DNA of 64,000 nucleotides from Chlorops oryzae (taxonomy: Eukaryota > Arthropoda > Insecta > Diptera > Chloropidae). The notes beneath the pieces were generated by a model, which had not been told where the DNA came from, did not search any database, and saw only the letters and a program-made list of their open reading frames with translations. The stretch is taken from positions 79,746,994 to 79,810,993 of the forward strand of contig CM035808.1 of NCBI GenBank assembly GCA_020466095.1, in the 5' to 3' direction. This document shows positions 1 through 64,000 of the stretch, piece by piece; positions within the stretch are counted from its first letter, which is position 1, and each line of letters starts with the position of its first letter. The position numbers were made by a program, and so were the translations under genes.

Positions 1-2
1 CA

Positions 3-560
3 ACCGTCAACGATTGCCTCAAGATGCTGAAGAGTCATGGAGTCGTGGATATTTTGGATGCCCTGCTCGTTCATTTCTGTTCCAGGCGTCTTCCGGCGCA
101 AACGATCACACATTGGGAACAGTCATTGGCGTCACATCGAGAGGTGCCAACGTGGCCACAAATGAATGCCTTTTTGACTAAGCGATATGAAGTTGTTGAA
201 CGCCTTTCCAGCTTTAATGCATTGGAGGCTCCCCATCCCGCTGTAAACCCCGAAATGCCTTCGACGAACGTGTTTCTCGCCCAAGAGCGGACCAATGGAG
301 TCTGCGTCCTCTGTCGCGGCAACCATCCTCTACGCCAATGTGATGTGTTTCTCAATATGTCGGTCGACGAACGTGTTCATGCTGTTTCGCAGCACCATCG
401 ATGTCTCAACTGCCTTTCGGCTGGTCATCAAAAGGCAAAGTGTAATAGTACCTTCCGTTGCGCAAAGTGCAGAAAATTGCATCATACGCTTCTTCGTTTT
501 CCGAATCCAACGGCTACACAAAAGGGTCAAGGATCTTCAACCACACCGACGCCTCTTTAG
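3..560 (+). CDS. gag: BEL A Gag, C-terminal part
   Basis: The frame is open from the first bases of the window to an amber codon at 558-560. It carries the end of the capsid-like region and then BEL-type zinc knuckles: CVLC with a downstream C (about 300-345), CLNC (about 410-420) and C-x2-C ending in LHHTLL (about 460-495), which bind the RNA genome in the virus-like particle. The reading frame continues after the amber codon into protease with no shift, so gag and pol form one frame interrupted by one stop. A single gag-pol ORF is usual in BEL/Pao, so the stop is either a nonsense mutation (CAG to TAG fits) or a readthrough codon. Confidence 0.85.
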   Translation, partial: TVNDCLKMLKSHGVVDILDALLVHFCSRRLPAQTITHWEQSLASHREVPTWPQMNAFLTKRYEVVERLSSFNALEAPHPAVNPEMPSTNVFLAQERTNGVCVLCRGNHPLRQCDVFLNMSVDERVHAVSQHHRCLNCLSAGHQKAKCNSTFRCAKCRKLHHTLLRFPNPTATQKGQGSSTTPTPL

Positions 561-3500
561 GCTGACGGCCCGTCTCCGACGAGCCATCCGGCGCAGACTT
601 CCGCGCCACCGAAGACTTCGAATTTTGTAACCGCCGACAAATCATCCACTTCGCAAGCACATGCGCACGTATCGACTAGCCAGACGCAAGTACTGTTGCC
701 GACCGCGCTCACACACATATTGCATCAAGGAGAGCGCTTTTTAGTGCGAGCCCTTCTCGACCAAGGATCTCAAAGGACGTTTATTACGGAACGGATGCAG
801 CTCCAATTGAATCTTCCAACTACGCCCAAAGTGTGCAACGTATCCGGTATGGGCGGGCAGTGCACCCAAGTTGCAAAAAAAGAGTGTTCCATCATGCTCG
901 CATCGCCTCGTTCTATGTTCGAGGATCAGATCGACGCCGTGGTGTTACCAAAGTTGACAAATTGGCTTCCAGCCAAACGGGTCTCCAACATGGATCCCCA
1001 AGAGTTTTCATCGCTTGAGCTCGCCGACCCCCACTTCATGAATCCAGGCCGCATCGATATGGTCATCGGCTCCGATATTATGCCTAAATTACTACGACCT
1101 GGAGTCAAAATGAATGTCGGAGGGAGTCTCGTAGCACAAAATTCAGTGTTCGGTTGGTATTTGAGTGGGCCCATCGCCAGCGAACCCACCGAAGCGTTTA
1201 CGACGCAGGTCTCCTCCGGAGACAACCATGAGTCGCTCTCCGAGCTACTCAAATTGTTTTGGGAACAAGAAGAGGTTCCAAATTCCCCTCCGCCTCTTTC
1301 AGAGGACGTTTATTGTGAAGAGCTTTATGCTCAAACCACCGTTAAGAATTCCGAAGGTAGATATGTCGTACGTCTACCATTTAAGGTCGAATTTTCCAAA
1401 TCCGCCTTACGCTTAGGTGCATTGCGATTCGGAGCGCTGACGCAATACCAGAGCCTGGAGAGAAGACTTGCGAAGCAGCCTCTTATGCGCGACACTTATA
1501 ATTCCGTGTTAACAGAGTATCTACAATATGATCACATGGAGCCATGCTCCAATTCTGAAATTATACACGAAAATAATTTTCTTTCTTTTTATCTTCCCCA
1601 TCATGCAGTGATGAAGCCAGAGAGTACCTCCACCAAAGTGCGCGTCGTCTTCAATGCGTCACAGAAAACATCATCGTTATCGTTGAACGATGTGCTTCAT
1701 GTCGGACCGGTGCTCCAAGCGGATTTGGTCATCCTTTTGCTCAACTGGAGGCTCTATCGATTCGTGTTTAACGGCGACATAGAGAAGATGTATCGACAGA
1801 TACAGGTGCACGAAGAGGATCGAGCCTTTCAACGCATCCTATTTCGCGAGGAAGAGACTGGACCGGTAAAGGATTACGAATTGAAAACAGTGACGTTTGG
1901 AGTCAACTGTGCTCCATATTTGGCCATTCGAACGCTTCATCAATTGGCAAACGACTCGGCGCACGACGCTCCTCAAGCAGCATTCATTTTGAAGAATGAA
2001 ACGTACGTCGACGACGTCCTATCAGGCGGCCATACACTCGAAGCGGCATGTACAGCAAAAACGCACCTCATAAGCACGCTCGGCTCGGCGGGATTTCCGT
2101 TGAAGAAGATGACCGCGAATCATGCCGAATTATTAAAGGATGTCGCATCTTCACACCTGCTGGATGCCGAATTTTTGAAATTCAAATCTGCCAGCGACGC
2201 AAAAATGTTGGGGATCCGCTGGAATGCCATTGCTGATCGTTTCTCATACAAGTTGAGCGCTCATTCTGCCGCATCATCGACGACCAAGCGACAGATCTTG
2301 TCTGATATCGCAAAGCTATTCGACCCAGCAGGATGGCTTACGCCGATCATCATCCGCGCCAAGGTTCTTATGCAACAGCTGTGGCTCGAAGGCACGGAAT
2401 GGGATCAGCGGGTGTCAAATGAGGCTTTAGAACGCTGGAGCGCTTTTATCATTGATTTGGCATTCATCGGGCAAATTCAAATTCCGAGATGGGTGCACTA
2501 CGATCCTACGGTCACAGTTCAGCTCCACGGATTCTGTGATGCATCGGAGCGAGCATATTGTGCAGCACTCTACCTCCGCATCGAGAGTCCCAACCAAGTT
2601 TATGCTCACTTGCTCACGGCGAAATCTAAGATGGCCCCGTTGCAAACTGTCAGCCTACCGCGCCTCGAGCTCTGCGCCGCCGTTCTTCTGTCCAGACTAA
2701 TCAAATCGATCAACGCGCAGCTTCATATTCACGAACATCAAACGGTTCTATGGTCAGACGCCTCGATCGTGCTGGCATGGCTGAAACGTCCTCCGAATGC
2801 ATGGAAAACTTACGTCGCCAATCGAATTTCCGAAATTCTGACCAAAGTTGGCAACACTCCATGGCGCCATGTACGCTCGCGAGACAATCCAGCTGATTTG
2901 GGTGCCCGAGGGATGCTAGCTCAGGATCTCTGTGAAAATTCGCTTTGGTGGCAAGGACCGTCATGGCTCGTAGAATCGCCAGAGAAATGGCCCCAGTTTG
3001 AATCCCCATCATCTACAACTCTTGAAGAGCGGAAGGCGGCCGCATTCACCGTCATTACAGAATCGGAAGACGTTCTCGCCAGATTTTCATCGTATGATCG
3101 AGCGCTTCGAGTCATCGGCTACGTAATGCGTTTCTACAGACAAGCGCGAAGAGAGATGGTCCCAAGTCCCAACACACTTACACTGTCGCAAGATGAGCTG
3201 ACGATGGATCTCAGTGAAGGAAAACCACTCGGAAAGAAGAGCGAGCTGTTATCGCTGAACCCTATGCTTGACGATGATGGACTGCTGCGCGTGAATGGCC
3301 GGCTTATTCATGCAGATCTTACGATAGACGAAAGATATCCGATCATCATACCTGCCGCCTCCACGTTTTGCCGCTTGTATTTGGACTTCGCACATAAAAC
3401 GCTCCTGCATGGTGGCGCTCAACTCATGTTTGGCATGGTGCGACAGAACTTTTACATCGCGCGATTAAAACGAAAAATAAAGAGCTGCATCACTCGCTGT

Positions 3501-4313
3501 CATACGTGCACCATCCATAAGCAACGAGTGAAGACTCAGATGATGGCCGCTCTGCCAGCTGAAAGATCAACGTTGTCGCTACCGTTTACGCATACCGGCG
3601 TCGACTTTGCCGGACCGTTTGACATCAAAACTTCCACTCTTCGGACGGCACCATATCTCAAGGGCTACGTCAGCGTGTTTGTGTGTTTCGCCACTAAGGC
3701 GGTTCACCTCGAATTATGCTCGGAGTTGTCCACTATGTCTTTCCGGGCCGCATTCGATCGGTTCATAGGACGCCGGGGACTCCCTAAGAGAATTTTCTCC
3801 GACAACGGCCGGAATTTCATTGGCGCCAAAAATGCTTTAGACGCCGAACTCGCTAAATTCGTTTCGAGTGCTGCTGACGACCTTCAACGGAAATATTCCC
3901 TGCAAGGGTTCGAATGGCATCTGATCCCGCCCCACGCACCTCATATGGGCGGATTATGGGAGGCGGCGGTAAAAAGCTTCAAGATCCACTTCGTCAAGGT
4001 AGCTGGTCCGCACAAATTCTCGTTTGAAGAATTCGCCACGTTGTTGGCACGAATCGAAGGAGTCTTGCACTCGCGTCCGCTCACGCCAATGTCAGATGAT
4101 CCGTCAGACCTATTAGCACTGACACCTGGGCACTTCCTCCGAGGAGCTCCACTTACCGCTTGGCCTGAAGAATCACACGCAGATTTTCCGCTCACTACGC
4201 GATGGGAGAAAGTGAAAATTCTACATCACCGATTCGCTCAACGGTGGAAATTGGAATATCTCCTTAATCTACATAAGAGAGATAAATGGAAGATGCCGCA
4301 GCCGCATGTATAG
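561..4313 (+). CDS. pol: BEL A Pol: protease, RT, RNase H, integrase
   Basis: This frame is continuous with gag after the amber codon; there is no convincing own ATG at its start. Domains in order: aspartic protease with a DQGS-type active site near 756 (family usually DSG/DTG), reverse transcriptase with YVDD at 2004-2015, RNase H (FCDAS, about 2530), integrase zinc-binding region with H and CxxC (about 3390-3520), and integrase core with the DDE triad in GVDFAGPF (Asp codon 3603), FSDNGRNF (Asp codon 3801) and MGGLWEA (Glu codon 3960). Length and order match BEL/Pao Pol. It ends at an amber codon at 4311-4313, after which the same frame stays open. Confidence 0.92.
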   Translation, partial: ADGPSPTSHPAQTSAPPKTSNFVTADKSSTSQAHAHVSTSQTQVLLPTALTHILHQGERFLVRALLDQGSQRTFITERMQLQLNLPTTPKVCNVSGMGGQCTQVAKKECSIMLASPRSMFEDQIDAVVLPKLTNWLPAKRVSNMDPQEFSSLELADPHFMNPGRIDMVIGSDIMPKLLRPGVKMNVGGSLVAQNSVFGWYLSGPIASEPTEAFTTQVSSGDNHESLSELLKLFWEQEEVPNSPPPLSEDVYCEELYAQTTVKNSEGRYVVRLPFKVEFSKSALRLGALRFGALTQYQSLERRLAKQPLMRDTYNSVLTEYLQYDHMEPCSNSEIIHENNFLSFYLPHHAVMKPESTSTKVRVVFNASQKTSSLSLNDVLHVGPVLQADLVILLLNWRLYRFVFNGDIEKMYRQIQVHEEDRAFQRILFREEETGPVKDYELKTVTFGVNCAPYLAIRTLHQLANDSAHDAPQAAFILKNETYVDDVLSGGHTLEAACTAKTHLISTLGSAGFPLKKMTANHAELLKDVASSHLLDAEFLKFKSASDAKMLGIRWNAIADRFSYKLSAHSAASSTTKRQILSDIAKLFDPAGWLTPIIIRAKVLMQQLWLEGTEWDQRVSNEALERWSAFIIDLAFIGQIQIPRWVHYDPTVTVQLHGFCDASERAYCAALYLRIESPNQVYAHLLTAKSKMAPLQTVSLPRLELCAAVLLSRLIKSINAQLHIHEHQTVLWSDASIVLAWLKRPPNAWKTYVANRISEILTKVGNTPWRHVRSRDNPADLGARGMLAQDLCENSLWWQGPSWLVESPEKWPQFESPSSTTLEERKAAAFTVITESEDVLARFSSYDRALRVIGYVMRFYRQARREMVPSPNTLTLSQDELTMDLSEGKPLGKKSELLSLNPMLDDDGLLRVNGRLIHADLTIDERYPIIIPAASTFCRLYLDFAHKTLLHGGAQLMFGMVRQNFYIARLKRKIKSCITRCHTCTIHKQRVKTQMMAALPAERSTLSLPFTHTGVDFAGPFDIKTSTLRTAPYLKGYVSVFVCFATKAVHLELCSELSTMSFRAAFDRFIGRRGLPKRIFSDNGRNFIGAKNALDAELAKFVSSAADDLQRKYSLQGFEWHLIPPHAPHMGGLWEAAVKSFKIHFVKVAGPHKFSFEEFATLLARIEGVLHSRPLTPMSDDPSDLLALTPGHFLRGAPLTAWPEESHADFPLTTRWEKVKILHHRFAQRWKLEYLLNLHKRDKWKMPQPHV

Positions 4314-4505
4314 GTTGGCGATTTCGTCGTCCTCCTGGATGCTAAGCTGCCCCCATTTGAGTGGAGAAAAGGAAGGATTGTTCAAGTCCACCCGGGGGAT
4401 TATGGTCTTGTGCGCATTGTCGACGTAAAAACACAATTTGGTATCATCACAAGGCCGATTACAAAGCTCTGTCTGTTGCCAGTCGAATTGCCAGAAACCT
4501 TATGA
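4314..4505 (+). CDS. BEL A Pol C-terminal domain beyond second amber codon
   Basis: Directly after the amber codon the same frame reads VGDFVVLLDAKLPPFEW and then GRIVQVHPGDYGLVRIVDVK, and ends with TGA at 4503-4505. This is the small beta-rich domain (the DUF5641 type) that closes Pol in BEL/Pao. In relatives the residue before VGD is commonly Gln or Lys, so a CAG to TAG change explains the stop. The domain shows no further damage, which argues that the stop is recent or suppressed. Confidence 0.8.
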   Translation, partial: VGDFVVLLDAKLPPFEWRKGRIVQVHPGDYGLVRIVDVKTQFGIITRPITKLCLLPVELPETL

Positions 4506-4598
4506 CTAGTCGTTCTCATCCCTTCGCAACACTCCCTTCTCCCCCTCTCATCATTTATCATTGCATATTCGCTCATCCACACCTCCTATTCGTTTCAG

Positions 4599-5104
4599 AT
4601 AAACCACATGACAGAACGGTCGTGTGTCGTGTGCGACGGGGCCAGCCTCATCACACGCTGCTGCATCGCGAGAGCCGGTCGCCGTCGCCTGATGAGCCCG
4701 GCCCGTGGAGGCCCCAGAGGACCCAAGCGCTTAACCCTCTGCCGCCATCTCGCCGCCGCCGCTCTCATCGACGCCATCGCCATCCCCGATCCGAACGCCG
4801 GCAGTCCATAGAACAGCCCCCCAGAAATGGCGGCCGGCGCTCGCCATCGGAGCCTTATGAGGTGCGCCGTCGCTGTCGGTCCAGTGTCAATGAGCGCCGC
4901 TCATCTCCGCTTGCTCGACGTCGGGGAGGCCGCGAGCAGCCACGTCAGCGGGTTCGATTCGAACCCTCGCCGGAACCACACAGAATGGTCCCCATGGTCC
5001 CATCCACTGGTTGGGACTGGTCGGATCACGGGCCGTCTGATGCCGCCATCATGCGGGAACTGATTGAAGAGGTGCGAGAATTCCTGCGCAGCCGAGAAAG
5101 GTAA
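4599..5104 (+). CDS. BEL A arginine-rich ORF3 after pol
   Basis: An open frame ends with TAA at 5102-5104. A pyrimidine-rich stretch ending TTTCAG at 4593-4598 would be a good 3' splice site, so expression from a spliced RNA is possible; this is inference. The protein is very rich in Arg, Ser and Pro and has an acidic, amphipathic C-terminus. Near its start it reads HHTLLHR, the signature that ends the last zinc knuckle of BEL Gag. An overlapping frame with an ATG at 4608 (to 4811) has CVVCDGA followed by a spaced Cys, also knuckle-like. I read it as a decayed or specialised gag-derived accessory ORF. Env is less likely, as I see no signal peptide or membrane span. Confidence 0.45.
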
Positions 5105-5690
5105 GCAGGAAGTATTTATTGCGTAGCGCAAGGCGGGCAGTATGTTCGTTCTTCACCACAGCTACCGCCGTTCAATAGCCGAGCCCTTAGAGTTAGGCGA
5201 GAATCGAACTAATCGAATACCCTTTTGTCCTACAGCACTAGATCGAGCGACGACGACGACGTTTTAATCAATCGGTTTGGTAGGCGCTAGAAAAACGGTC
5301 GAAAGAAAGAAAACCTCTTCGCGTGAACAATCCGCCCGCGCGCCGCAAAAACAAGTAAAACCTAAAATATAAAATCAAAAAAAAGAACTACAACAAACGC
5401 ATATATAAAGTCAAAATTTGAAGTGAAACAAAACAAAACCACAAACAAAAAAAAAAGTGAATTCCAATTAGCCATAAGAGCACGCCAAGAAGGCAATTTT
5501 CAGTTATTTTGTTTTTCCTTAATCAAACTCGCCACGAAGGCAAATTATAATTTTTTAACATTTTATTCAAACGGTGTAATCCCGAGCTATCCGCGTCGTG
5601 CAACCGCCGGTCTCTCAAATTAATAAAAAACCACGAACGTCGTCCAGCTCAGCCCGGAAGACAAAAGGTAGGTGCCTATTATCTCCATCT
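5105..5690 (+). repeat. Probable 3' LTR and 3' flank of BEL A
   Basis: This non-coding stretch follows ORF3. A TATA-like sequence lies near 5400 (CATATATAAAG) and an AATAAA polyadenylation signal at 5622-5627, as expected of an LTR. No second copy is available in the window, so the ends cannot be set. Confidence 0.4.
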
Positions 5691-6046
5691 CTTACACCAA
5701 CAAAGACCAATGAGGTTTAACGATGGATACCAGACGTAAAATCTCTCTTCTAAAATTTGGAAGCTCAATTGAAAGTGTTGAAATTTCTAAATTTAATTTA
5801 GTTTCCCAACTAAGAAGAGGGGAAGCGTGATTGGTAAGAAAAAAAAAGAAAAAAAATTAAGAAGACAAAAAATGGAGATACACAAATAAATTTTAAAAAA
5901 ATATTTAAAAAACAAGTCGCAAGTGACAAAAAACGGAAGTCGGTTTTCTTCATCTACTGCACTGCAAAAATCTTCCTAAATAATATGAGGTTTTTAAGGA
6001 AACTTCATGAACAATGACGAGAAATATTGCAGTTTTTGTGTCAAAA
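5691..6046. other. AT-rich stretch without recognised gene
   Basis: A-rich and T-rich runs; no long ORF, RNA gene or TIR found. Confidence 0.6.
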
Positions 6047-6054
6047 CTTTTAAT

Positions 6055-6721
6055 CAGGGCGTGCAAACGAAACAAATAACGTTCGGGTTATGGTTTTGGT
6101 TATGAAATGATTATGGTTTCGATTACGGTTTCGTTCTGAACAAAGTTATTTCGGTTTCGGTATCGTTTCGTTTGGGTTACGGTTTTTCAAAGATTTTAAG
6201 AATCGCGGATAAAATTCAAGATATTAATCCGTGTTCACTCGACACAGTTAAGTCTATCTGTCTCTGTTTTCGCACACGATTTTTACTGGTGGCAAAAAAG
6301 ACTAATAGTCTTAAACGTGTCGAGTAAATACGTATAAAGTGGTCATGTAAACATAGTATGTAATTGATTAAGAGTCACATAAACATTGACTGAATGAGTC
6401 AGTTAATTGTTTTAGTCAAAAATCACTTGTGCGGCACACCGACACATAAAGGGAAATGTATAGGCAAGAGTGCATAAACACGCACACGGGTGACTGATTA
6501 GTCAGACTGAATGTTTATGTGGCGCATTAATGAGCGACCATGAAATAAATGAAATTTTGGGGAAGATGTAAGAAATTGTTTCAGAAACCGTTTCGAACCG
6601 GTTTCGGTTCGGGAACTGGTTTCCAAAAAACAAAGTATCAGTTTCGGTTTTAATTCGGATAAGAAAATAAACCGGTTAAAATCGGTTACGGTTACGGTTT
6701 CAGGTCCGGTTGCACGCCCTG
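6055..6721 (+). mobile_element. hAT-type non-autonomous element, copy 1 (667 bp)
   Basis: The element begins CAGGGCGTGCAAACG and ends GGTTGCACGCCCTG, an inverted repeat, and is flanked by a perfect 8-bp TSD CTTTTAAT (6047-6054 and 6722-6729). The 8-bp TSD and CA-start terminus are hAT features. The interior is made of many short GGTTTCGG/GGTTACGG-like motifs near both ends, probably transposase-binding repeats, and has no transposase. A longer copy (1584 bp) lies inverted at 55755-57338 and a fragment at about 49330-49425. Confidence 0.9.
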
Positions 6722-6729
6722 CTTTTAAT

Positions 6730-7628
6730 CCAGAAAATTCAGTTTACTTTTTATTTATTGAGGCATATTATGATACGTTACGTGACATACGTGACGTGAC
6801 ATTTTTTTTCAAAAGGGTTTTTGTCATGAAAATAGTCTTTTGTTTTAACCTTTTTTCCTTTCAATTCATCAATTCTGGTATTATAAATAAAAGGGCCAAT
6901 AATGAATTTTATCAAAAACAATATTTAATTGAGCTTGCGTAATTAGAAGATAATTATCAACTTATTCGTTAAAGATTTTTTGTTGCTGTTGTTTTGGTTG
7001 ATTCTTCTGATTGGAATTATTAAGGACGATAACGTCTATTGATCAGGTTACTAAAATGGCCCAAATTTCATAAATAAAGCACTTTTAAAGGTAATTTAAA
7101 AAATACAAACAAAACAAAATAAGCCTTTCCCTATGTTTTACAGAAATGAGGGCTGACTATAACCACCAATCTTCTTAAATAGTGGAATTTAGATATGTTG
7201 CTATGATAGTACATACCCAAAATTTTTTTTAAGAAACTGGGGCATTTGCAATTCCGGTAGACCTTTCTGCGGAAATACCCATATAGATATAAGAAAATTC
7301 GAAAAAATTAGTAGCTTAAATCTGAATTATATAATTACAAATATTATACAATTATTATATTATAAAATTAAGATACAGATTATAATCTGTAAGTCCAAAT
7401 TTTTGTAAATTACAGGTGGGAGACAGTTGAAACAAAGAAAATATTTAATAAAAAAAGAAAAAAAGGGAATAAAATTAAACATGGGAAACCCACAATTTAA
7501 AAAAAAGAACAAGTATGAAAAAAAAAAATAGTGATAAAAAATGATAAATACTGTATCTTCGAAATATTCGGCATCGTAAAATTTAAATTTATAATTGGAT
7601 TCCCGCGATTGTTCGAATAAAGCTGAAC
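6730..7628. other. AT-rich stretch without recognised gene
   Basis: Only low-complexity reading frames are present. A short block near 7248-7290 (ending GCGGAAATACCCATATA) recurs with changes near 49020-49062 and 62733-62765, so it belongs to some dispersed repeat that I cannot name. Confidence 0.5.
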
Positions 7629-7632
7629 TTAA

Positions 7633-8358
7633 GGGGGGAGTACACTTTGAACGTCCAAAAATTAAGGCATTTTCGTTAATTTTTTTAAGCAATAAAACAC
7701 TCAGGGAGGGCAAATATGTTATAACCCATTTATTACTCATCCTTCGAACTACAATTTGTATTTTTTTGAACTTGATTGGCGTCCCCCCGTGGCCGGTGCA
7801 CCAGGTCGCGCGGGCGTCCTCGCGCGGAAGTCGGAAAACGGCGTGAGAAAATACTCCTTCCCATGTGATCCTGGAACATAAATCGAACAAAATCCTGATA
7901 AGTAATGAAATTCGGGTTAGAAATACGTATTCCGATTTTTTTTAAATTAATTGTTTTCAAAATTTGTTGCCTTAGGAAAAAAGTCCATTTTTTAACCCTA
8001 AAAATGCTTACAAAATCGTGGATTAAAAATCCATTTTTGACAAAATCGAAAATGTGGGTACGTATTTCTAAGCAGAATTTAATTCTAAACAAGAAAACCT
8101 AGGCGATATCCAAATTTAATAATAACTGGTTAGAGTTATTTCCCACGCCAGTTTGAAAAGCCCCGTTTCGAGATAAACGCGTTTAAAGATAAAATTTCAT
8201 ACATGTTTTACATGTACATGTTTTAGGAAATCGCTTCGTAAAGCGGTAAGGAATATTCTGGCGGACTTGGAGTCTTTTCTAAATTAAAGTATACATCCCA
8301 AGGAACATTTTAAGCCAAAAAAATACATTTTTTTGAAAAATCAAAGTGTACTCCGCCC
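7633..8358. mobile_element. TTAA-flanked MITE (726 bp)
   Basis: The terminal inverted repeats are GGGGGGAGTACACTTTGA (left) and its near-complement ending CCGCCC (right), 17 of 18 matching. Both sides are flanked by TTAA (7629-7632 and 8359-8362). A TTAA target is typical of piggyBac-type elements, so it may be a non-autonomous piggyBac derivative. There is no transposase inside; the frames it contains look random. Confidence 0.75.
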
Positions 8359-8362
8359 TTAA

Positions 8363-8764
8363 AAGAATCCAACGACTTGAGATTCTTCATTTGGAATTGG
8401 ACTCAGATAAGCGAAGTGAGTATCCACGGAAGTGATCGCCAGGAATTCCATTAATTCCATGCTTCTCTCTCTTTTTCGATTCAATTATATATATATATAT
8501 ATATATATACGACTCGATCGCAGCCCAAACACATTTAATCGCAAGCTTTGTAGTCTATTCAAATGAATTTGTGAAATTCAAAATTTGTATTCCGTGTCAA
8601 TAAAGAGCTTTTAAAACTGAAAAACTATGAATCGCGAATCCTTTTCGTTTCCTTTTTTTCTCTCTCTTTCTCTCTCTCCCTATAATTAAATATTTCAAGA
8701 TTGTTTTTGTTAGATGAAATTATAAAAAGAAACGAAAGAAAAATGTGGTCTCTTAAATTGTCAG
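8363..8764. other. Gene-free stretch with (AT)n microsatellite
   Basis: A perfect AT dinucleotide run lies at about 8486-8509 and CT-rich runs near 8660-8690. Nothing coding is seen. It is the left flank of the next element, with the TSD GTCAG at 8760-8764. Confidence 0.7.
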
Positions 8765-9084
8765 TGTTTTGTGTGTGATTCTGGATGGATGTGTTTGATG
8801 TAGGTAATTGTGATGTATGCCAATATAAAGTTTGTGCCAAGATGAAGTTTGTGCAAAGATGAACTTTAGCTGATTTCCGAACGTGGACTTTTTGATGGAG
8901 CTCCAGAAAGTAAGTGAGGAAGTAAGCCAAAACGGAAGCCGAGCTTACTCCTCGTAACGAAACAAAGTGTTATATTTCGCCCGGTATAAGGCTAGTGTTA
9001 TAGTGTACTAAAATTAGGCATTAGGAGCCTTCTCTTTCTAAGGGTTTCGATCTTTGTTTTGATCTTACTGTTCCGACCTGAACA
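8765..9084 (-). repeat. BEL B 3' LTR (320 bp)
   Basis: On the minus strand it begins TGTTCAGGTCGGAACAG and ends CACACACAAAACA, giving TG...CA ends. It matches 18702-19021 almost base for base. Confidence 0.95.
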
Positions 9085-9342
9085 TTGCCGCCGGCCTTGC
9101 AGTATTCTGCAATAAACAAAAAATAGAAAATATTCGGCAGCAATTCCCAGAAGAAAGAGAAGGTTCCCAAGCGAAGTGCTTAACATCAGCTGCTGTATAG
9201 AAGGAATAAATAAAGAAACGTTTGCGTATGGGAAAGTGCATTTGTATTTTAATTCAAGTAAATCCATTTAATTATCGAAATATATTTTTTTTTTAATTTT
9301 TTTTTTTTTATGTATATATGAACGGGAGTGGTAGTAATACTA

Positions 9343-10185
9343 CTACTTGGAGTAGGCACCGGAGAGTACCCACCCAAGCACCGTTTTTTGCCCGAAAGGA
9401 TCGTTCCCGTGCGCTGGGCGCACATCGCTCAGGAGGAGCTTCGGATAAAAGTCGCAACCTAATACGACGTTAACTGGCGTATGCTCAAAGAAGCCCGGAT
9501 CCGATGAAGTTAAATTGCGATACGCTTGTGCGACTGCGGGATTCATTGCCTGCGATGGCGATGCAATCTTTATTTGATCGCAAACGTGAAAAATGCCCTC
9601 GATTTTGACATTTAAATCATGTCGGGCTGGAATAGTAAGGCGGCATAGAATTTCCTTATCTACTGTTGTCGTGGATATGTGCAGATCTTTAACCGCACTG
9701 ACGGTCACGCGATTATCCGGACTACATTGGTCTATGAGCGCTCGGACAAAATGTAGATGGCTCCCCACCTGCAACCGGATCTGCGCAGTTGGCATTAATA
9801 TGGCATTTTGCTGGCAAAGGAGCTGGATTGCATGCATTGGTCGTTCAGCTGACCTCTCTCCGAGTCGGTCATGCATGTGCAGCAAACTATGGTGCATTTT
9901 TCCGCAATAGCGGCAGCGGGCTGTACTTTCACAGATGCCAGAGGAATGGCTATGGGCAAGGCATTTCAGACAATATTTCCGCAAAAGTACAGTCCGCAAA
10001 CGCTTCTCGATGTTCATGGCCAGAAATTTTTGGCAAAATCGCAACGCATGCACACCGCGACAGACTCGGCACGCGAACTCAGGTCTAGGTCGACCTTTAG
10101 ATGGATTTTTTAAAGTTGTTGCTGGTTGTTCGGCAGATTTCTCGGCGACGGTGGCGACGACGTTTGCGGCTGCGTTAATCGACAT
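9343..10185 (-). CDS. BEL B ORF3: Gag-knuckle plus protease-like protein after pol
   Basis: An intact 280-aa frame lies 85 bp after the end of pol. Residues about 38-105 hold three BEL-type zinc knuckles (CRVCRGVHALRFC, CLKC and CRYCGKMHHSLLH). Residues about 145-275 resemble the BEL protease region, including FVRALIDQ, a VVLGCDFYPKLL block and TVLGWVLSG. The active-site D-S/T-G is replaced by DQCS, so it is probably not a working protease. It therefore looks like a second, diverged gag-protease segment placed downstream of pol. It has no stop, unlike the pol beside it, which suggests selection or a recent origin. A role as an RNA-binding accessory protein is inference. Confidence 0.8.
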   Translation of the reverse strand: MSINAAANVVATVAEKSAEQPATTLKNPSKGRPRPEFACRVCRGVHALRFCQKFLAMNIEKRLRTVLLRKYCLKCLAHSHSSGICESTARCRYCGKMHHSLLHMHDRLGERSAERPMHAIQLLCQQNAILMPTAQIRLQVGSHLHFVRALIDQCSPDNRVTVSAVKDLHISTTTVDKEILCRLTIPARHDLNVKIEGIFHVCDQIKIASPSQAMNPAVAQAYRNLTSSDPGFFEHTPVNVVLGCDFYPKLLLSDVRPAHGNDPFGQKTVLGWVLSGAYSK

Positions 10186-10269
10186 TTCGTTGATTACGGA
10201 ATATGCGGAATGGGCGGAATATGCGGAATCTAGGAGCGGGATGGAACAAGAAAAAGGAGAAAAGGGATG

Positions 10270-10485
10270 TTATTGAGGCGGAAGGCTGACTAATTTGACG
10301 ATAGGTCGTGTGACAATGCCTTTCTCCGTACGAATATCCGCCACACGAACGCGTCCGTCCCGCCCTTCGTATACCTTTACCACCCGACCCAAGCGCCATG
10401 ACGTCACGGGTAATTTCTCGTCTTTTATTACTACGAGTGAGTCGACCACTTGTTTCCATTTAGTGCGTTTATGGAGTTCGGACAA
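10270..10485 (-). pseudogene. BEL B Pol C-terminal domain fragment
   Basis: Reads SELHKRTKW, then WRLGRVVKVYEGRDGRVRVADI and ends LVSLPPQ, the small domain closing BEL/Pao Pol. A TAG at about 10489-10491 separates it from the integrase in the same frame; GAG to TAG would explain the change. Confidence 0.8.
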
Positions 10486-10488
10486 ATA

Positions 10489-11214
10489 CTAATTTTTCCA
10501 CCGATTACAAAATTCTTGATTAAACGCTTTCAAACGCTGCCAACGATTTATAATGGATAATGGATTTTCGTTGATACGTGGCTCAGGAGGAGCCAGTAAT
10601 GGGCCACCTATTACGAAATGTCCCGGAGTTAATGCGGCAAGATCCGACGGATTTTCGGACATTGGAGGGATGGGACGAGAATTTAAACAGGCCTCAATGC
10701 GAACAAGAACTGTTGTAAATTCTTCGAAAGTCAACTTACATGTACCGATCACTTTTACGAAATGAGCTTTGAAACTGCGAAAGCCGGCCTCCCAAAGCCC
10801 TCCCATATAAAGCGCTCCGGGGGGAATGAAATGCCACACAATTTTGTGGTGAACCTGCTGTGCAAGGACAGCATCACGTGAGGTACTGACGAACTCGGCA
10901 TACAATTGGCGAGACGCACCTACGAAATTTTTACCATTGTCGGAGTAAAGATGGCCTGGACAGCCCCGCCTTGCGACAAACCTATTGAACGACGCTAGAA
11001 AAGCTTGAGTGGAGAGGTTAGAGACTGCCTCAAGATGAATGGCCTTTGTTGCAAAACAAACAAAAACACAAGCGTGACCTTTTGTTACAATCCTTGAACG
11101 GCCGGCTGCGCTTTTAATTTCAAAGGGGCCAGCGAAGTCAATACCAGTGTGGAGGAATGGCCTATCCAATATCGTACGCTCAGGAGGAAGGATGCCCATC
11201 ATTTGTGACCTCAA
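10489..11214 (-). pseudogene. BEL B integrase core fragment
   Basis: Contains HTGIDFAGPF (first Asp), YSDNGKNF (second Asp) and MGGLWEAGF (Glu), so the DDE triad is preserved. It follows the RNase H/zinc-binding fragment after a TGA near 11224 in the same reading direction. Proteins of this type insert the cDNA into the genome. Confidence 0.85.
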
Positions 11215-11226
11215 TTTGCTCTTATG

Positions 11227-12414
11227 TCAAATACACGCTTTACAATTGTGAATAACTGTTTTAATTAAATTTTTCACTTTTGGAATCCAAAATTGTGTTC
11301 GAATTAATCTTAGAACGAGTGCGTTCCCACCATGAAGCGAAATTATATGATGAAATCGCACTAGAAGTCGGGATAGCTGACAATTATAAGGAATTATAAT
11401 CGGATGTCTCTCATTATATGAGAGACTAGGACTCGCGGCTAATCTGCTATTCACTCGCATCACATCATCCCTATCGAGAAATGGATTGAGATTCAATAAA
11501 GAACTAGTGGACGCTATTGCCTTTTTATTTTTTAGGGACTCGTATTCTGTTGCATAATTTTTGCGTTGAGCTAATCGACAAAGCTGCGTTTGAATTTCCG
11601 TCGTTTCGCGCCTAGATAACGTGTCGGTAGGGGAACTGACAATGGATTTCTGCGTAGGATGAATGTTTTTCACAAAACGGTACACATACGCCAGAACTCG
11701 GACGGCTCGAGAATAATCCGAAAATCGCTCGAGAATAACTTCCGTCACATCCAGTGTAGCAGCATGCGTTCGAAGCGGCTTCCTTTCTTCATCCGTTTCA
11801 AAGGATAAAGTGGAGCCGCGGTATCGCCACTGGGCTAAAGGTAAAGGAAGCCACGCTGGCCCATGCCACCACAAATCGTTAACCCTTAAGTCACTAGCAT
11901 TCACTCCACGGCTAGCTAAATCAGCTGGATTGAATTCTGAGTCAACATGCAGCCATCTAGAGGGGCCTATGCAATGCAGAATTTTGGAAACACGATTAGC
12001 TATAAAACTTTTCCAATGACAAGGTGGTTTTTGTAGCCACGCTAAAACAATTGTAGAATAAGTCCAAAAGAATCGTTTATGTGGACCTATAGGCATGTGC
12101 AGTGAGAACGCTTGCACCATTTCTGCAAGCAGCACAGCGCCACACAACTCTAATCGAAGTAGGGAGACAGTTTTTACAGGGGCGACTCGACTCTTCGCTA
12201 CGAGCAGATGTGTTGTCACCCGATCTGCATTTGCTATGCGCACATATAGGGCTGCTCCGTACGCCTTTTCGGTGGCGTCATAAAAACCGTGAAGTTCGAA
12301 GTCACAATTTGGTTGAAATTCTACCCAACGCGGCACCCTAATATCATTGATATACGCAAAATTTTTTAAAAAGATTGCCCATTTTTTTACGCAAGCAGGA
12401 GGAAGTGGAGCATC
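11227..12414 (-). pseudogene. BEL B RNase H and integrase zinc-binding fragment
   Basis: Starts just after a TGA at about 12412-12414, where a Trp codon is expected after the Ile-Asp of RT. It carries the RNase H motif FYDATEKAYGAALYV and, near the end, the integrase zinc-binding histidines (HHIISLHGG) and C-x2-C (NCKACI). It ends at a TGA next to the second zinc-binding cysteine. Confidence 0.82.
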
Positions 12415-13224
12415 TCAATCGATCCGCGCTAGCCAGATATCTTGCCTTAAGATTTTCGCAGATACAACGATTGGAGCGAGCCAACCGGCGGGATCGAATA
12501 ACTTAGCAATCTGCGACAAAATTTCCCTTTTCGTATATGACGCTTTCTCCTCTAAAGCTTTTGCATTGAAATAGAACATATCGGCTTGAGCGTTCCACCG
12601 AATCCCGAGGGTTTTCGCGATACTATGCTCATCGAGCGAAAGGAAATCTTCGCCAAGAAGATGGGTTTTTGGAAGGCCGGTCAACACTGTTTGAGAATTG
12701 GAAGTCCACTTTCTCAAAGGAAATCCTGCTGACTCTAAAGCTTTTTTCAACTCGTCTCGCGCTTGGATAGTAGATTCTATCGTATGACCTCCACCTAGTA
12801 CGTCATCTACATACATGGACCCTCTCAGAATATGACTAGCTAACGGCAGTGAATGTTCGACATCATCCGCTAGCTGTAAAAGCGTCCGGATCGCGAGGTA
12901 GGGGGCGCAGTTGACACCAAATGTCACCGTCTTCAATTCGAAATCTGCGACATCTTCTCCTGGGGCCTGGCGAAACAGGATTCTTTGGAATGGAGTCTGA
13001 TGCGGCGCCACTAAAATTTGCCCATACGTTTTTTGTATATCGGCGTTGAAGACGAATTTGAAAAATCGCCATCTAAGGAGGAGGAGTGTCAAATCTGACT
13101 GTAATACAGGCCCAGTATGCAGAACGTCGTTAAGACTAACCGAATTATCAGACGGACTGGAGGCGTTAAATACGACCCGCACTTTCGTTGTGGGGCTCTC
13201 TTCTTTTATCACCGCGTGGTGAGG
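12415..13224 (-). pseudogene. BEL B reverse transcriptase fragment
   Basis: Contains TTKVRVVFNAS, FNADIQKTYGQI, the catalytic YVDD (12802-12813) and LAKLFDPAGWLAPIV-type sequence of BEL/Pao RT. The upstream end is an amber codon at about 13225-13227 in place of Leu (TTG to TAG), directly before PHHAV. No frameshift is seen inside. Confidence 0.88.
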
Positions 13225-13770
13225 CTAATAAAAATTAGGAGTTGTATGCGAGCTTGGAACCCGTTCCATATGCCCGAGCCCTAAATATTGTTGAATGACA
13301 GAATCATATTCAATTTTGAACTTTGGGTTTTTATTTAACCGCGCCTCGTTCCGCAAAAACTGCGCCAAAGCTATTTTTCTCGACGATCCTATCTTCAGAT
13401 CCTGAGGAAAGCTCTCCTTAAACGGCAAAACTACCATATAGCGACCATCACTCACTCTCTTAGTGGTACTTTTAAACAACTCTTCACAATATTGGTCTTC
13501 TTTCGACTCTATCCTCTTTTGAGGAAGATCCTCCACCTCCCAAAACCCAGTGAGCGCTTTTTCCACCGAGCTCTGATCGCAAAGACACACGTTCGTTCGA
13601 ATCGAAAAAGATTTTTGGTGAAGAATTGGACCAGTCAAAATCCACCCGAAGACTGTTTCTGCTAATGGAATATTAGGCAGACTCACGAACGAGGCTCTAT
13701 CTATTGAGCACGACGGAAGGTCGCCAGTTATTCTTGGCAACACTAACGCGGTAGTTTCGAATCTAAACGT
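13225..13770 (-). pseudogene. BEL B protease-RT linker fragment
   Basis: Includes VFGWILTGP, the conserved end of the BEL protease region, then a linker with YCEELF and GRYMVVLPF. A one-base shift near 13770 breaks it from the protease active-site part. Confidence 0.8.
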
Positions 13771-14400
13771 CAGCGAATAGAAGCGACCCTATAGAAATTC
13801 GGCATGAGTGTCGAGATATAATATTGTCGGAAGCACCGACGCCGCTAATGGCGGCACACACTGAAGTTGAAGGCAGTCGAAGTTTCCGAAGCACTTTCTC
13901 GGAAATAAATGTTCCTTCGGAACCTGAATCCAAAAGCGCCCTAGCATAAAGGACCTTGTCTTCATAGCCCAGTCTCACCATCGCCGTACCCAGCAACACG
14001 CTTGTCATCCCCGCCGCCAAACACGACTGCACTGCAGCGTTTTCGTTTTCTGTATTGGGGCCTACTTGAGCTGACAGCAATTGTTGCTGAGCCACAGCGC
14101 GAGTGGACGGTCCATCGGACGTTGGATTTTTTTGATTGGATACATCCCGATGTAAAAGCGTATGATGAGGCTTGTGACAAGTAAAACAACTATATTTGAT
14201 TTTGCAGTCTTTGACCGAATGAGCGCGAGCGAAACAATTAATGCATAAACCGAATTTTTTTATGCTTGCTAAACGATTGTCCACTTTCATGTTTAAAAAT
14301 TTTGGACACGAGCGAATTGGATGATGCTCTTTCGGACAAAGCTTGCACGCGGGAGTCGTTACGTTCACAGAGTGCGATCTGAGACTCTTTGGACGCGACG
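13763..14400 (-). pseudogene. BEL B Gag knuckles and protease active site
   Basis: After the Transib insertion the frame shows CKLCPKEHHPIRSC, CINCFARAH and CFTCHKPHHTLLH (zinc knuckles), then ARALLDSGSEGTFIS, a normal DSG protease active site. It is interrupted at 14400 by the Transib element and by a frameshift at its 3' end. Confidence 0.88.
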
Positions 14401-14439
14401 CACAGTGTGCCGACTCCATACATTGCTTGGCCAAAAATA
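14401..14439 (+). repeat. Transib 1 transposase-3' end terminus, 23-bp-spacer RSS-like signal
   Basis: Heptamer CACAGTG (14401-14407), a 23-bp spacer, then CCAAAAATA (14431-14439). The same arrangement is found at the end of the second copy (28994-29032, minus). Confidence 0.88.
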
Positions 14440-15204
14440 GAAGGAGTTGTCGTAGAGCAATGAAATTTGGCATGGAGGTTTATTTTTATAAAATTAAGAA
14501 ATTTTTAAAAAATTGTAAAAATCCGACCACCCCAACCCCCACCCCCCATGTAAAGGGGGGACCCAAATTCCGCAATTTTAGTCCTACAGACTTGAAATTT
14601 GGAGCAGAGCTTAAATTCCTGCTCTAAAATTGGAAAAATTTAACTTGGGTGGGCTGCCACGCCCACTTTTTGTGCTACGCCTACTCAAAGTTGGGAGATA
14701 CAGGGGCAATGAACCCCCTGCAAATCGTATAAAACTTTTATAAAAATTGATGAATTTCAATTTAATTGTAAAATTCAAACATGTTTTCAATAGAAAAATT
14801 TAAAAAGACCAGCCCAGCCTTGCCAAAGAAAAAAAAGCGAGGTGGAAAAAACAGTGAATTTCAATGTATAAATCCCATATATTTGATACTGACGCTTACG
14901 TTATTCTTGAATTGTAGAGCTTTTTTATTTGATAAATTTCAAAGGAATAACTCACAATTAAATTTCTTTGCGTTTTTAACGTTCATATAAGGTGTAGTAA
15001 AAAGATATATAGCTTATTAAGCCATATAAAACTTGTAGTTATAATGCAAATATCATCTAAATTAAAGAACAAAGTATTATTTGAAAGGTAATTAAGTTGA
15101 GTTTATTCCATTGGTTTTTTTTAAGAGATATTAAATTTTTACTTATGCTTTTTTAAGTGCAGCTATGTATACATATACATTTTTATTTAAATTTATTCTA
15201 AGAT

Positions 15205-15885
15205 TTAATCATCTGAAGAGCTGCAGTTAGAATCTTCCGATAAAAAGTCTTCCAAATCTATTTCTAAAGAAGAATCCGAATCCGTTTCATCGTTTTGTTC
15301 TACCAAAATATATGCTTTAATTTCTTCATTGGAGATCTTTCCTTTTTGCTTCAATTTTCTATATTTTGAAATAAGTGGCTCCGAAGACAACAGTAAATTT
15401 AAAACGTCTCTGTTAGCTGCCTCTCTGGAACATTTACGGGCTTTTTGCAATCTAGGATATCTGAATTCCTTATGCCGAGCCTCTAGTGCATCTTCCGACA
15501 GCATACCGATTGGGAGGAGAAAATGCTTTATAATGTCAATGCCATGACACAGAACTTTATGCACTTTAACTGGCATATAGTACCAGTCATACAGTGTGAT
15601 ATACAAACTATATGTATTGTTTAGCAAAATACTAAATGTTTTAATATTTATAGCTGCACCACATGACAACACTTTTAAAATTGAAGCGAAATTTTTTATT
15701 AAATTAATATCAATATCTGTAATTTTGGAAGAAATTTCAGCGTTATTGAAAAAATTTCTTGCTGTATTTCCGTCATTTGAGGTTCCATATCCTGTTCTGA
15801 CTTTATCCACAATCAAGCCCAACTCAGATCTGAATAGACTACAAATTTTACTCTTTTTGCGTTTTGTTTTTATACCATATTCTGC
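15205..15885 (-). pseudogene. Transib transposase, C-terminal fragment
   Basis: The frame is open from about 15885 and ends at 15205. It contains GLIVDKVRTGYGTSNDGNTAR, a YDWYYMPVKVHKVL block and LPIGMLSEDALEARHKEFR, which I recognise as the conserved C-terminal part of Transib transposases, a RAG1-related DDE family. The usual third catalytic acidic residue probably lies in this part, but I cannot confirm which Glu. An acidic, Ser-rich tail follows. Upstream catalytic Asp motifs are absent, so it cannot act alone. Confidence 0.8.
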
Positions 15886-16926
15886 TATAGTTTATATATT
15901 GCTAAATACTTAATTATATTTAGTGTTGACAACCACCTTAAATTATAACTAATAATGTTAAATAAGTTAAACTTCAACATTTTAGCCGTTGTGTTTGAAT
16001 ATACGCTTTCGAACTGTGTTCAATTGTTGGTAATTAGTGCATTTCCGCCTGTATTTTGGACCTTTACGAAAACTTGTATAACTCCGAAATCGCAACGAAT
16101 TTTAATATAATTTTTTTTTTATTTTTAGAAGATATCATAGGCAATAAAATATCAAAAATTTGAGGAGGTCATTTTTTTTTAAATTTTTAAAAAATCTTTT
16201 GAAATTTGCATAGTTTTTGCATTTTTCCCAATATTTTTACCTATTTCACATGCATATTTTTACATTGTTCAATAGAAACATTAACAAAAACAATATAAAT
16301 TATTAAATTTTAGGGTTTTTTCTTTCATACAATATATATTTTGTATAAACTTATTTGCAAAATTTCCTGGTATTTGTTTGTATGTGCAATTAATAATTTT
16401 ATAACCTAATTTTAGTGCTCCATAACATGGAACATAAATCCGAAATCGCAACAAATTTGTTAAATTTTAACTTTTTTTTATGATAAGCGCCTATTACTTA
16501 ATAACATATAAAAAAATTAGAGAGGTCATATTTCGCATAATTTTTTTTTTCAATTTTGAAATTCTGTGAAATGTTCAATTTTTCAGTATTTCACATATTT
16601 TTTTAACAGTAATAATATTTTGTATATAATAATAATTTATATACACGAATACTTTTTTATGATTGTAAATAAGCTACACTTTAATTTGATATATGATACT
16701 TGGGTATTTATAGTTGTATACTTACTCTTTATTCGATTTGAACCCGCGCATATGCAATAATTGTGCAAAACAACAAAAGTTCACATTTTGCATAAGACAA
16801 CTTCAAAGGCGTGTTGTGATCGCAAAACTAAAGCTATCGGCAAGAAAATTTGGGAGTTTCTAATTCAATGTATTCTCTAAGAAGCCATAAAAAAAAATTA
16901 TTCAAAATCTGCACTTTTATTTTTAC

Positions 16927-16954
16927 TATTTTTGGCCGCACTCGGCACACTGTG
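16927..16954 (-). repeat. Transib 1 transposase-5' end terminus, 12-bp-spacer RSS-like signal
   Basis: Read on the minus strand: CACAGTG, 12 bp (TGCCGAGTGCGG), CCAAAAATA. The spacer is 11 bp shorter than at the opposite end. Confidence 0.88.
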
Positions 16955-16959
16955 CGACG

Positions 16960-17212
16960 TGTCGGATTGTGGTTGGGATCCAGACTTGATATCACTAAGT
17001 GTTTCCAGCGTTTGGTAGCGACTAGTGAGAAATTTATCAAATTGCTTCCACGTTGGAAGCGTATTTTTAGAATTTAATGATTGCTCCCATAAAGCAAGCG
17101 TAGTGTTTGGCAATCTTGTGGAGCAAAAATAGACTAACATTGAATCCCAAGAACTAGTATCAACGCCGTGCAGGTTTAATGCGGACAAACAACTATTTAC
17201 TGTACTAAGCAT
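16960..17212 (-). pseudogene. BEL B Gag middle fragment
   Basis: Reads MLSTVNSCLSALNLHG and WEQSLNSKNTLPTWKQFDKFL, the BEL Gag region that precedes the zinc knuckles; compare the corresponding WEQSL block of element A. It overlaps the N-terminal Gag fragment by a few bases in another frame, which marks a one-base frameshift near 17208. The Transib insertion cuts it at 16959. Confidence 0.85.
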
Positions 17213-17912
17213 CGTCTAATGCACTACCCGACTCCGAAGTCACAGACGCGACGCTAAACAGAATACGGTATTGCGTATTCACTAGGATACGTTTATTTTC
17301 AAAACGTTCCTTGAGCGCAGTCCACGCGGTCAAAAAACCTTCATTGGTTAGAAAAGCAGTTTTAACGATCTCCTTCGCTTCCCCTTTGGTTTTTTGATTT
17401 AAATGGAATAAATTTTCCACGGGACTCAATCGCGAATTTTTTATATAAATGGCCTCAAAAAGATCCCGGAACGACGGCCATGCCGTATAATTTCCGTCGA
17501 AGCTATCGATATCGCACGGAGGAAGCCGTACGCCCATATTAGGAAGTTCGGGCACTTCAAGCTGGCTTGAATTAGCTTTAGCCTGAACACGGCTATCGAA
17601 CGTAGTCATCCGTTCATTAATAGCAGACAGACACCTAACGTACGAATTATACGCGGTCTGATGTCTTGCCTTGACAACCGGAATGTCACTAGATTGGATC
17701 GCCCTATCTTCTCCTTCTAATTCTTCATCTTCCGCGATAGATTGAAGATAGCCTTCGTATTTGGCTTTGACTACCTTCCATAAAATTTTTATTTCGTCGC
17801 CGTGAATCTCCAACGACGCTACAGAATGTCTCGCGACGTCAATTGTATTGAAATTCGCCTCAAATTCGATTAAGATATCAGACGCTCGAATAAAAGAATC
17901 GAAGGTCGACAT
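17205..17912 (-). pseudogene. gag: BEL B Gag N-terminal part
   Basis: An ATG at 17910-17912 opens a 235-aa frame. Its second half, beginning LPPCDIDSFDG and including WPSFRDLFEAI and KERFENKRILVN, is the DUF1759-type Gag domain common to BEL/Pao elements, which builds the particle. It ends early because of the frameshift near 17208. Confidence 0.87.
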
Positions 17913-18062
17913 ATCTAATGGCGCTTGGGTTTAATATTCGAAAGAAAAATAAAGAACGAAAAACTTTTTGCTTCAACCCAACAAAAATTAAGACTCGAAA
18001 TGCCCTTAATTTTCTGTCCTTTACTGTAGAGAAAACCAAAAGCCAATTCAAATGCTTTTGCT

Positions 18063-18093
<31 letters not shown>

Positions 18094-18683
18094 GTATGTA
18101 TGTTGGTAATACCGGCTTAATTTCTGTCGCTGCCAAAAAAAGCAAAGGAAAGGAAACGAAATCGAAAGCAGAGAACTTGGTGTATAGCTGTGATCGGAAA
18201 TTGCCCTTAAGATGCTACAAAGCAGTCTTAAGTGCACCAAACAAAAAGAAGCTGCGCTCAAAGCGAAAAAGAGAAAACCGAAAATGAAAACAAACAGCTT
18301 CTATGTAATAAGAATTGATCACCAGCTAGAAGTCACTGACCACATACAATTCTAATAAGAATATGTATGTACGTATGTATATGCACTTTTCTATACGAAC
18401 CGAAACGAAAGTCAATGTGTAGCAAACGACAAAAATTAACACCGGTATGCTGTTCCACCGAACGGAACCTATGTACATATGATTTTTCGGCGCGCGGGAA
18501 ATTATATATAGCGAATCGATATATGTAGGTATAGAGGCGCGTGATTTAAGTAAAAAACTTCAATATAATTTTACTTATGTTTTTTTTGATTAAAATTTGG
18601 ATTTTGAAATTGCACTTTTTTTCACATACATATGCAAACGTACCTTCAGAATCAGGAACGGAATTTGTGGATGGTTTTGAATA
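17913..18683 (-). other. BEL B untranslated leader with (TA)n microsatellite
   Basis: Lies between the primer-binding site and the gag ATG. It contains a TA dinucleotide run at about 18063-18090 and no supported gene. Confidence 0.7.
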
Positions 18684-18700
18684 TCCGGCTCGAAGGACCA
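18684..18700 (-). promoter_or_regulatory. BEL B primer-binding site, tRNA-Tyr type
   Basis: One base inside the 5' LTR the plus strand reads TCCGGCTCGAAGGACCA, the 3' end expected of insect tRNA-Tyr with CCA. Its complement on the element's coding strand would prime minus-strand DNA synthesis. The tRNA identity is from memory. Confidence 0.75.
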
Positions 18701-18701
18701 A

Positions 18702-19021
18702 TGTTTTGTGTGTGATTCTGGATGGATGTGTTTGATGTAGGTGATTGTGATGTATGCCAATATAAAGTTTGTGCCAAGATGAAGTTTGTGCAAAGATGAA
18801 CTTTAGCTGATTTCCGAACGTGGACTTTTTGATGGAGCTTCAGAAAGTAAGTGAGGAAATAAGCTCGAACGGAAGCCGAGCTTACTCCTCGTAACGAAAC
18901 AAAGTGTTATTTTTCGCCCGGTATAAGGCTAGTGTTATAGTGTACTAAAATTAGGCATTAGGAGCCTTCTCTTTCTAAGGGTTTCGATCTTTGTTTTGAT
19001 CTTACTGTTCCGACCTGAACA
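18702..19021 (-). repeat. BEL B 5' LTR (320 bp)
   Basis: Matches the 3' LTR at 8765-9084 with very few differences and has TG...CA ends on the minus strand. It should hold the promoter. Confidence 0.95.
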
Positions 19022-19026
19022 GTCAG

Positions 19027-19348
19027 ATTAACAATACGCCTCCGTGTAATTGTCTGATTATCATTCAGGGCGACTAAGGCACCTAGTTGATCCCTCTGCA
19101 TAAAAATCTGACGCGCTCGAGTATCTCAAGGTAACCGTTTTTTTGTTTTACATTTTCAAAAATCATTCCTGAGCTTTGGCCACATCCAAAACGTCAGTCA
19201 GTGAAATAAAACACTTTTAGAAGTCCACTTAACATTCACTGTGAATATCTGATACAATCGAGTAACTGTTTTTTTCTCTTTTTTTCTACCTTTATTTATG
19301 GCCAACCACCTTCAATTAAACGTCAGATTAATATATATTAGTTACCAG
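19027..19348. other. Gene-free flank
   Basis: A block around 19103 (GACGCGCTCGAGTA followed by T-rich sequence) recurs in diverged form near 20521. No gene seen. Confidence 0.5.
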
Positions 19349-20479
19349 TAGAGCTTGTCAAAATTGTTAAATGAAAACCTGAAAATTGTTGTTAAAATGT
19401 TAAGAAAAAATGACGAAATATGTTGGCAAAATTGTTAAATCAAAATTTAAGGCGAAACTCCATTAACGACGGCAAGGACGGTTGTTGCGGTATACGTAGC
19501 AAAGGTGAAAATATTTGTGCGGCTTCCATTGAATCAATGTATTGAAATGTATTTAAATCGAAGCAGCTACATTTCTTTCGCCTAAAACGTCGTGTATGGA
19601 GTTAAGCCTTTATTCTTCTAACAATATGAACAGTGCCTAGATAGTTTGCTCCTACAAATTGTATATAGAATATATTTTCAAACAGAACAATTTAACAGCT
19701 ACTCACTAAAAATTATCTCTTTAAAATAGACTAGTATTAATTCAAATATTTTAAAATACTCCTTGGCATTAATAATTAAATACATTAAAACAAAAAAGTT
19801 AGTGCTGTATTTATGTTTCTGCTATCAATCCTTAATAAGAGATATATAACTTATTTTTCTTGTATTTAATAAAATATCACCCCTGTGTGGAAGAGGAAAA
19901 TGTCATTAAAGGCATACCAAGTAAGAATTGGCGATCAACTCTTTCGAGTAAGTGCAAAAGCGAATGCAACTTCAAAAGGGAATATCGATAGGAATTGACG
20001 GTCAACAATTGACTAGTGTTAAAGGCCTCAATGCGAAACTAATCGTTCAGATGAAGTCATTCGTGTTTCGTTTTCTTCCTCATTTTCTTCTTCTTTTTTT
20101 TAACCTGCCTACTTTGAAAATGGAATAGAAGTGTGAGTAAATGTGAGAATATGAATGCATTTAGATCGCATGTATAGAAATTTTTCTTTTGCTCTTTACT
20201 TCTTTTCCCGATAACCATCGAAAAAATTAGAGGTGATAGCAATTTTGTTTTGTTTCGCTTATGGCGAATCCAGTGTTTCGAGCTGAAACACGTTCCGTCT
20301 GAAATTTCGACACAATATATTGGGAACAGAAATGGCATGAAATTAAAAAAAAAAAACTTAGAACTAACATGAGGAAAAATTTTAAAAATTCAAAAATCGC
20401 TAAAATTGTTATTTCAAAAATCTACCAAAAATTGTTAAAAATTGTTCTTTTAACATTTTAACATTTTTGACAAGCTCTA
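19349..20479. mobile_element. hAT-like non-autonomous element (1.13 kb)
   Basis: The ends TAGAGCTTGTCAAAA and TTTTTGACAAGCTCTA are inverted repeats. The flanking 8-mers GTTACCAG (left) and GTTATCAT (right) match at 6 of 8, as an aged hAT target duplication would. A TA-type duplication is an alternative reading. There is no transposase inside, and it contains a smaller MITE. Confidence 0.6.
19447..19613. mobile_element. Short palindromic MITE, copy 1 (about 166 bp)
   Basis: Ends TTAAGGCGAAACTCC and GGAGTTAAGCCTTTA form an inverted repeat. A second copy lies inverted at 24364-24542. Confidence 0.65.
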
Positions 20480-20633
20480 GTTATCATGAACATAAAGCGC
20501 GTTTACTGTATCAATGTGTGACGCGCTCGAGTAATGCAATGTGTCCATTTTTTTTACATTTTTGACCATTCTTACACGCTTTCATCCCCATTAAAATGGA
20601 AAACTTTACATAGATTTTTTTTTTGTTTAAGAA

Positions 20634-20922
20634 TGTCGCGGAAGCATGCAACACCGGCTGCGCGCATGAAGAATTTCAGATCCAGGCAACAAATCGATCA
20701 ATCCTAACTTGCCCGATATGAAAGTAGCAGGCCTAGCCTGGCCTTAACAGCGCTAGAGGAAAACGAATATAAAAGCAAGAGCAGAAATTCGGCGCTCACT
20801 GCCATTTTTGTATTTAACGGAGTGAGGGCAAAAAACCGCGTAAAAATTTTCATCTTTTTTTTCGTCTAATTATTACTTTTCTGTTCGTACATATAATATA
20901 AATAGCTTGTCCGTCATTTACA
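20634..20922 (+). repeat. BEL C 5' LTR (289 bp, shortened)
   Basis: Matches 23889-24237 but lacks about 60 bp near its end, including the AATAAA-bearing segment found in the 3' LTR. Confidence 0.9.
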
Positions 20923-21038
20923 TCGTTTTTACGCGCATTTACTTGACTTAAGAAGCGGCAATTTCGTGCCAAGAGTCGTGCCATTGACTTTGCATCATTC
21001 GCCTGTGCAGACAAGCCTGCGCCTCAACCAGGAGAACT

Positions 21039-22381
21039 GTGCCGAAAGCCGTACAAAGTGACGACTGCGCCAGGCACGCCACGAAGCCTGATGGAATTGC
21101 TTCTTTATCGTTGTCTGCGAGTAAAAGCCCAACGGATTCTTTAAGTATCGAACCGACAGGAGCTGAGGTAGCTTCTGGTGGCCAAACTAATGTAAGCCTG
21201 GAGGATTTGGTACGAAAGATCAACACATTGGAGCGCCAGTTGAAAGAGACCGATAAGGCGAACGAGTCGTTGAAATTAGCTCTTTCCAACCTCTCCACGC
21301 GGCCGCCGCCATTGCAGAACAGGAGCCTGAAGTGAGTCCACTGCCATTTTCTTAAACGTCACAAGCACTTCGGGCGCAAATACATGGAAATGAGTTGATC
21401 GTGCCAGCACACTCACACACAGGAACGCCGCCGACGCTGATCGATGAAGGCGAAAATGTGACAAATGGGTTTAACGGGACTACCGTTACGAACGCTTTTC
21501 TGCCACCAGCCAGAAGGGAGCCTCGGGTAAACGACATTTTGCCGTCGTCCGTTATGCCGATTTGCAGTTCAGCCACACACTCACCGTTCTGGGGTACAGT
21601 TACGCCATCTCATGAGCCGAGAATTGGCGGTAATTTTTTACATCCAGTGACAACAACAACAATAGCCGCGCCGCCCGCTGATCACGCCACGTCGTCATGT
21701 TTCCCGCCAAATTTATATGCGTATACGAATCAAACTGTGGGGACTTCTCAAAGCCAACCAAATTTAAATATGCCACCTTTACGCTCAGCATTAACACCAG
21801 TAGCGGTGAGAAAGATTCCGGATCTTCCAGAGTTCACAGGGGCCGCCGAAGAATGGCCAATATTTGCCACCGCTTTCAACGAAACAACAAACGCCTATAA
21901 TTGCACGGATCTGGAGAACAATCAACGGCTGTTAAAGGCATTAAAGGGTGATGCCAAGGAAACTTTGAGGTGGCTCCTTATCCATCCTAGCAGCGTCAAC
22001 GAGGTAATGAAGAAGCTGAGTTTCCGTTAGGGCCGTCCCGACCAACTCATACGCAGCCAAATGCAGCAAATAAGAAGTGTAGCCGCCATAAACGAAAGGG
22101 AGATAGGTTATATCATTCCATTCCTCGCCACAAAAGTGAAAAATCTGGCTGTATTTTTGCAGTCGGTGAATGGCCACCATCATTTGGCGAATCCAATGCT
22201 GCTAGACGAGCTTGTGGCGAAACTTCCAGTAAACCGACGCGTGGACTGGGCTAGAGTAGCGATGAAGGTCTTGCCATATCCAACTATCGTGCACTTCAGC
22301 GACTGGGCTTCCGAGCTAACCAGCATCTGCACCGAGCATAGCGGGGAGCACAAAGAGTCAGGACGTCGTCCCGTTTTCTGA
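21039..22381 (+). pseudogene. gag: BEL C Gag remnants
   Basis: The first piece (21039-21335) has a coiled-coil-like stretch (LEDLVRKINTLERQL). The second (21395-22030) ends with the BEL Gag domain (IPDLPEFTG, EEWPIFATAFN, LLKALKGDAKETL). A TAG at 22028-22030 interrupts it; the same frame continues through DELVAKLPVNRRVDWARV to 22381. A frame change near 21330-21395 adds a further break. The zinc knuckles and protease expected next are missing. Confidence 0.8.
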
Positions 22382-22449
22382 AAGCTACAACCAAGAGAGT
22401 GGGTGAAAGATTCTAAACAGGTCTCCTATGGAAAAGTGACAAAATTAAT

Positions 22450-23242
22450 ATGCCTTATAACTACGAAATGGCTCTAAATAGACTTCGGACTATCGATAAA
22501 AAGATGTCTCGGGACAAAGATTATGCAAACGCCTACTGTTACGCCATCAAAGACTATGTGAACAAGGGTTACGCCCGGAAGCTTGCACCTGCGGACATTG
22601 TAGCCGTCAAGGATAAAAGGCAATTGTTTCTTCCACACTTTGCCGTGTTCAATCCAAACAAGCCGTCGAAATTCAGACTCGTATTTGATGCTGCCGCACA
22701 AATGTATGGTGTGCCGTTTAACTCCAGCCTGCTTAAAGGACCACAACGTTTCAAACAGCTGCCGCCTGTGCTGTTTCAATTAAGAGAAAATGCCATCGCC
22801 GTTTGTGGGGACATAAAAGAGATGTACCTCCAAATCCGTGTGCAGCCTGAAGATCGTTGTGCGCAGCGGTTCCTGTGGCGATGGAAGCCGGGATCCCGAA
22901 ATCTACGAAATGCAAGTGATGACTTTTGGCGCAACCTGCTCGCCATGTGCCGCCGATTACGTCCAAATCCTTAATGCCCGGCAGCATACTCGCAACAGCC
23001 CCCGCGCTATCGACACAATTGTCGACCATCACTACATAGATGACTTTGTTGATAGTTTTACATCCGTCGCGGAAGCTATTAAGATAACCAAAGAGGTCCA
23101 GGAAATTCACGCTGACGCTGGTTTCAATCTTTGCCAATACAAATCCAGTTCGCCAGAAGTCCTAAAAGCCTTAGGAGTCGATCTTCAAGCTGAAGGCGTT
23201 GATTGGAATGAATGCGAAGAGAAAATCCTTGGACTAAGTTAG
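22450..23242 (+). pseudogene. BEL C reverse transcriptase remnant
   Basis: The frame from 22450 reads LPHFAVFNPNKPSKFRLVFDAA and CGDIKEMYLQIRV, typical BEL RT. It then shifts frame near 22885, and the new frame carries MQVMTFGATCSP and the catalytic YIDD at 23033-23044. It ends at TAG 23240-23242. Confidence 0.85.
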
Positions 23243-23350
23243 AGCCCAAGTTCCGACGAATTTAAGTTCAACCTACGATTACATCGTGTTCCTGAAGGTA
23301 TCCTTAATGGTAAACGCATTCCAACCAAGCGTGAGTTTCTCAGCATTATA

Positions 23351-23863
23351 ATGTCATTCTACGATCCAATGGGGTTCCTCAGCTGCTTCGCAGCGATCGC
23401 TAAGCTGATAATGCGAGAAATATGGAGAAAGCACATACTCTGGGGTGAAACATTGCCGCCAAACTTGACAGATGCCTGGGAAACCTGGAGAAGCCAACTT
23501 AAAGGTATTAAGTCTTTTCGTGTACCCCACCAATACTTTTCCTATGGGAAGCCAGAGAATGTCGAACTTCACATCTTTGTTGATGCGAGCGAGGATATGT
23601 TCGCAGCCGCCACGTACTTTCAATACGTCATAAAAGAGAAAGTGGGAGTTGCATTTGTTTCCCAGCCGATGCAGCCGAACGACTTGGTTGATATCTGTGA
23701 TCCGAAGGTACCGAGAACTGAAATGCAGAAAGGCATCATCGAGGAGATCTTTCCAAGTTTGGACGGAACCGTCAGGCGCGCCAGTGTACGCATCTACCAT
23801 GGACAACGTTGCAAAACGATAATGCGTCCCGCTTCGAAGCTAGCTGTGCTAGACATTGATTGA
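23351..23863 (+). pseudogene. BEL C RNase H fused to Pol C-terminal domain by deletion
   Basis: Begins with SFYDPMGFLS (end of RT), passes through VELHIFVDASEDMFAAATYF (RNase H), and after EMQKG jumps to LDGTVRRASVRI and KLAVLDID, the C-terminal domain normally found after integrase. The frame stays open across the join, so a deletion of more than 1.5 kb (family expectation) removed the integrase. Confidence 0.85.
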
Positions 23864-23888
23864 AGAGGTTTCTTCACGGAGGCGGGGA

Positions 23889-24237
23889 TGTCGCGGACGC
23901 ATTCGACACCGGCTGCGCGCATGAAGAATTGCAGATCTAGGCAAATCGATCAATCCTAACTTGCCCGATATGAAAGTAGCAGGCCTAGCCTGGCCTTAAC
24001 AGCGCTAGAGGAAAACGAATATAAAAGCAAGAGCAGAAGTTCGGCGCTCACTGCCATTTTTGTATTTGACGGAGTGAGGGCCCGCGTAAAAATTCTTCAT
24101 CTTCTTTTTCGTCTTATTATTACTTTTCTGTTCGTACAGTTTTCACTTCTAATTCTGATTTTCGTTGATTCTAATGCTTGCTCAGTTTAAGTCAATAAAG
24201 ATTTGTAAGAATTAAAATCGCTAGTCCGTCATTTACA
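23889..24237 (+). repeat. BEL C 3' LTR (349 bp)
   Basis: Longer partner of 20634-20922; includes an AATAAA at about 24193. Preceded by a purine-rich tract. Confidence 0.92.
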
Positions 24238-24363
24238 AAGAACGTAAACTTCACAATCCAATAAGTTTCGATGACGCTTTAGTAACTGCGAATTTAGCAT
24301 ATCGGGCTCCCCTACTAAAAAAGTGGTTCGTAAATTATGTGTTGCACTGTGTAATTAATAGAA

Positions 24364-24542
24364 TAAAGGCGAAGCTCAATAAACGACGGATAATTTCAGG
24401 CGTTTTAGGCGGAAGAAATGTAGCTGATTCCTTTTAAATTCATTTTAATATATTGATTTAATGGAAGCAGCACAAATATTTTCACCTTTGGCGCGTATGC
24501 CGCAACAACCGTCATTTCCGTCGTATATGGAGTTTCGCCATA
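24364..24542. mobile_element. Short palindromic MITE, copy 2 (about 178 bp)
   Basis: Starts AAAGGCGAAGCTC and ends GAGTTTCGCCATA. Its reverse complement matches 19447-19613 through most of its length, including the interior GGTTGTTGCGG segment. Confidence 0.65.
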
Positions 24543-24938
24543 TATTTTAATTATATTCATCACAATTGTCAATAACGACCTCCCTTGAACATGAAGATTA
24601 AGAGGACGAGGCTGCCGATCAAGTTTTTTTTTTTTTTTTTTTTTTTAAACGTTTATTTATTTATTGTATCACTCCTGTAAAGTAGGAGTCTAGCAATAAG
24701 TTTCAAAATCTTACACCTAGTTTAACAAAACTACAGATCACAAAGCATTTCCTTAATTTCGAAAAGTTTATGAGTCGCAAGTTTTTATCAATAGCGGGCC
24801 TCAGGTAACGTTAACTAGGCTTAACTGATGTGTGAAGGAGCACGCGAAATATTTCCGGTGTTTTCCTCTAGGGTAAACTATTTAAGCAGCTAGGAGAGCT
24901 GATTTGTTACAACCGCATTTATGCATACAGGAAGCGCG

Positions 24939-25190
24939 TAGCTGTTTTGACGTTGATTGCATGGAAAAAATGCATTGGGTGCTAGGAGCACCCGCCGAGA
25001 TACCGATAAGCTAAAAGAGCTGTTTTGACGTTGGATTGCATGGAGAAATGCATTGGGTACTAGGAGCACCCACCGAGATACCGATAAGCTAAAAGAGCTG
25101 TTTTGACGTTGGATTGCATGGAGAAATGCATTGGGTACTAGGAGCACCCACCGAGATACCGATCAGCTGTTTTGACGGACGTGCATGGAA
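24939..25190 (-). repeat. 78-bp tandem repeats in the LINE 3' UTR
   Basis: The sequence GCTGTTTTGACGTTGGATTG and what follows recurs at 24939, 25017 and 25095 (spacing exactly 78 bp), with a partial fourth unit near 25167. The second and third units are nearly identical. They lie between the ORF2 stop and the poly(A) tail. Confidence 0.88.
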
Positions 25191-25216
25191 TGCACCAAGA
25201 AACGCGTGTCGATCTG

Positions 25217-27446
25217 CTAGGGAAGCAGAGTTGATGGATGTGCATGGAAAGCTCCTGCTGTAGAAGAATGATTTGAAATCGCTGGTCGATCATTCCTTTT
25301 TAATCTCGAAGAGTTCGATATGTTCGACAGTCCACGCGCAAGTGGATTTGCATGAGTTCGCAATTTATTAAAATACTTTTCTTTGATTTTGGTGAACTCA
25401 GCTTTGACCAGTTCAACGTTTAACTCTCTATGAATCCGTTCATTTGAGATAAACCAAGGAGCTCCCGTTATAGTCCTTAGTATTTTGGACTGCGCTCTTT
25501 GCAGGATTTCTATATTCGAAGCGCTTGCATTCCCGTGCAATTGTAACCCGTACATCCATATTGGTTTTATAGCTTGATTGTACAGGAGGATCTTATACTC
25601 AAGTTTTAGAGGAGAACGGCTATTTATTAACCAGTGCAGGCTTATGGCTTTAAGTTTCATTTGGGTTCTCTTGGCTTCAATATGCTTACGCCATGTCAAT
25701 CTTTTGTCCAAATGAATACCGAGATATGTGATATCTTCGCATTGTGGGATGCGTACGTTATTGAGAAAAATGTCCGGAGAAGCTTTTCTATTGAGCGTGA
25801 AGGTAATATGTTGGCATTTGATCTCATTTATTTTGATACGCCATTTAGAAAGCCAATTTTGTATTTTGTTGAGATGATCTTGCAGTGTAGAAGTTGCAAC
25901 ACTAAAGTCCTTGTGCCGACTAAGGACCGCTGTGTCATCAGCAAATGTTGAAATCACGATTCGATCGTTATAAGGAATATCTGCTGTGTATACTAGATAA
26001 AGAAAAGGCCCAACAACACTCCCTTGGGGTACTCCTGCATTGATTTCAAAACTTTTTGTAATGTACGAGTTATGTTTTACTTGGAACGTTCTATGTTTTA
26101 AATATGACTCAAAGATCGCGTGAAAATTAACGGGAAGTAGTTTTCTGATTTTGTACAACAATCCATCGTGCCAGACTTTGTCGAATGCTTGCTGCACATC
26201 TATGAATACTGCAGAGCAATACTCCCGATTTTCATAGGCAATCCTGATTTCGTTGGTAATTCGATTTACCTGTTCGATAGTACCGTGTTGTTTCCTAAAC
26301 CCGAATTGATGTTTTGGAATTATATTCTGCTCTTGCAAATAAGGTGTTAATTTAGCTAAAAGAACCTTTTCGAATAGTTTTGAGAGGCAAGGGAGAAGGC
26401 TAATTGGTCTATAAGAGGATGTTTGGGTAGGGTCCTTTCCTGGCTTAGGCACCATTTTAATGACCGATCGTTTCCAATCTTTTGGAAAGTAACTGAATTT
26501 AATTATTGCATTGAACAAGACTGTTAAAAACTGTACTGCTACAGATGGGATATTTTTTAACATTTTTGGAGTGACAAGATCATGTCCCGGGGCTTTTTTT
26601 GTCACAAGTTCATTTTTTATGATACCCGAAATTTCACTTGAACTAATTTGGACGGAAATTCTGCGTGTATTTTCGGATTCGTTCGGAAGAGTATACTCAG
26701 AATTACTCGGATTTGGTTGGAATACTTTATTAAGGTGCAAAGCAAAAGCTGTAGCCTTCTCTTCGTCTGAGCGCGCCCAACCACTGTTGGGACACCGAAC
26801 AGGTGTTTCACTCTGCACAGGAGTCTTAAGAAAACGGCTTGCCAACCACAAGGAGCTACGATTTGAGCCTACAGGCGTAAGATTTTCGACAAAGTTGTGA
26901 GCTTTAGATTTTTTTTCCCTATTTAGAGCTATTCTAAGCTTTTTTTCTACTTCTTTTAGTTTGTTTTTGGCCAACGGAGACCGGGACCGTTGCCATTCGC
27001 GTCTGAGCCTTCGTTTTTCTGCGACGAGTTTTTCGATTTCCCTATTTGAGAAAGTCCTATTTGAGCTATATTCAAAACGAGGAGTCGCATTTTGCGCTGC
27101 TGATCCTAGATACGAATTAAACACAGTTACGGCGTCGTCAATATGCTCATGGCATTCAATTTTATAATTCGTATGAATATGCGCACTTATGTATTTTTTG
27201 TATTTTAGCCAATTTGTACTTGGATTTGTTAAGCTGAGTGGACGTTCAACTTCAACCGGATATTTATTTAAAGCAAATAAAACCGGGGAATGATCCGAGG
27301 AGAGGTCGGTAGTTGTTTTTGCAGAAATTAGCTCTCTTGCAATACCTTTAGTTATACCGAAATCTAAGAGGTCTGGAATTTTTTGGAGATCTGTTGGCCA
27401 ATAAGTTGGCTGTCTGGGAGATACAAAGTCAAGAGAATTATTTTTA
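25217..27446 (-). pseudogene. LINE ORF2, reverse transcriptase part
   Basis: The frame is open from about 27446 to a stop at 25217. It carries PTYWPTDLQKIPDLLDFGI (end of endonuclease), SYRPISLLPCLSKLFEKVL, AFDKVWHDGLLYKI, the catalytic FADD (25934-25945) and LGIHLDKRLTWRKHI, all Jockey-clade RT motifs. The RT itself shows no stop. It copies the element RNA at the target site. It is out of frame with the endonuclease part because of a deletion near 27450. Confidence 0.9.
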
Positions 27447-27599
27447 TTGAGCCCCAGAAAGTGTGCTTCGCATTATAGTCTCCTGCTGCTAGAAACTTAT
27501 CACCCAAAGTCTTAAAGAAGTCTAAGAACAGCGTTTCCGTAACACAAAAGCGCGGCGGGCAGTAGATTGCCGAAAGTACGATATTTTTCCCTTGCAATA
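27447..27599 (-). pseudogene. LINE ORF2, endonuclease part 2
   Basis: Reads VVLQGKNIVLSAIYCPPRF, then AAGDYNAKHTFWGS, the central APE-type endonuclease motifs including the D-Y/F-N active-site region. It lies on the far side of the Transib insertion from part 1. Confidence 0.85.
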
Positions 27600-27604
27600 C
27601 GACG

Positions 27605-29032
27605 CACAGTGTCGCGAGCGCGGCCAAAAATGCCAAAAATGAAGATTGGAAATGCTTAAAAATTTTTACTGTTATGAGTAGTCAATATTTATACTAAGAG
27701 TAATCAAAAAAAATTTTCTTAATATGTTAAGCCGTTTAAGCGCAGCACGCTTTTAAAGTTACACTAAGCGAAATTTGTTCGATTCTGTTAGCAAAACTTT
27801 TAAAAATAGCTAATATTTGGAGTGCTATAATTTTGTTGAAAGTAGTCTCGCCTTAATTATTTATATGCCAAATTATAACATAAGCTTTATGCTTTAAGTG
27901 ACATTTAATTTATTGTTTATATTTGTAACATATGTTATTTTCCGTTACATTAAAATAAGGAATTTATAAAAAGAAGCGATAAAAAGCAAAATAAATTTTT
28001 AAAATTAAAAATAAAAAAAACGACCCCTCAAACCGCAAAGTGTTTTTTTGTTTTATATACCTCGAAGTGATATAAGCATAAGTATGTAATATGATCGGCT
28101 TTTTCCTGCGGGTTTTTTTGTTATGTCGATTTTATTATAGTGATCTCCGTTGCTAGAAGGGAACTCTATAGTGTGTGACTCTCTTCTAAAGACAGAAAAT
28201 GGGGAGCAAACCAAAACGATATGATAAGTTTTGTTAAACAAACTTATTTTGCTGATTTAGATGAAGAAGATTTGAAAACAAAATTAAGCTGGTTTGGATC
28301 CAAAATTCAAAAAAAGTGGCATCAAAGCGGTAGGAGGAAAACTGCATTCGAAGAAACCAATGCGAATTGGTTAAATTCCTCCATCGATTTTAAAATTAGT
28401 GAGGCAGTAAGTACAGGAGTTTTTAATATTAGCTTTAAAATTAATCTCATCAAAAAAAATGTCCATGCCAAATTTCAAGAAGAATTAACACTCAAACATT
28501 TAATAATTTTGGAACAGCAGTGATTATTGAATGAGCGTACGGGCGAAAGCGGTACAATTGTTTCGTTGAATTTTCATGCATTTTCACTGCATTGCAATTA
28601 TCGTAAGTCGTCGTGTAGACCTAAAATTTTTTTGAACTGTGATAAATATATATTTTAAGTGTTGAAATCCATAAAAAGTTTCTTTATTTTTTAATTAGCT
28701 ACAAAAAATTCTATATAAACAAGTGCACCATAAAAGTGCGCACTTTGAAGGGGCGTAGTTTCTTAAGGGGGCGTGGCACCAAAAAAAATATTTTGGGGTC
28801 TACATTTTTTTCCTGTACATAATCTGTGTACTAAGTTTAAGCTTTCTAACTTTAAAACTGTGGAAATTAGAAAATCACTTTATATGGGAGGTGGGCGTGG
28901 CAGTTGGCGAAATTCTATGATTTTCTCAAAATTTCTTAATTTAGGCTATAGTAATACTCCAACCAAATTTCATTGCTCTACGACCACGCCTTCTATTTTT
29001 GGCCAAGAAATGTATGGAGTCGCGACACTGTG
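27605..29032 (+). mobile_element. Transib element 2 (1428 bp), inserted in LINE endonuclease
   Basis: Same termini as element 1: at 27605 CACAGTG, 12 bp, CCAAAAATG; at 29032 reading inward CACAGTG, 23 bp, CCAAAAATA. The flanking 5-bp TSD is again CGACG (27600-27604 and 29033-29037). Its transposase-5' end is on the left, so coding would be on the plus strand. It keeps a possible N-terminal transposase piece (28221-28523) and has lost the core and C-terminus. Confidence 0.9.
28221..28523 (+). pseudogene. Probable Transib transposase N-terminal fragment
   Basis: A 100-aa frame in the correct orientation for the element. It reads KKWHQSGRRKTAFEETNANWL, which resembles the W-x4-R-x4-F-x6-WL region near the start of Transib transposases; this match is from memory. 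The frame ends where an internal deletion probably removed the rest. Confidence 0.5.
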
Positions 29033-29037
29033 CGACG

Positions 29038-29318
29038 CAGATTGACGTTGCCTGAATAAATTCATAACTATAAGAATCCATAGAGAAATGCTGTATTCTT
29101 CTACGAATGAGTATACCCGTGCCTCCATGCGCCTTACCATCTGGGTGGTTGGTTTGATAAAATTTATACCCGGTGATTGAAAAGAAATTTTTATTTCTTA
29201 AATGAGTTTCAGAGAGAAGCATGACGTCAACTTCCTCTTGATTTAAAAAATTCTGAATCTCTAGTTTATGTTTTGTTAACCCGTTCGCATTCCAGGCACA
29301 AATTTTTAGAACACTCAT
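29038..29318 (-). pseudogene. LINE ORF2, endonuclease part 1 with start
   Basis: An ATG at 29316-29318 begins MSVLKICAWNANGLTKH, with the active-site N of APE endonucleases, then LLSETHLRNKNFF with the catalytic Glu. It starts about 8 bp after the ORF1 stop. The frame is cut by Transib at 29037. Confidence 0.9.
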
Positions 29319-29326
29319 ATCTTAGC

Positions 29327-30913
29327 TTAAAGTGCGGTCATTAATTGTGTTTGCATTTGCACAATTCTATCGAGCGAGCTTTGCATTGCTTGCATAAATT
29401 GTGATAAACTTTGAGTTAGAGTCGATATCATAATCTCAAGATTATTATTCGCGTTAGAGGGAGAACTATTATTCATTGCAGATTTTAGAACATTTGCATA
29501 CGAAATACCTGAAGTTGCAGGGTTGTTATTAAGGTTTGGATTGGATAACGGTACAGAGACAGTAATGTTTTTTGAAGGATTGCGAGCTGATTCTTTCTTG
29601 ATATTAATTCGCTTTTTCAGGTCTTGATAAACTAGGCAACCTCTGAAGTTTGCAGTATGGTTTCCTTGGCAGTTACTACATTTAATTAATCTGCGATCAT
29701 TTTGAGCTTTTTTGTTACAGACCGAACTATGGTGAAGTTCGCCGCATATTACGCAAACGGGGCGCAGGGTGCAATATGACTTTGTGTGACCAAATTTCTG
29801 ACAGTTGGCACATTGGATAGGACCATTTCTCTTGTGTGGCTCTTCGACCGTTATTTTACGATGCAAAAGGAATTGCAAGTTATATATTGGAGGCGTTTCG
29901 TTTTTCTTAAGTTTTAAGTTGTCAGGCAAAAGATCAACTTTAAACATGGGCTGAGGGATTTTCGCTTTATTAAATATATTTATGACCGATCTTGCATGGA
30001 AGCCCTTTTCTCCTAGCGCACTTTTTATATCATTTGTGTCAACTTCGGCTTCGATGCCTTTGATCACAACTGTTATACCTTTGCTACTCTTAAGCTGGTA
30101 TGTATAAAAATTTTTATTTGCCCCTTCAAACTCTTTAACAACCCTGCGGAAACTGTCCTCAGTGGTAGTTTGGATTTTGGTTTCATGTATATTACCCTTT
30201 GTTAAGGGAACTACATGGAAATCGATATTTCCTAATAATGTAGCCAATTTGGCAACAAGCGCGTTTGAGCTCCTCTCACGCAAATAGATTGGAGGCGGTT
30301 TAAGCTCTTTTTTTGGCTGCTTTTCGGTTGAATTCTCGTTTGAGATTTCAGCCAATGGGGCGAAACGATTTCCCGTTAATGTTTTTTGGGAAGCGGGGAC
30401 TTCCGTTTTGTTAAGCTTGGCCCTAGAGTCATTTTTCCCGGAAGGGCTTCTTTTTCTTTTCGTTATATTAATATAACGGTGCATACCGATAAGCACCGCC
30501 TGCTGGTCATTTTGTTTTTGAATAGTTTGGTTTGGTTTTTTTTCAGAAACAACTGCATTTTTGCTCTGATTGGGCGAAGCAAGTTTGGGAGTAGCGCTAG
30601 AAGTACTGGCTACAGGAGATTTTAAGGCTTTACCCGAGGAAGTGTTGTTGCAGCTATTTTCCTTCATTACACATGAATTCATTACACTAACCGAATGCGA
30701 CCTTTTCCTTTCGAAATGGCTTTTTAAGCTTGAAAATTGATTTGTACCTGGTTGAAGACTGTCAGACTGGTCCAGGTTGTCACCACTTTCGTTTATTTCC
30801 CTACTAGGAAGTTGTGGAACATTATTTATGTTTCCATATATTTCATGGTTGTTGTCCACGCTTAGCTTTGGAGGCGATCTATTAACTGGCATTGAAACCA
30901 GTATTTCCACCAC
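29327..30913 (-). CDS. LINE ORF1 (Gag-like RNA-binding protein)
   Basis: An intact 528-aa frame. The N-terminal half is Ser/Asn/Pro-rich and low in order; a central domain (about residues 215-345) precedes three CCHC knuckles (CANCQKFGHTKSYC, CVICGELHHSSVC, CSNCQGNHTANFRGC, about residues 368-430), the layout of Jockey-clade ORF1 proteins that coat the RNA. A Gln/Met-rich tail follows. No stop or frameshift is seen. Confidence 0.92.
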   Translation of the reverse strand: MVEILVSMPVNRSPPKLSVDNNHEIYGNINNVPQLPSREINESGDNLDQSDSLQPGTNQFSSLKSHFERKRSHSVSVMNSCVMKENSCNNTSSGKALKSPVASTSSATPKLASPNQSKNAVVSEKKPNQTIQKQNDQQAVLIGMHRYINITKRKRSPSGKNDSRAKLNKTEVPASQKTLTGNRFAPLAEISNENSTEKQPKKELKPPPIYLRERSSNALVAKLATLLGNIDFHVVPLTKGNIHETKIQTTTEDSFRRVVKEFEGANKNFYTYQLKSSKGITVVIKGIEAEVDTNDIKSALGEKGFHARSVINIFNKAKIPQPMFKVDLLPDNLKLKKNETPPIYNLQFLLHRKITVEEPHKRNGPIQCANCQKFGHTKSYCTLRPVCVICGELHHSSVCNKKAQNDRRLIKCSNCQGNHTANFRGCLVYQDLKKRINIKKESARNPSKNITVSVPLSNPNLNNNPATSGISYANVLKSAMNNSSPSNANNNLEIMISTLTQSLSQFMQAMQSSLDRIVQMQTQLMTAL

Positions 30914-31173
30914 CAGTTTGGAACACCTGTCAGCTGTAAACAGCTGCAGAGACCAGTTGTCTTTGTCTAGTGTGTGTCTTTACTATTTGGATGGAACGGC
31001 ACCGAATTCACGACGAAACCTTGTATCCCGCTTTCCTTTGGGCTTCTGCCTAATTTTTACTTTAGTTTCACTAAATACGAACTTTAATTACTATTATTTC
31101 GATTTTTTACTGGAGCGCGAACTTTATTCGACTTTACTTGACCAGGGTTGCCCTTTTTTTTTTGTCGATCAAG

Positions 31174-31732
31174 TGGATCGAATTTATTAATGAAAAACGA
31201 CATAAAAACGTTTACACACGTACACGAATATATCGTATTAATCGAATTAGTCTTATTCACGACTTATCACTCAAATTTACTAAAAAATTATTATTAAAAA
31301 AGGTACGTATTGAAGGAAAACTTATTATATAAAAAAGACTTATTGTAGCGAAATCGACCTAAATTAAACGCCTCTTTTCGCTTTTAATAATAAATATGGT
31401 ACGAGGATGTTTATTTCTCTAAAAAAGTTAATAAAACATTAAAGATCGCGTGTACAAATTAAGATAAAAATTACGACTTACTTCATCGACTTACTCCCAT
31501 GACAGACGGCAACAGAAAGAACGATTCGAGACGAAAGCGCTCAAATCTGACATGGTTGCCATATCACAATATCACAATTCCAAGAAGACTTAAATCCAAG
31601 TTATAAGAAAACATAAATTCACAATTATAATCTAGCTAAATAAGTGCTGCCATCGCTGTCGCCAACTCTTATAAAACGACTTATTAAATTTCGCGGTCTT
31701 TCGCCTCCGTGTTCTTCGTCTTTACAGTGCGG
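31174..31732. other. AT-rich stretch without recognised gene
   Basis: Nothing beyond low-complexity frames. Confidence 0.6.
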
Positions 31733-32133
31733 CTCGACGTGCGATGGTTCATCGCATACCATCTGTCAAATTTTATGGTATGCGATGGCAGCAGGTAGAG
31801 AGATTTTTTGGACTGGACAAATTCCGGTATGTGATGAGCATTTTAAGATGGCATTCAGCGAGAAATTTCGCTACATTGAAGCGGTAAAACATTGAAAGGA
31901 ATGCAAGATTTGTTAAATTAAGAGCAAAAAATAAAAAAACCCGACATTCTGGGTTAATCCGTTCTTGCAGAAAAGAGAACAACATAAAAAACTCAAAAGT
32001 GACTGCCCATCGCAAGCGATAGATGGCATGCGATGTCGCAAGCTATATCCCGCATGCCAACAGCTATGAGCGGTCTCCATTTGCGATATATCGCATACTT
32101 TCGATCGAATGCTATGAACCATCGCACGTCGAG
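31733..32133. mobile_element. MITE with 20-bp TIR (401 bp)
   Basis: Begins CTCGACGTGCGATGGTTCAT and ends with its exact reverse complement (32114-32133). The interior has further GCGATATATCGC/GGTATGCGATGG palindromic motifs. No TSD could be settled, so the superfamily is unknown. Confidence 0.65.
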
Positions 32134-32590
32134 ACCTTAAGTTCTTTTGCCAATGTGCTTTTTCTATGTGGCGATGTTAGGGTTGAATCGGAAAATGCAT
32201 CGTTTATTGCTGCAGGTCGTACATGCGAAAGAGTGATCGGGCTCTCTCCGCGATAATATTTTTCTTGATTTCTTATAATATAAAAATTAGTTTTCAATGT
32301 ATAGTTTTCAGTCCATTCAAGAATGCAAGATCCTAAAATATGGATCAAGAAAAATATTTAATAACATATTATATAATACCATGCGATGCTGTCTCGATAA
32401 GCGAAAGAGAGCATAGACGGCTATATATTGAAAATAATAGCACTGACAGACATAGGTATTTTACACCATGATGGTGTGAAGTCTAGGTGACACACATAGG
32501 TATTTCTCAAAAGTCTACCTTAGCCAACATAGACTTTTTATAGACTTCACACTGCATTGAAGGGAGGATTTATTGTGGACTTCTTAGATT

Positions 32591-33597
32591 GATATGGCAA
32601 CGTTGCACAAAATTAAACGAAATATCGATTTTTTTATCGGAAAACAGATGTTTAAATTTTTAGTCAAAGAGTATAGATATAGAAGAGGCGGCATTTCGCG
32701 TTACGCGCTCTACGCTTTTCACTCATTCGTTTTTCACGCATATCGAAAGAATATGAACTTTTTTCGCAACAGAACATAAACAAAACAAAGATGAGAAAGG
32801 AAAGAGAATATGCGAAAAATAGCTTTGCAACCAAAACCAGTTCTGGCTTTCCTTTCTCTTTCACTCATTAGCATTTCGCGAGTTGCCGTCGCTCACGTTG
32901 TGTGTTCATTTTTTTGTCGTTTCGATTGAACGGAATATGAGAACGGGAGAGTGTGCGTTCACGTACACTTTACGTTCGCTTACACTTAGCCTACGTTTGT
33001 ACTTGGACGTTGTGTGCTTCGAACATTTTTGGCTTCTTGAAAATGAAAAAATCATTTTTCGAGTCTGCTGCTTATGTTGTTTATCTGTTGCTACCCGTGC
33101 AACGCAGCGAAGCCGCCGTTCGGTTTTGTAGAGTGCCTTCCATCAAGCGATTTACGGAAAAGTGGAGGTCTTGTCGGCTGTAAGATGCTTGTTTGAAAAT
33201 ATATGTTCTTTTGAAAGTTGTTATAAAAGTAATTGGTTAGCTCTGAATTTTATTTTTCACGTGTAGGGCCGTTAAAAAACGTAGTTAAAACAATATTTTT
33301 ACGCGTTTTTGCCATCAGTCTTTACATTCCCTAGAAAATAATAATATTTTCTGTAATGAAACTTAACCATTATCCATAATTCTCACATGTAAAAACGTAG
33401 AGGGCTAACCTTTTTTTTAACCCTTTTCTGCCGAACGGCAGAAAAAATACATTTTATAAAAACAAATTTTTAGAAACATAAATAAATAAATTAATTCGGA
33501 AACATAAATATATAAATTCCCTCGGCGAACTAGCAAAGAGAATTTACTTTTTACTTCTCTCCTACGTTCTCCCCCGTTATTATCATTAAGCAACATA
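32591..33597. other. Gene-free interior of the older TIR element
   Basis: Short frames only; none resembles a known protein. Confidence 0.55.
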
Positions 33598-33746
33598 TAA
33601 GTAGGGTTCTTCATTAAAAGGCAAAACACGACTCACTGGAATTAAACACATGAGAGTGGTAGAGACGGATGACATTACATCTCCGTCCCTCTTATGAGTT
33701 TCTTTCAGTGAGACGTGTTTTGCCTCTTAATGTAGAACCGCACTTA
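33598..33746. mobile_element. Palindromic MITE (149 bp)
   Basis: The two halves are near reverse complements: TAAGTAGGGTTCTTCATTAA and AAGGCAAAACACG on the left are mirrored by CGTGTTTTGCC and TTAATGTAGAACCGCACTTA on the right. Flanking 8-mers GCAACATA and GCAACAAC match at 6 of 8, compatible with an old hAT TSD. Confidence 0.6.
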
Positions 33747-34586
33747 GCAACAACAACTTTCTACCTTTCACAGTGATCAAAATTCAAAATTTTACTCGTA
33801 AGTTTTGGAGAAAAGTATTTTCAAGTCTTACAGGCTTTACGCTCAAATAACTAATAAAATCCCATGTCCAATTTTACTTCAAACATAAATTCAAATATAT
33901 TTCTGTGTGAATTTTAATTGAACATCTTGGAAAATTTGTAAAGTGTAAAAAAAATTATTTTGCCCAAAAAATTATCTGTACGAATTCATATTTTACACAT
34001 TGTCCTTCACATGCATGACAACGAAAATCCTTCTAACACACACGCACACATATGAAAAGTTGTTATTCTGATTTGTGTCCAAAGGCATGCGAAAGTAATT
34101 CGCCAACGCAGGCGTGCATAAAGTCAGCAATAGCGCAGCCGAAGGGGAGCCCCTGAAATAAACATAAGCCTCTCTAAAAAGTTTTTATATAGGAATATGT
34201 TTTGAAAAATTTAACTTTTATTGAATAAATAAACAAGGCTACCTCATATTTGATATTGAAATCAAACTCAAGTAAATATGTATTATATGACTTTCATATG
34301 AACTTTTTACGCAGACCCTTGAAAAAAAATTTTAACTCCGCGCCTGAAAGACATTGGTTGTTTACGATTTCATTTGCCTTCTGTATTTCTTTCCATTTCT
34401 TTGTTTTGGTTATTTTCTACTATCGCACGTGGTATATTCTCTTATGATATGCATGAAACTCAGAAAGAGGGAAGTGAGAAAATTGCGAAATGCCGCCTCT
34501 TCTATATCTATACTCTTTGTTTTAGTTTCAAGTATTTTATGCGGAATGCATGAAATTAATTCCATCGTATGGATTTATATAACAAA
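33747..34586. other. AT-rich stretch without recognised gene
   Basis: No supported feature; low-complexity and short frames only. Confidence 0.6.
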
Positions 34587-34592
34587 CAAACG

Positions 34593-34827
34593 TCTACAAT
34601 TCATAAGAACTTTATTATATTAATATTAATAGTACAAGGATGATTACAAATAAAGCAGCTAAGGTCAAGACTCCTCGTTGCTGTCGGTCACCAGAGAGAG
34701 AGCTTTACCCAAAATCTCTCCCCGGATGTCGTCGTGATTATCAGCTGTTGTTGACATCAACCTTTCTAGTTGTCTTGCTTCGGCGCTGCCACGTTACTCT
34801 TTTAAGTGGTAGGATTTTATTCCTACA
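34593..34827 (-). repeat. Gypsy D 3' LTR
   Basis: Starts on the minus strand with TGTAGGAATAAAATCC and ends near GAATTGTAGA; ends set by the TSD. A terminal CA is not obvious. Confidence 0.85.
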
Positions 34828-34849
34828 TTCCCCTCGTCCTAATTTGATG

Positions 34850-36819
34850 CTATTTGAAATCGTTCAACTCGTTTTCTTGAACGGGTGGAACGTCGGAGTG
34901 AAGGTGTCGTAGGTTCAACCGAACTAAAGTCTTCCGCAAGGGCTGAGGACTTTGGACCGGTGGGCTTTGGGATGGTGTTGCCTCTTCCATTGTATTTCGG
35001 TAAGGACTTTGTGTTTCTATCTCTACCTCTAAATGGTCTGGGCCTGTGGATGTAGTGGATGCAGGGCTTGGCGGTGCTTCACGGATCTGGTTCTGATGTC
35101 TCCTGATGGGATTACCTTTGGTAGCTATTTCGTACATCATGGTTCCGATTGGCTGAATAATATTTCCACGGATCCACCGATCAACTCCTGAAAAATTTTT
35201 GGCGAAAACGGCTTGTCCTTCTTTGAATTTAGGGTTCTGCCCGATTTGGTTACTCTTTAGAGGTAGCAATGCTGCCAATAAATTTCGTGGTTGTCGTCCA
35301 TGCAACAGTTCAGCCGGAGACTTCCCTGTTATGGGATTAGGAGTGGATCTGTAAGAAATAACCAATTTATGTAAAGCACGATCTTTATCGGAATGGTCAC
35401 GCATATTTTTTTCGAACGCTTCTTTAAAAGTTCGAACAAGTATCGTGTTGGAAGCACAAAATGACTGAAAAAGTTCTGATGTAAATTGTGGCCCGTTGTC
35501 AGTGACCAGGGTTTCCGGTAATCCTTCAATGGCGAAGACTCGTTGTAGTGCAGTAAGCGTAGCGGTCGATGTAGCGGATTTCATCTCAATAATATAAGGA
35601 AATTTTGAAAATGAGTCTGCGAGTATCAACCACTTACTGCCGAAGAAGGGTCCCGCAAAGTCAAGGTGGATCCTTTGCCACGGTGTTTTCGCAGGGGGCC
35701 ATGGCAAAAATTTTTGCTTCGGAGAGGGTGCCATTTCGTTGCATGGAATACATTCCTTTGACAGTTTCTCTATAGCCGTGTCTATTTGCGGAAACCATAC
35801 ATAGTAACGAGCCATCTGTATCATCCTAATTTTTCCCCAATGTCCTTCATGTATCATTTCCAAGACGCGTTTACGTAGGCTGGTAGGGATAACTACGCGA
35901 GGATGTTCTGTTTGGTACACCAATACATTCTGTTGGCACGACAGCGCAAAACGTCTATCAAAATAGGGTTTCAGATGCCGTTGTTGGGTTGGAAGTTGAT
36001 TGGGCCATCCTTCTACAATCCAACGCCGAATAACACTAAGGTCCGTGTCGTTTACCGTGTGTTCAGCAATCTCGGTTGATTTTACAGGAAAAGACTCTAA
36101 AACTAGCTGAAAAGCCTCGTAGCCACTGAATAAATTCTTCTCTAAGTCATCAAACTGCAGATCTTCTCCTGCGGGCAGTCGTGATAACGCGTCAGCATTA
36201 TGATGTTGCGATGTTGGTTTATAGCGAATAGTGTATGTGTAGTTTTGCAATAGAATTGCCCATCGCTGCAATCGGTGTAATGTCATGGTTGGGAGTTTCT
36301 TCTGTGGATGGAAAATGGTTGTTAATGCTTGGTGGTCTGTGCAAAGCTCAAATTTTCTTCCATATAAATATTGATGAAACTGGGTTACCCCAAAAATAAT
36401 AGATAAAGCCTCTTTTTCAATTTGGGAATAATTAAGCTGTGACGTATTTAATGTCTTAGAGGCGAAGGCAATTGGCTTTTCTGTTCCATCTGCATACTTA
36501 TGGGATATCACTGCTCCGATGCCGTATTTGGAAGCGTCTGTGGCAAGCACTATGGGAAGACTATTGTCGAAGTGTACCAGTTGGACAGCTTTCACTAACT
36601 CCTTTTTTAAAAGGTTGAAGGCGGCCTCTTGAGCTTGGCCCCAAAAAAAATCAGTAGTTTGTCTACGCAGTAAGTTGAGAGCAGAAGCTTTAGACGAAAA
36701 GTTTGGAATGAATTTATTATAATAATTAATCTTCCCAATAAAGGCTTCCACTTCCCGTACGTTGCGAGGTCTAGGCATCATTCTGATCGCATCCACTCGT
36801 TTTGTTGTTGGTCTTATCC
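34850..36819 (-). CDS. pol: Gypsy D RNase H and integrase part of Pol
   Basis: Continues the RT frame after the nested MITE. It begins with the RT thumb/connection (GIRPTTKRVDAIRMMPRPRN), then RNase H (ATDASKYGIGAVIS, FASKTLNTSQLNYSQIEKEALSI, YKPTSQHHNADALSR). Integrase has the H2C2 region (HEGHWGKIRM, CIPCNEM), HLDFAGPF (Asp 1) and VTDNGPQF (Asp 2). After FCASNT it jumps to VRTFKEAF, so the segment that normally holds YHP-x-SNG-x-AER with the catalytic Glu is deleted in frame. Integration by this protein should fail. A C-terminal GPF-like and Pro-rich tail follows. Confidence 0.9.
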
Positions 36820-36827
36820 CCTTAGAA

Positions 36828-37335
36828 CAGTGATGTGCATAACTAACACATACAAAATTAAGCATTTTTTACTATGTATGAAGCATTTCGTTTTATTCGC
36901 TTTCAAAATAAATCGTCTGTTGCAAGGTTGAAATTTTAATTTTTTCAAAAACTCCGAAATAGACTAAATAATATACATTTTTCATACATTTTGGCCGTAC
37001 TTTTTTTTTCATAAAAGTTTTATAATAAAAAATTGGTTTCGATAATAGATATATAGAAATTATTTGTTTTAACTTCAAAAACATTACGTTCTTCATTAAA
37101 ACGAACCCAAAAAGTTAAGAAAAGTCAATAGTCTCCGTCATGAAAATCTGTTGATAACAACGATAATTGAATGGAAAATGTGTACTTGAAAAAAGGAAAG
37201 AAAGTACCTAAAATATCAATCATGGGGTGTTTCTAGGGGCAACGTGAATTTGTATCGTACACTATTCGTGTGACACTAACACAAATGCCAAAAAATCCCT
37301 AGCTTATGAGAGATCATAGGGCCTGCACATCACGG
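36828..37335. mobile_element. hAT MITE nested in Gypsy D (508 bp)
   Basis: Starts CAGTGATGTGCA and ends TGCACATCACGG (inverted, with changes in the last bases). A perfect 8-bp TSD CCTTAGAA flanks it (36820-36827 and 37336-37343). It interrupts the Gypsy RT coding region and brings a stop codon at 37304. No transposase inside. Confidence 0.9.
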
Positions 37336-37343
37336 CCTTAGAA

Positions 37344-39496
37344 TCAATGATGTGACCAACGTACTCAATCGCGCTATTAGCAAATAAGCATTTTTCTTTG
37401 CGGCAACGTAAGCCATATCGCGCCAAGCGTTCGAACAAGGTACGGACATTAGAAATGTGTTCTTCATCTGTCTGGCCGGTTACAAGTACATCGTCTAAGT
37501 AGACAGCACAGCCAGGAATTCCTGCTACTAACTCTTCCATTAATCGTTGGAAAATTCCTGGGGCGCTGGCAATACCAAATGGCAGCCTTTGGAACTGGTA
37601 TAGACCAAAGGGGGTGTTTATGACTACATATTTCTTCGCTTGTTCGGTGAGCTCAATTTGTAAATAGGCTTCGCTCAAATCCAATTTTGTAAAAAATTGG
37701 CCACCTCTAAGTTTAAGGAATAGTTCTTCTACTCGCGGAATTGGGTACCGGTCTACCTCTATCTGTGGATTCAGCCCGACCTTGAAGTCACCACATACTC
37801 TCAGCGACCCATTCGGTTTACGAACGACGACCATGGGTGCTGCCCACTCGCTTGCGTTGATAGCTTTTAATACCTTTCTAGATACTAGTCTGTTTATTTC
37901 GTTACGTACCTCATCGTGTTGGGCAAAGGGTATGTTGTATGGCTTACAATACTTTGGAACGGCATTTGGCTTCAAACTTATGTTGGCTTGGAGCAATGTG
38001 CATAATCCAAGCTCTTTTTCGAATATCTTTTCGCTTTCTCTGGTCAAATTCTGTAAGGCGTTGAGTAGTGATTCTGAAGGTGTTATCTCTGTCTGTGCGA
38101 GTGATGCGACAATCGCGGTTGATGATGCCCGACCTGTGGGTGAAAAAAGGACATTAACGCACGGTATTTTATTCGGAATATCAATATAAAAATTTAATTC
38201 TCTGAACCAGTCCAGTCCTAGGATGTTCGGAGCGCCCTCGCTAAGAGCGACTACCAGGGGTAAGGTTAGGTTGTAACCATTTCCTACGTTTGCCTTTAGA
38301 ATCCCTTTTACGGGAACGCGCGCGCCACCGTATGCTGATAAAATTTCCTCCGCAGTGATGCAGGGGGGCTGGCCCAGTTTTCGATATCCAGTTGGACCCA
38401 GAATAGAGCATGTGGCACCCGTATCTACTTGAAATATAAGGGTGGTCTCGTTTATCTGAAGTTCCACTTCGATTTTGTCGTTATTTCGATGAATCATATG
38501 TACGGTCTGAAGGTCCACTGATTCCAATGCCAGCGAATTGATCGTTTCTACGTTGTTGACTTTGCTAGCATTTGGATTGATAGACTCATTTCGGAGGCAT
38601 ACTGAGGATATGTGTCCGGGTTTTGAACACGTATTACATCGCGTTTGGTTCTTAAAATGGTAGCACTCGCTTCTAACATGGGACACTCCACATTTTTGGC
38701 AGGATTTTAAGGGTGTCGTTGACTTCTTCTTTCGGTTCGGCTTTGATGTCGTTAATGAGGATGCTGCTGATTTGGTGACAGCCTGAACTACAGGCGACTC
38801 TTTCGTTTCCGACTCCTTCATTTCTGAGCACATTTTGGCTGTTGCCTCGTACACGGTGGCAATTTGTAGGACTTCTTCGAGTGTGGGGTTGGGTTTTTGC
38901 AATGCGGCCGTTCGTACCTTTTCATGAATTGTATGTATGACGACCATGTCCCGGATTTTGTTATCCACATACGATTCATTGCATTCTGTTTTAGAACAGT
39001 TAAACAAACAATCCTTAGCAATACCCCGCAGCTCCGCCACCCAATCGTTGTAACTTTGACCAGGCTTCATTGTGTTACGATAAAACTTAAAGCGGGCACT
39101 CAATACGTGCTGTCGTTCCACAAAGTGTTCGTTGAGCGCTGTGACTACTTCCTTAAACGTCCTATCCTTTACCTTTCCGTCGAACAGTTTTTGTAGGAGC
39201 TCTAAGTTGTCCGCTCCGATCCAGCTCAAAAGGCAAGCGCGCTTTGTTGTTTCCTCTGCCACTCTATTTGCCACAAAATGTTGCTCCAATTGTAGTAAAT
39301 ACGTACTCCATTTGTCACTTAGTTTGTTGAATGCGCGGAAGTTTGGTATAGCCACTGCTTGTTGTTCGCCGGACGTTCTATCGCGTGAGATCACACTCTC
39401 GATGAGCTGTCTATTCGACTGCATTATGTTTTCCAGCAATCTCTGATTTGCTTCCTGCATTCGCTGGATCACTTTCTCGAATGCTGCAGTCTCCAT
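37344..39496 (-). CDS. Gypsy D Gag, protease and RT part of the polyprotein
   Basis: Starts METAAFEKVIQRMQEAN (ATG 39494-39496). Gag occupies about the first 250 residues; zinc knuckles CQKCGVSHVRSEC and CNTCSKPGHISSVC lie near residues 265-300. The protease site is FQVDTGATCSILG, about residue 350. RT carries WAAPMVVVRKPNGSLRVCGD and the catalytic YLDD at 37490-37501. No stop or frameshift occurs up to the nested MITE. Gag and Pol share one frame, as in several insect Gypsy lineages. Confidence 0.92.
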
Positions 39497-39614
39497 GTCG
39501 AAAATGTGTGGTTATGCACGGCTTGGCAATAATGTGATTTCCTTTTATTAAGCTTTTATCAACTTAACTCCACAAACTCGTCGCCACTGTTAGATTTTCT
39601 AGTCCGGCGGAACG

Positions 39615-39852
39615 TCTACAATTCATAAGAACTTTATTATATTATATATTAATAGTACAAGGATGATTACAAATAAAGCAGCTAAGGTCAAGACTCCTCG
39701 TTGCTGTCGGTCACCAGAGAGAGAGAGCTTTACCCAAAATCTCTCCCCGGATGTCGTCGTGATTATCAGCTGTTGTTGACATCAACCTTTCTAGTTGTCT
39801 TGCTTCGGCGTTGCCACGTTACTCTTTTAAGTGGTAGGATTTTATTCCTACA
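39615..39852 (-). repeat. Gypsy D 5' LTR
   Basis: Partner of 34593-34827, nearly identical. A standard tRNA primer site next to it could not be identified. Confidence 0.87.
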
Positions 39853-40038
39853 CAAACGATATTTCCATAGACTCTTTTGAGATAAAATCGAGGCTAAATG
39901 CTACCAAAATGTTTTTATTTTTTTTGTTGTTGTTTTAATTTTCAATTATCAGCTGTTTTACAGAAGTCCACAATAGAAATCCACAATCAATTATAGTGTG
40001 TTACCCCAACATAGACTTCTTTCATTGTAGTATGAAGT

Positions 40039-40867
40039 GGCGACATGACATAAGGCACAAATGACATAAGTCACACAAAAAAATGACACAAGGCCCAAAA
40101 TATTAAATTCGAGTTTTTGTGTAACTTTGACCGCCGATATTTCGCAAATGCGGTCTTTCCGCAATTTTGCGTCTAAATTTCCTGGTGACGCTAATCTTTT
40201 CTATATAAATTTAATATGGTCTATCTCAATTGGTACTTGACGACGTCTGTCGGGTATAAAATAGAAAATACTCAAAAACTTTACAAATTTTAATGTAGGA
40301 CACAGACTTAATGTTTTACGCTATTGAGATGAGGGGGCTTCGCCCCCTGCTCGCTCGCTTCGCACCCCCGCTTTCTGCACGCGTTTTTTTTTTTATTCGA
40401 GTTTTTGTGTAACTTTGACCGCCGATTGACCGATTGATTGACTTTTACAGCTTTTCGTGCATAAGGATTAAGTTTTCCCCCAACTTTTGCCCTGACCAAG
40501 GGTTTCAACCCCTTTTTTCCGCGTGGTCCGTGTGCCCATCTCCAATCCAAACTAATAAAATCAATGAACCCACACTGCCTCTTAAAACTAAAATTTCCAA
40601 AAATGACATAAGGCCCAAAAATTTGGGTTTTATGTCATATGACATAAGGCACAATTTCGTCATTTATTATATTGGGCCTTGTGTCATTTTTCTTTTTTGG
40701 GCCTTATGGCATAATGACATAAGACCCAAATAATTTTATGACATAAAACCCAAATTTTTGGGCCTTATGTCATATGCCATAAAACCCAATTTTGTATGGA
40801 ATTTTTTTGGGCCTAAGGTCATTTTTGTTTTGTGACTTATGTCATTTGTGCCTTATGTCATGTCCCC
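40039..40867. mobile_element. MULE-like element rich in ATGACATAAGG motifs (829 bp)
   Basis: TIR begins GGCGACATGACATAAGGCAC on the left and GGGGACATGACATAAGGCAC (reverse complement) on the right. A perfect 9-bp TSD GTATGAAGT (40030-40038 and 40868-40876) fits Mutator-like elements. The ends carry many copies of GACATAAGGCCCA in both orientations, at 40039-40120 and 40600-40867. No transposase. Confidence 0.78.
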
Positions 40868-41135
40868 GTATGAAGTCTATAGACTTTACACCATATGTCT
40901 GTCAATGCTATAAGAATTGATGGTCAACAATTGGCAAGTGTAAAAGACCTCATACGCACAAAATGAATCGATATTATGCGATGTGCCGCGTATCGATATA
41001 TATCGGATATTATCGAACTATTTTCCCAGCTCTAAACTCTAGTTCAACACTTGGTCGCCATTTTATGAGCTTCGATTGTATGGTAGAAATAGGAAAAGAA
41101 AATATATCTGCAATTAATATTTTGAATTGATTGAA

Positions 41136-41255
41136 ATGGCAGATAATGGGAGAAAGCTAAACGAGTTGAGGGTATGCGACTTGAAAGCTGAACTTGATAA
41201 ACGTAAACTTGAAATTGTTGGTACAAAAGCGACGCTTCTGGAACGTTTAGAGAAG
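41136..41255 (+). CDS. SAP-domain gene (Saf-B-like), exon 1 coding part
   Basis: An ATG at 41136 gives 40 codons ending at a GTAAG donor (41256). The peptide KLNELRVCDLKAELDKRKLE and GTKATLLERLEK is a SAP motif (about residues 7-40), the DNA-binding fold of scaffold attachment factor B. Dipteran Saf-B proteins begin in this way, followed by an ALxDEGxxP segment as seen here in exon 2. It is a nuclear protein binding AT-rich DNA and RNA. The identification is by motif and order from memory; an older duplicate cannot be excluded. The phase is 0. Confidence 0.7.
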
Positions 41256-41315
41256 GTAAGAAAATCAATAATAAAACTATCCCGAGGTTTAGAACTAATG
41301 AAAATATTTCACTAG
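41256..41315 (+). other. Intron of the Saf-B-like gene (60 bp)
   Basis: GTAAGAAAATC at the 5' end and TTTCACTAG at the 3' end; phase 0; the size is typical for flies. Confidence 0.72.
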
Positions 41316-41720
41316 GCCCTGAAAGATGAAGGGTTGGAACCAACAAAGCACATATTTGAAACGAATTGTGATCGAAGAAGGTCATATGACACAACAATAA
41401 AAAATAATCAGGGGCAAGTATGTGATGTAGCTATAAAAGAAGAACCAATGGACACAGTAGAAGACGACAATGAGGCAAGCCATGATGGAAATGGTGATTA
41501 TGAGATTGATCAGGTTGGCGATGTTGACGATGAATGCTATATAATCGAAAATCAAATAAATGTCGAAGATGCGGTTAAAAGTGGTGAAGAAAACACTAGT
41601 GATGGCGATCCACTGAAACATACAAATAATGATGTTGACACCGATGCCAACAATCAGGAAAATGAAGAGTCTATCAATTTGACTATTGGCGAAGAAGAAC
41701 AGAAACTTTTGCATGATGAG
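41316..41720 (+). CDS. Saf-B-like gene, exon 2
   Basis: 135 codons, from ALKDEGLEPTKHIFE through an acidic stretch (IKEEPMDTVEDDNEA, DVDDECYIIENQINVED, NLTIGEEEQKLLHDE) to a GTAAG donor at 41721. Saf-B proteins have such an acidic linker between SAP and RRM. The RRM exon was not found in the window up to 64000 on this strand. The gene is therefore either extended by a very long, transposon-filled intron or truncated. There are no stops in the exon, which supports a live gene. Confidence 0.65.
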
Positions 41721-42131
41721 GTAAGATTTTTTGAAGTCAGCAATAATTATTTCACCGTGCAATTTTGAGTACATAATTAACATTCATTGTCCAAATGCTA
41801 CTTTGATGTGAAAATGATGCTTTATATGGTATAAAATATTGTAAATATTCAAATTTGACATTTAACGGTATGGTAGTGTCTTAAAACCGAAACAAGACGT
41901 GTTTTCATGATTTCATTTGATTAATTAAATCGTAGTCGCGTTCTAGCTGAGCTTAAAAGATGCAGGGCCAAAAAATTTGTAAATGGAAAATTTTTCGATT
42001 CCATGGTGATCCCCAAGCTGGCCAAAGGCCAGCGGTTCGTCTTTCTTTTGGAACTGTAGCAAGTCACCATTTTGTCAACTGTATCCACGCCGCCTTTAGT
42101 ATAAAAATTAAAAAACTGAAAATCACAGATA
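41721..42131. other. Intron or intergenic stretch after the Saf-B-like exon
   Basis: No exon with RRM similarity is visible. A CTGGCCAAAGGCCAG palindrome lies near 42017-42032. Confidence 0.45.
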
Positions 42132-43474
42132 TCAAGAAAAGAAGTATGAAAACAAACCTTTGGTTTTATTATAATATTTAATTATTATCGGCAGATTTTT
42201 TCCAAAAGAGTCTACATCATTAGAATGATGCATTGTGCTTTGCAGTATTACGCAATTGTCCTTTCTACCAATGTATGATACGAGTGTAGTATTTTCGGTG
42301 AATGCAAATGTTGATTGGAACAGCGGAACTCGTTTGCATTTTAAAAGTTTTGGTGGGATACTTCTTTTGTTCTTGCGCATTGTTCCAACCATTGTTAGCC
42401 CTCGGAACAACAACTTTTGGCCAAGTTCGTATGATGAGAAGAAGTTGTCCATTGTTATATTATGGCCTTTTAAGCCATGAACCAAATCCAAGACTACTCG
42501 CTCTCCTTGATTTTTTTCAGCTATGCCACCAACTGGCTTACCTAAATACGGCTGGATCTTCCAAACGTAGCAAGTTTCAGAGCAAACTAATAGCGAAAAT
42601 TTAATTCCGTATCGTGCAGGCTTAGACGGCATATATTGTCTGAACTTGCACCTACCACGAAATGCAAGCAATTGTTCGTCAACAGTAAGACATTCAGATG
42701 GGTTGAAATAATCATCCAGTAGCTCAGACCATTTGTCAAATACTTCACGAATCGGTGAAAATTTATCGTTAGAAATTCTCAATCGTCTGCTCATAACGTC
42801 ATCGAAACGAATAACGCGATTCATGTATTGAAATGTTTTCTTTGGCATTATCGCTCTAAATATAGGACGTCCATATTCACCATCGAACAGATCCAACATT
42901 GTTTCATTCCTGGATCTTAATTATGGCTATTATAACTAAGACTCATTTCAAACACAAAAAATATACCTGTAAACTCCAGCCAAAATGAGAACACCGATAT
43001 ATGCACGTAACAAGCTCGAGTCGATTTCAATATAGTTGTCGCCGCATTTGGCCTTCGCATATGCGTTTGACCATTTGAGAATGGTATTCTCAACAGGTGG
43101 TGGAAAAAATAGCATAAAGGCATCTTTAGTATCATCGATACGCGCTCTTGCATATCTTGTTGTGCCTGGACGCAAATTGATGACATTTTCACTTCGTAAT
43201 CTTCCAGTACGATCTTGGATTGGTTGAGAGCTCCATACCGTATTGTCTTTTGAGACAAACAATGGATCAACAGATTATCTACGGATGAGATTCCGATTGC
43301 AGCGACATCTTCACTTTCTTCCATACTATTACACTCAGAATTTGCTTCGCTTTCTTCAGAATCATAATTTTTTTCTGGCACGTAATCTTCATCGCTGTCA
43401 GAAAAGTCTTCGTCATCAGAAGCATTCAAAAGATATTCCAGTTCTTCGCTGGATAGATATTTTGGTCTAGTCAT
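42132..43474 (-). pseudogene. piggyBac-type transposase with an intron, frameshifted
   Basis: The acidic N-terminus (from ATG 43472-43474) is followed by a frame change near 43262-43290, then SKDNTVWSSQPI and AGVY. A GT-AG segment of about 50 bp (near 42913-42966) separates this from RNETMLDLFDGEYGRPIF, and splicing it restores a typical reading. The last part has LTVDEQLLAFRGRCKF, the Asp-containing TVDE motif, KPARYGIK and ITMDNFFSS, hallmarks of piggyBac DDD transposases. The end is truncated relative to full-length proteins (no Cys-rich C-terminus seen). TTAA termini were not located. Confidence 0.88.
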
Positions 43475-43818
43475 TTTAACGCAACCAACGACAAATAAAA
43501 ACTTTGAAGTAAAATTTTTTTTTCTGAATTACTTATCCATAAAGCGGCCCGCACATAGCACATCATGCAGCGCTACAAGCCCGTGTACGTGTGCAGCGCT
43601 TTGCCCGCACACGGCGCGCTGCTATTTCATTTTTCGTTTGCCCGTTTTGAGTGCGGACGACAATTCCAAATGCGGATGAAATTTTCTTTAGCAGCGGTTG
43701 TAGTTTCTGATAAGAAGCTAAAGTGCCGAAAAGGAGGAATGTGAATGAAAAAATAATTCTGGAAAAGGAATGCATTAACACATCGAAATTTGTTATATGA
43801 TGCATATATATTATATAT

Positions 43819-45146
43819 CAGAGCTGTAAATGAGTGACTCATTTTTGTTTTTTAAATCAAATGATTTTTAGAATTTTGAGTTAACTCTTTTCAACACCAG
43901 ATGCGAGTTGAGTTAAAATTTGATTGCATTCTTTTGAATGAAAAAATTTGAATGAATTCAATTCGAGAAAAAAAATTTAAAGACTTCAAATTTGAGTTCA
44001 CTCCCTGACGAATTTAAAAATTTGAATGCACTCCTTTCTAAAAAAAATTTGAATGAATTAAAATTTGAGTTCACTCATCAATGAATTTAAAAAAGAATTT
44101 GAACTAATTTTTCCCATTCACTACTTGCTAGATTTATCAACTAGTAGGCTAAAACTCGTCTTCAAATATAATATATTATATAGAAAAGAAATAGAAATAG
44201 CGAAAGATGCTGTGGTTACAATGGCTTGGATGAATATCAACTTACTTCAATTTCTCTCTAACTGGTAGGGGTTTTAGTATTTTGTTCAAAAATTAGATGC
44301 TATAGATTTTCCTCAAATATTTTTTTAGAAACTTGTGAAGAAAAAATACCTGGATCAGTATCTGATGGTGAATTTTTGGCTTATTTAGCAGATAAGTCGA
44401 AATCCTTATCTATGCTGGAAAAATATCCACTTGTAAAAAAGCTTTCCTTAAATACAATGCCCCACTAACGTCGTCAACTGCCGTGGAAAGGCTTTTTTCA
44501 TACGTATCAATGCTCTATGCACCAAAGCAAGGACTTCTCTTGATCATTGGCAAGTTCGTCCGAATTGAGCATATATCTCTTAATTTTTTTTGAATTAAAC
44601 GGCCCATCCTCATTATTGTATTCTAATACATCTGCGGAAAGCTCCCTTGCAGATTCCAGCAAGGAATTTTGGCTTGATCCGCAGATTTCCTTTCCATTAA
44701 ATAAATTCGGCGATCGAGACGTATTTCGTTTCATTGAAAAGAAAATTGAATTTCTTATTGAATTTCTTTTCTATATAATATATTATATTTGAAGACGAGT
44801 TTTAGCCTACTAGTTGATAAATCTAGCAAGTAGTGAATGGGAAAAATTAGTTCAAATTCTTTTTTAAATTCATTGATGAGTGAACTCAAATTTTAATTCA
44901 TTCAAATTTTTTTTAGAAAGGAGTGCATTCAAATTTTTAAATTCGTCAGGGAGTGAACTCAAATTTGAAGTCTTTAAATTTTTTTTATCGAGTTGAATTC
45001 ATTCAAATTTTTTCATTCAAAAGAATGCAATCAAATTTTAACTCAACTCGAATCTTGTGTTGAAATAAATTCATTCATTTATCCCCACTCATTATGTGAA
45101 TGATTTACTGATTCAATCAAAAATGAGTCACTCGTTTACAGCTCTG
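43819..45146. mobile_element. Foldback hAT element with inverted repeats of about 370 bp
   Basis: Ends CAGAGCTGTAAATGAGTGAC and its complement, flanked by a perfect 8-bp TSD TTATATAT (43811-43818 and 45147-45154). The inverted repeats extend inward far beyond the TIR: 43819-44195 mirrors 44757-45146, including repeated AATTTGAGTTCACTC motifs. The middle holds a hAT C-terminal remnant. Confidence 0.88.
44330..44592 (+). pseudogene. hAT transposase C-terminal remnant
   Basis: One frame reads GEFLAYLADKSKSLSMLEKYP; after a one-base shift near 44450 the next reads NAPLTSSTAVERLFSYVS, the hAT dimerisation motif (A-P-S/T-S-x-A-x-E-R-L-F-S). An opposite-strand frame at 44507-44734 overlaps and is probably a shadow. 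Confidence 0.75.
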
Positions 45147-45889
45147 TTATATATATATATATTTTTTTTTTTTAATATGACTAAAAACTGCATAAGACTA
45201 GATAATTCATCTTATCATATGATTGGACCTTATATATTTATTTACTAATTATTTACTATTTATTTAACTCATATTTGCTAAAGAAATTTATTAGTCCCTT
45301 GAACGGGTACAGGTAGTACTTGCGTTTTAATACCTGAACCATTTTTTGCTAAGAAAGGCATGAAATAATTTTCCATATTTATCGGTTTTTAATGAGCGAA
45401 TGCAAGGAAATATTAATAGAGAAGGAAGCTATTTCGTGTCGCTTGAAAACTGCGTATGCAAAAAAATCGACTCAATTTGCAAAATACATACGGGAAGAAT
45501 ATATGCAATTTTTAAAAATATAAAAAATATCCCACAACGCCAGTAAATTATGGTAAAATTCAATTAATTCGATAATAAACACTTGTTCTTCTCTCTCCGC
45601 CATGACGACCGGCCGCTTTGAAATTCTGTTTAAAATGAATGCAGCGCTATTTTGCGCGCAAACGTGCAGCGCTGACTAGAATTTGCAGCGCTGAAACGAC
45701 GAAATATCTAATCCATTTGGAAATTAGCGCTGCATCGTAGGTGTGACACATACCCTTCCATATCACTCATACACCCTTACGTGTAGCGCTGCATGATGCG
45801 TTATGTGCGGGCCGCATTACTTTCGAAGCAAACATCTCACACTAATTAGCTTCTTCGTCAATAACTCCAAAGGAACCTCGCTGTCGATC

Positions 45890-46113
45890 GACTTGCAAGG
45901 CGTGAATGGACATGCCCGATTTTAGGACGCATTTCTCAGTGGTTTGACTTGCAAGGCATGAATGGACTTGTCCGATTTTAGGACGCATTTCTCTGTCGAT
46001 CGACTTGCAAGGCATGAATGGACATGCCCGATCTTAGGGCGAATTTCTCTGTGGTTCGACTTGCAAAGTATGAATGTACATGTGCGCATGTGTTTTTTTT
46101 AAGTATCCACTAA
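45890..46113. repeat. 56-bp tandem repeats (about 3.6 units)
   Basis: GACTTGCAAGGCATGAATGG recurs at 45890, 45946, 46002 and 46058 (spacing exactly 56 bp). Units diverge by a few bases. Confidence 0.88.
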
Positions 46114-46329
46114 CTTACATACAAAATATTGATAACTCGAGACATAAGGTATGCTTTAGAATTCAAAATGCATAGATATTACATATGTGTGAAAAATCAC
46201 ACACGAGGGAAATAAGCGTAACTTTTTAAATATCTCGTTGCCAAAAATTATTTCCGAATCAATTAATGCATTTTCTACGCCAAATTAATGATTGATAAAA
46301 AGTCATGAAATTTCTTTACGATAGCTTTT

Positions 46330-47154
46330 TTAGATTTTTTTTTTATAGGCAAAAAATGTTTCAATTTGCGTTGTTTTCCACACAAGGGTGATTTGAAGGT
46401 TAAGGAAATTATCAAAATTCGTGGAAAATGATGTTATCATCTTTGCACTGCTTTCCAAAATAAATGCGAAATTGGCATGGTACTTACAAACGCACATATT
46501 GTGTGGTGTCTTGCATGATAGTTGCACGTATTTTGGTCTCAATTCATAAAATGCGGACTTACTGACGTAGTCCATATTTCTCTCCCTTTTGTATAACTCA
46601 TACGACTCAGAAACGGTAAGCAACATAAAGCGCTTGGACATTACTTTCTCATCGACGATTAGTGTATCCTTCCGACCTGCCGCTTGGATACTAATATCAT
46701 TTTGCAAGTAGAACTCCTTAACAATTTGCCTTTTTTGATCCATTGCTGAGTCAGACTGTTGTTGCGAAGATGCTGGACCATATGTGCCATATTTTTCATG
46801 GAGGATGTCAATGATGTGTGTTTTTTTTTCTGGGTCGACCGGCAAAGCTTTTTCGACCTTTTTCAATGCCTTTTCTAATGTTTGCTTGCACTTGTAAGGC
46901 TGATTGACTGGCGGATTGTTTTTTTTTTCACCTTCACTCTTCTTTTTCATACGAAATTGTTTTTGCCTTTTACGGTTTTGTTCTTTAACTTTCTCAATGT
47001 CTTTCGATTTCAACAACTTGCGTCTATATTTCGCAGCTCGTTCTCTTGCCCTTTCACGGCTTATTTCCAACCTAAGTGAATCCGATTTCAATTTTTCCCT
47101 GTAGCGCTTCGAGTAATTCTTCCTTTCAGTCAAAGATTCCATCTGCATATACAT
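46330..47154 (-). pseudogene. Orphan transposase-like family, N-terminal half (copy 1)
   Basis: Residues about 10-90 are a highly basic, coiled-coil-like region (repeated Arg/Lys/Glu, RERARERAAKYRRKLLKS). Then follow KALKKVEKALPVDPEKK, KEFYLQNDISIQAAGRKDT, SKRFMLLTVSESYELYK and CKTPHNMCVCKYHANFAFIL. The same series of blocks, in the same order, occurs in the protein at 60412-62060, so they are one family. I do not recognise an established name. This copy stops after the CVCKYHAN block where the catalytic half should begin. Confidence 0.6.
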
Positions 47155-47535
47155 ATTAAGCCATATTTAAAGGTAACATTTAAATGTACAAAATCACGTG
47201 AAAAGAAATTACTCACAATCTAGCGTGACGTTACGCAATTTCAAAGTTGAATATAAAATTAACTATTCGTTAATCAGCCGAGTTTTTTTAGGTTATTGGT
47301 TGACTTTATTGTCCTTTCTTAAAATTCAAATTTTGACGCATTTCTGATTGCCACCGTAGAAATTACGAGAATAAAGAGTATTTTTTATGGCGTGACGTTA
47401 TCTTACAATGCCATGACAATTAACTCAAAATTTTACCGTTAATTGATTTTTTTTTTGCTCTTTTGAATTTACTTTACGGTTAGCTGATACAATAGCAAAC
47501 GTTTTGCTATAAGAGGAAAACTGCACAATTATTCT
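47155..47535. other. Flank with repeated GCGTGACGTTA motif
   Basis: GCGTGACGTTACG (about 47223) and GCGTGACGTTATC (about 47390) lie upstream of the copy 1 start, a possible subterminal repeat of that element. No gene. Confidence 0.4.
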
Positions 47536-47537
47536 TA

Positions 47538-48830
47538 ACAGGTTGGCTGATAAGTCCCCGGTCTGACACATAGATGGCGTCGCTAGTATTAAATGCATAT
47601 TATTTTTATATAGTGGCAAACTTCAAATGATTCGTGTCAAAATTTGACGTCTGTAAGTCAATTAGTTTGTGAGATAGAGCGTCTTTTGTGAAGCAACTTT
47701 TGTTATTGTGAAAAAATGGAAAAAAAAGGAATTTCGTGTTTTGATAAAATACTGTTTTCTGAAGGGAAAAAATACAGTGGAAGCAAAAACTTGGCTTGAT
47801 AATGAGTTTCCGGACTCTGCCCCAGCAAAATCAACAATAATTGATTGGTATGCAAAATTCAAGCGTGGTGAAATGAGCACGGAGGACGGTGAACGCAGTG
47901 GACGCCCGAAAGAGGTGGTTACCGACGAAAACATCAAAAAAATTCACAAAATGATTTTGAATGACCGTAAAATGAAGTATATCGAGATAGCAGAGGCCTT
48001 AAAGATATCAAAGGAACGTGTTGGTCATATCATTCATCAATATTTGGATATGAAACAGCTCTGTGCAAAATGGGTGCCGCGCGAGCTCACATTTGACCAA
48101 AAACAACAACGTGTTGATGATTCTGAGCGGTGTTTGCAGCTGTTAACTCGCAATACACCCGAGTTTTTGCGTCGATATGTGACAATGGATGAAACATGGC
48201 TCTATCACTACACTCCTGAGTCCAATCGACAGTCGGCTGAGTGGACAGCGATCGGTGAACCGTCTCCGAAGCGTGGAAAGACTCAAAAGTCCGCTGGCAA
48301 AGTAATGGCCTCTGTTTTTTGGGATGGGCATGGAATAATTTTTATCGATTATCTTGAGAAGGGAAAAACCATCAACAGTGACTATTATATGTCGTTATTG
48401 GAGCGTTTGAAGGTCGAAATCGCGGCAAAACGGCCCCATATGAAGAAGAAAAAAGTGTTGTTCCACCAAGACAACGCACCGTGCCACAAGTCATTGAGAA
48501 CGATGGCAAAAATTCATGAATTAGGCTTCGAATTGCTTCCCCACCCACCGTATTCTCCAGATCTGGCCCCCAGCGACTTTTTCTTGTTCTCAGACCTCAA
48601 AAGGATGCTCGCAGGGAAAAAAATTGGCTGCAATGAAGAGGTGATCGCCGAAACTGAGGCCTATTTTGAGGCAAAACCGAAGGAGTACTACCAAAATGGT
48701 ATCAAAAAATTGGAAGGTCGTTATAATCGTTGTATCGCTCTTGAAGGGAACTATGTTGAATAATAAAAACGAATTTTGACAAAAAAATGTGTTTTTCTTT
48801 GTTAGACCGGGGACTTATCAGCCAACCTGT
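47538..48830 (+). mobile_element. mariner, irritans subfamily (Himar1-like), 1293 bp
   Basis: TIRs begin ACAGGTTGGCTGATAAGTCC at both ends (31-bp range, one difference) and sit between TA dinucleotides (47536-47537 and 48831-48832). Length and TIR match Himar1-type mariners. The transposase frame is nearly complete, so the copy is young. Confidence 0.95.
47716..48763 (+). pseudogene. Himar1-like mariner transposase, one-base insertion after ATG
   Basis: A cut-and-paste DDD transposase. The frame open from 47708 to TAA 48761-48763 has the helix-turn-helix region, a WVPREL linker (WVPHEL in many mariners) and the catalytic D residues in VTMDETW (48188), FHQDNAPCHKS (48470) and APSDFFLF (48575), the D34D spacing. 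The expected ATG at 47716 is followed by eight A where seven would keep frame, so translation from it enters another frame and stops soon. Without slippage or a non-ATG start the protein is not made. Everything else looks functional. Confidence 0.92.
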
Positions 48831-48832
48831 TA

Positions 48833-50917
48833 CAAGTATAAATTGAAAAGAAAAAATGCCTTATAAATAAACGAAATTGACTATAACGTGAACTCGAACT
48901 TTGCAGCCCGATATCTCCCCATCGCAAATAAGAAATGCTTCCAACTCTTCAATTTAATTAATTTTAAATATTACTCTTAAGTAATTCAACCAAGAAAAAT
49001 CCATTGGGTAACTTTTTATTTTTCAGTCGGGGTGGACTTTTCTGTGGAAATGCCCATATACAAAAGAAAAGTTTTGTTTAAAAAATTGGTTCAGAACAAG
49101 TATTTTAATTCAGTTAATAGCCGCGCTTTTAGCTTTCGATGTTTAGTGACTTCGAAAATTTTAGCTGCCATCGAATTTTTTTTTTTTTTTTGCTTTAAAT
49201 CTGTTATTGTGTAATTTTATTCGTGGCATAAGAAAGCCAACAAAGCCAAATACAATAAAAAAGGGCCACAGTGCCAAGCGAAAAATAAAGAGCCAGTTTT
49301 GGCACCAAAACACCAACTGTGGCAACCGTGGCAAGAGTACATAAACACGGACACGCGTGACTGATCAGTCAGACTGAATGTTAATGGGGCGCATTAATGA
49401 GCGACCATGAAACAAATTAAAGGGTCTTGCGGACTGCAGCCCAATGAAAGGGATTTTGAGGTTTTGTTGATTTTTGAATAGATACTACCTTAACACACTG
49501 TAGGAACCGATTTTTAGGTTTCTATTTCCCAGTATATCCTTACAAAACCCTTTTTATTAAGCCCTTTTTCAAAAATTTATATCTCAAAAACGAATTAAGA
49601 TAAAAAGATGAAACAAATGGCCGCTGATACCTTATAAAACGGAATTTAAAAAAACTTTTTTTTTAACTTCACACTGAGAAAAAAACGTTCACAAAATAAA
49701 AATTAAAAAAAATATTTCAGTGTAATACCGTTTTCGCGCCACTTTCTCGCTACTTCTAAAAAATACCTCTGAGTTTGACGTTTTACTAATGTTGCGATGT
49801 TGCGATTTCTTGCCACAGCAATAAAGTTTGACTACTTCAATTAACTTAGAACTTAAATTCCCAGGAGAATATTTAACGCTGGAGTGAAAATGCTAGTCAT
49901 TTCGATTAACACTGTTCGAAAAAACCGCTGACCGAAAAAAAAATAAAGTTGAATATAAAAATAAGTCGAAGTCAAATACATTGTTTTTTTTTTTTTTCTT
50001 CAATTTAAATAAAGAAAATTAGAATATTGATTTTCACTCAATTCAATCAGAAAAATCTCAATTTTACTTTAGAAACTGGAAGTCAAATCAAGGTAGTCGA
50101 AAAGCCTAACATTGGCGAAAACGTGCACTCAATACGATTGGCATTCCAGGGTTAAAAAGTTTAAATTTGCAAACACGCCTGTCCCATGCGTTTATAAGTA
50201 ACACTATTCTGGAGGTTTGTGTGATGCGGAATGGGAAGCCATTGCAAAAGATTTCGCTCTCAAGTGGCAATTTCCAAATTTGGAGCCCTAGACAGAAAAC
50301 ACATATATTTCCGGTCATTAAAAGACGACGGCGCATTTTACCATAATTACAAGGACACCAACTGCAATATATAGTTTGCCCTGGTATTGTTGGGATATAG
50401 GGAACTAGCGCTCAGACAAAGTCGAGCGTATATTCGTTCCTGTAGTCCTCTTTCAATAAAAGAGTGAAGCTAAGACTTTATTTTATCTCTTCTTTTATTA
50501 ATTGATCCTTATGTCTAAGGCAGGCTTTATTTCACTATGCACTATCGTATGTACGCACATCAAAAGCAGAGACTTCCGAAAACCAGTCTGAGCTTCCCAT
50601 GTTCGAAGCTCCCATTTTAGAGCTCAATATTGCTGATATTGCAATATTGGATATCGCTGTAGATTCTTTCAGAGCCTCTTGCATAAGTTTTACTTTAGCA
50701 TTCACTTGCAAGTGTATCTTCATGGCTGATTACTTGATGACTCATCAACTCGTGCCCTCCCGTTTTTTCCCTTGCCCGCCAGTGCAAGTTGTGTTGCTGC
50801 GCTGTGATAGTTACTTCAATTTTCGTTTTCCAAAATCCAGGTTTTTGATGTTGTTTTGACAGTGCTTCAATGCTGTTTATAGGGAAAAATTTGTTTCGCG
50901 TGCAGAAACTGTTAATG
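48833..50917. other. Gene-poor stretch with a hAT fragment
   Basis: About 49330-49425 repeats part of the hAT family of 6055-6721 (the segment with GACTGATCAGTCAGACTGAAT). Around 50400-50475 a block ending with AATAAAAGAGTGAAG could be an LTR remnant. Elsewhere AT-rich; no supported gene. Confidence 0.5.
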
Positions 50918-51041
50918 CTGCAAGTATGATTTGGCCTTGACAATGGGTTAGCCTTGAAGATACAGTTGATATGATAATGCTGCAAGTATGAACTGGCCTT
51001 GGCAATGGGTTAGCCTTGAAGATACAGTTGATATGGTAGAA
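50918..51041. repeat. 62-bp tandem duplication
   Basis: GCTGCAAGTATGA...GATACAGTTGATATG occurs twice in a row, at about 50918 and 50980, with few changes. Confidence 0.75.
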
Positions 51042-51558
51042 CGCTGTATTGTGATATTTGAATGGTTGGTACAACAATTTTTTCGTTCGGGAGTCAATGC
51101 TGGCTCCCCACTCTTCCTCTCTTATAGAAGCCGCGAAACTGGATATATAGACTTCGGCTAGTATAGATCGTTGAATTCTGTTGATGATTAGTTGAAGAAC
51201 GAAGAATTGATGAAGATAATTTAGATGTTTGCGATTTTCTGACTTTTAGTTTCGGTGTTGTTGAATACTTCCGACGTTTGTGGTTTGATACTTATTTTTA
51301 GGTGCTTAAATATTTATGACATTCTCTGTTTTCTTTTATTTTCAACATTATTTTCTTATTTCTTTGTATATTTGTTATCTCTTAATATCTACCTTTTCCA
51401 TTATTTAATTAAAATTTGTATAATTAATTGAAAATTCGATTTTAAAAACTGTTCTTCGCACCTTTTTTTTTCTATTGTATATAAATTTTCTTCTTTTTTA
51501 TTAAGTTTTTATTACGTATTTGATTAAATTCTTCAATTTTGTTTTTCTTAGGTGCTGA
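51042..51558. other. AT-rich stretch without recognised gene
   Basis: Nothing supported. Confidence 0.6.
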
Positions 51559-52020
51559 TTATGTATGGCTACTTTTTTTTAGTTTGTAAGCCTTTCGCGC
51601 AAGACTTATTGCGTATGGCAATTAGAACATGCAGCTGATTTTTTAGTTGCCTCACAAATTTTGGAGCGATTACGGATGGCAACGCTTTTTCGGTTCGGTT
51701 GCCTTAACAGACAAAACAAGGCAACTGCTAAATAGCAGTTCCATAGCAACTCCATATATTTCTTTTTGTCGCGTAATTTGTGAACCTAATGCATAAACTT
51801 TTCAAAAAAAACTGTTGCAAATCAACTAATTTCAAAAAATATTGATGCTCTCCTGAAACATATGTTTTTAGTTGCCGAAAATGCCAGATTTTCAGTTGGC
51901 AACGCGACGCAATAGTCAACCAAAATAAGTTGCCATCCGTAATCGCAATTTCTAGTTCAGTTGCCTTAATAGTTTGGTTGCCTCTGAGGCAACTCAACTT
52001 TTTTTGGTTGCCATACATAA
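51559..52020. mobile_element. MITE-like inverted-repeat element (462 bp)
   Basis: TTATGTATGG at the left end is the exact complement of the right end CCATACATAA. Inside, GATTACGGATGGCAAC and GTTGCCATCCGTAATCG form another inverted pair, and GTTGCC motifs are frequent. The TSD is unclear. Confidence 0.5.
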
Positions 52021-52041
52021 CACTAGTTTACAAAAAATATG

Positions 52042-52826
52042 GGTAGCGCTAAAACAAATTTTTTCTAACTAATTAAAGGTCTCTGATCTCGAAAATGGCA
52101 TCCATATGTATTTCCAAAGAACAGTTTCTGAGATATATGCAAAAAATGAGTTTTTTCGTTAATTTTTGATTTCTTACTAAATAAGTCAACAACTGTTGAT
52201 TTTAAAAAAACTTTTATATATATAATTTAAAAGAAAAAAAATTACCCATTAAATTGGTATATCACACGATTTAATTGATGGCTTAGTTTTTGAAATATGG
52301 ACAAAAAAGTTAGAAAAAATGGAATTTTTTACGATTTTTTCCCATTTGACAAAGTTCAACTTTGATTTTCGACTGGAAATATTTTTTTTTTACATTTTTT
52401 ACATTTTTTTTTTGATAACTTACGATAAAAAACTGCTATTTTAGCTATACAAAAAATGTTATTTAATCCAAATCGGTTGAGAAACTATGAAGCTATGGTG
52501 TATAATGCTAATGAACTCAAACTCAGAAACGTTTCATTTCCCCAAATTTCAAATTCTGATTTGACACTATATGTATGAACAACTTCAGAATTTTATGTAT
52601 ATTAATTTTTTTGGAATCTTGTAACAACTATACTAAAGTTCAAGTAGTAATGTATGTTGAGTGATGGGGATAATGCTAAGTGAAAATGAGTGTTATCAAC
52701 CTACTGTCTTCTTTCTAATGTGCACAAAAGCACTTAGAAGTATGGTACGAGTATTTGCAAAATTATATGAATATGTCACTTTTAATCCTGGGCATTTCAC
52801 AGTTGGGCTGGATCGACCTTAGCTTT
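52042..52826 (+). repeat. Left inverted-repeat arm of the long-TIR element
   Basis: Contains the uninterrupted (empty) version of the site into which the hAT copy inserted in the other arm (ATTAAAAG once on the complementary strand, near 52778-52785). Confidence 0.8.
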
Positions 52827-53183
52827 CTTACTTTCCCCTCTCGGACGAAAGTAACTTTTTCCACTTTTTGTTTTCCTTTTATGGTTTGTAACATCTTCAC
52901 GAAGTTGCATCCAACAAAAATTGCTCATCATGCCCTGGTCCCAAAGTCCTTCATATCGTTTCTCCATTATTGCTATATTCTCATGGAACCTTTCTCATTG
53001 CTCGTCGCTCTCTGCTCCTAGGTTTAGAGGAAATTTATCCAAATGACTGTGGAGAAAATGCATTTTAAGAGACATGCGGGCCCCTGCAGTCAATAAAGTT
53101 CATGAATTTAAAGAAACAAGATTTCAAAGGTCGTAGCATTACATACCGATTGCATGAAAGCTTTCAAACATGTGTTGTATTTT

Positions 53184-54352
53184 TATACCCAGCGTAAGCG
53201 GGGTATATTAGTTTTGTGCGAATCTTGTAACAGGGAGAACTAAGCTCCGGAGATATAGACATATATATATAGAAATGATCAGGATCAAAAACTGAATCGA
53301 TTTAGACATGTCCGTCTGTCCGTTCATCCGTCCGTCTGTCCGTCCGTCCGTGGTCGGATCTCCTCCGAAACGGCTGGACCAATCAAGTCGAAATTTGGCA
53401 CACAGGTATATCGGGATCCGAGTATGATCCTAAGTAAAAATGGGAGACATCCGCCCACTGCCACGCCCACAAATGAATATAATGTGTTTTCAGTAAAATG
53501 CTTGTAACTTGCGAACCACTCAACACATTCCATTGATATTTGGTGTACTGGTAAACTACGAAAAGGGACATATCCTGGCAAAAAATGGACGCCGCCCTCC
53601 GTGAGCCACGCCCACAAATAAGCCCACAAATCAGGGCTTATCGTAACCTGTGAAGTAAAAGGCGTAGAAGGTTCAAATTCGCAGCATAGGTTGACCAAGG
53701 CGAATGAAAGGTATAGGAAAAAAATTTATATGGCCCGCCCACTTCCACGCCCACAAATGGAGATTTTTCGTAACTTCCGAAGTAAAAGGCGTAGAAGCTT
53801 CAAATTCGCAACATAGGTTCACCAAGGCAAACGAAAGGTGTAGGGAAAAAATTTAACTGGCCCGCCCGCTGCCACGCCCACAAATGAAGATTTTTCGTAA
53901 CTTCCGAAGTAAAAGGCGTAGAAGCTTCAAATTCGCAACATAGGTTCACCAAGGCAAACGAAAGGTGTAGGGAAAAAATTTAACTGGCCCGCCCGCTGCC
54001 ACGCCCACAAATGAAGATTTTTCGTAACTTCCGAAGTAAAAGGCGTAGAAGCTTCAAATTCGCAACATAGGTTCACCAAGGCAAACGAAAGGTGTAGGGA
54101 AAAAATTTAACTGGCCCTCCCGCTGCCACGCCCACAAATGAAGATTTTTCGTAACTTCCGAAGTAAAAGGCGTAGAAGCTTCAAATTCGCAACATAGGTT
54201 CACCAAGGCGAATGAAGGGTGTAAGGAAATAATTTATGTGGCCCTCCCACTGCCACGCCCACAAATAGAGAAGAAAAACATAGTGCACTCATAATGTCGG
54301 GACGCTGGGTATTTCAAAGTCGGGCTTGACCGACTTTAGCTTTCTTATTTGT
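53184..54352 (+). mobile_element. Nested TATACCC-type repeat element with 127-bp tandem units
   Basis: Starts TATACCCAGCG and ends GACGCTGGGTATTTCAAAGT followed by GACCGACTTTAGCTTTCTTA. It has a GTCCGTCTGTCCG simple-sequence block near 53310-53350, a combination common in fly dispersed repeats. Its superfamily is not known to me. Confidence 0.65.
53619..54280. repeat. 127-bp tandem repeats (about 5 units)
   Basis: The segment CACGCCCACAAATG recurs at 53746, 53873, 54000, 54127 and 54254, always 127 bp apart; a diverged unit precedes these near 53619. The central units are almost identical. Confidence 0.92.
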
Positions 54353-54415
54353 TTCATTATTAATTTGGTTCCGTTTGTTTCCTAAAAATGCTTGAATTAC
54401 TTGATGAAAGGAATA

Positions 54416-55653
54416 TCAAGCTGTTGCCTCATTTTCTGGCCCGTCAAATAAACCAGCTTTAATTTTTTCACACGATATTTTTTGAAACTTCGACCTTAGG
54501 TATTTAAGCGCTCTATTTTCTGGGTTTTTATCTAATGCCCTTACAAAGTATAATAACGTTTTCCTTCTCAACGAGAGCTTCTTCGGATACGTTGCTCCTT
54601 CCCAGTACATGGTGGTCGCGCTTTGGCCACTGACTTTGAATGAAGTGTTCTTCATCTGCTCTGCTGTCCCACAAACATAAAAAGCAGCAATGTTTGGTGT
54701 AGCCACCTTGCAGGCCAGTGAGAATGGCTACGACTTTCAGGTCACAGCATATCTTCCACTTAAACAATTCATAATTAAGCAATTTGAGAAGCTCTTTCAT
54801 TTGCGCGTAGGTTTCTTTTCTATTTGTGGAGTGGCCAACCAGAACCGATGGTTTTTTATTTCCCTTATGGAGTAGGGCAGCCTTTATACTGTTTTTGTTG
54901 CTGTCAATGAAAAGGCGCCACTGACTGGTATCGTGGAATTCTCCAAAGCGTGCGATTAAACCTTGAATGTCATTGCAGTAGCAAAAATTACCCATTACCG
55001 AAAAAAAACTGTTCTAAATTTCTGTTTCGTTTTCTGTAATATGTTATACGAGTTTGGGGCTCCAAAAATCCACGTTCTTTTAATTGAGATGCAAGCATCT
55101 CCGCATTTTCCTTAGACAAGTTAAGGTCGCGACAAAGATCACTTAAAGATGCTTGATTGAAAGGGCTCACTTTTGGGCGTTCTTCTTCGGATTCACTGGA
55201 CGCACTCCAATTGGAACATTGTGGGCCTTTTACGCCACTCATTCTCGGCTTCGGATCTGGTGGCTCTACTTTCAAGCTTCGAAGAGAACGAAGTACGGGT
55301 TTTATTGTTGATTGCACTATCAGATATACTACTTTTCGAAATTTTTCTCCATGAATGCGGGTCAGGCAGAAGTAGCAGTCAGTTACGTGGTCGATCGGTT
55401 TTCTCCACTCCATGGCCGTATCAAAATTTAAGCCTCTTTTCATTCTACTTCTAATATCTTGTGGCCGATTAGAACACGACTTACATACAGATTGTGGAGT
55501 CCATTGCTTGTCAACATTAAGGGCGCGATACCCAAAATAAAGCTCATAAGCTGCTAAAATGGTTTTCCACAGTTTTATTTGTCTATTTTTATTAAAAATG
55601 TACTCGCCGCAAACGAAACAAAACTTTTCAAGTGAGTGCTTGCACATTTTCAA
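54416..55653 (-). pseudogene. Orphan transposase-like protein (GLQGGYTK-x-CFLC family), broken
   Basis: Three overlapping frames form one protein. The first (55653-54988) has zinc-finger-like Cys pairs (CFVCGEY, CKSC, CYFC) and LASQLKERGFLEPQTRITYYRKRN. The second (54995-54528) has YCNDIQGLIARFG, WRLFIDSNKNSIKAALLHKGN and DLKVVAILTGLQGGYTKHCCFLCLWDSR. The third (ending 54416) has VRALDKNPENRALKYL and IKAGLFDGP. I recognise this as a large uncharacterised family, repeated in many arthropod genomes. A one-base change in a T-run near 55000-55010 and a deletion with frame change near 54560 inactivate it. The acidic residues in FIDS and GDLK/CDLK-type motifs are candidate catalytic sites; that is inference. 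Confidence 0.75.
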
Positions 55654-56373
55654 AAATAATTATTTTGTTTTTATATTTTATAAGAATATAAATGCAACAG
55701 TGTAAGAAAGCTACGGTCGATCCAGCCCAACTGTGGAATACCCAGGATTAAAAGCAGGGCGTGCAACCGGAACAGAAACCGTAACCGTTACCGATTTTAA
55801 CCGATTTATTTTCCTAATCGAAATAAAACCGATACTTTGTTTTTTTTTGGAAACCGGTTCCCGAATCAAAACCAAAACACCGAAACCGGTTCGAAACGGT
55901 TTCTGAAACAATTTCCAAATCTTCCCCAAAATTTCAATTTTTTTCATGTTCGCTCATTAATACGCCACGTAAACATTCAGTCTGGCTGATCAGTCACCCG
56001 TGTGCGCGTTTATGTACTCTTGCCTATACATTTCCCTTCATATGTCGGTGTGCCGCACACGTGTCTTTTTCACTAAAACAAATAACTGACTCATTCAGTC
56101 AATGTGACTCTTAATCAATTACATTCTATGTTATGTTTACATGAGCACTTGATATGTATTTACTCGACACGTTTAAGACTATCTGTCTTTTTTTGCCACC
56201 AGTAAAAATCGTGTGTACTACTCGCTCGTAATTTCCCCGCCAATGCATTGAACTGTAAACTTTTACTCTGAGGTGCCATTCGAAAATCGACAGTCGCGTT
56301 TGAACTAGTGCCGAAGTAGAGGCAAAAGGGTCAATTCAGTAAATTTGCTATACTACGATGATAGATGGGGGAC

Positions 56374-56450
56374 CGGCCCGCGCTGTCGTAGCTAACAGCG
56401 TAGCGCGTGCGCCCCGCGATCCGAAGGACTCAGGTTCAAATCCCGGGCCA
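56374..56450 (+). other. tRNA-like module with Pol III terminator
   Basis: GGCCCG pairs with CGGGCC at the far end; CGCTG...CAGCG forms a D-arm; CGCG...CGCG encloses a 7-nt loop; GGTTCAAATCC is a B box one base from consensus. A 15-nt T-run follows directly (about 56463-56477). U33 is missing, so it is a tRNA relic or SINE head and not a working tRNA. Confidence 0.5.
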
Positions 56451-56661
56451 AGCGAACGCCGATTTTTTTTTTTTTTTAACTATTAGTAAAAATTGGGGTT
56501 TTAAGTGGAATAAAAAGCAAATATAGAAAAAAGAAAGGTTTCAAATTGGCCGAAAATGTTGAGCGAATTTGTGCGCAAAGTTGTCAGACAGCATTGGTGA
56601 AGACTTGTTTTTCAATCCAATTATTTGAGTTTTTCGAAACATGTCATTCTTCCAAATTTTT

Positions 56662-56750
56662 TCGCCTGCGACAGGAATCGAACTCGAGCCCTTCATATTG
56701 CCAAGCGAATACGCTTTCACTACGCCACTGACCTATCTGACTCACGCACA
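56662..56750 (-). other. Second tRNA-like module, opposite orientation
   Basis: On the minus strand GTCAGTGGCGTAGTGAAAGC contains a good A box (TGGCGTAGTGAA), and GAGTTCGATTCC, about 40 nt further, a good B box. The two modules face each other. Confidence 0.5.
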
Positions 56751-57338
56751 GAAAATATATTAGATTAATGTGTGGGCAAATTTGAACTGTTGAATATGCC
56801 ACTAGTTAGGTTCTACTGTTCGTGTCTCTACTCGCGTACTAGTTCTTTTTCCTATACTCGAGAACTACTCGCTAGGGCACAATTGACCCCACTCTTCCTA
56901 CAGGGTACTTAATTTTCTCAAAACATTTGCTCGTGAGTCTGACTCTAGAATATTGAAATTTCTTAACGTGTACATGTGTATTGACAACGCCTTTAATTTT
57001 GTGCTGTGAATATCAATGGTCTATAAAGCGAACCCGACACGGTACTGAATTGCTTACTGAATCCTGAAAGGTTAAGGTGCGTTTGATGTCTATATTTCGA
57101 AGTAAAGATTTTATTTGTACTGCAACGACAGTTGGACATATTGTTATAGAGTTTGCTTTGCAAGAGATTAATCTTGATTTTTTTCCGCGGTTCTTAAAAT
57201 CTTTGAAAAACCGTAACCGGAACGAAACCATACCAAAACCAAAATAGTTTTTTTCAGAACGAAACCGTAATCGAAACCATAATCATTTCATAACCAAAAC
57301 CATAACCCGAACGTTATTTGTTTCGTTTGCACGCCCTG

Positions 57339-58094
57339 ATTAAAAGTGACGTATTTATATAATTTTGCAAATACTCGTACCATACTTCTAAGTGCTTTTG
57401 TGCACATTAGAAAGAAGACAGCAGGTTGATAACACTCATTTTCACTATTATCCCCATCATTATCCCCATCACTCAACATACATTACTACTTGAACTTTAG
57501 TATAGTTGTTACAAGATTCCTAAAAAAAAAATAAAATACATAGAATTCTGAAGTTGTTCATACAAATAGTGTCAAATCAGAATTTGAAATTTGGGGAAAT
57601 GAAACGTTTCTGAGTTTGAGTTCATTAGCATTATACACCATAGCTTCATAGTTTCTCAACCGATTTTGATGAAATAACATTTTTTGTATAGCTAAAATAG
57701 CAGTTTTTTATCGTAAGTTATCAAAAAAAAATGTAAAAAATGTTAAAAAAAAATTTTCCAGTCGAAAATCAAAGTTGAACTTTGTCAAATGAGAAAAAAT
57801 CGTTAAAAACAATCAATTTTTTCTAACTTTTTTTGTCCATATTTCAAAAACTAAGCCATCAATTAAATCGTGTGATATACCAAATTAAAGGTAACTTTTT
57901 GTCTTTTAAATTATATATATAAAAGTTTTTTAAAATCAACAGTTGTTGACTTATTTAGCAAGAAATCAAAAATTAACGAAAAAACTCATTTTTTGCATAT
58001 ATCTCAGAAACTATTCTTTGGAAATACATATGGATGCCATTTTCGTGACCAGAGACCTTTAATTAGTTAGAAAAGAGGTGTTTTTGCGCTAACC
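57339..58094 (-). repeat. Right inverted-repeat arm of the long-TIR element
   Basis: Complement of 52042-52790; the remaining inner part of the arm is at 55704-55754, left of the hAT copy. Confidence 0.8.
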
Positions 58095-59495
58095 AAGCAA
58101 AAATCCCAAAAATTGTAAAGTAGTGTAATCAGCACCTTAGTTTCTACCCTTCATCATGAATGTGCTCTATATAAATAATTATACCCGACACACTCCGTGT
58201 CGAAGGTATATTGCGTTTGTGTGGTTGTGTGTAACACCCAGATCCAGTCGAGATAGACCATACAAAATGAATATAGAAATGATCAGCGTCACCAGGATAT
58301 TCGATTTAGCCATGTCCGCCTGTCTGTCCGTCTGTTTGTATACAGTTTTCTTATCGAAGGAGTTGAGATATCTCAAAATTTGGTATACGTACTCACAGGT
58401 ACATGAGTAAGAACAAGTTCGAGAATGAACCCGATCGGACCATTTTTAAAGGTAGCTCTAGTACTAGGGTCTGTTATGAAAATCAAAAAAACTGCTCCAA
58501 AACCGGATTTTTACAAGATATTTTGATGAATTTTGATAGTTGAACATATTTGAAGTCAAGTTATTCAATGTCAAAAAATTGGCAAAGTTGGCGTGGCCGA
58601 AGGGCGTTTTCCGAAAATGGCTTCCTTCACCCGAAATTCAAATGTGTGTTGAACGAAATTTGGAAGTTATGCTTTCTTTGTAGCCATAAACATCCTCTCC
58701 AAAATTTTTTTTGATAGGTGCATTATTAAGGGTACCTCCAGTACTAGCGTCTGTCACAAAAATCTCAAACCTGCCCCAAAATGGGATTTTTTGGAAATAT
58801 TCCACTGAAACATAGAATTTGAGCGCGTATTAAGGCCTCCGACTATAATTCAAAAAAATTGGAATAGTGGGCGTGTCAAAAGGGCGGTGTTCATAAAGAA
58901 ATTTAACAAAAGTCGGTATATGGGGCGCCTCATGGCCTTAAACACCTCTTGATATTAAAAATTATTTGAATATGTGTGTCTGTGTCGTCTCCCCGTTAAA
59001 AAATTTTCTTTTTCAATTGTCAGGATGGTTCGATTCCTTATTGAAAATATTTGAATATAATCAATAATTATAGGCTTTAATTAGTGTCTTTTTTATTTTT
59101 CCATAGTTTTATAAAATTTTTGTCTTATTTTTTTTAACATTTCAATATTTTCTTGTACATAAAATCTTTAACTAATTTTATTTTTTTTTTTTAAGTGTTA
59201 CCATATTTCTGTTTTCTTCAGGGAACGTAACAGTTATTACTTATATAATAAAAGTTTAACAAAACAATACATTTTCTTACTTATATTTTATTTTAAAAAA
59301 TTGTACTGTTAAATATTGATGTTTCTAGTCAAACGATAACTTTTAAACTGAGACAAATATTTTTTGGTGAAAAATAATAATAAAATAAGTACCTACATAT
59401 TACCATTTTGGTGTTTTTTACGAATTTTAGTATAATCTGTTTTTTTAATATATGGGTCAAATGTTCCCAACTGGGCCACTGTAAAATCGATAGTC
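58095..59495. other. Gene-free stretch with a second TATACCC-type repeat remnant
   Basis: From about 58180 (TTATACCCGACACACTC) through a GTCCGCCTGTCTGTCC block to about 58980, sequence resembles in layout the nested element at 53184-54352, but diverged and lacking tandem units. 58990-59495 is AT-rich with nothing recognised. Confidence 0.5.
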
Positions 59496-59864
59496 TCAGA
59501 TTTGAGTGATACGGCATTCGATATCCTGAGTCCCTCCTGATTGTTTCAAAGTCGTGGCGCTCTTTACCCATTTATGGACAATTACGTCGCCAAAGCTCAC
59601 CTTTGGTTTCATCATTTTGCTTTTTAATAAAAATTCCTTTCCACTATCTATGTTTTTCAGCTTAAAGCTTTTAGAATATTCTTCTACATCTTCTAAGAGT
59701 ATATTTGAAATTTCTAGCTCCTCTAACTTATTTTCTTCCTTGTTATCTACGAATTTTACTTTCTTTTTATTTGAGGAGACTGGATTAGGTCTACAAATTT
59801 TGACATTTAATTTGGTGTTCCGGTATATTGACCTTGACCGGGCCGCTGGGAGTTTGGCAATTAT
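59496..59864 (-). pseudogene. Unassigned coding remnant (about 122 codons)
   Basis: A frame opens after a stop near 59865 and runs without ATG to TGA 59496-59498. It is Lys/Glu-rich (VKFVDNKEENKLEELEI) and ends with KVSFGDVIVHKWVKS and a hydrophilic tail. The composition looks protein-like, but I do not recognise the family. It may be the end of a transposon protein. Confidence 0.4.
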
Positions 59865-60411
59865 TTATCATTTGTTGCTCGTTACAATATGTATATGGGC
59901 ACTTCCGCAGGCCCTGAACGTACGTTCGTACGCTTTTGATGTTAAAAAAAAAACATAGAAAACCAACATTCTCCGAACATTTCTTTCTGCAATTAGATAA
60001 AGTTTTGGTAGCTCTTTATATTGTGCAAAAGACAGGCTACATCGGGTTTTAGTTCTTATAATAATTCCAAAAAACATGCGGACCCGAACGTACGAAAAAT
60101 ATAAGTCGAATTTTGCTGAGTCTATTTAAATGTAAAACTCTGCGATGTGGAACGGAATTTTGGAAAGCAGTTAATTTATTTTGAAAAATATTAGATGTAG
60201 CTTGCTTTTGGGTATTTTCACAACAAAATATCTCTATTGGTTTATTTACAATTAGCTTAAGAACCGGTCGCGAACGTACGGTCGCAAAGTACGTTTTTTC
60301 CATGTATTTTTTTTTCAGATTATCACCTTATATTGTATCTTTATAAGCGTGAAGAATGTTTATAACACTAAATTTTGTGAAGAAACAAGAGTAAATTTAA
60401 AAAATTGCGTT

Positions 60412-62060
60412 TTAATATGTTTTATTTAATAATGTATAATAATAATGAGATATTAAAGTTTTTTTTTTAATGAATAAGGCCGTTCGTCCTGTGCTGAGCT
60501 CAAAATTCTCATCGCACAAAATTGAATGTATCATTCGGATACCAGGAACATTCGGAACATTACTCCATTTGTTCATTAAATTCGCGGATATCTGAGCAAT
60601 TTTGTCGATTCCAACGTAAAAAAACCTTAATTCCACTAATGTGACAGTGGGCACAGTTATAAAATGAAAGTGCATCATTTAAAACAATATTGCTTGTCTT
60701 CGTTAGCTGAAAAACTTTTCTTTTTACAGCCGCTCCAACACCATCGACAGCCCCTTTACCATGCGATGTGGCAAAAACATTCCACTCAAGCACTTCACAT
60801 TTGAATTCCGCCATTAAATCGGGCAAGCTCCAAAACATGAATTTGTTTTTGAATTGGCAACTGCTTCCGTCCGAAAAAAAGCAAAATTTTATGAAAGTTT
60901 CCATGTTTTTGTTTAACATCTTCGACAATCATAGTTAGAAAGACGTAGACATCGGCTTTGCTATGACTTAAGCTATCGCTTATAACGGCAACTGATATAG
61001 ATTTTTGGTGCATCCATACAACGCAAGTAAAAATTGAAGCTTGGTTATAGCTAAAATGTACGCTTTGCACTTCGTTTTGGCAAACCAGCCTATAATTTTC
61101 GGCGAAGTCATTTTGAAGGACAAGTTCTCCGGGCTTGATATTTTTCCTCATATCGGCAAAATAATTTTGCTGGTGCCGCTTTACAAAGAAGTGTGTCTTA
61201 AAAGTTGGTAGTTGAACTTCCAAATCATACAGTATGTCTGAAAACGGTGCTACGGAATTATTTAAAGTTATTCTATCATTGACCTTCCTCCAGTGTTGCC
61301 ATTGCACAATTTCATCCATTTTCGACAGAAATTTAATTGATACAATTGATTCAATACCTTTTGTGCAGTTTTCGCAATCGTTGGTCATACAGCTTTCATT
61401 CTTAACATCACAGCAAGTTAATTTCAAAAAGCATTCAAAGGTATTGGGAAAAGATTTGATAATTGTTGCGCAACCTTTTAACCAAAAATTTAAATTGGCG
61501 TGATGAATACACACACACATGTTATGCGGTATTTTGGACGAAAGCTCAACGTATTTGTGTCGACATTCAAGAAATTTTGCCTTGCCTACGAACTCTTCAA
61601 CTAATTCGCTTTTGTAAAGTTCATAAGCTTTCGATACGGTTATTAACATAAATCGTTTAGCAACGATGTTCCCATCAACATTGAGGGTATCCTTTTTGGC
61701 CGCCGACTGAACGCTTGTATCTTCCCGCAAGTAAAAATCTTTGGCCAGCTGCAACTTGCCCTCTGATCCTGAGTCAACTGTTGCACAATTCGCGTTTTTG
61801 TCAATTGTTGGTTCAACATACTTTTGAAATAGTGCCGTAATAACCTCGATTTTTTTATTCAAATCGTTCGGCAATGCCCTTTCGGCCTTTTTAATAGCTT
61901 TTCCACGAGTTTGTTTAAATTTATACGCTTTATGACTTTCTTTTTGTACAGCTTCAATTTTCTTCCTTTCTCGGTATTCCCTCAAACGTACCTGTTCTTT
62001 TTCTTGAATGTTTTTAAGCATCGTTTTATTTGTTGCTAGTGCTGACCGTCGTTTTCTCAT
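60412..62060 (-). pseudogene. Orphan transposase-like family, nearly full length (copy 2)
   Basis: The first frame (62060 to about 60880) starts with a basic region, then KKAERALPNDLNKK, KDFYLREDTSVQSAAKKDT, KRFMLITVSKAYELYK and PHNMCVCIHHANLNF, the same blocks as at 46330-47154. The second half, absent from copy 1, has LVLQNDFAENYRLVCQNEVQ, HFSYNQASIFTCVVW, ISDSLSHSKADVYVF, and, after a one-base shift near 60880, FSDGSSCQFKNKF and ATSHGKGAVDGVGAAVKR. A further shift near 60575 leads into NVPNVPGIRMIHSIL. NDF, SDS and SDG motifs are good candidates for DDE-type catalytic residues; this is inference. The family is widespread in invertebrates as uncharacterised proteins, to my recollection. Confidence 0.65.
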
Positions 62061-62720
62061 TCTTTCAGCAGCTTTTTACGCAATTGTTTCAATTTTAGGG
62101 GATCGCTTTTTATTTTGTTTTTGTAACGCTTACGTTTTTCGTCTTGTGATTTATCCTAACCCATCTATGATAATGTATATCTAGGATAAAAATTTATGCA
62201 TTGAAATAAAACAAAAATATTACTTACGGTCGCGAACGTACGGAACTTTGACGGCAAAATACGAAAGACTGGGTGGTTGTATCCGCAGGAAAATTTTGAT
62301 TTACGATTAGCGACGCCGACCTTGTTTAATTTACTTTGTTTCCAACACGTACTTTCCCTTACTATGAAGATACAGTGAAAAGAAGTTATTTATGGTCGCG
62401 AACGTATGGTTTGAACATAGATAGGAATCAAACTCTAAAATAACAGCAGTTGGAACTTCTTCTTGCCCCTTTGCATTTTTTTCTTTAAAATTGACTTAAG
62501 GAGAGAAACTTTGCAGAAAAAATGCGACCAAAACACATGTTGAAAAATTAAATACAAATATGTCTTACAACATAGCTCAAAATGAAAAATGTATATTTTT
62601 CACTTTGCAGATCAATTTACACATCAAAACGACTAAAATGTGTTAAAGCGCCATTGAATTATAAACATTTGAATATTTTTTTATGGTTATTCACAATCAA
62701 ATTCTAAAATTATCAAACTT
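62061..62720. other. Upstream flank of copy 2 with GAACGTACG motifs
   Basis: GCGAACGTACGG at about 62232 and GCGAACGTATGG at about 62398; similar motifs downstream of the gene at 59916, 60086 and 60271. Otherwise AT-rich. Confidence 0.5.
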
Positions 62721-63074
62721 TTATTTTTCGGTTCTGGTTGACCGGCTGGCGGAAATGCCCATATGTTTGTTTATGAAATAATTCCTTCTACCATTTTTAT
62801 CATGAAGGTTTTCTGATTCTTCCGCTAATTTTATTAAGTCTGCAATCGTTTTATCGTTTGAGCTTTCAAGTCTACTTTGCATATAAGGGTCTCTTACTCG
62901 AAAGATGAATTTGTTGGAAGCCAGTTTTCTATATTCACTAAGTGCTGATTTTGCCTCTATTTCCGTCCATGTCTTTTTAATAAAAAATTCTGCTTCATTT
63001 AACAAGAATTCTAGTCTACCACCGAATGTTGATACTCCCTCGTCCTCCTGTTGCTCTGCGCTTGCTATTTCTGA
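62721..63074 (-). pseudogene. Possible retrotransposon Gag fragment
   Basis: An open frame of about 117 codons with LNEAEFFIKKTWTEIEAK, YRKLASNKFIFRVRD and TIADLIKLAEESENLHDK. The helical, charged composition and the LIKLAEESE-type end resemble LTR-retrotransposon capsid regions, but I cannot match a family. It begins after a stop at 63075-63077. Confidence 0.35.
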
Positions 63075-63077
63075 CTA

Positions 63078-64000
63078 AATAGTTTCCAGGCTTCGCTTCT
63101 TTAAGAATTCTCTATTTATTAAATCGCAAAGTTCTATTATATTGAAACTGTCAACTACACTCTTTAATAATTCAACCCCTGTGACAAACCCATCAACCTC
63201 TAAGCTTAATTATCGATTGTTCGACCATGAGAAGTATGGTTTTTTCGATTTTTATAGGTGCTCACGTCCAAGATTGTTCCTTTTGGTGTAATACTGAAAT
63301 GCCCAAAATTTAAACCCAATACAATAATTCCTTGCCGTGCCTAGAGGGGCCCAAAGTTGAGAAATTTTGGGTTTTTCTTCGAAATTTTGCATAATGTACC
63401 CCCTAGGGGGTATATCATGTACCATAACAACAAAAAAGTTTCTTTTCTAACTCGACCATTTTATTACCTTTGTAAAAAGTTCAAAATTTCAAAAATCGGT
63501 GGAAAAACAACAAAGATTTTGGGGTCGGCCTGAAAAAGCTTTAACTATAAAGGAGGTTTGGGTTTTTTCACTTTTTTTAAAACTTTCAATTTTCTTTACT
63601 TCATTGTTGTTTTTGTGATATATAATGTTCGGCATTATCTATTGCAATAAAATTATCTTTCGATTGGATCTAACAAGATGCAAATCGCGTTATACATAAT
63701 ACAGTTATGGTGAAAAAACTTCGAGTTGTTGCGTTTTTTTTCGTAGATCTGAGGTAATAGGTCTCAAACAACAACAACAAAAAACGTAAGATATGGAAAC
63801 TGTCAACAAATCATAAGAATACATCTCTTTCTATCATTAAATCCTTCATTGAACAGAATCAATTCATATTTATGGATGGTATGACAATTTTGGTAACATG
63901 TATTTTTTATATTTTTGTCGGTCTTGGCTTTTTTTGTTAACAGTGTTTTCTGGAAAAAAAGTCCAAAAAAGCTAAAAATTATTTCCCGCAATCTGAAAGA
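63078..64000. other. AT-rich stretch without recognised gene
   Basis: Only short low-complexity frames; no TIR, LTR or RNA gene found. Confidence 0.6.

Follow-up and report, generated by a model that had tools for sequence, protein, structure and literature searches.

Was the 12/23 rule of V(D)J joining inherited from a transposon, or did it arise with RAG2 in vertebrates? The question is raised by an insertion in the fly Chlorops oryzae, found in a window of 64,000 nucleotides (assembly GCA_020466095.1, contig CM035808.1, positions 79,746,994 to 79,810,993 of the forward strand), which is the whole stretch of DNA analysed. A first-pass annotation had described it as a Transib element whose ends resemble a pair of V(D)J recombination signal sequences (RSS), with the heptamer CACAGTG separated by 23 bp at one end and 12 bp at the other from an A-rich block, CCAAAAATA, in the position of the nonamer. 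On recounting, these ends and the flanking CGACG target site duplication (TSD) proved exact. The features of this insertion, element 1, are as follows.

14401..16954, minus strand: Transib element 1, with an internal deletion, length 2554 bp (ends, TSD and transposase fragment on the minus strand)
14396..14400, no strand: left copy of the TSD CGACG; the empty site restores the open frame of the host element
16955..16959, no strand: right copy of the TSD CGACG; the empty site restores the open frame of the host element
14401..14407, plus strand: heptamer CACAGTG of the 3′ (23-spacer) end, read directly
14408..14430, plus strand: 23-bp spacer of the 3′ end, counted directly
14431..14439, plus strand: nonamer-position block CCAAAAATA of the 3′ end, read directly
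16948..16954, minus strand: heptamer CACAGTG of the 5′ (12-spacer) end, read directly
16936..16947, minus strand: 12-bp spacer of the 5′ end, counted directly
16927..16935, minus strand: nonamer-position block CCAAAAATA of the 5′ end, read directly
16918..16926, minus strand: second A-rich block of the 12-end, GTAAAAATA, directly inward of the first, at spacer 21
15205..15891, minus strand: C-terminal part of a Transib transposase, 228 aa and stop, with the catalytic Glu region (E 2.7e-42 to 6pqn)

Two Transib insertions in the window

The minus-strand frame at 15208–15891 (228 aa) matches HzTransib with an E value of 2.7e-42, which identifies element 1 as an internally deleted Transib with its 12-end on the 5′ side of the transposase gene and bears out the family assignment made earlier. 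When the element is removed and 62 bases from each flank are joined, the ORFs on either side are linked through an uninterrupted frame, and element 1 is therefore a true insertion. Its host element carries DUF1759 (Pfam) and is presumably BEL-type. Inward of the 13-bp inverted repeat, a block of 12 bases is common to both ends, a length reached by none of 4000 dinucleotide shuffles; their resemblance is beyond chance. Copies of the same length, L043 and L046, are 98.5% and 98.2% identical to it. Element 1 represents a cut-and-paste Transib transposon in non-autonomous form, with part of its interior lost.

A second Transib element lies further along the window, with these features.

27605..29032, plus strand: Transib element 2, 1428 bp, TSD CGACG, 12-end on the left and 23-end on the right
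27612..27623, plus strand: 12-bp spacer, followed by CCAAAAATG at 27624–27632, which is repeated at 27633–27641
29003..29025, minus strand: 23-bp spacer, followed by CCAAAAATA at 28994–29002
28221..28406, plus strand: exon-1-like ORF, 62 aa, ending at GTAAGT

The 62-aa ORF is similar in length and place to the 60-aa exon 1 of a longer copy, L034, and GTAAGT ends both; Pfam gave no match to it, and the PDB none that is significant. The longest block common to both ends of element 2 is 10 bases, a length reached by 62 of 4000 dinucleotide shuffles. The element sits between a reverse-transcriptase ORF and a PRE_C2HC ORF, in a LINE which we take to be jockey-like.

Other transposon remains in the window include an open mariner-type transposase frame of 351 aa (47708–48763, Pfam Transposase_1) and a transposase fragment at 42132–42899 that matches Pfam DDE_Tnp_1_7 and is presumably piggyBac-type. 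Two frames, at 46330–47154 (274 aa) and 60795–62060 (421 aa), look related to each other and are without a Pfam match.

Spacing of the ends across the genome

The pattern CACAGTG-N12-CCAAAAATA has 122 exact matches in the 442-Mb genome, while the reversed-pattern control has none. A sample of 42 loci was assembled from the first 40 of 100 listed 12-end matches and the two window elements, and the element side of each was fetched. Mates were called from an exact heptamer and a TSD with at most one mismatch, the mate spacer being left out of the criteria; since 40 of the 42 loci were picked by the exact 12-end motif, the anchor spacer is 12 by construction there. A TSD-matched mate was found in 23 of the 42 loci (19 have none), and a control with exact foreign TSDs gave 2 matches in 1128 trials. 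In 20 of the 23 mated loci the mate signal has a spacer of 23 bp, with the A-rich block exact in 15 and carrying one mismatch in 5; one of these 20 plain pairs, L013, has one TSD mismatch. The other three are individual cases. L032 offers two candidate mates and resolves into two nested elements, both 12/23, of which the inner one is 99.4% identical to element 2 and is inserted, with TSD CGACA, in the 3′ inverted repeat of another Transib. L019 has 12/22 spacing, and L029 is 12/12 with a perfect TSD CGGCA, its anchor being a shortened 3′-type end with a spacer 11 bp below the usual. Of the 19 loci without a mate, six (L009, L010, L012, L022, L026 and L048) share similar 12-end spacers, AGACG in front and no TSD mate within 6 kb, and may represent one amplified repeat that carries these ends.

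Each end is bipartite, with a 13-bp inverted repeat that starts with CACAGTG, then the spacer, then the A-rich block CCAAAAATA. At bases 8–13 of the repeat, the two ends agree in 16 of the 20 plain pairs, and between subfamilies these bases switch jointly at both ends (TGCCGA, TCGCGA, TCGTGT). The consensus TSD is CGNCG, 5 bp and GC-rich (27 elements with an exact TSD; L013 left out).

The 3′ ends were also collected without regard to spacer. Their inner block, GGCCAAAAATAGAAGGAGTTG, has 184 matches in the genome and none in the control; in the first 40 of 100 listed matches, 8 of which overlap stretches of the 12-end sample, the heptamer stands at exactly 23 bp in 38 (34 exact, 4 with one mismatch), while one of the remaining two has it at 22 (the L019 element) and the other has no heptamer. 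When six 3′ ends were extended by 2.1 kb, an exact-TSD mate appeared in five, two with spacer 12 and three with spacer 11. The latter belong to one subfamily with a degenerate nonamer block, ACAAAATAG, so a 5′ spacing of 12 holds in most subfamilies and not in all. The 11-bp 5′ end of this 11/23 subfamily has at least 41 exact copies, and of 21 such ends on contig C1, 17 point towards a 3′ anchor no more than 8 kb away. A 5′ spacer of 12 is also present in ends that were not selected for it, namely those of element 2, the nested element of L032, L091, L093, L096 and the pair L095/L097.

The first-pass annotation had named variable spacers, or an A-rich block that is not conserved, as what would refute it, and this outcome occurs in part. 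The two spacers are constant in 20 of the 23 mated loci and in the nested elements of L032, and differ in the 11/23 subfamily, one 12/22 and one 12/12 element. The A-rich block is kept, with at most one mismatch, in the 20 mates at 23 bp, and is degenerate in the 11/23 subfamily and at the 12-end of L095/L097.

On the part of C1 below 154 Mb, 20 inward-facing pairs of a 12-end and a 3′ anchor were counted against a mean of 0.16 under random shifts, with no inward 12/12 and no inward 3′/3′ pair; the count covers 53 listed 12-ends and 100 listed 3′ anchors as exact matches only, so that variant ends such as L029 escape it. Any element whose ends differ would show such pairing, and this count therefore supports the architecture and not a rule.

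Length is more constant within the signals than next to them. At 3′ ends, length differences per substitution amount to 0.024 in the signal vs. 0.20–0.29 in the 100 bp on its inner side; for the 5′ ends the values are 0.041 vs. 0.33–0.45, the former biased because these ends come mostly from loci picked by the exact 12-end. The comparison used 13 (5′) and 14 (3′) representatives selected at a level of 93% identity; it excludes L029, L032 and L094, and its inner windows include alignable pairs only (61–66 of 78 and 81–91 of 91). This constancy relative to substitutions, measured over pairs that are not independent, suggests selection on the 3′ spacing.

A further A-block, with at most two mismatches from CCAAAAAT, is found at spacer 20–21 in 28 of 31 distinct 12-ends; it is perfect at spacer 21 in 9 of the 31 and weak in some copies, e.g. 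CACAAATTC or CTTACAAAA. No such doublet was seen in the 23-ends inspected by eye.

Transposases and known relatives

In two longer copies, L034 (3343 bp) and L036 (5563 bp), transposase exon 2 runs from the 12-end towards the 23-end. Exon 2 of L034 has one in-frame TAG, whereas that of L036 is open, with an insertion of ~2.2 kb in exon 1; the L036 exon 2 (residues 91–541) matches HzTransib with an E value of 6e-99. The two D and the E of the catalytic site are at aligned positions, as read from alignments by eye. A genome search with the L036 transposase gave at least 83 matches with identities from 36% upwards, 74 of 1548 candidates being scored. Four of them were fetched. L095 and L097 share 36% identity with L036, are 99.77% identical to each other and have an open frame of 551 aa and exact TSDs; the block is CAAAAAATA at their 23-end and a degenerate CAGAAATTC at their 12-end. 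L096 shares 50% identity with L036 and has an open frame of 565 aa, TSD CGACA, and blocks CCAAAAAGG at 12 and CCAAAACTA at 23 (spacers of L095, L096 and L097 were counted by eye). For L098 only the 3′ end was found. Open transposase frames in nearly identical copies represent predicted coding capacity and are no proof of activity. In the copies whose gene was read, which span three transposase lineages, the 12-end lies upstream of the transposase, the 23-end downstream, and the TSDs are 5 bp of the type CGNCG; this gives the orientation that the first-pass annotation had left to be established.

Inside L034 no open stretch of at least 180 aa other than the transposase was found, and hence no RAG2-like gene is seen in L034. 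The transposase pieces have no significant Pfam match, and searches of viral contigs and of phage records gave no relative of the transposase fragment. Two AlphaFold models, with a mean pLDDT of 35 and 50, are of insufficient quality.

Four aligned N-termini (L036, L030, L096 and L095) have invariant GRP, SER, KR and K residues. The collinear place in RAG1 has GRPR and a basic stretch, although the sub-alignment score is negative and not significant. A profile search with the N-terminal region did not find RAG1 at E values up to 10; it recovered HzTransib only, through just the part behind the GRP motif. In the solved HzTransib chain, which may be a shortened construct, the aligned part begins after the GRP region present here, a comparison by chain and not by gene. 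GRP positions are reported for both Transib subgroups in the consulted parts of PMC9435367. The GRP-plus-basic motif resembles the RAG1 nonamer-binding domain by motif only, and offers a lead towards a possible nonamer-reading function.

Ends of this kind are already in print. In the sections of PMC8355894 seen here, Transib5 of Drosophila melanogaster and Transib2, TransibN1, N2 and N3 of Anopheles gambiae are described, after Kapitonov & Jurka 2005, as having 12/23 (±1 bp) ends with nonamers, and asymmetric ends in both Transib subgroups appear in the corresponding part of PMC9435367. The kind is therefore known, and the elements reported here are a further example of it. Those published elements, as described, share the heptamer, the A-rich nonamer and the 12/23 (±1 bp) spacers. 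The elements of this genome fall into several lineages and exceed 100 copies; their heptamer is the consensus CACAGTG, their 12-end has a second A-block, and one subfamily is 11/23, features that the published elements may also have. In the literature consulted in part on Transib and RAG-like ends, the A-block doublet, the 11/23 branch and a scale of more than 100 copies were not found.

HzTransib of Helicoverpa zea (6pqn and relatives) has a homologous transposase core (the E value of 6e-99 above), but its ends are described in the part of PMC8289069 consulted as symmetric with little nonamer similarity, in contrast to the asymmetric ends here. V(D)J 12RSS and 23RSS have in common with these ends the CACAGTG heptamer, the 12/23 spacers and a 5-bp GC-rich target duplication; the RSS nonamer ACAAAAACC (the consensus given in the same portion of PMC8289069) agrees with CCAAAAATA in 6 of 9 letters, with five A in register. 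V(D)J signals act with RAG1/RAG2, whereas here a transposon carries its own transposase in cis. The AanRAGL and amphioxus ProtoRAG elements have bipartite asymmetric ends with a 13-bp element and an inner element, as here; AanRAGL spacing is 4/13 (PMC9435367, as far as consulted) compared with 4/15 before GGCCAAAAATA here, and the amphioxus spacers are 27/31 (PMC8355894, likewise). Both carry RAG2-like genes, of which none was seen in L034.

Meaning of the asymmetric ends

The RSS-like ends and their 12/23 geometry, reported at first from one insertion, are found again in numerous copies and across three transposase lineages. A 12/23 pair is found in both window elements and in 20 of 23 mated loci, and its 23-spacer in 38 of 40 3′ ends, with 11/23, 12/22 and 12/12 as the exceptions, and Transib character is evident from a RAG1-core-like DDE transposase, the 5-bp GC-rich TSD and inverted ends beginning with CAC. 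In the explanation we favour, a transposase dimer would cut beside each heptamer and leave a hairpin on the flanking DNA, as for Transib and RAG (cut-and-paste with such a hairpin is described for Hztransib in the consulted portion of PMC6941560); the N-terminal GRP-plus-basic region would touch the A-rich block; and a difference of one helical turn in the position of the block between the ends would favour the joining of unlike ends. The asymmetry would then work like 12/23 architecture without RAG2, and we lean modestly towards this explanation taken as a whole, its putative steps included.

Constant spacing and unlike pairing alone prove no functional preference, since copies inherit both ends. 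The 11/23 subfamily, the 12/22 and 12/12 copies, the degenerate block at the 12-end of L095/L097 and the second A-block of most 12-ends also speak against it. The spacing could be a fossil of descent, from ancestral ends that differed by 11 bp, with a transposase that reads the 13-bp inverted repeat alone, a mode of recognition suggested for the RAG-like transposons of invertebrates from other groups. The identity of bases 8–13 at both ends and their joint change between subfamilies fit such reading, as does the tolerance seen in the 11/23 subfamily and in the degenerate 12-end of L095/L097; recognition of ~15 bp by invertebrate RAG-like enzymes relatively insensitive to end asymmetry is proposed in the available part of PMC7204232. 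Yet spacer letters diverge, with 33 different 12-mers among the 100 12-ends listed, while the 3′ length stays (38 of 40) although indels are common just inside the 3′ signal, and the A-rich block is the longest sequence common to both ends inside the inverted repeat. We regard descent alone as a somewhat unlikely account.

Improbable, in our judgement, is an arrangement of about two helical turns at both ends, in which the working block is the second A-block (20–21) at the 5′ end and the one at 23 at the 3′ end; the two ends would then be almost symmetric, with the block at 12 as an additional copy. The frequency of the second block would suit it, and symmetric Transib ends with 20–22 bp spacers are already published (PMC8355894, in the part consulted). 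But the first block matches better in most 12-ends, which were chosen for it, and is preceded by GG as in the 23-end; the second is weak in some copies, and L095 has no good A-block near spacer 21 by eye, where L096 has an A-run. A chance arrangement in a single copy has next to no probability and is ruled out by the 122 12-ends and 184 3′ inner blocks, against controls of 0.

A stronger form of the favoured explanation gives the asymmetry a function: a Transib transposase that acts without RAG2 and has a nonamer-binding region of the GRP type would enforce the pairing of one 12-type end with one 23-type end. The 12/23 rule would then predate both RAG2 and the immunity of vertebrates, and its tolerance would be visible in the 11/23 subfamily and the doubled A-block; judged from sequence comparisons, we advance this tentatively, as a possibility. 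A Transib seed with 12/23 ends is argued for in the consulted part of PMC8355894, and ProtoRAG ends are described as unlike 12/23 signals in that of PMC8289069. Because these elements occur in many copies and several lineages, with 99.77%-identical copies that have open frames and with natural spacer variants, the question of whether the rule was inherited from a transposon becomes testable with Transib-type enzymes.
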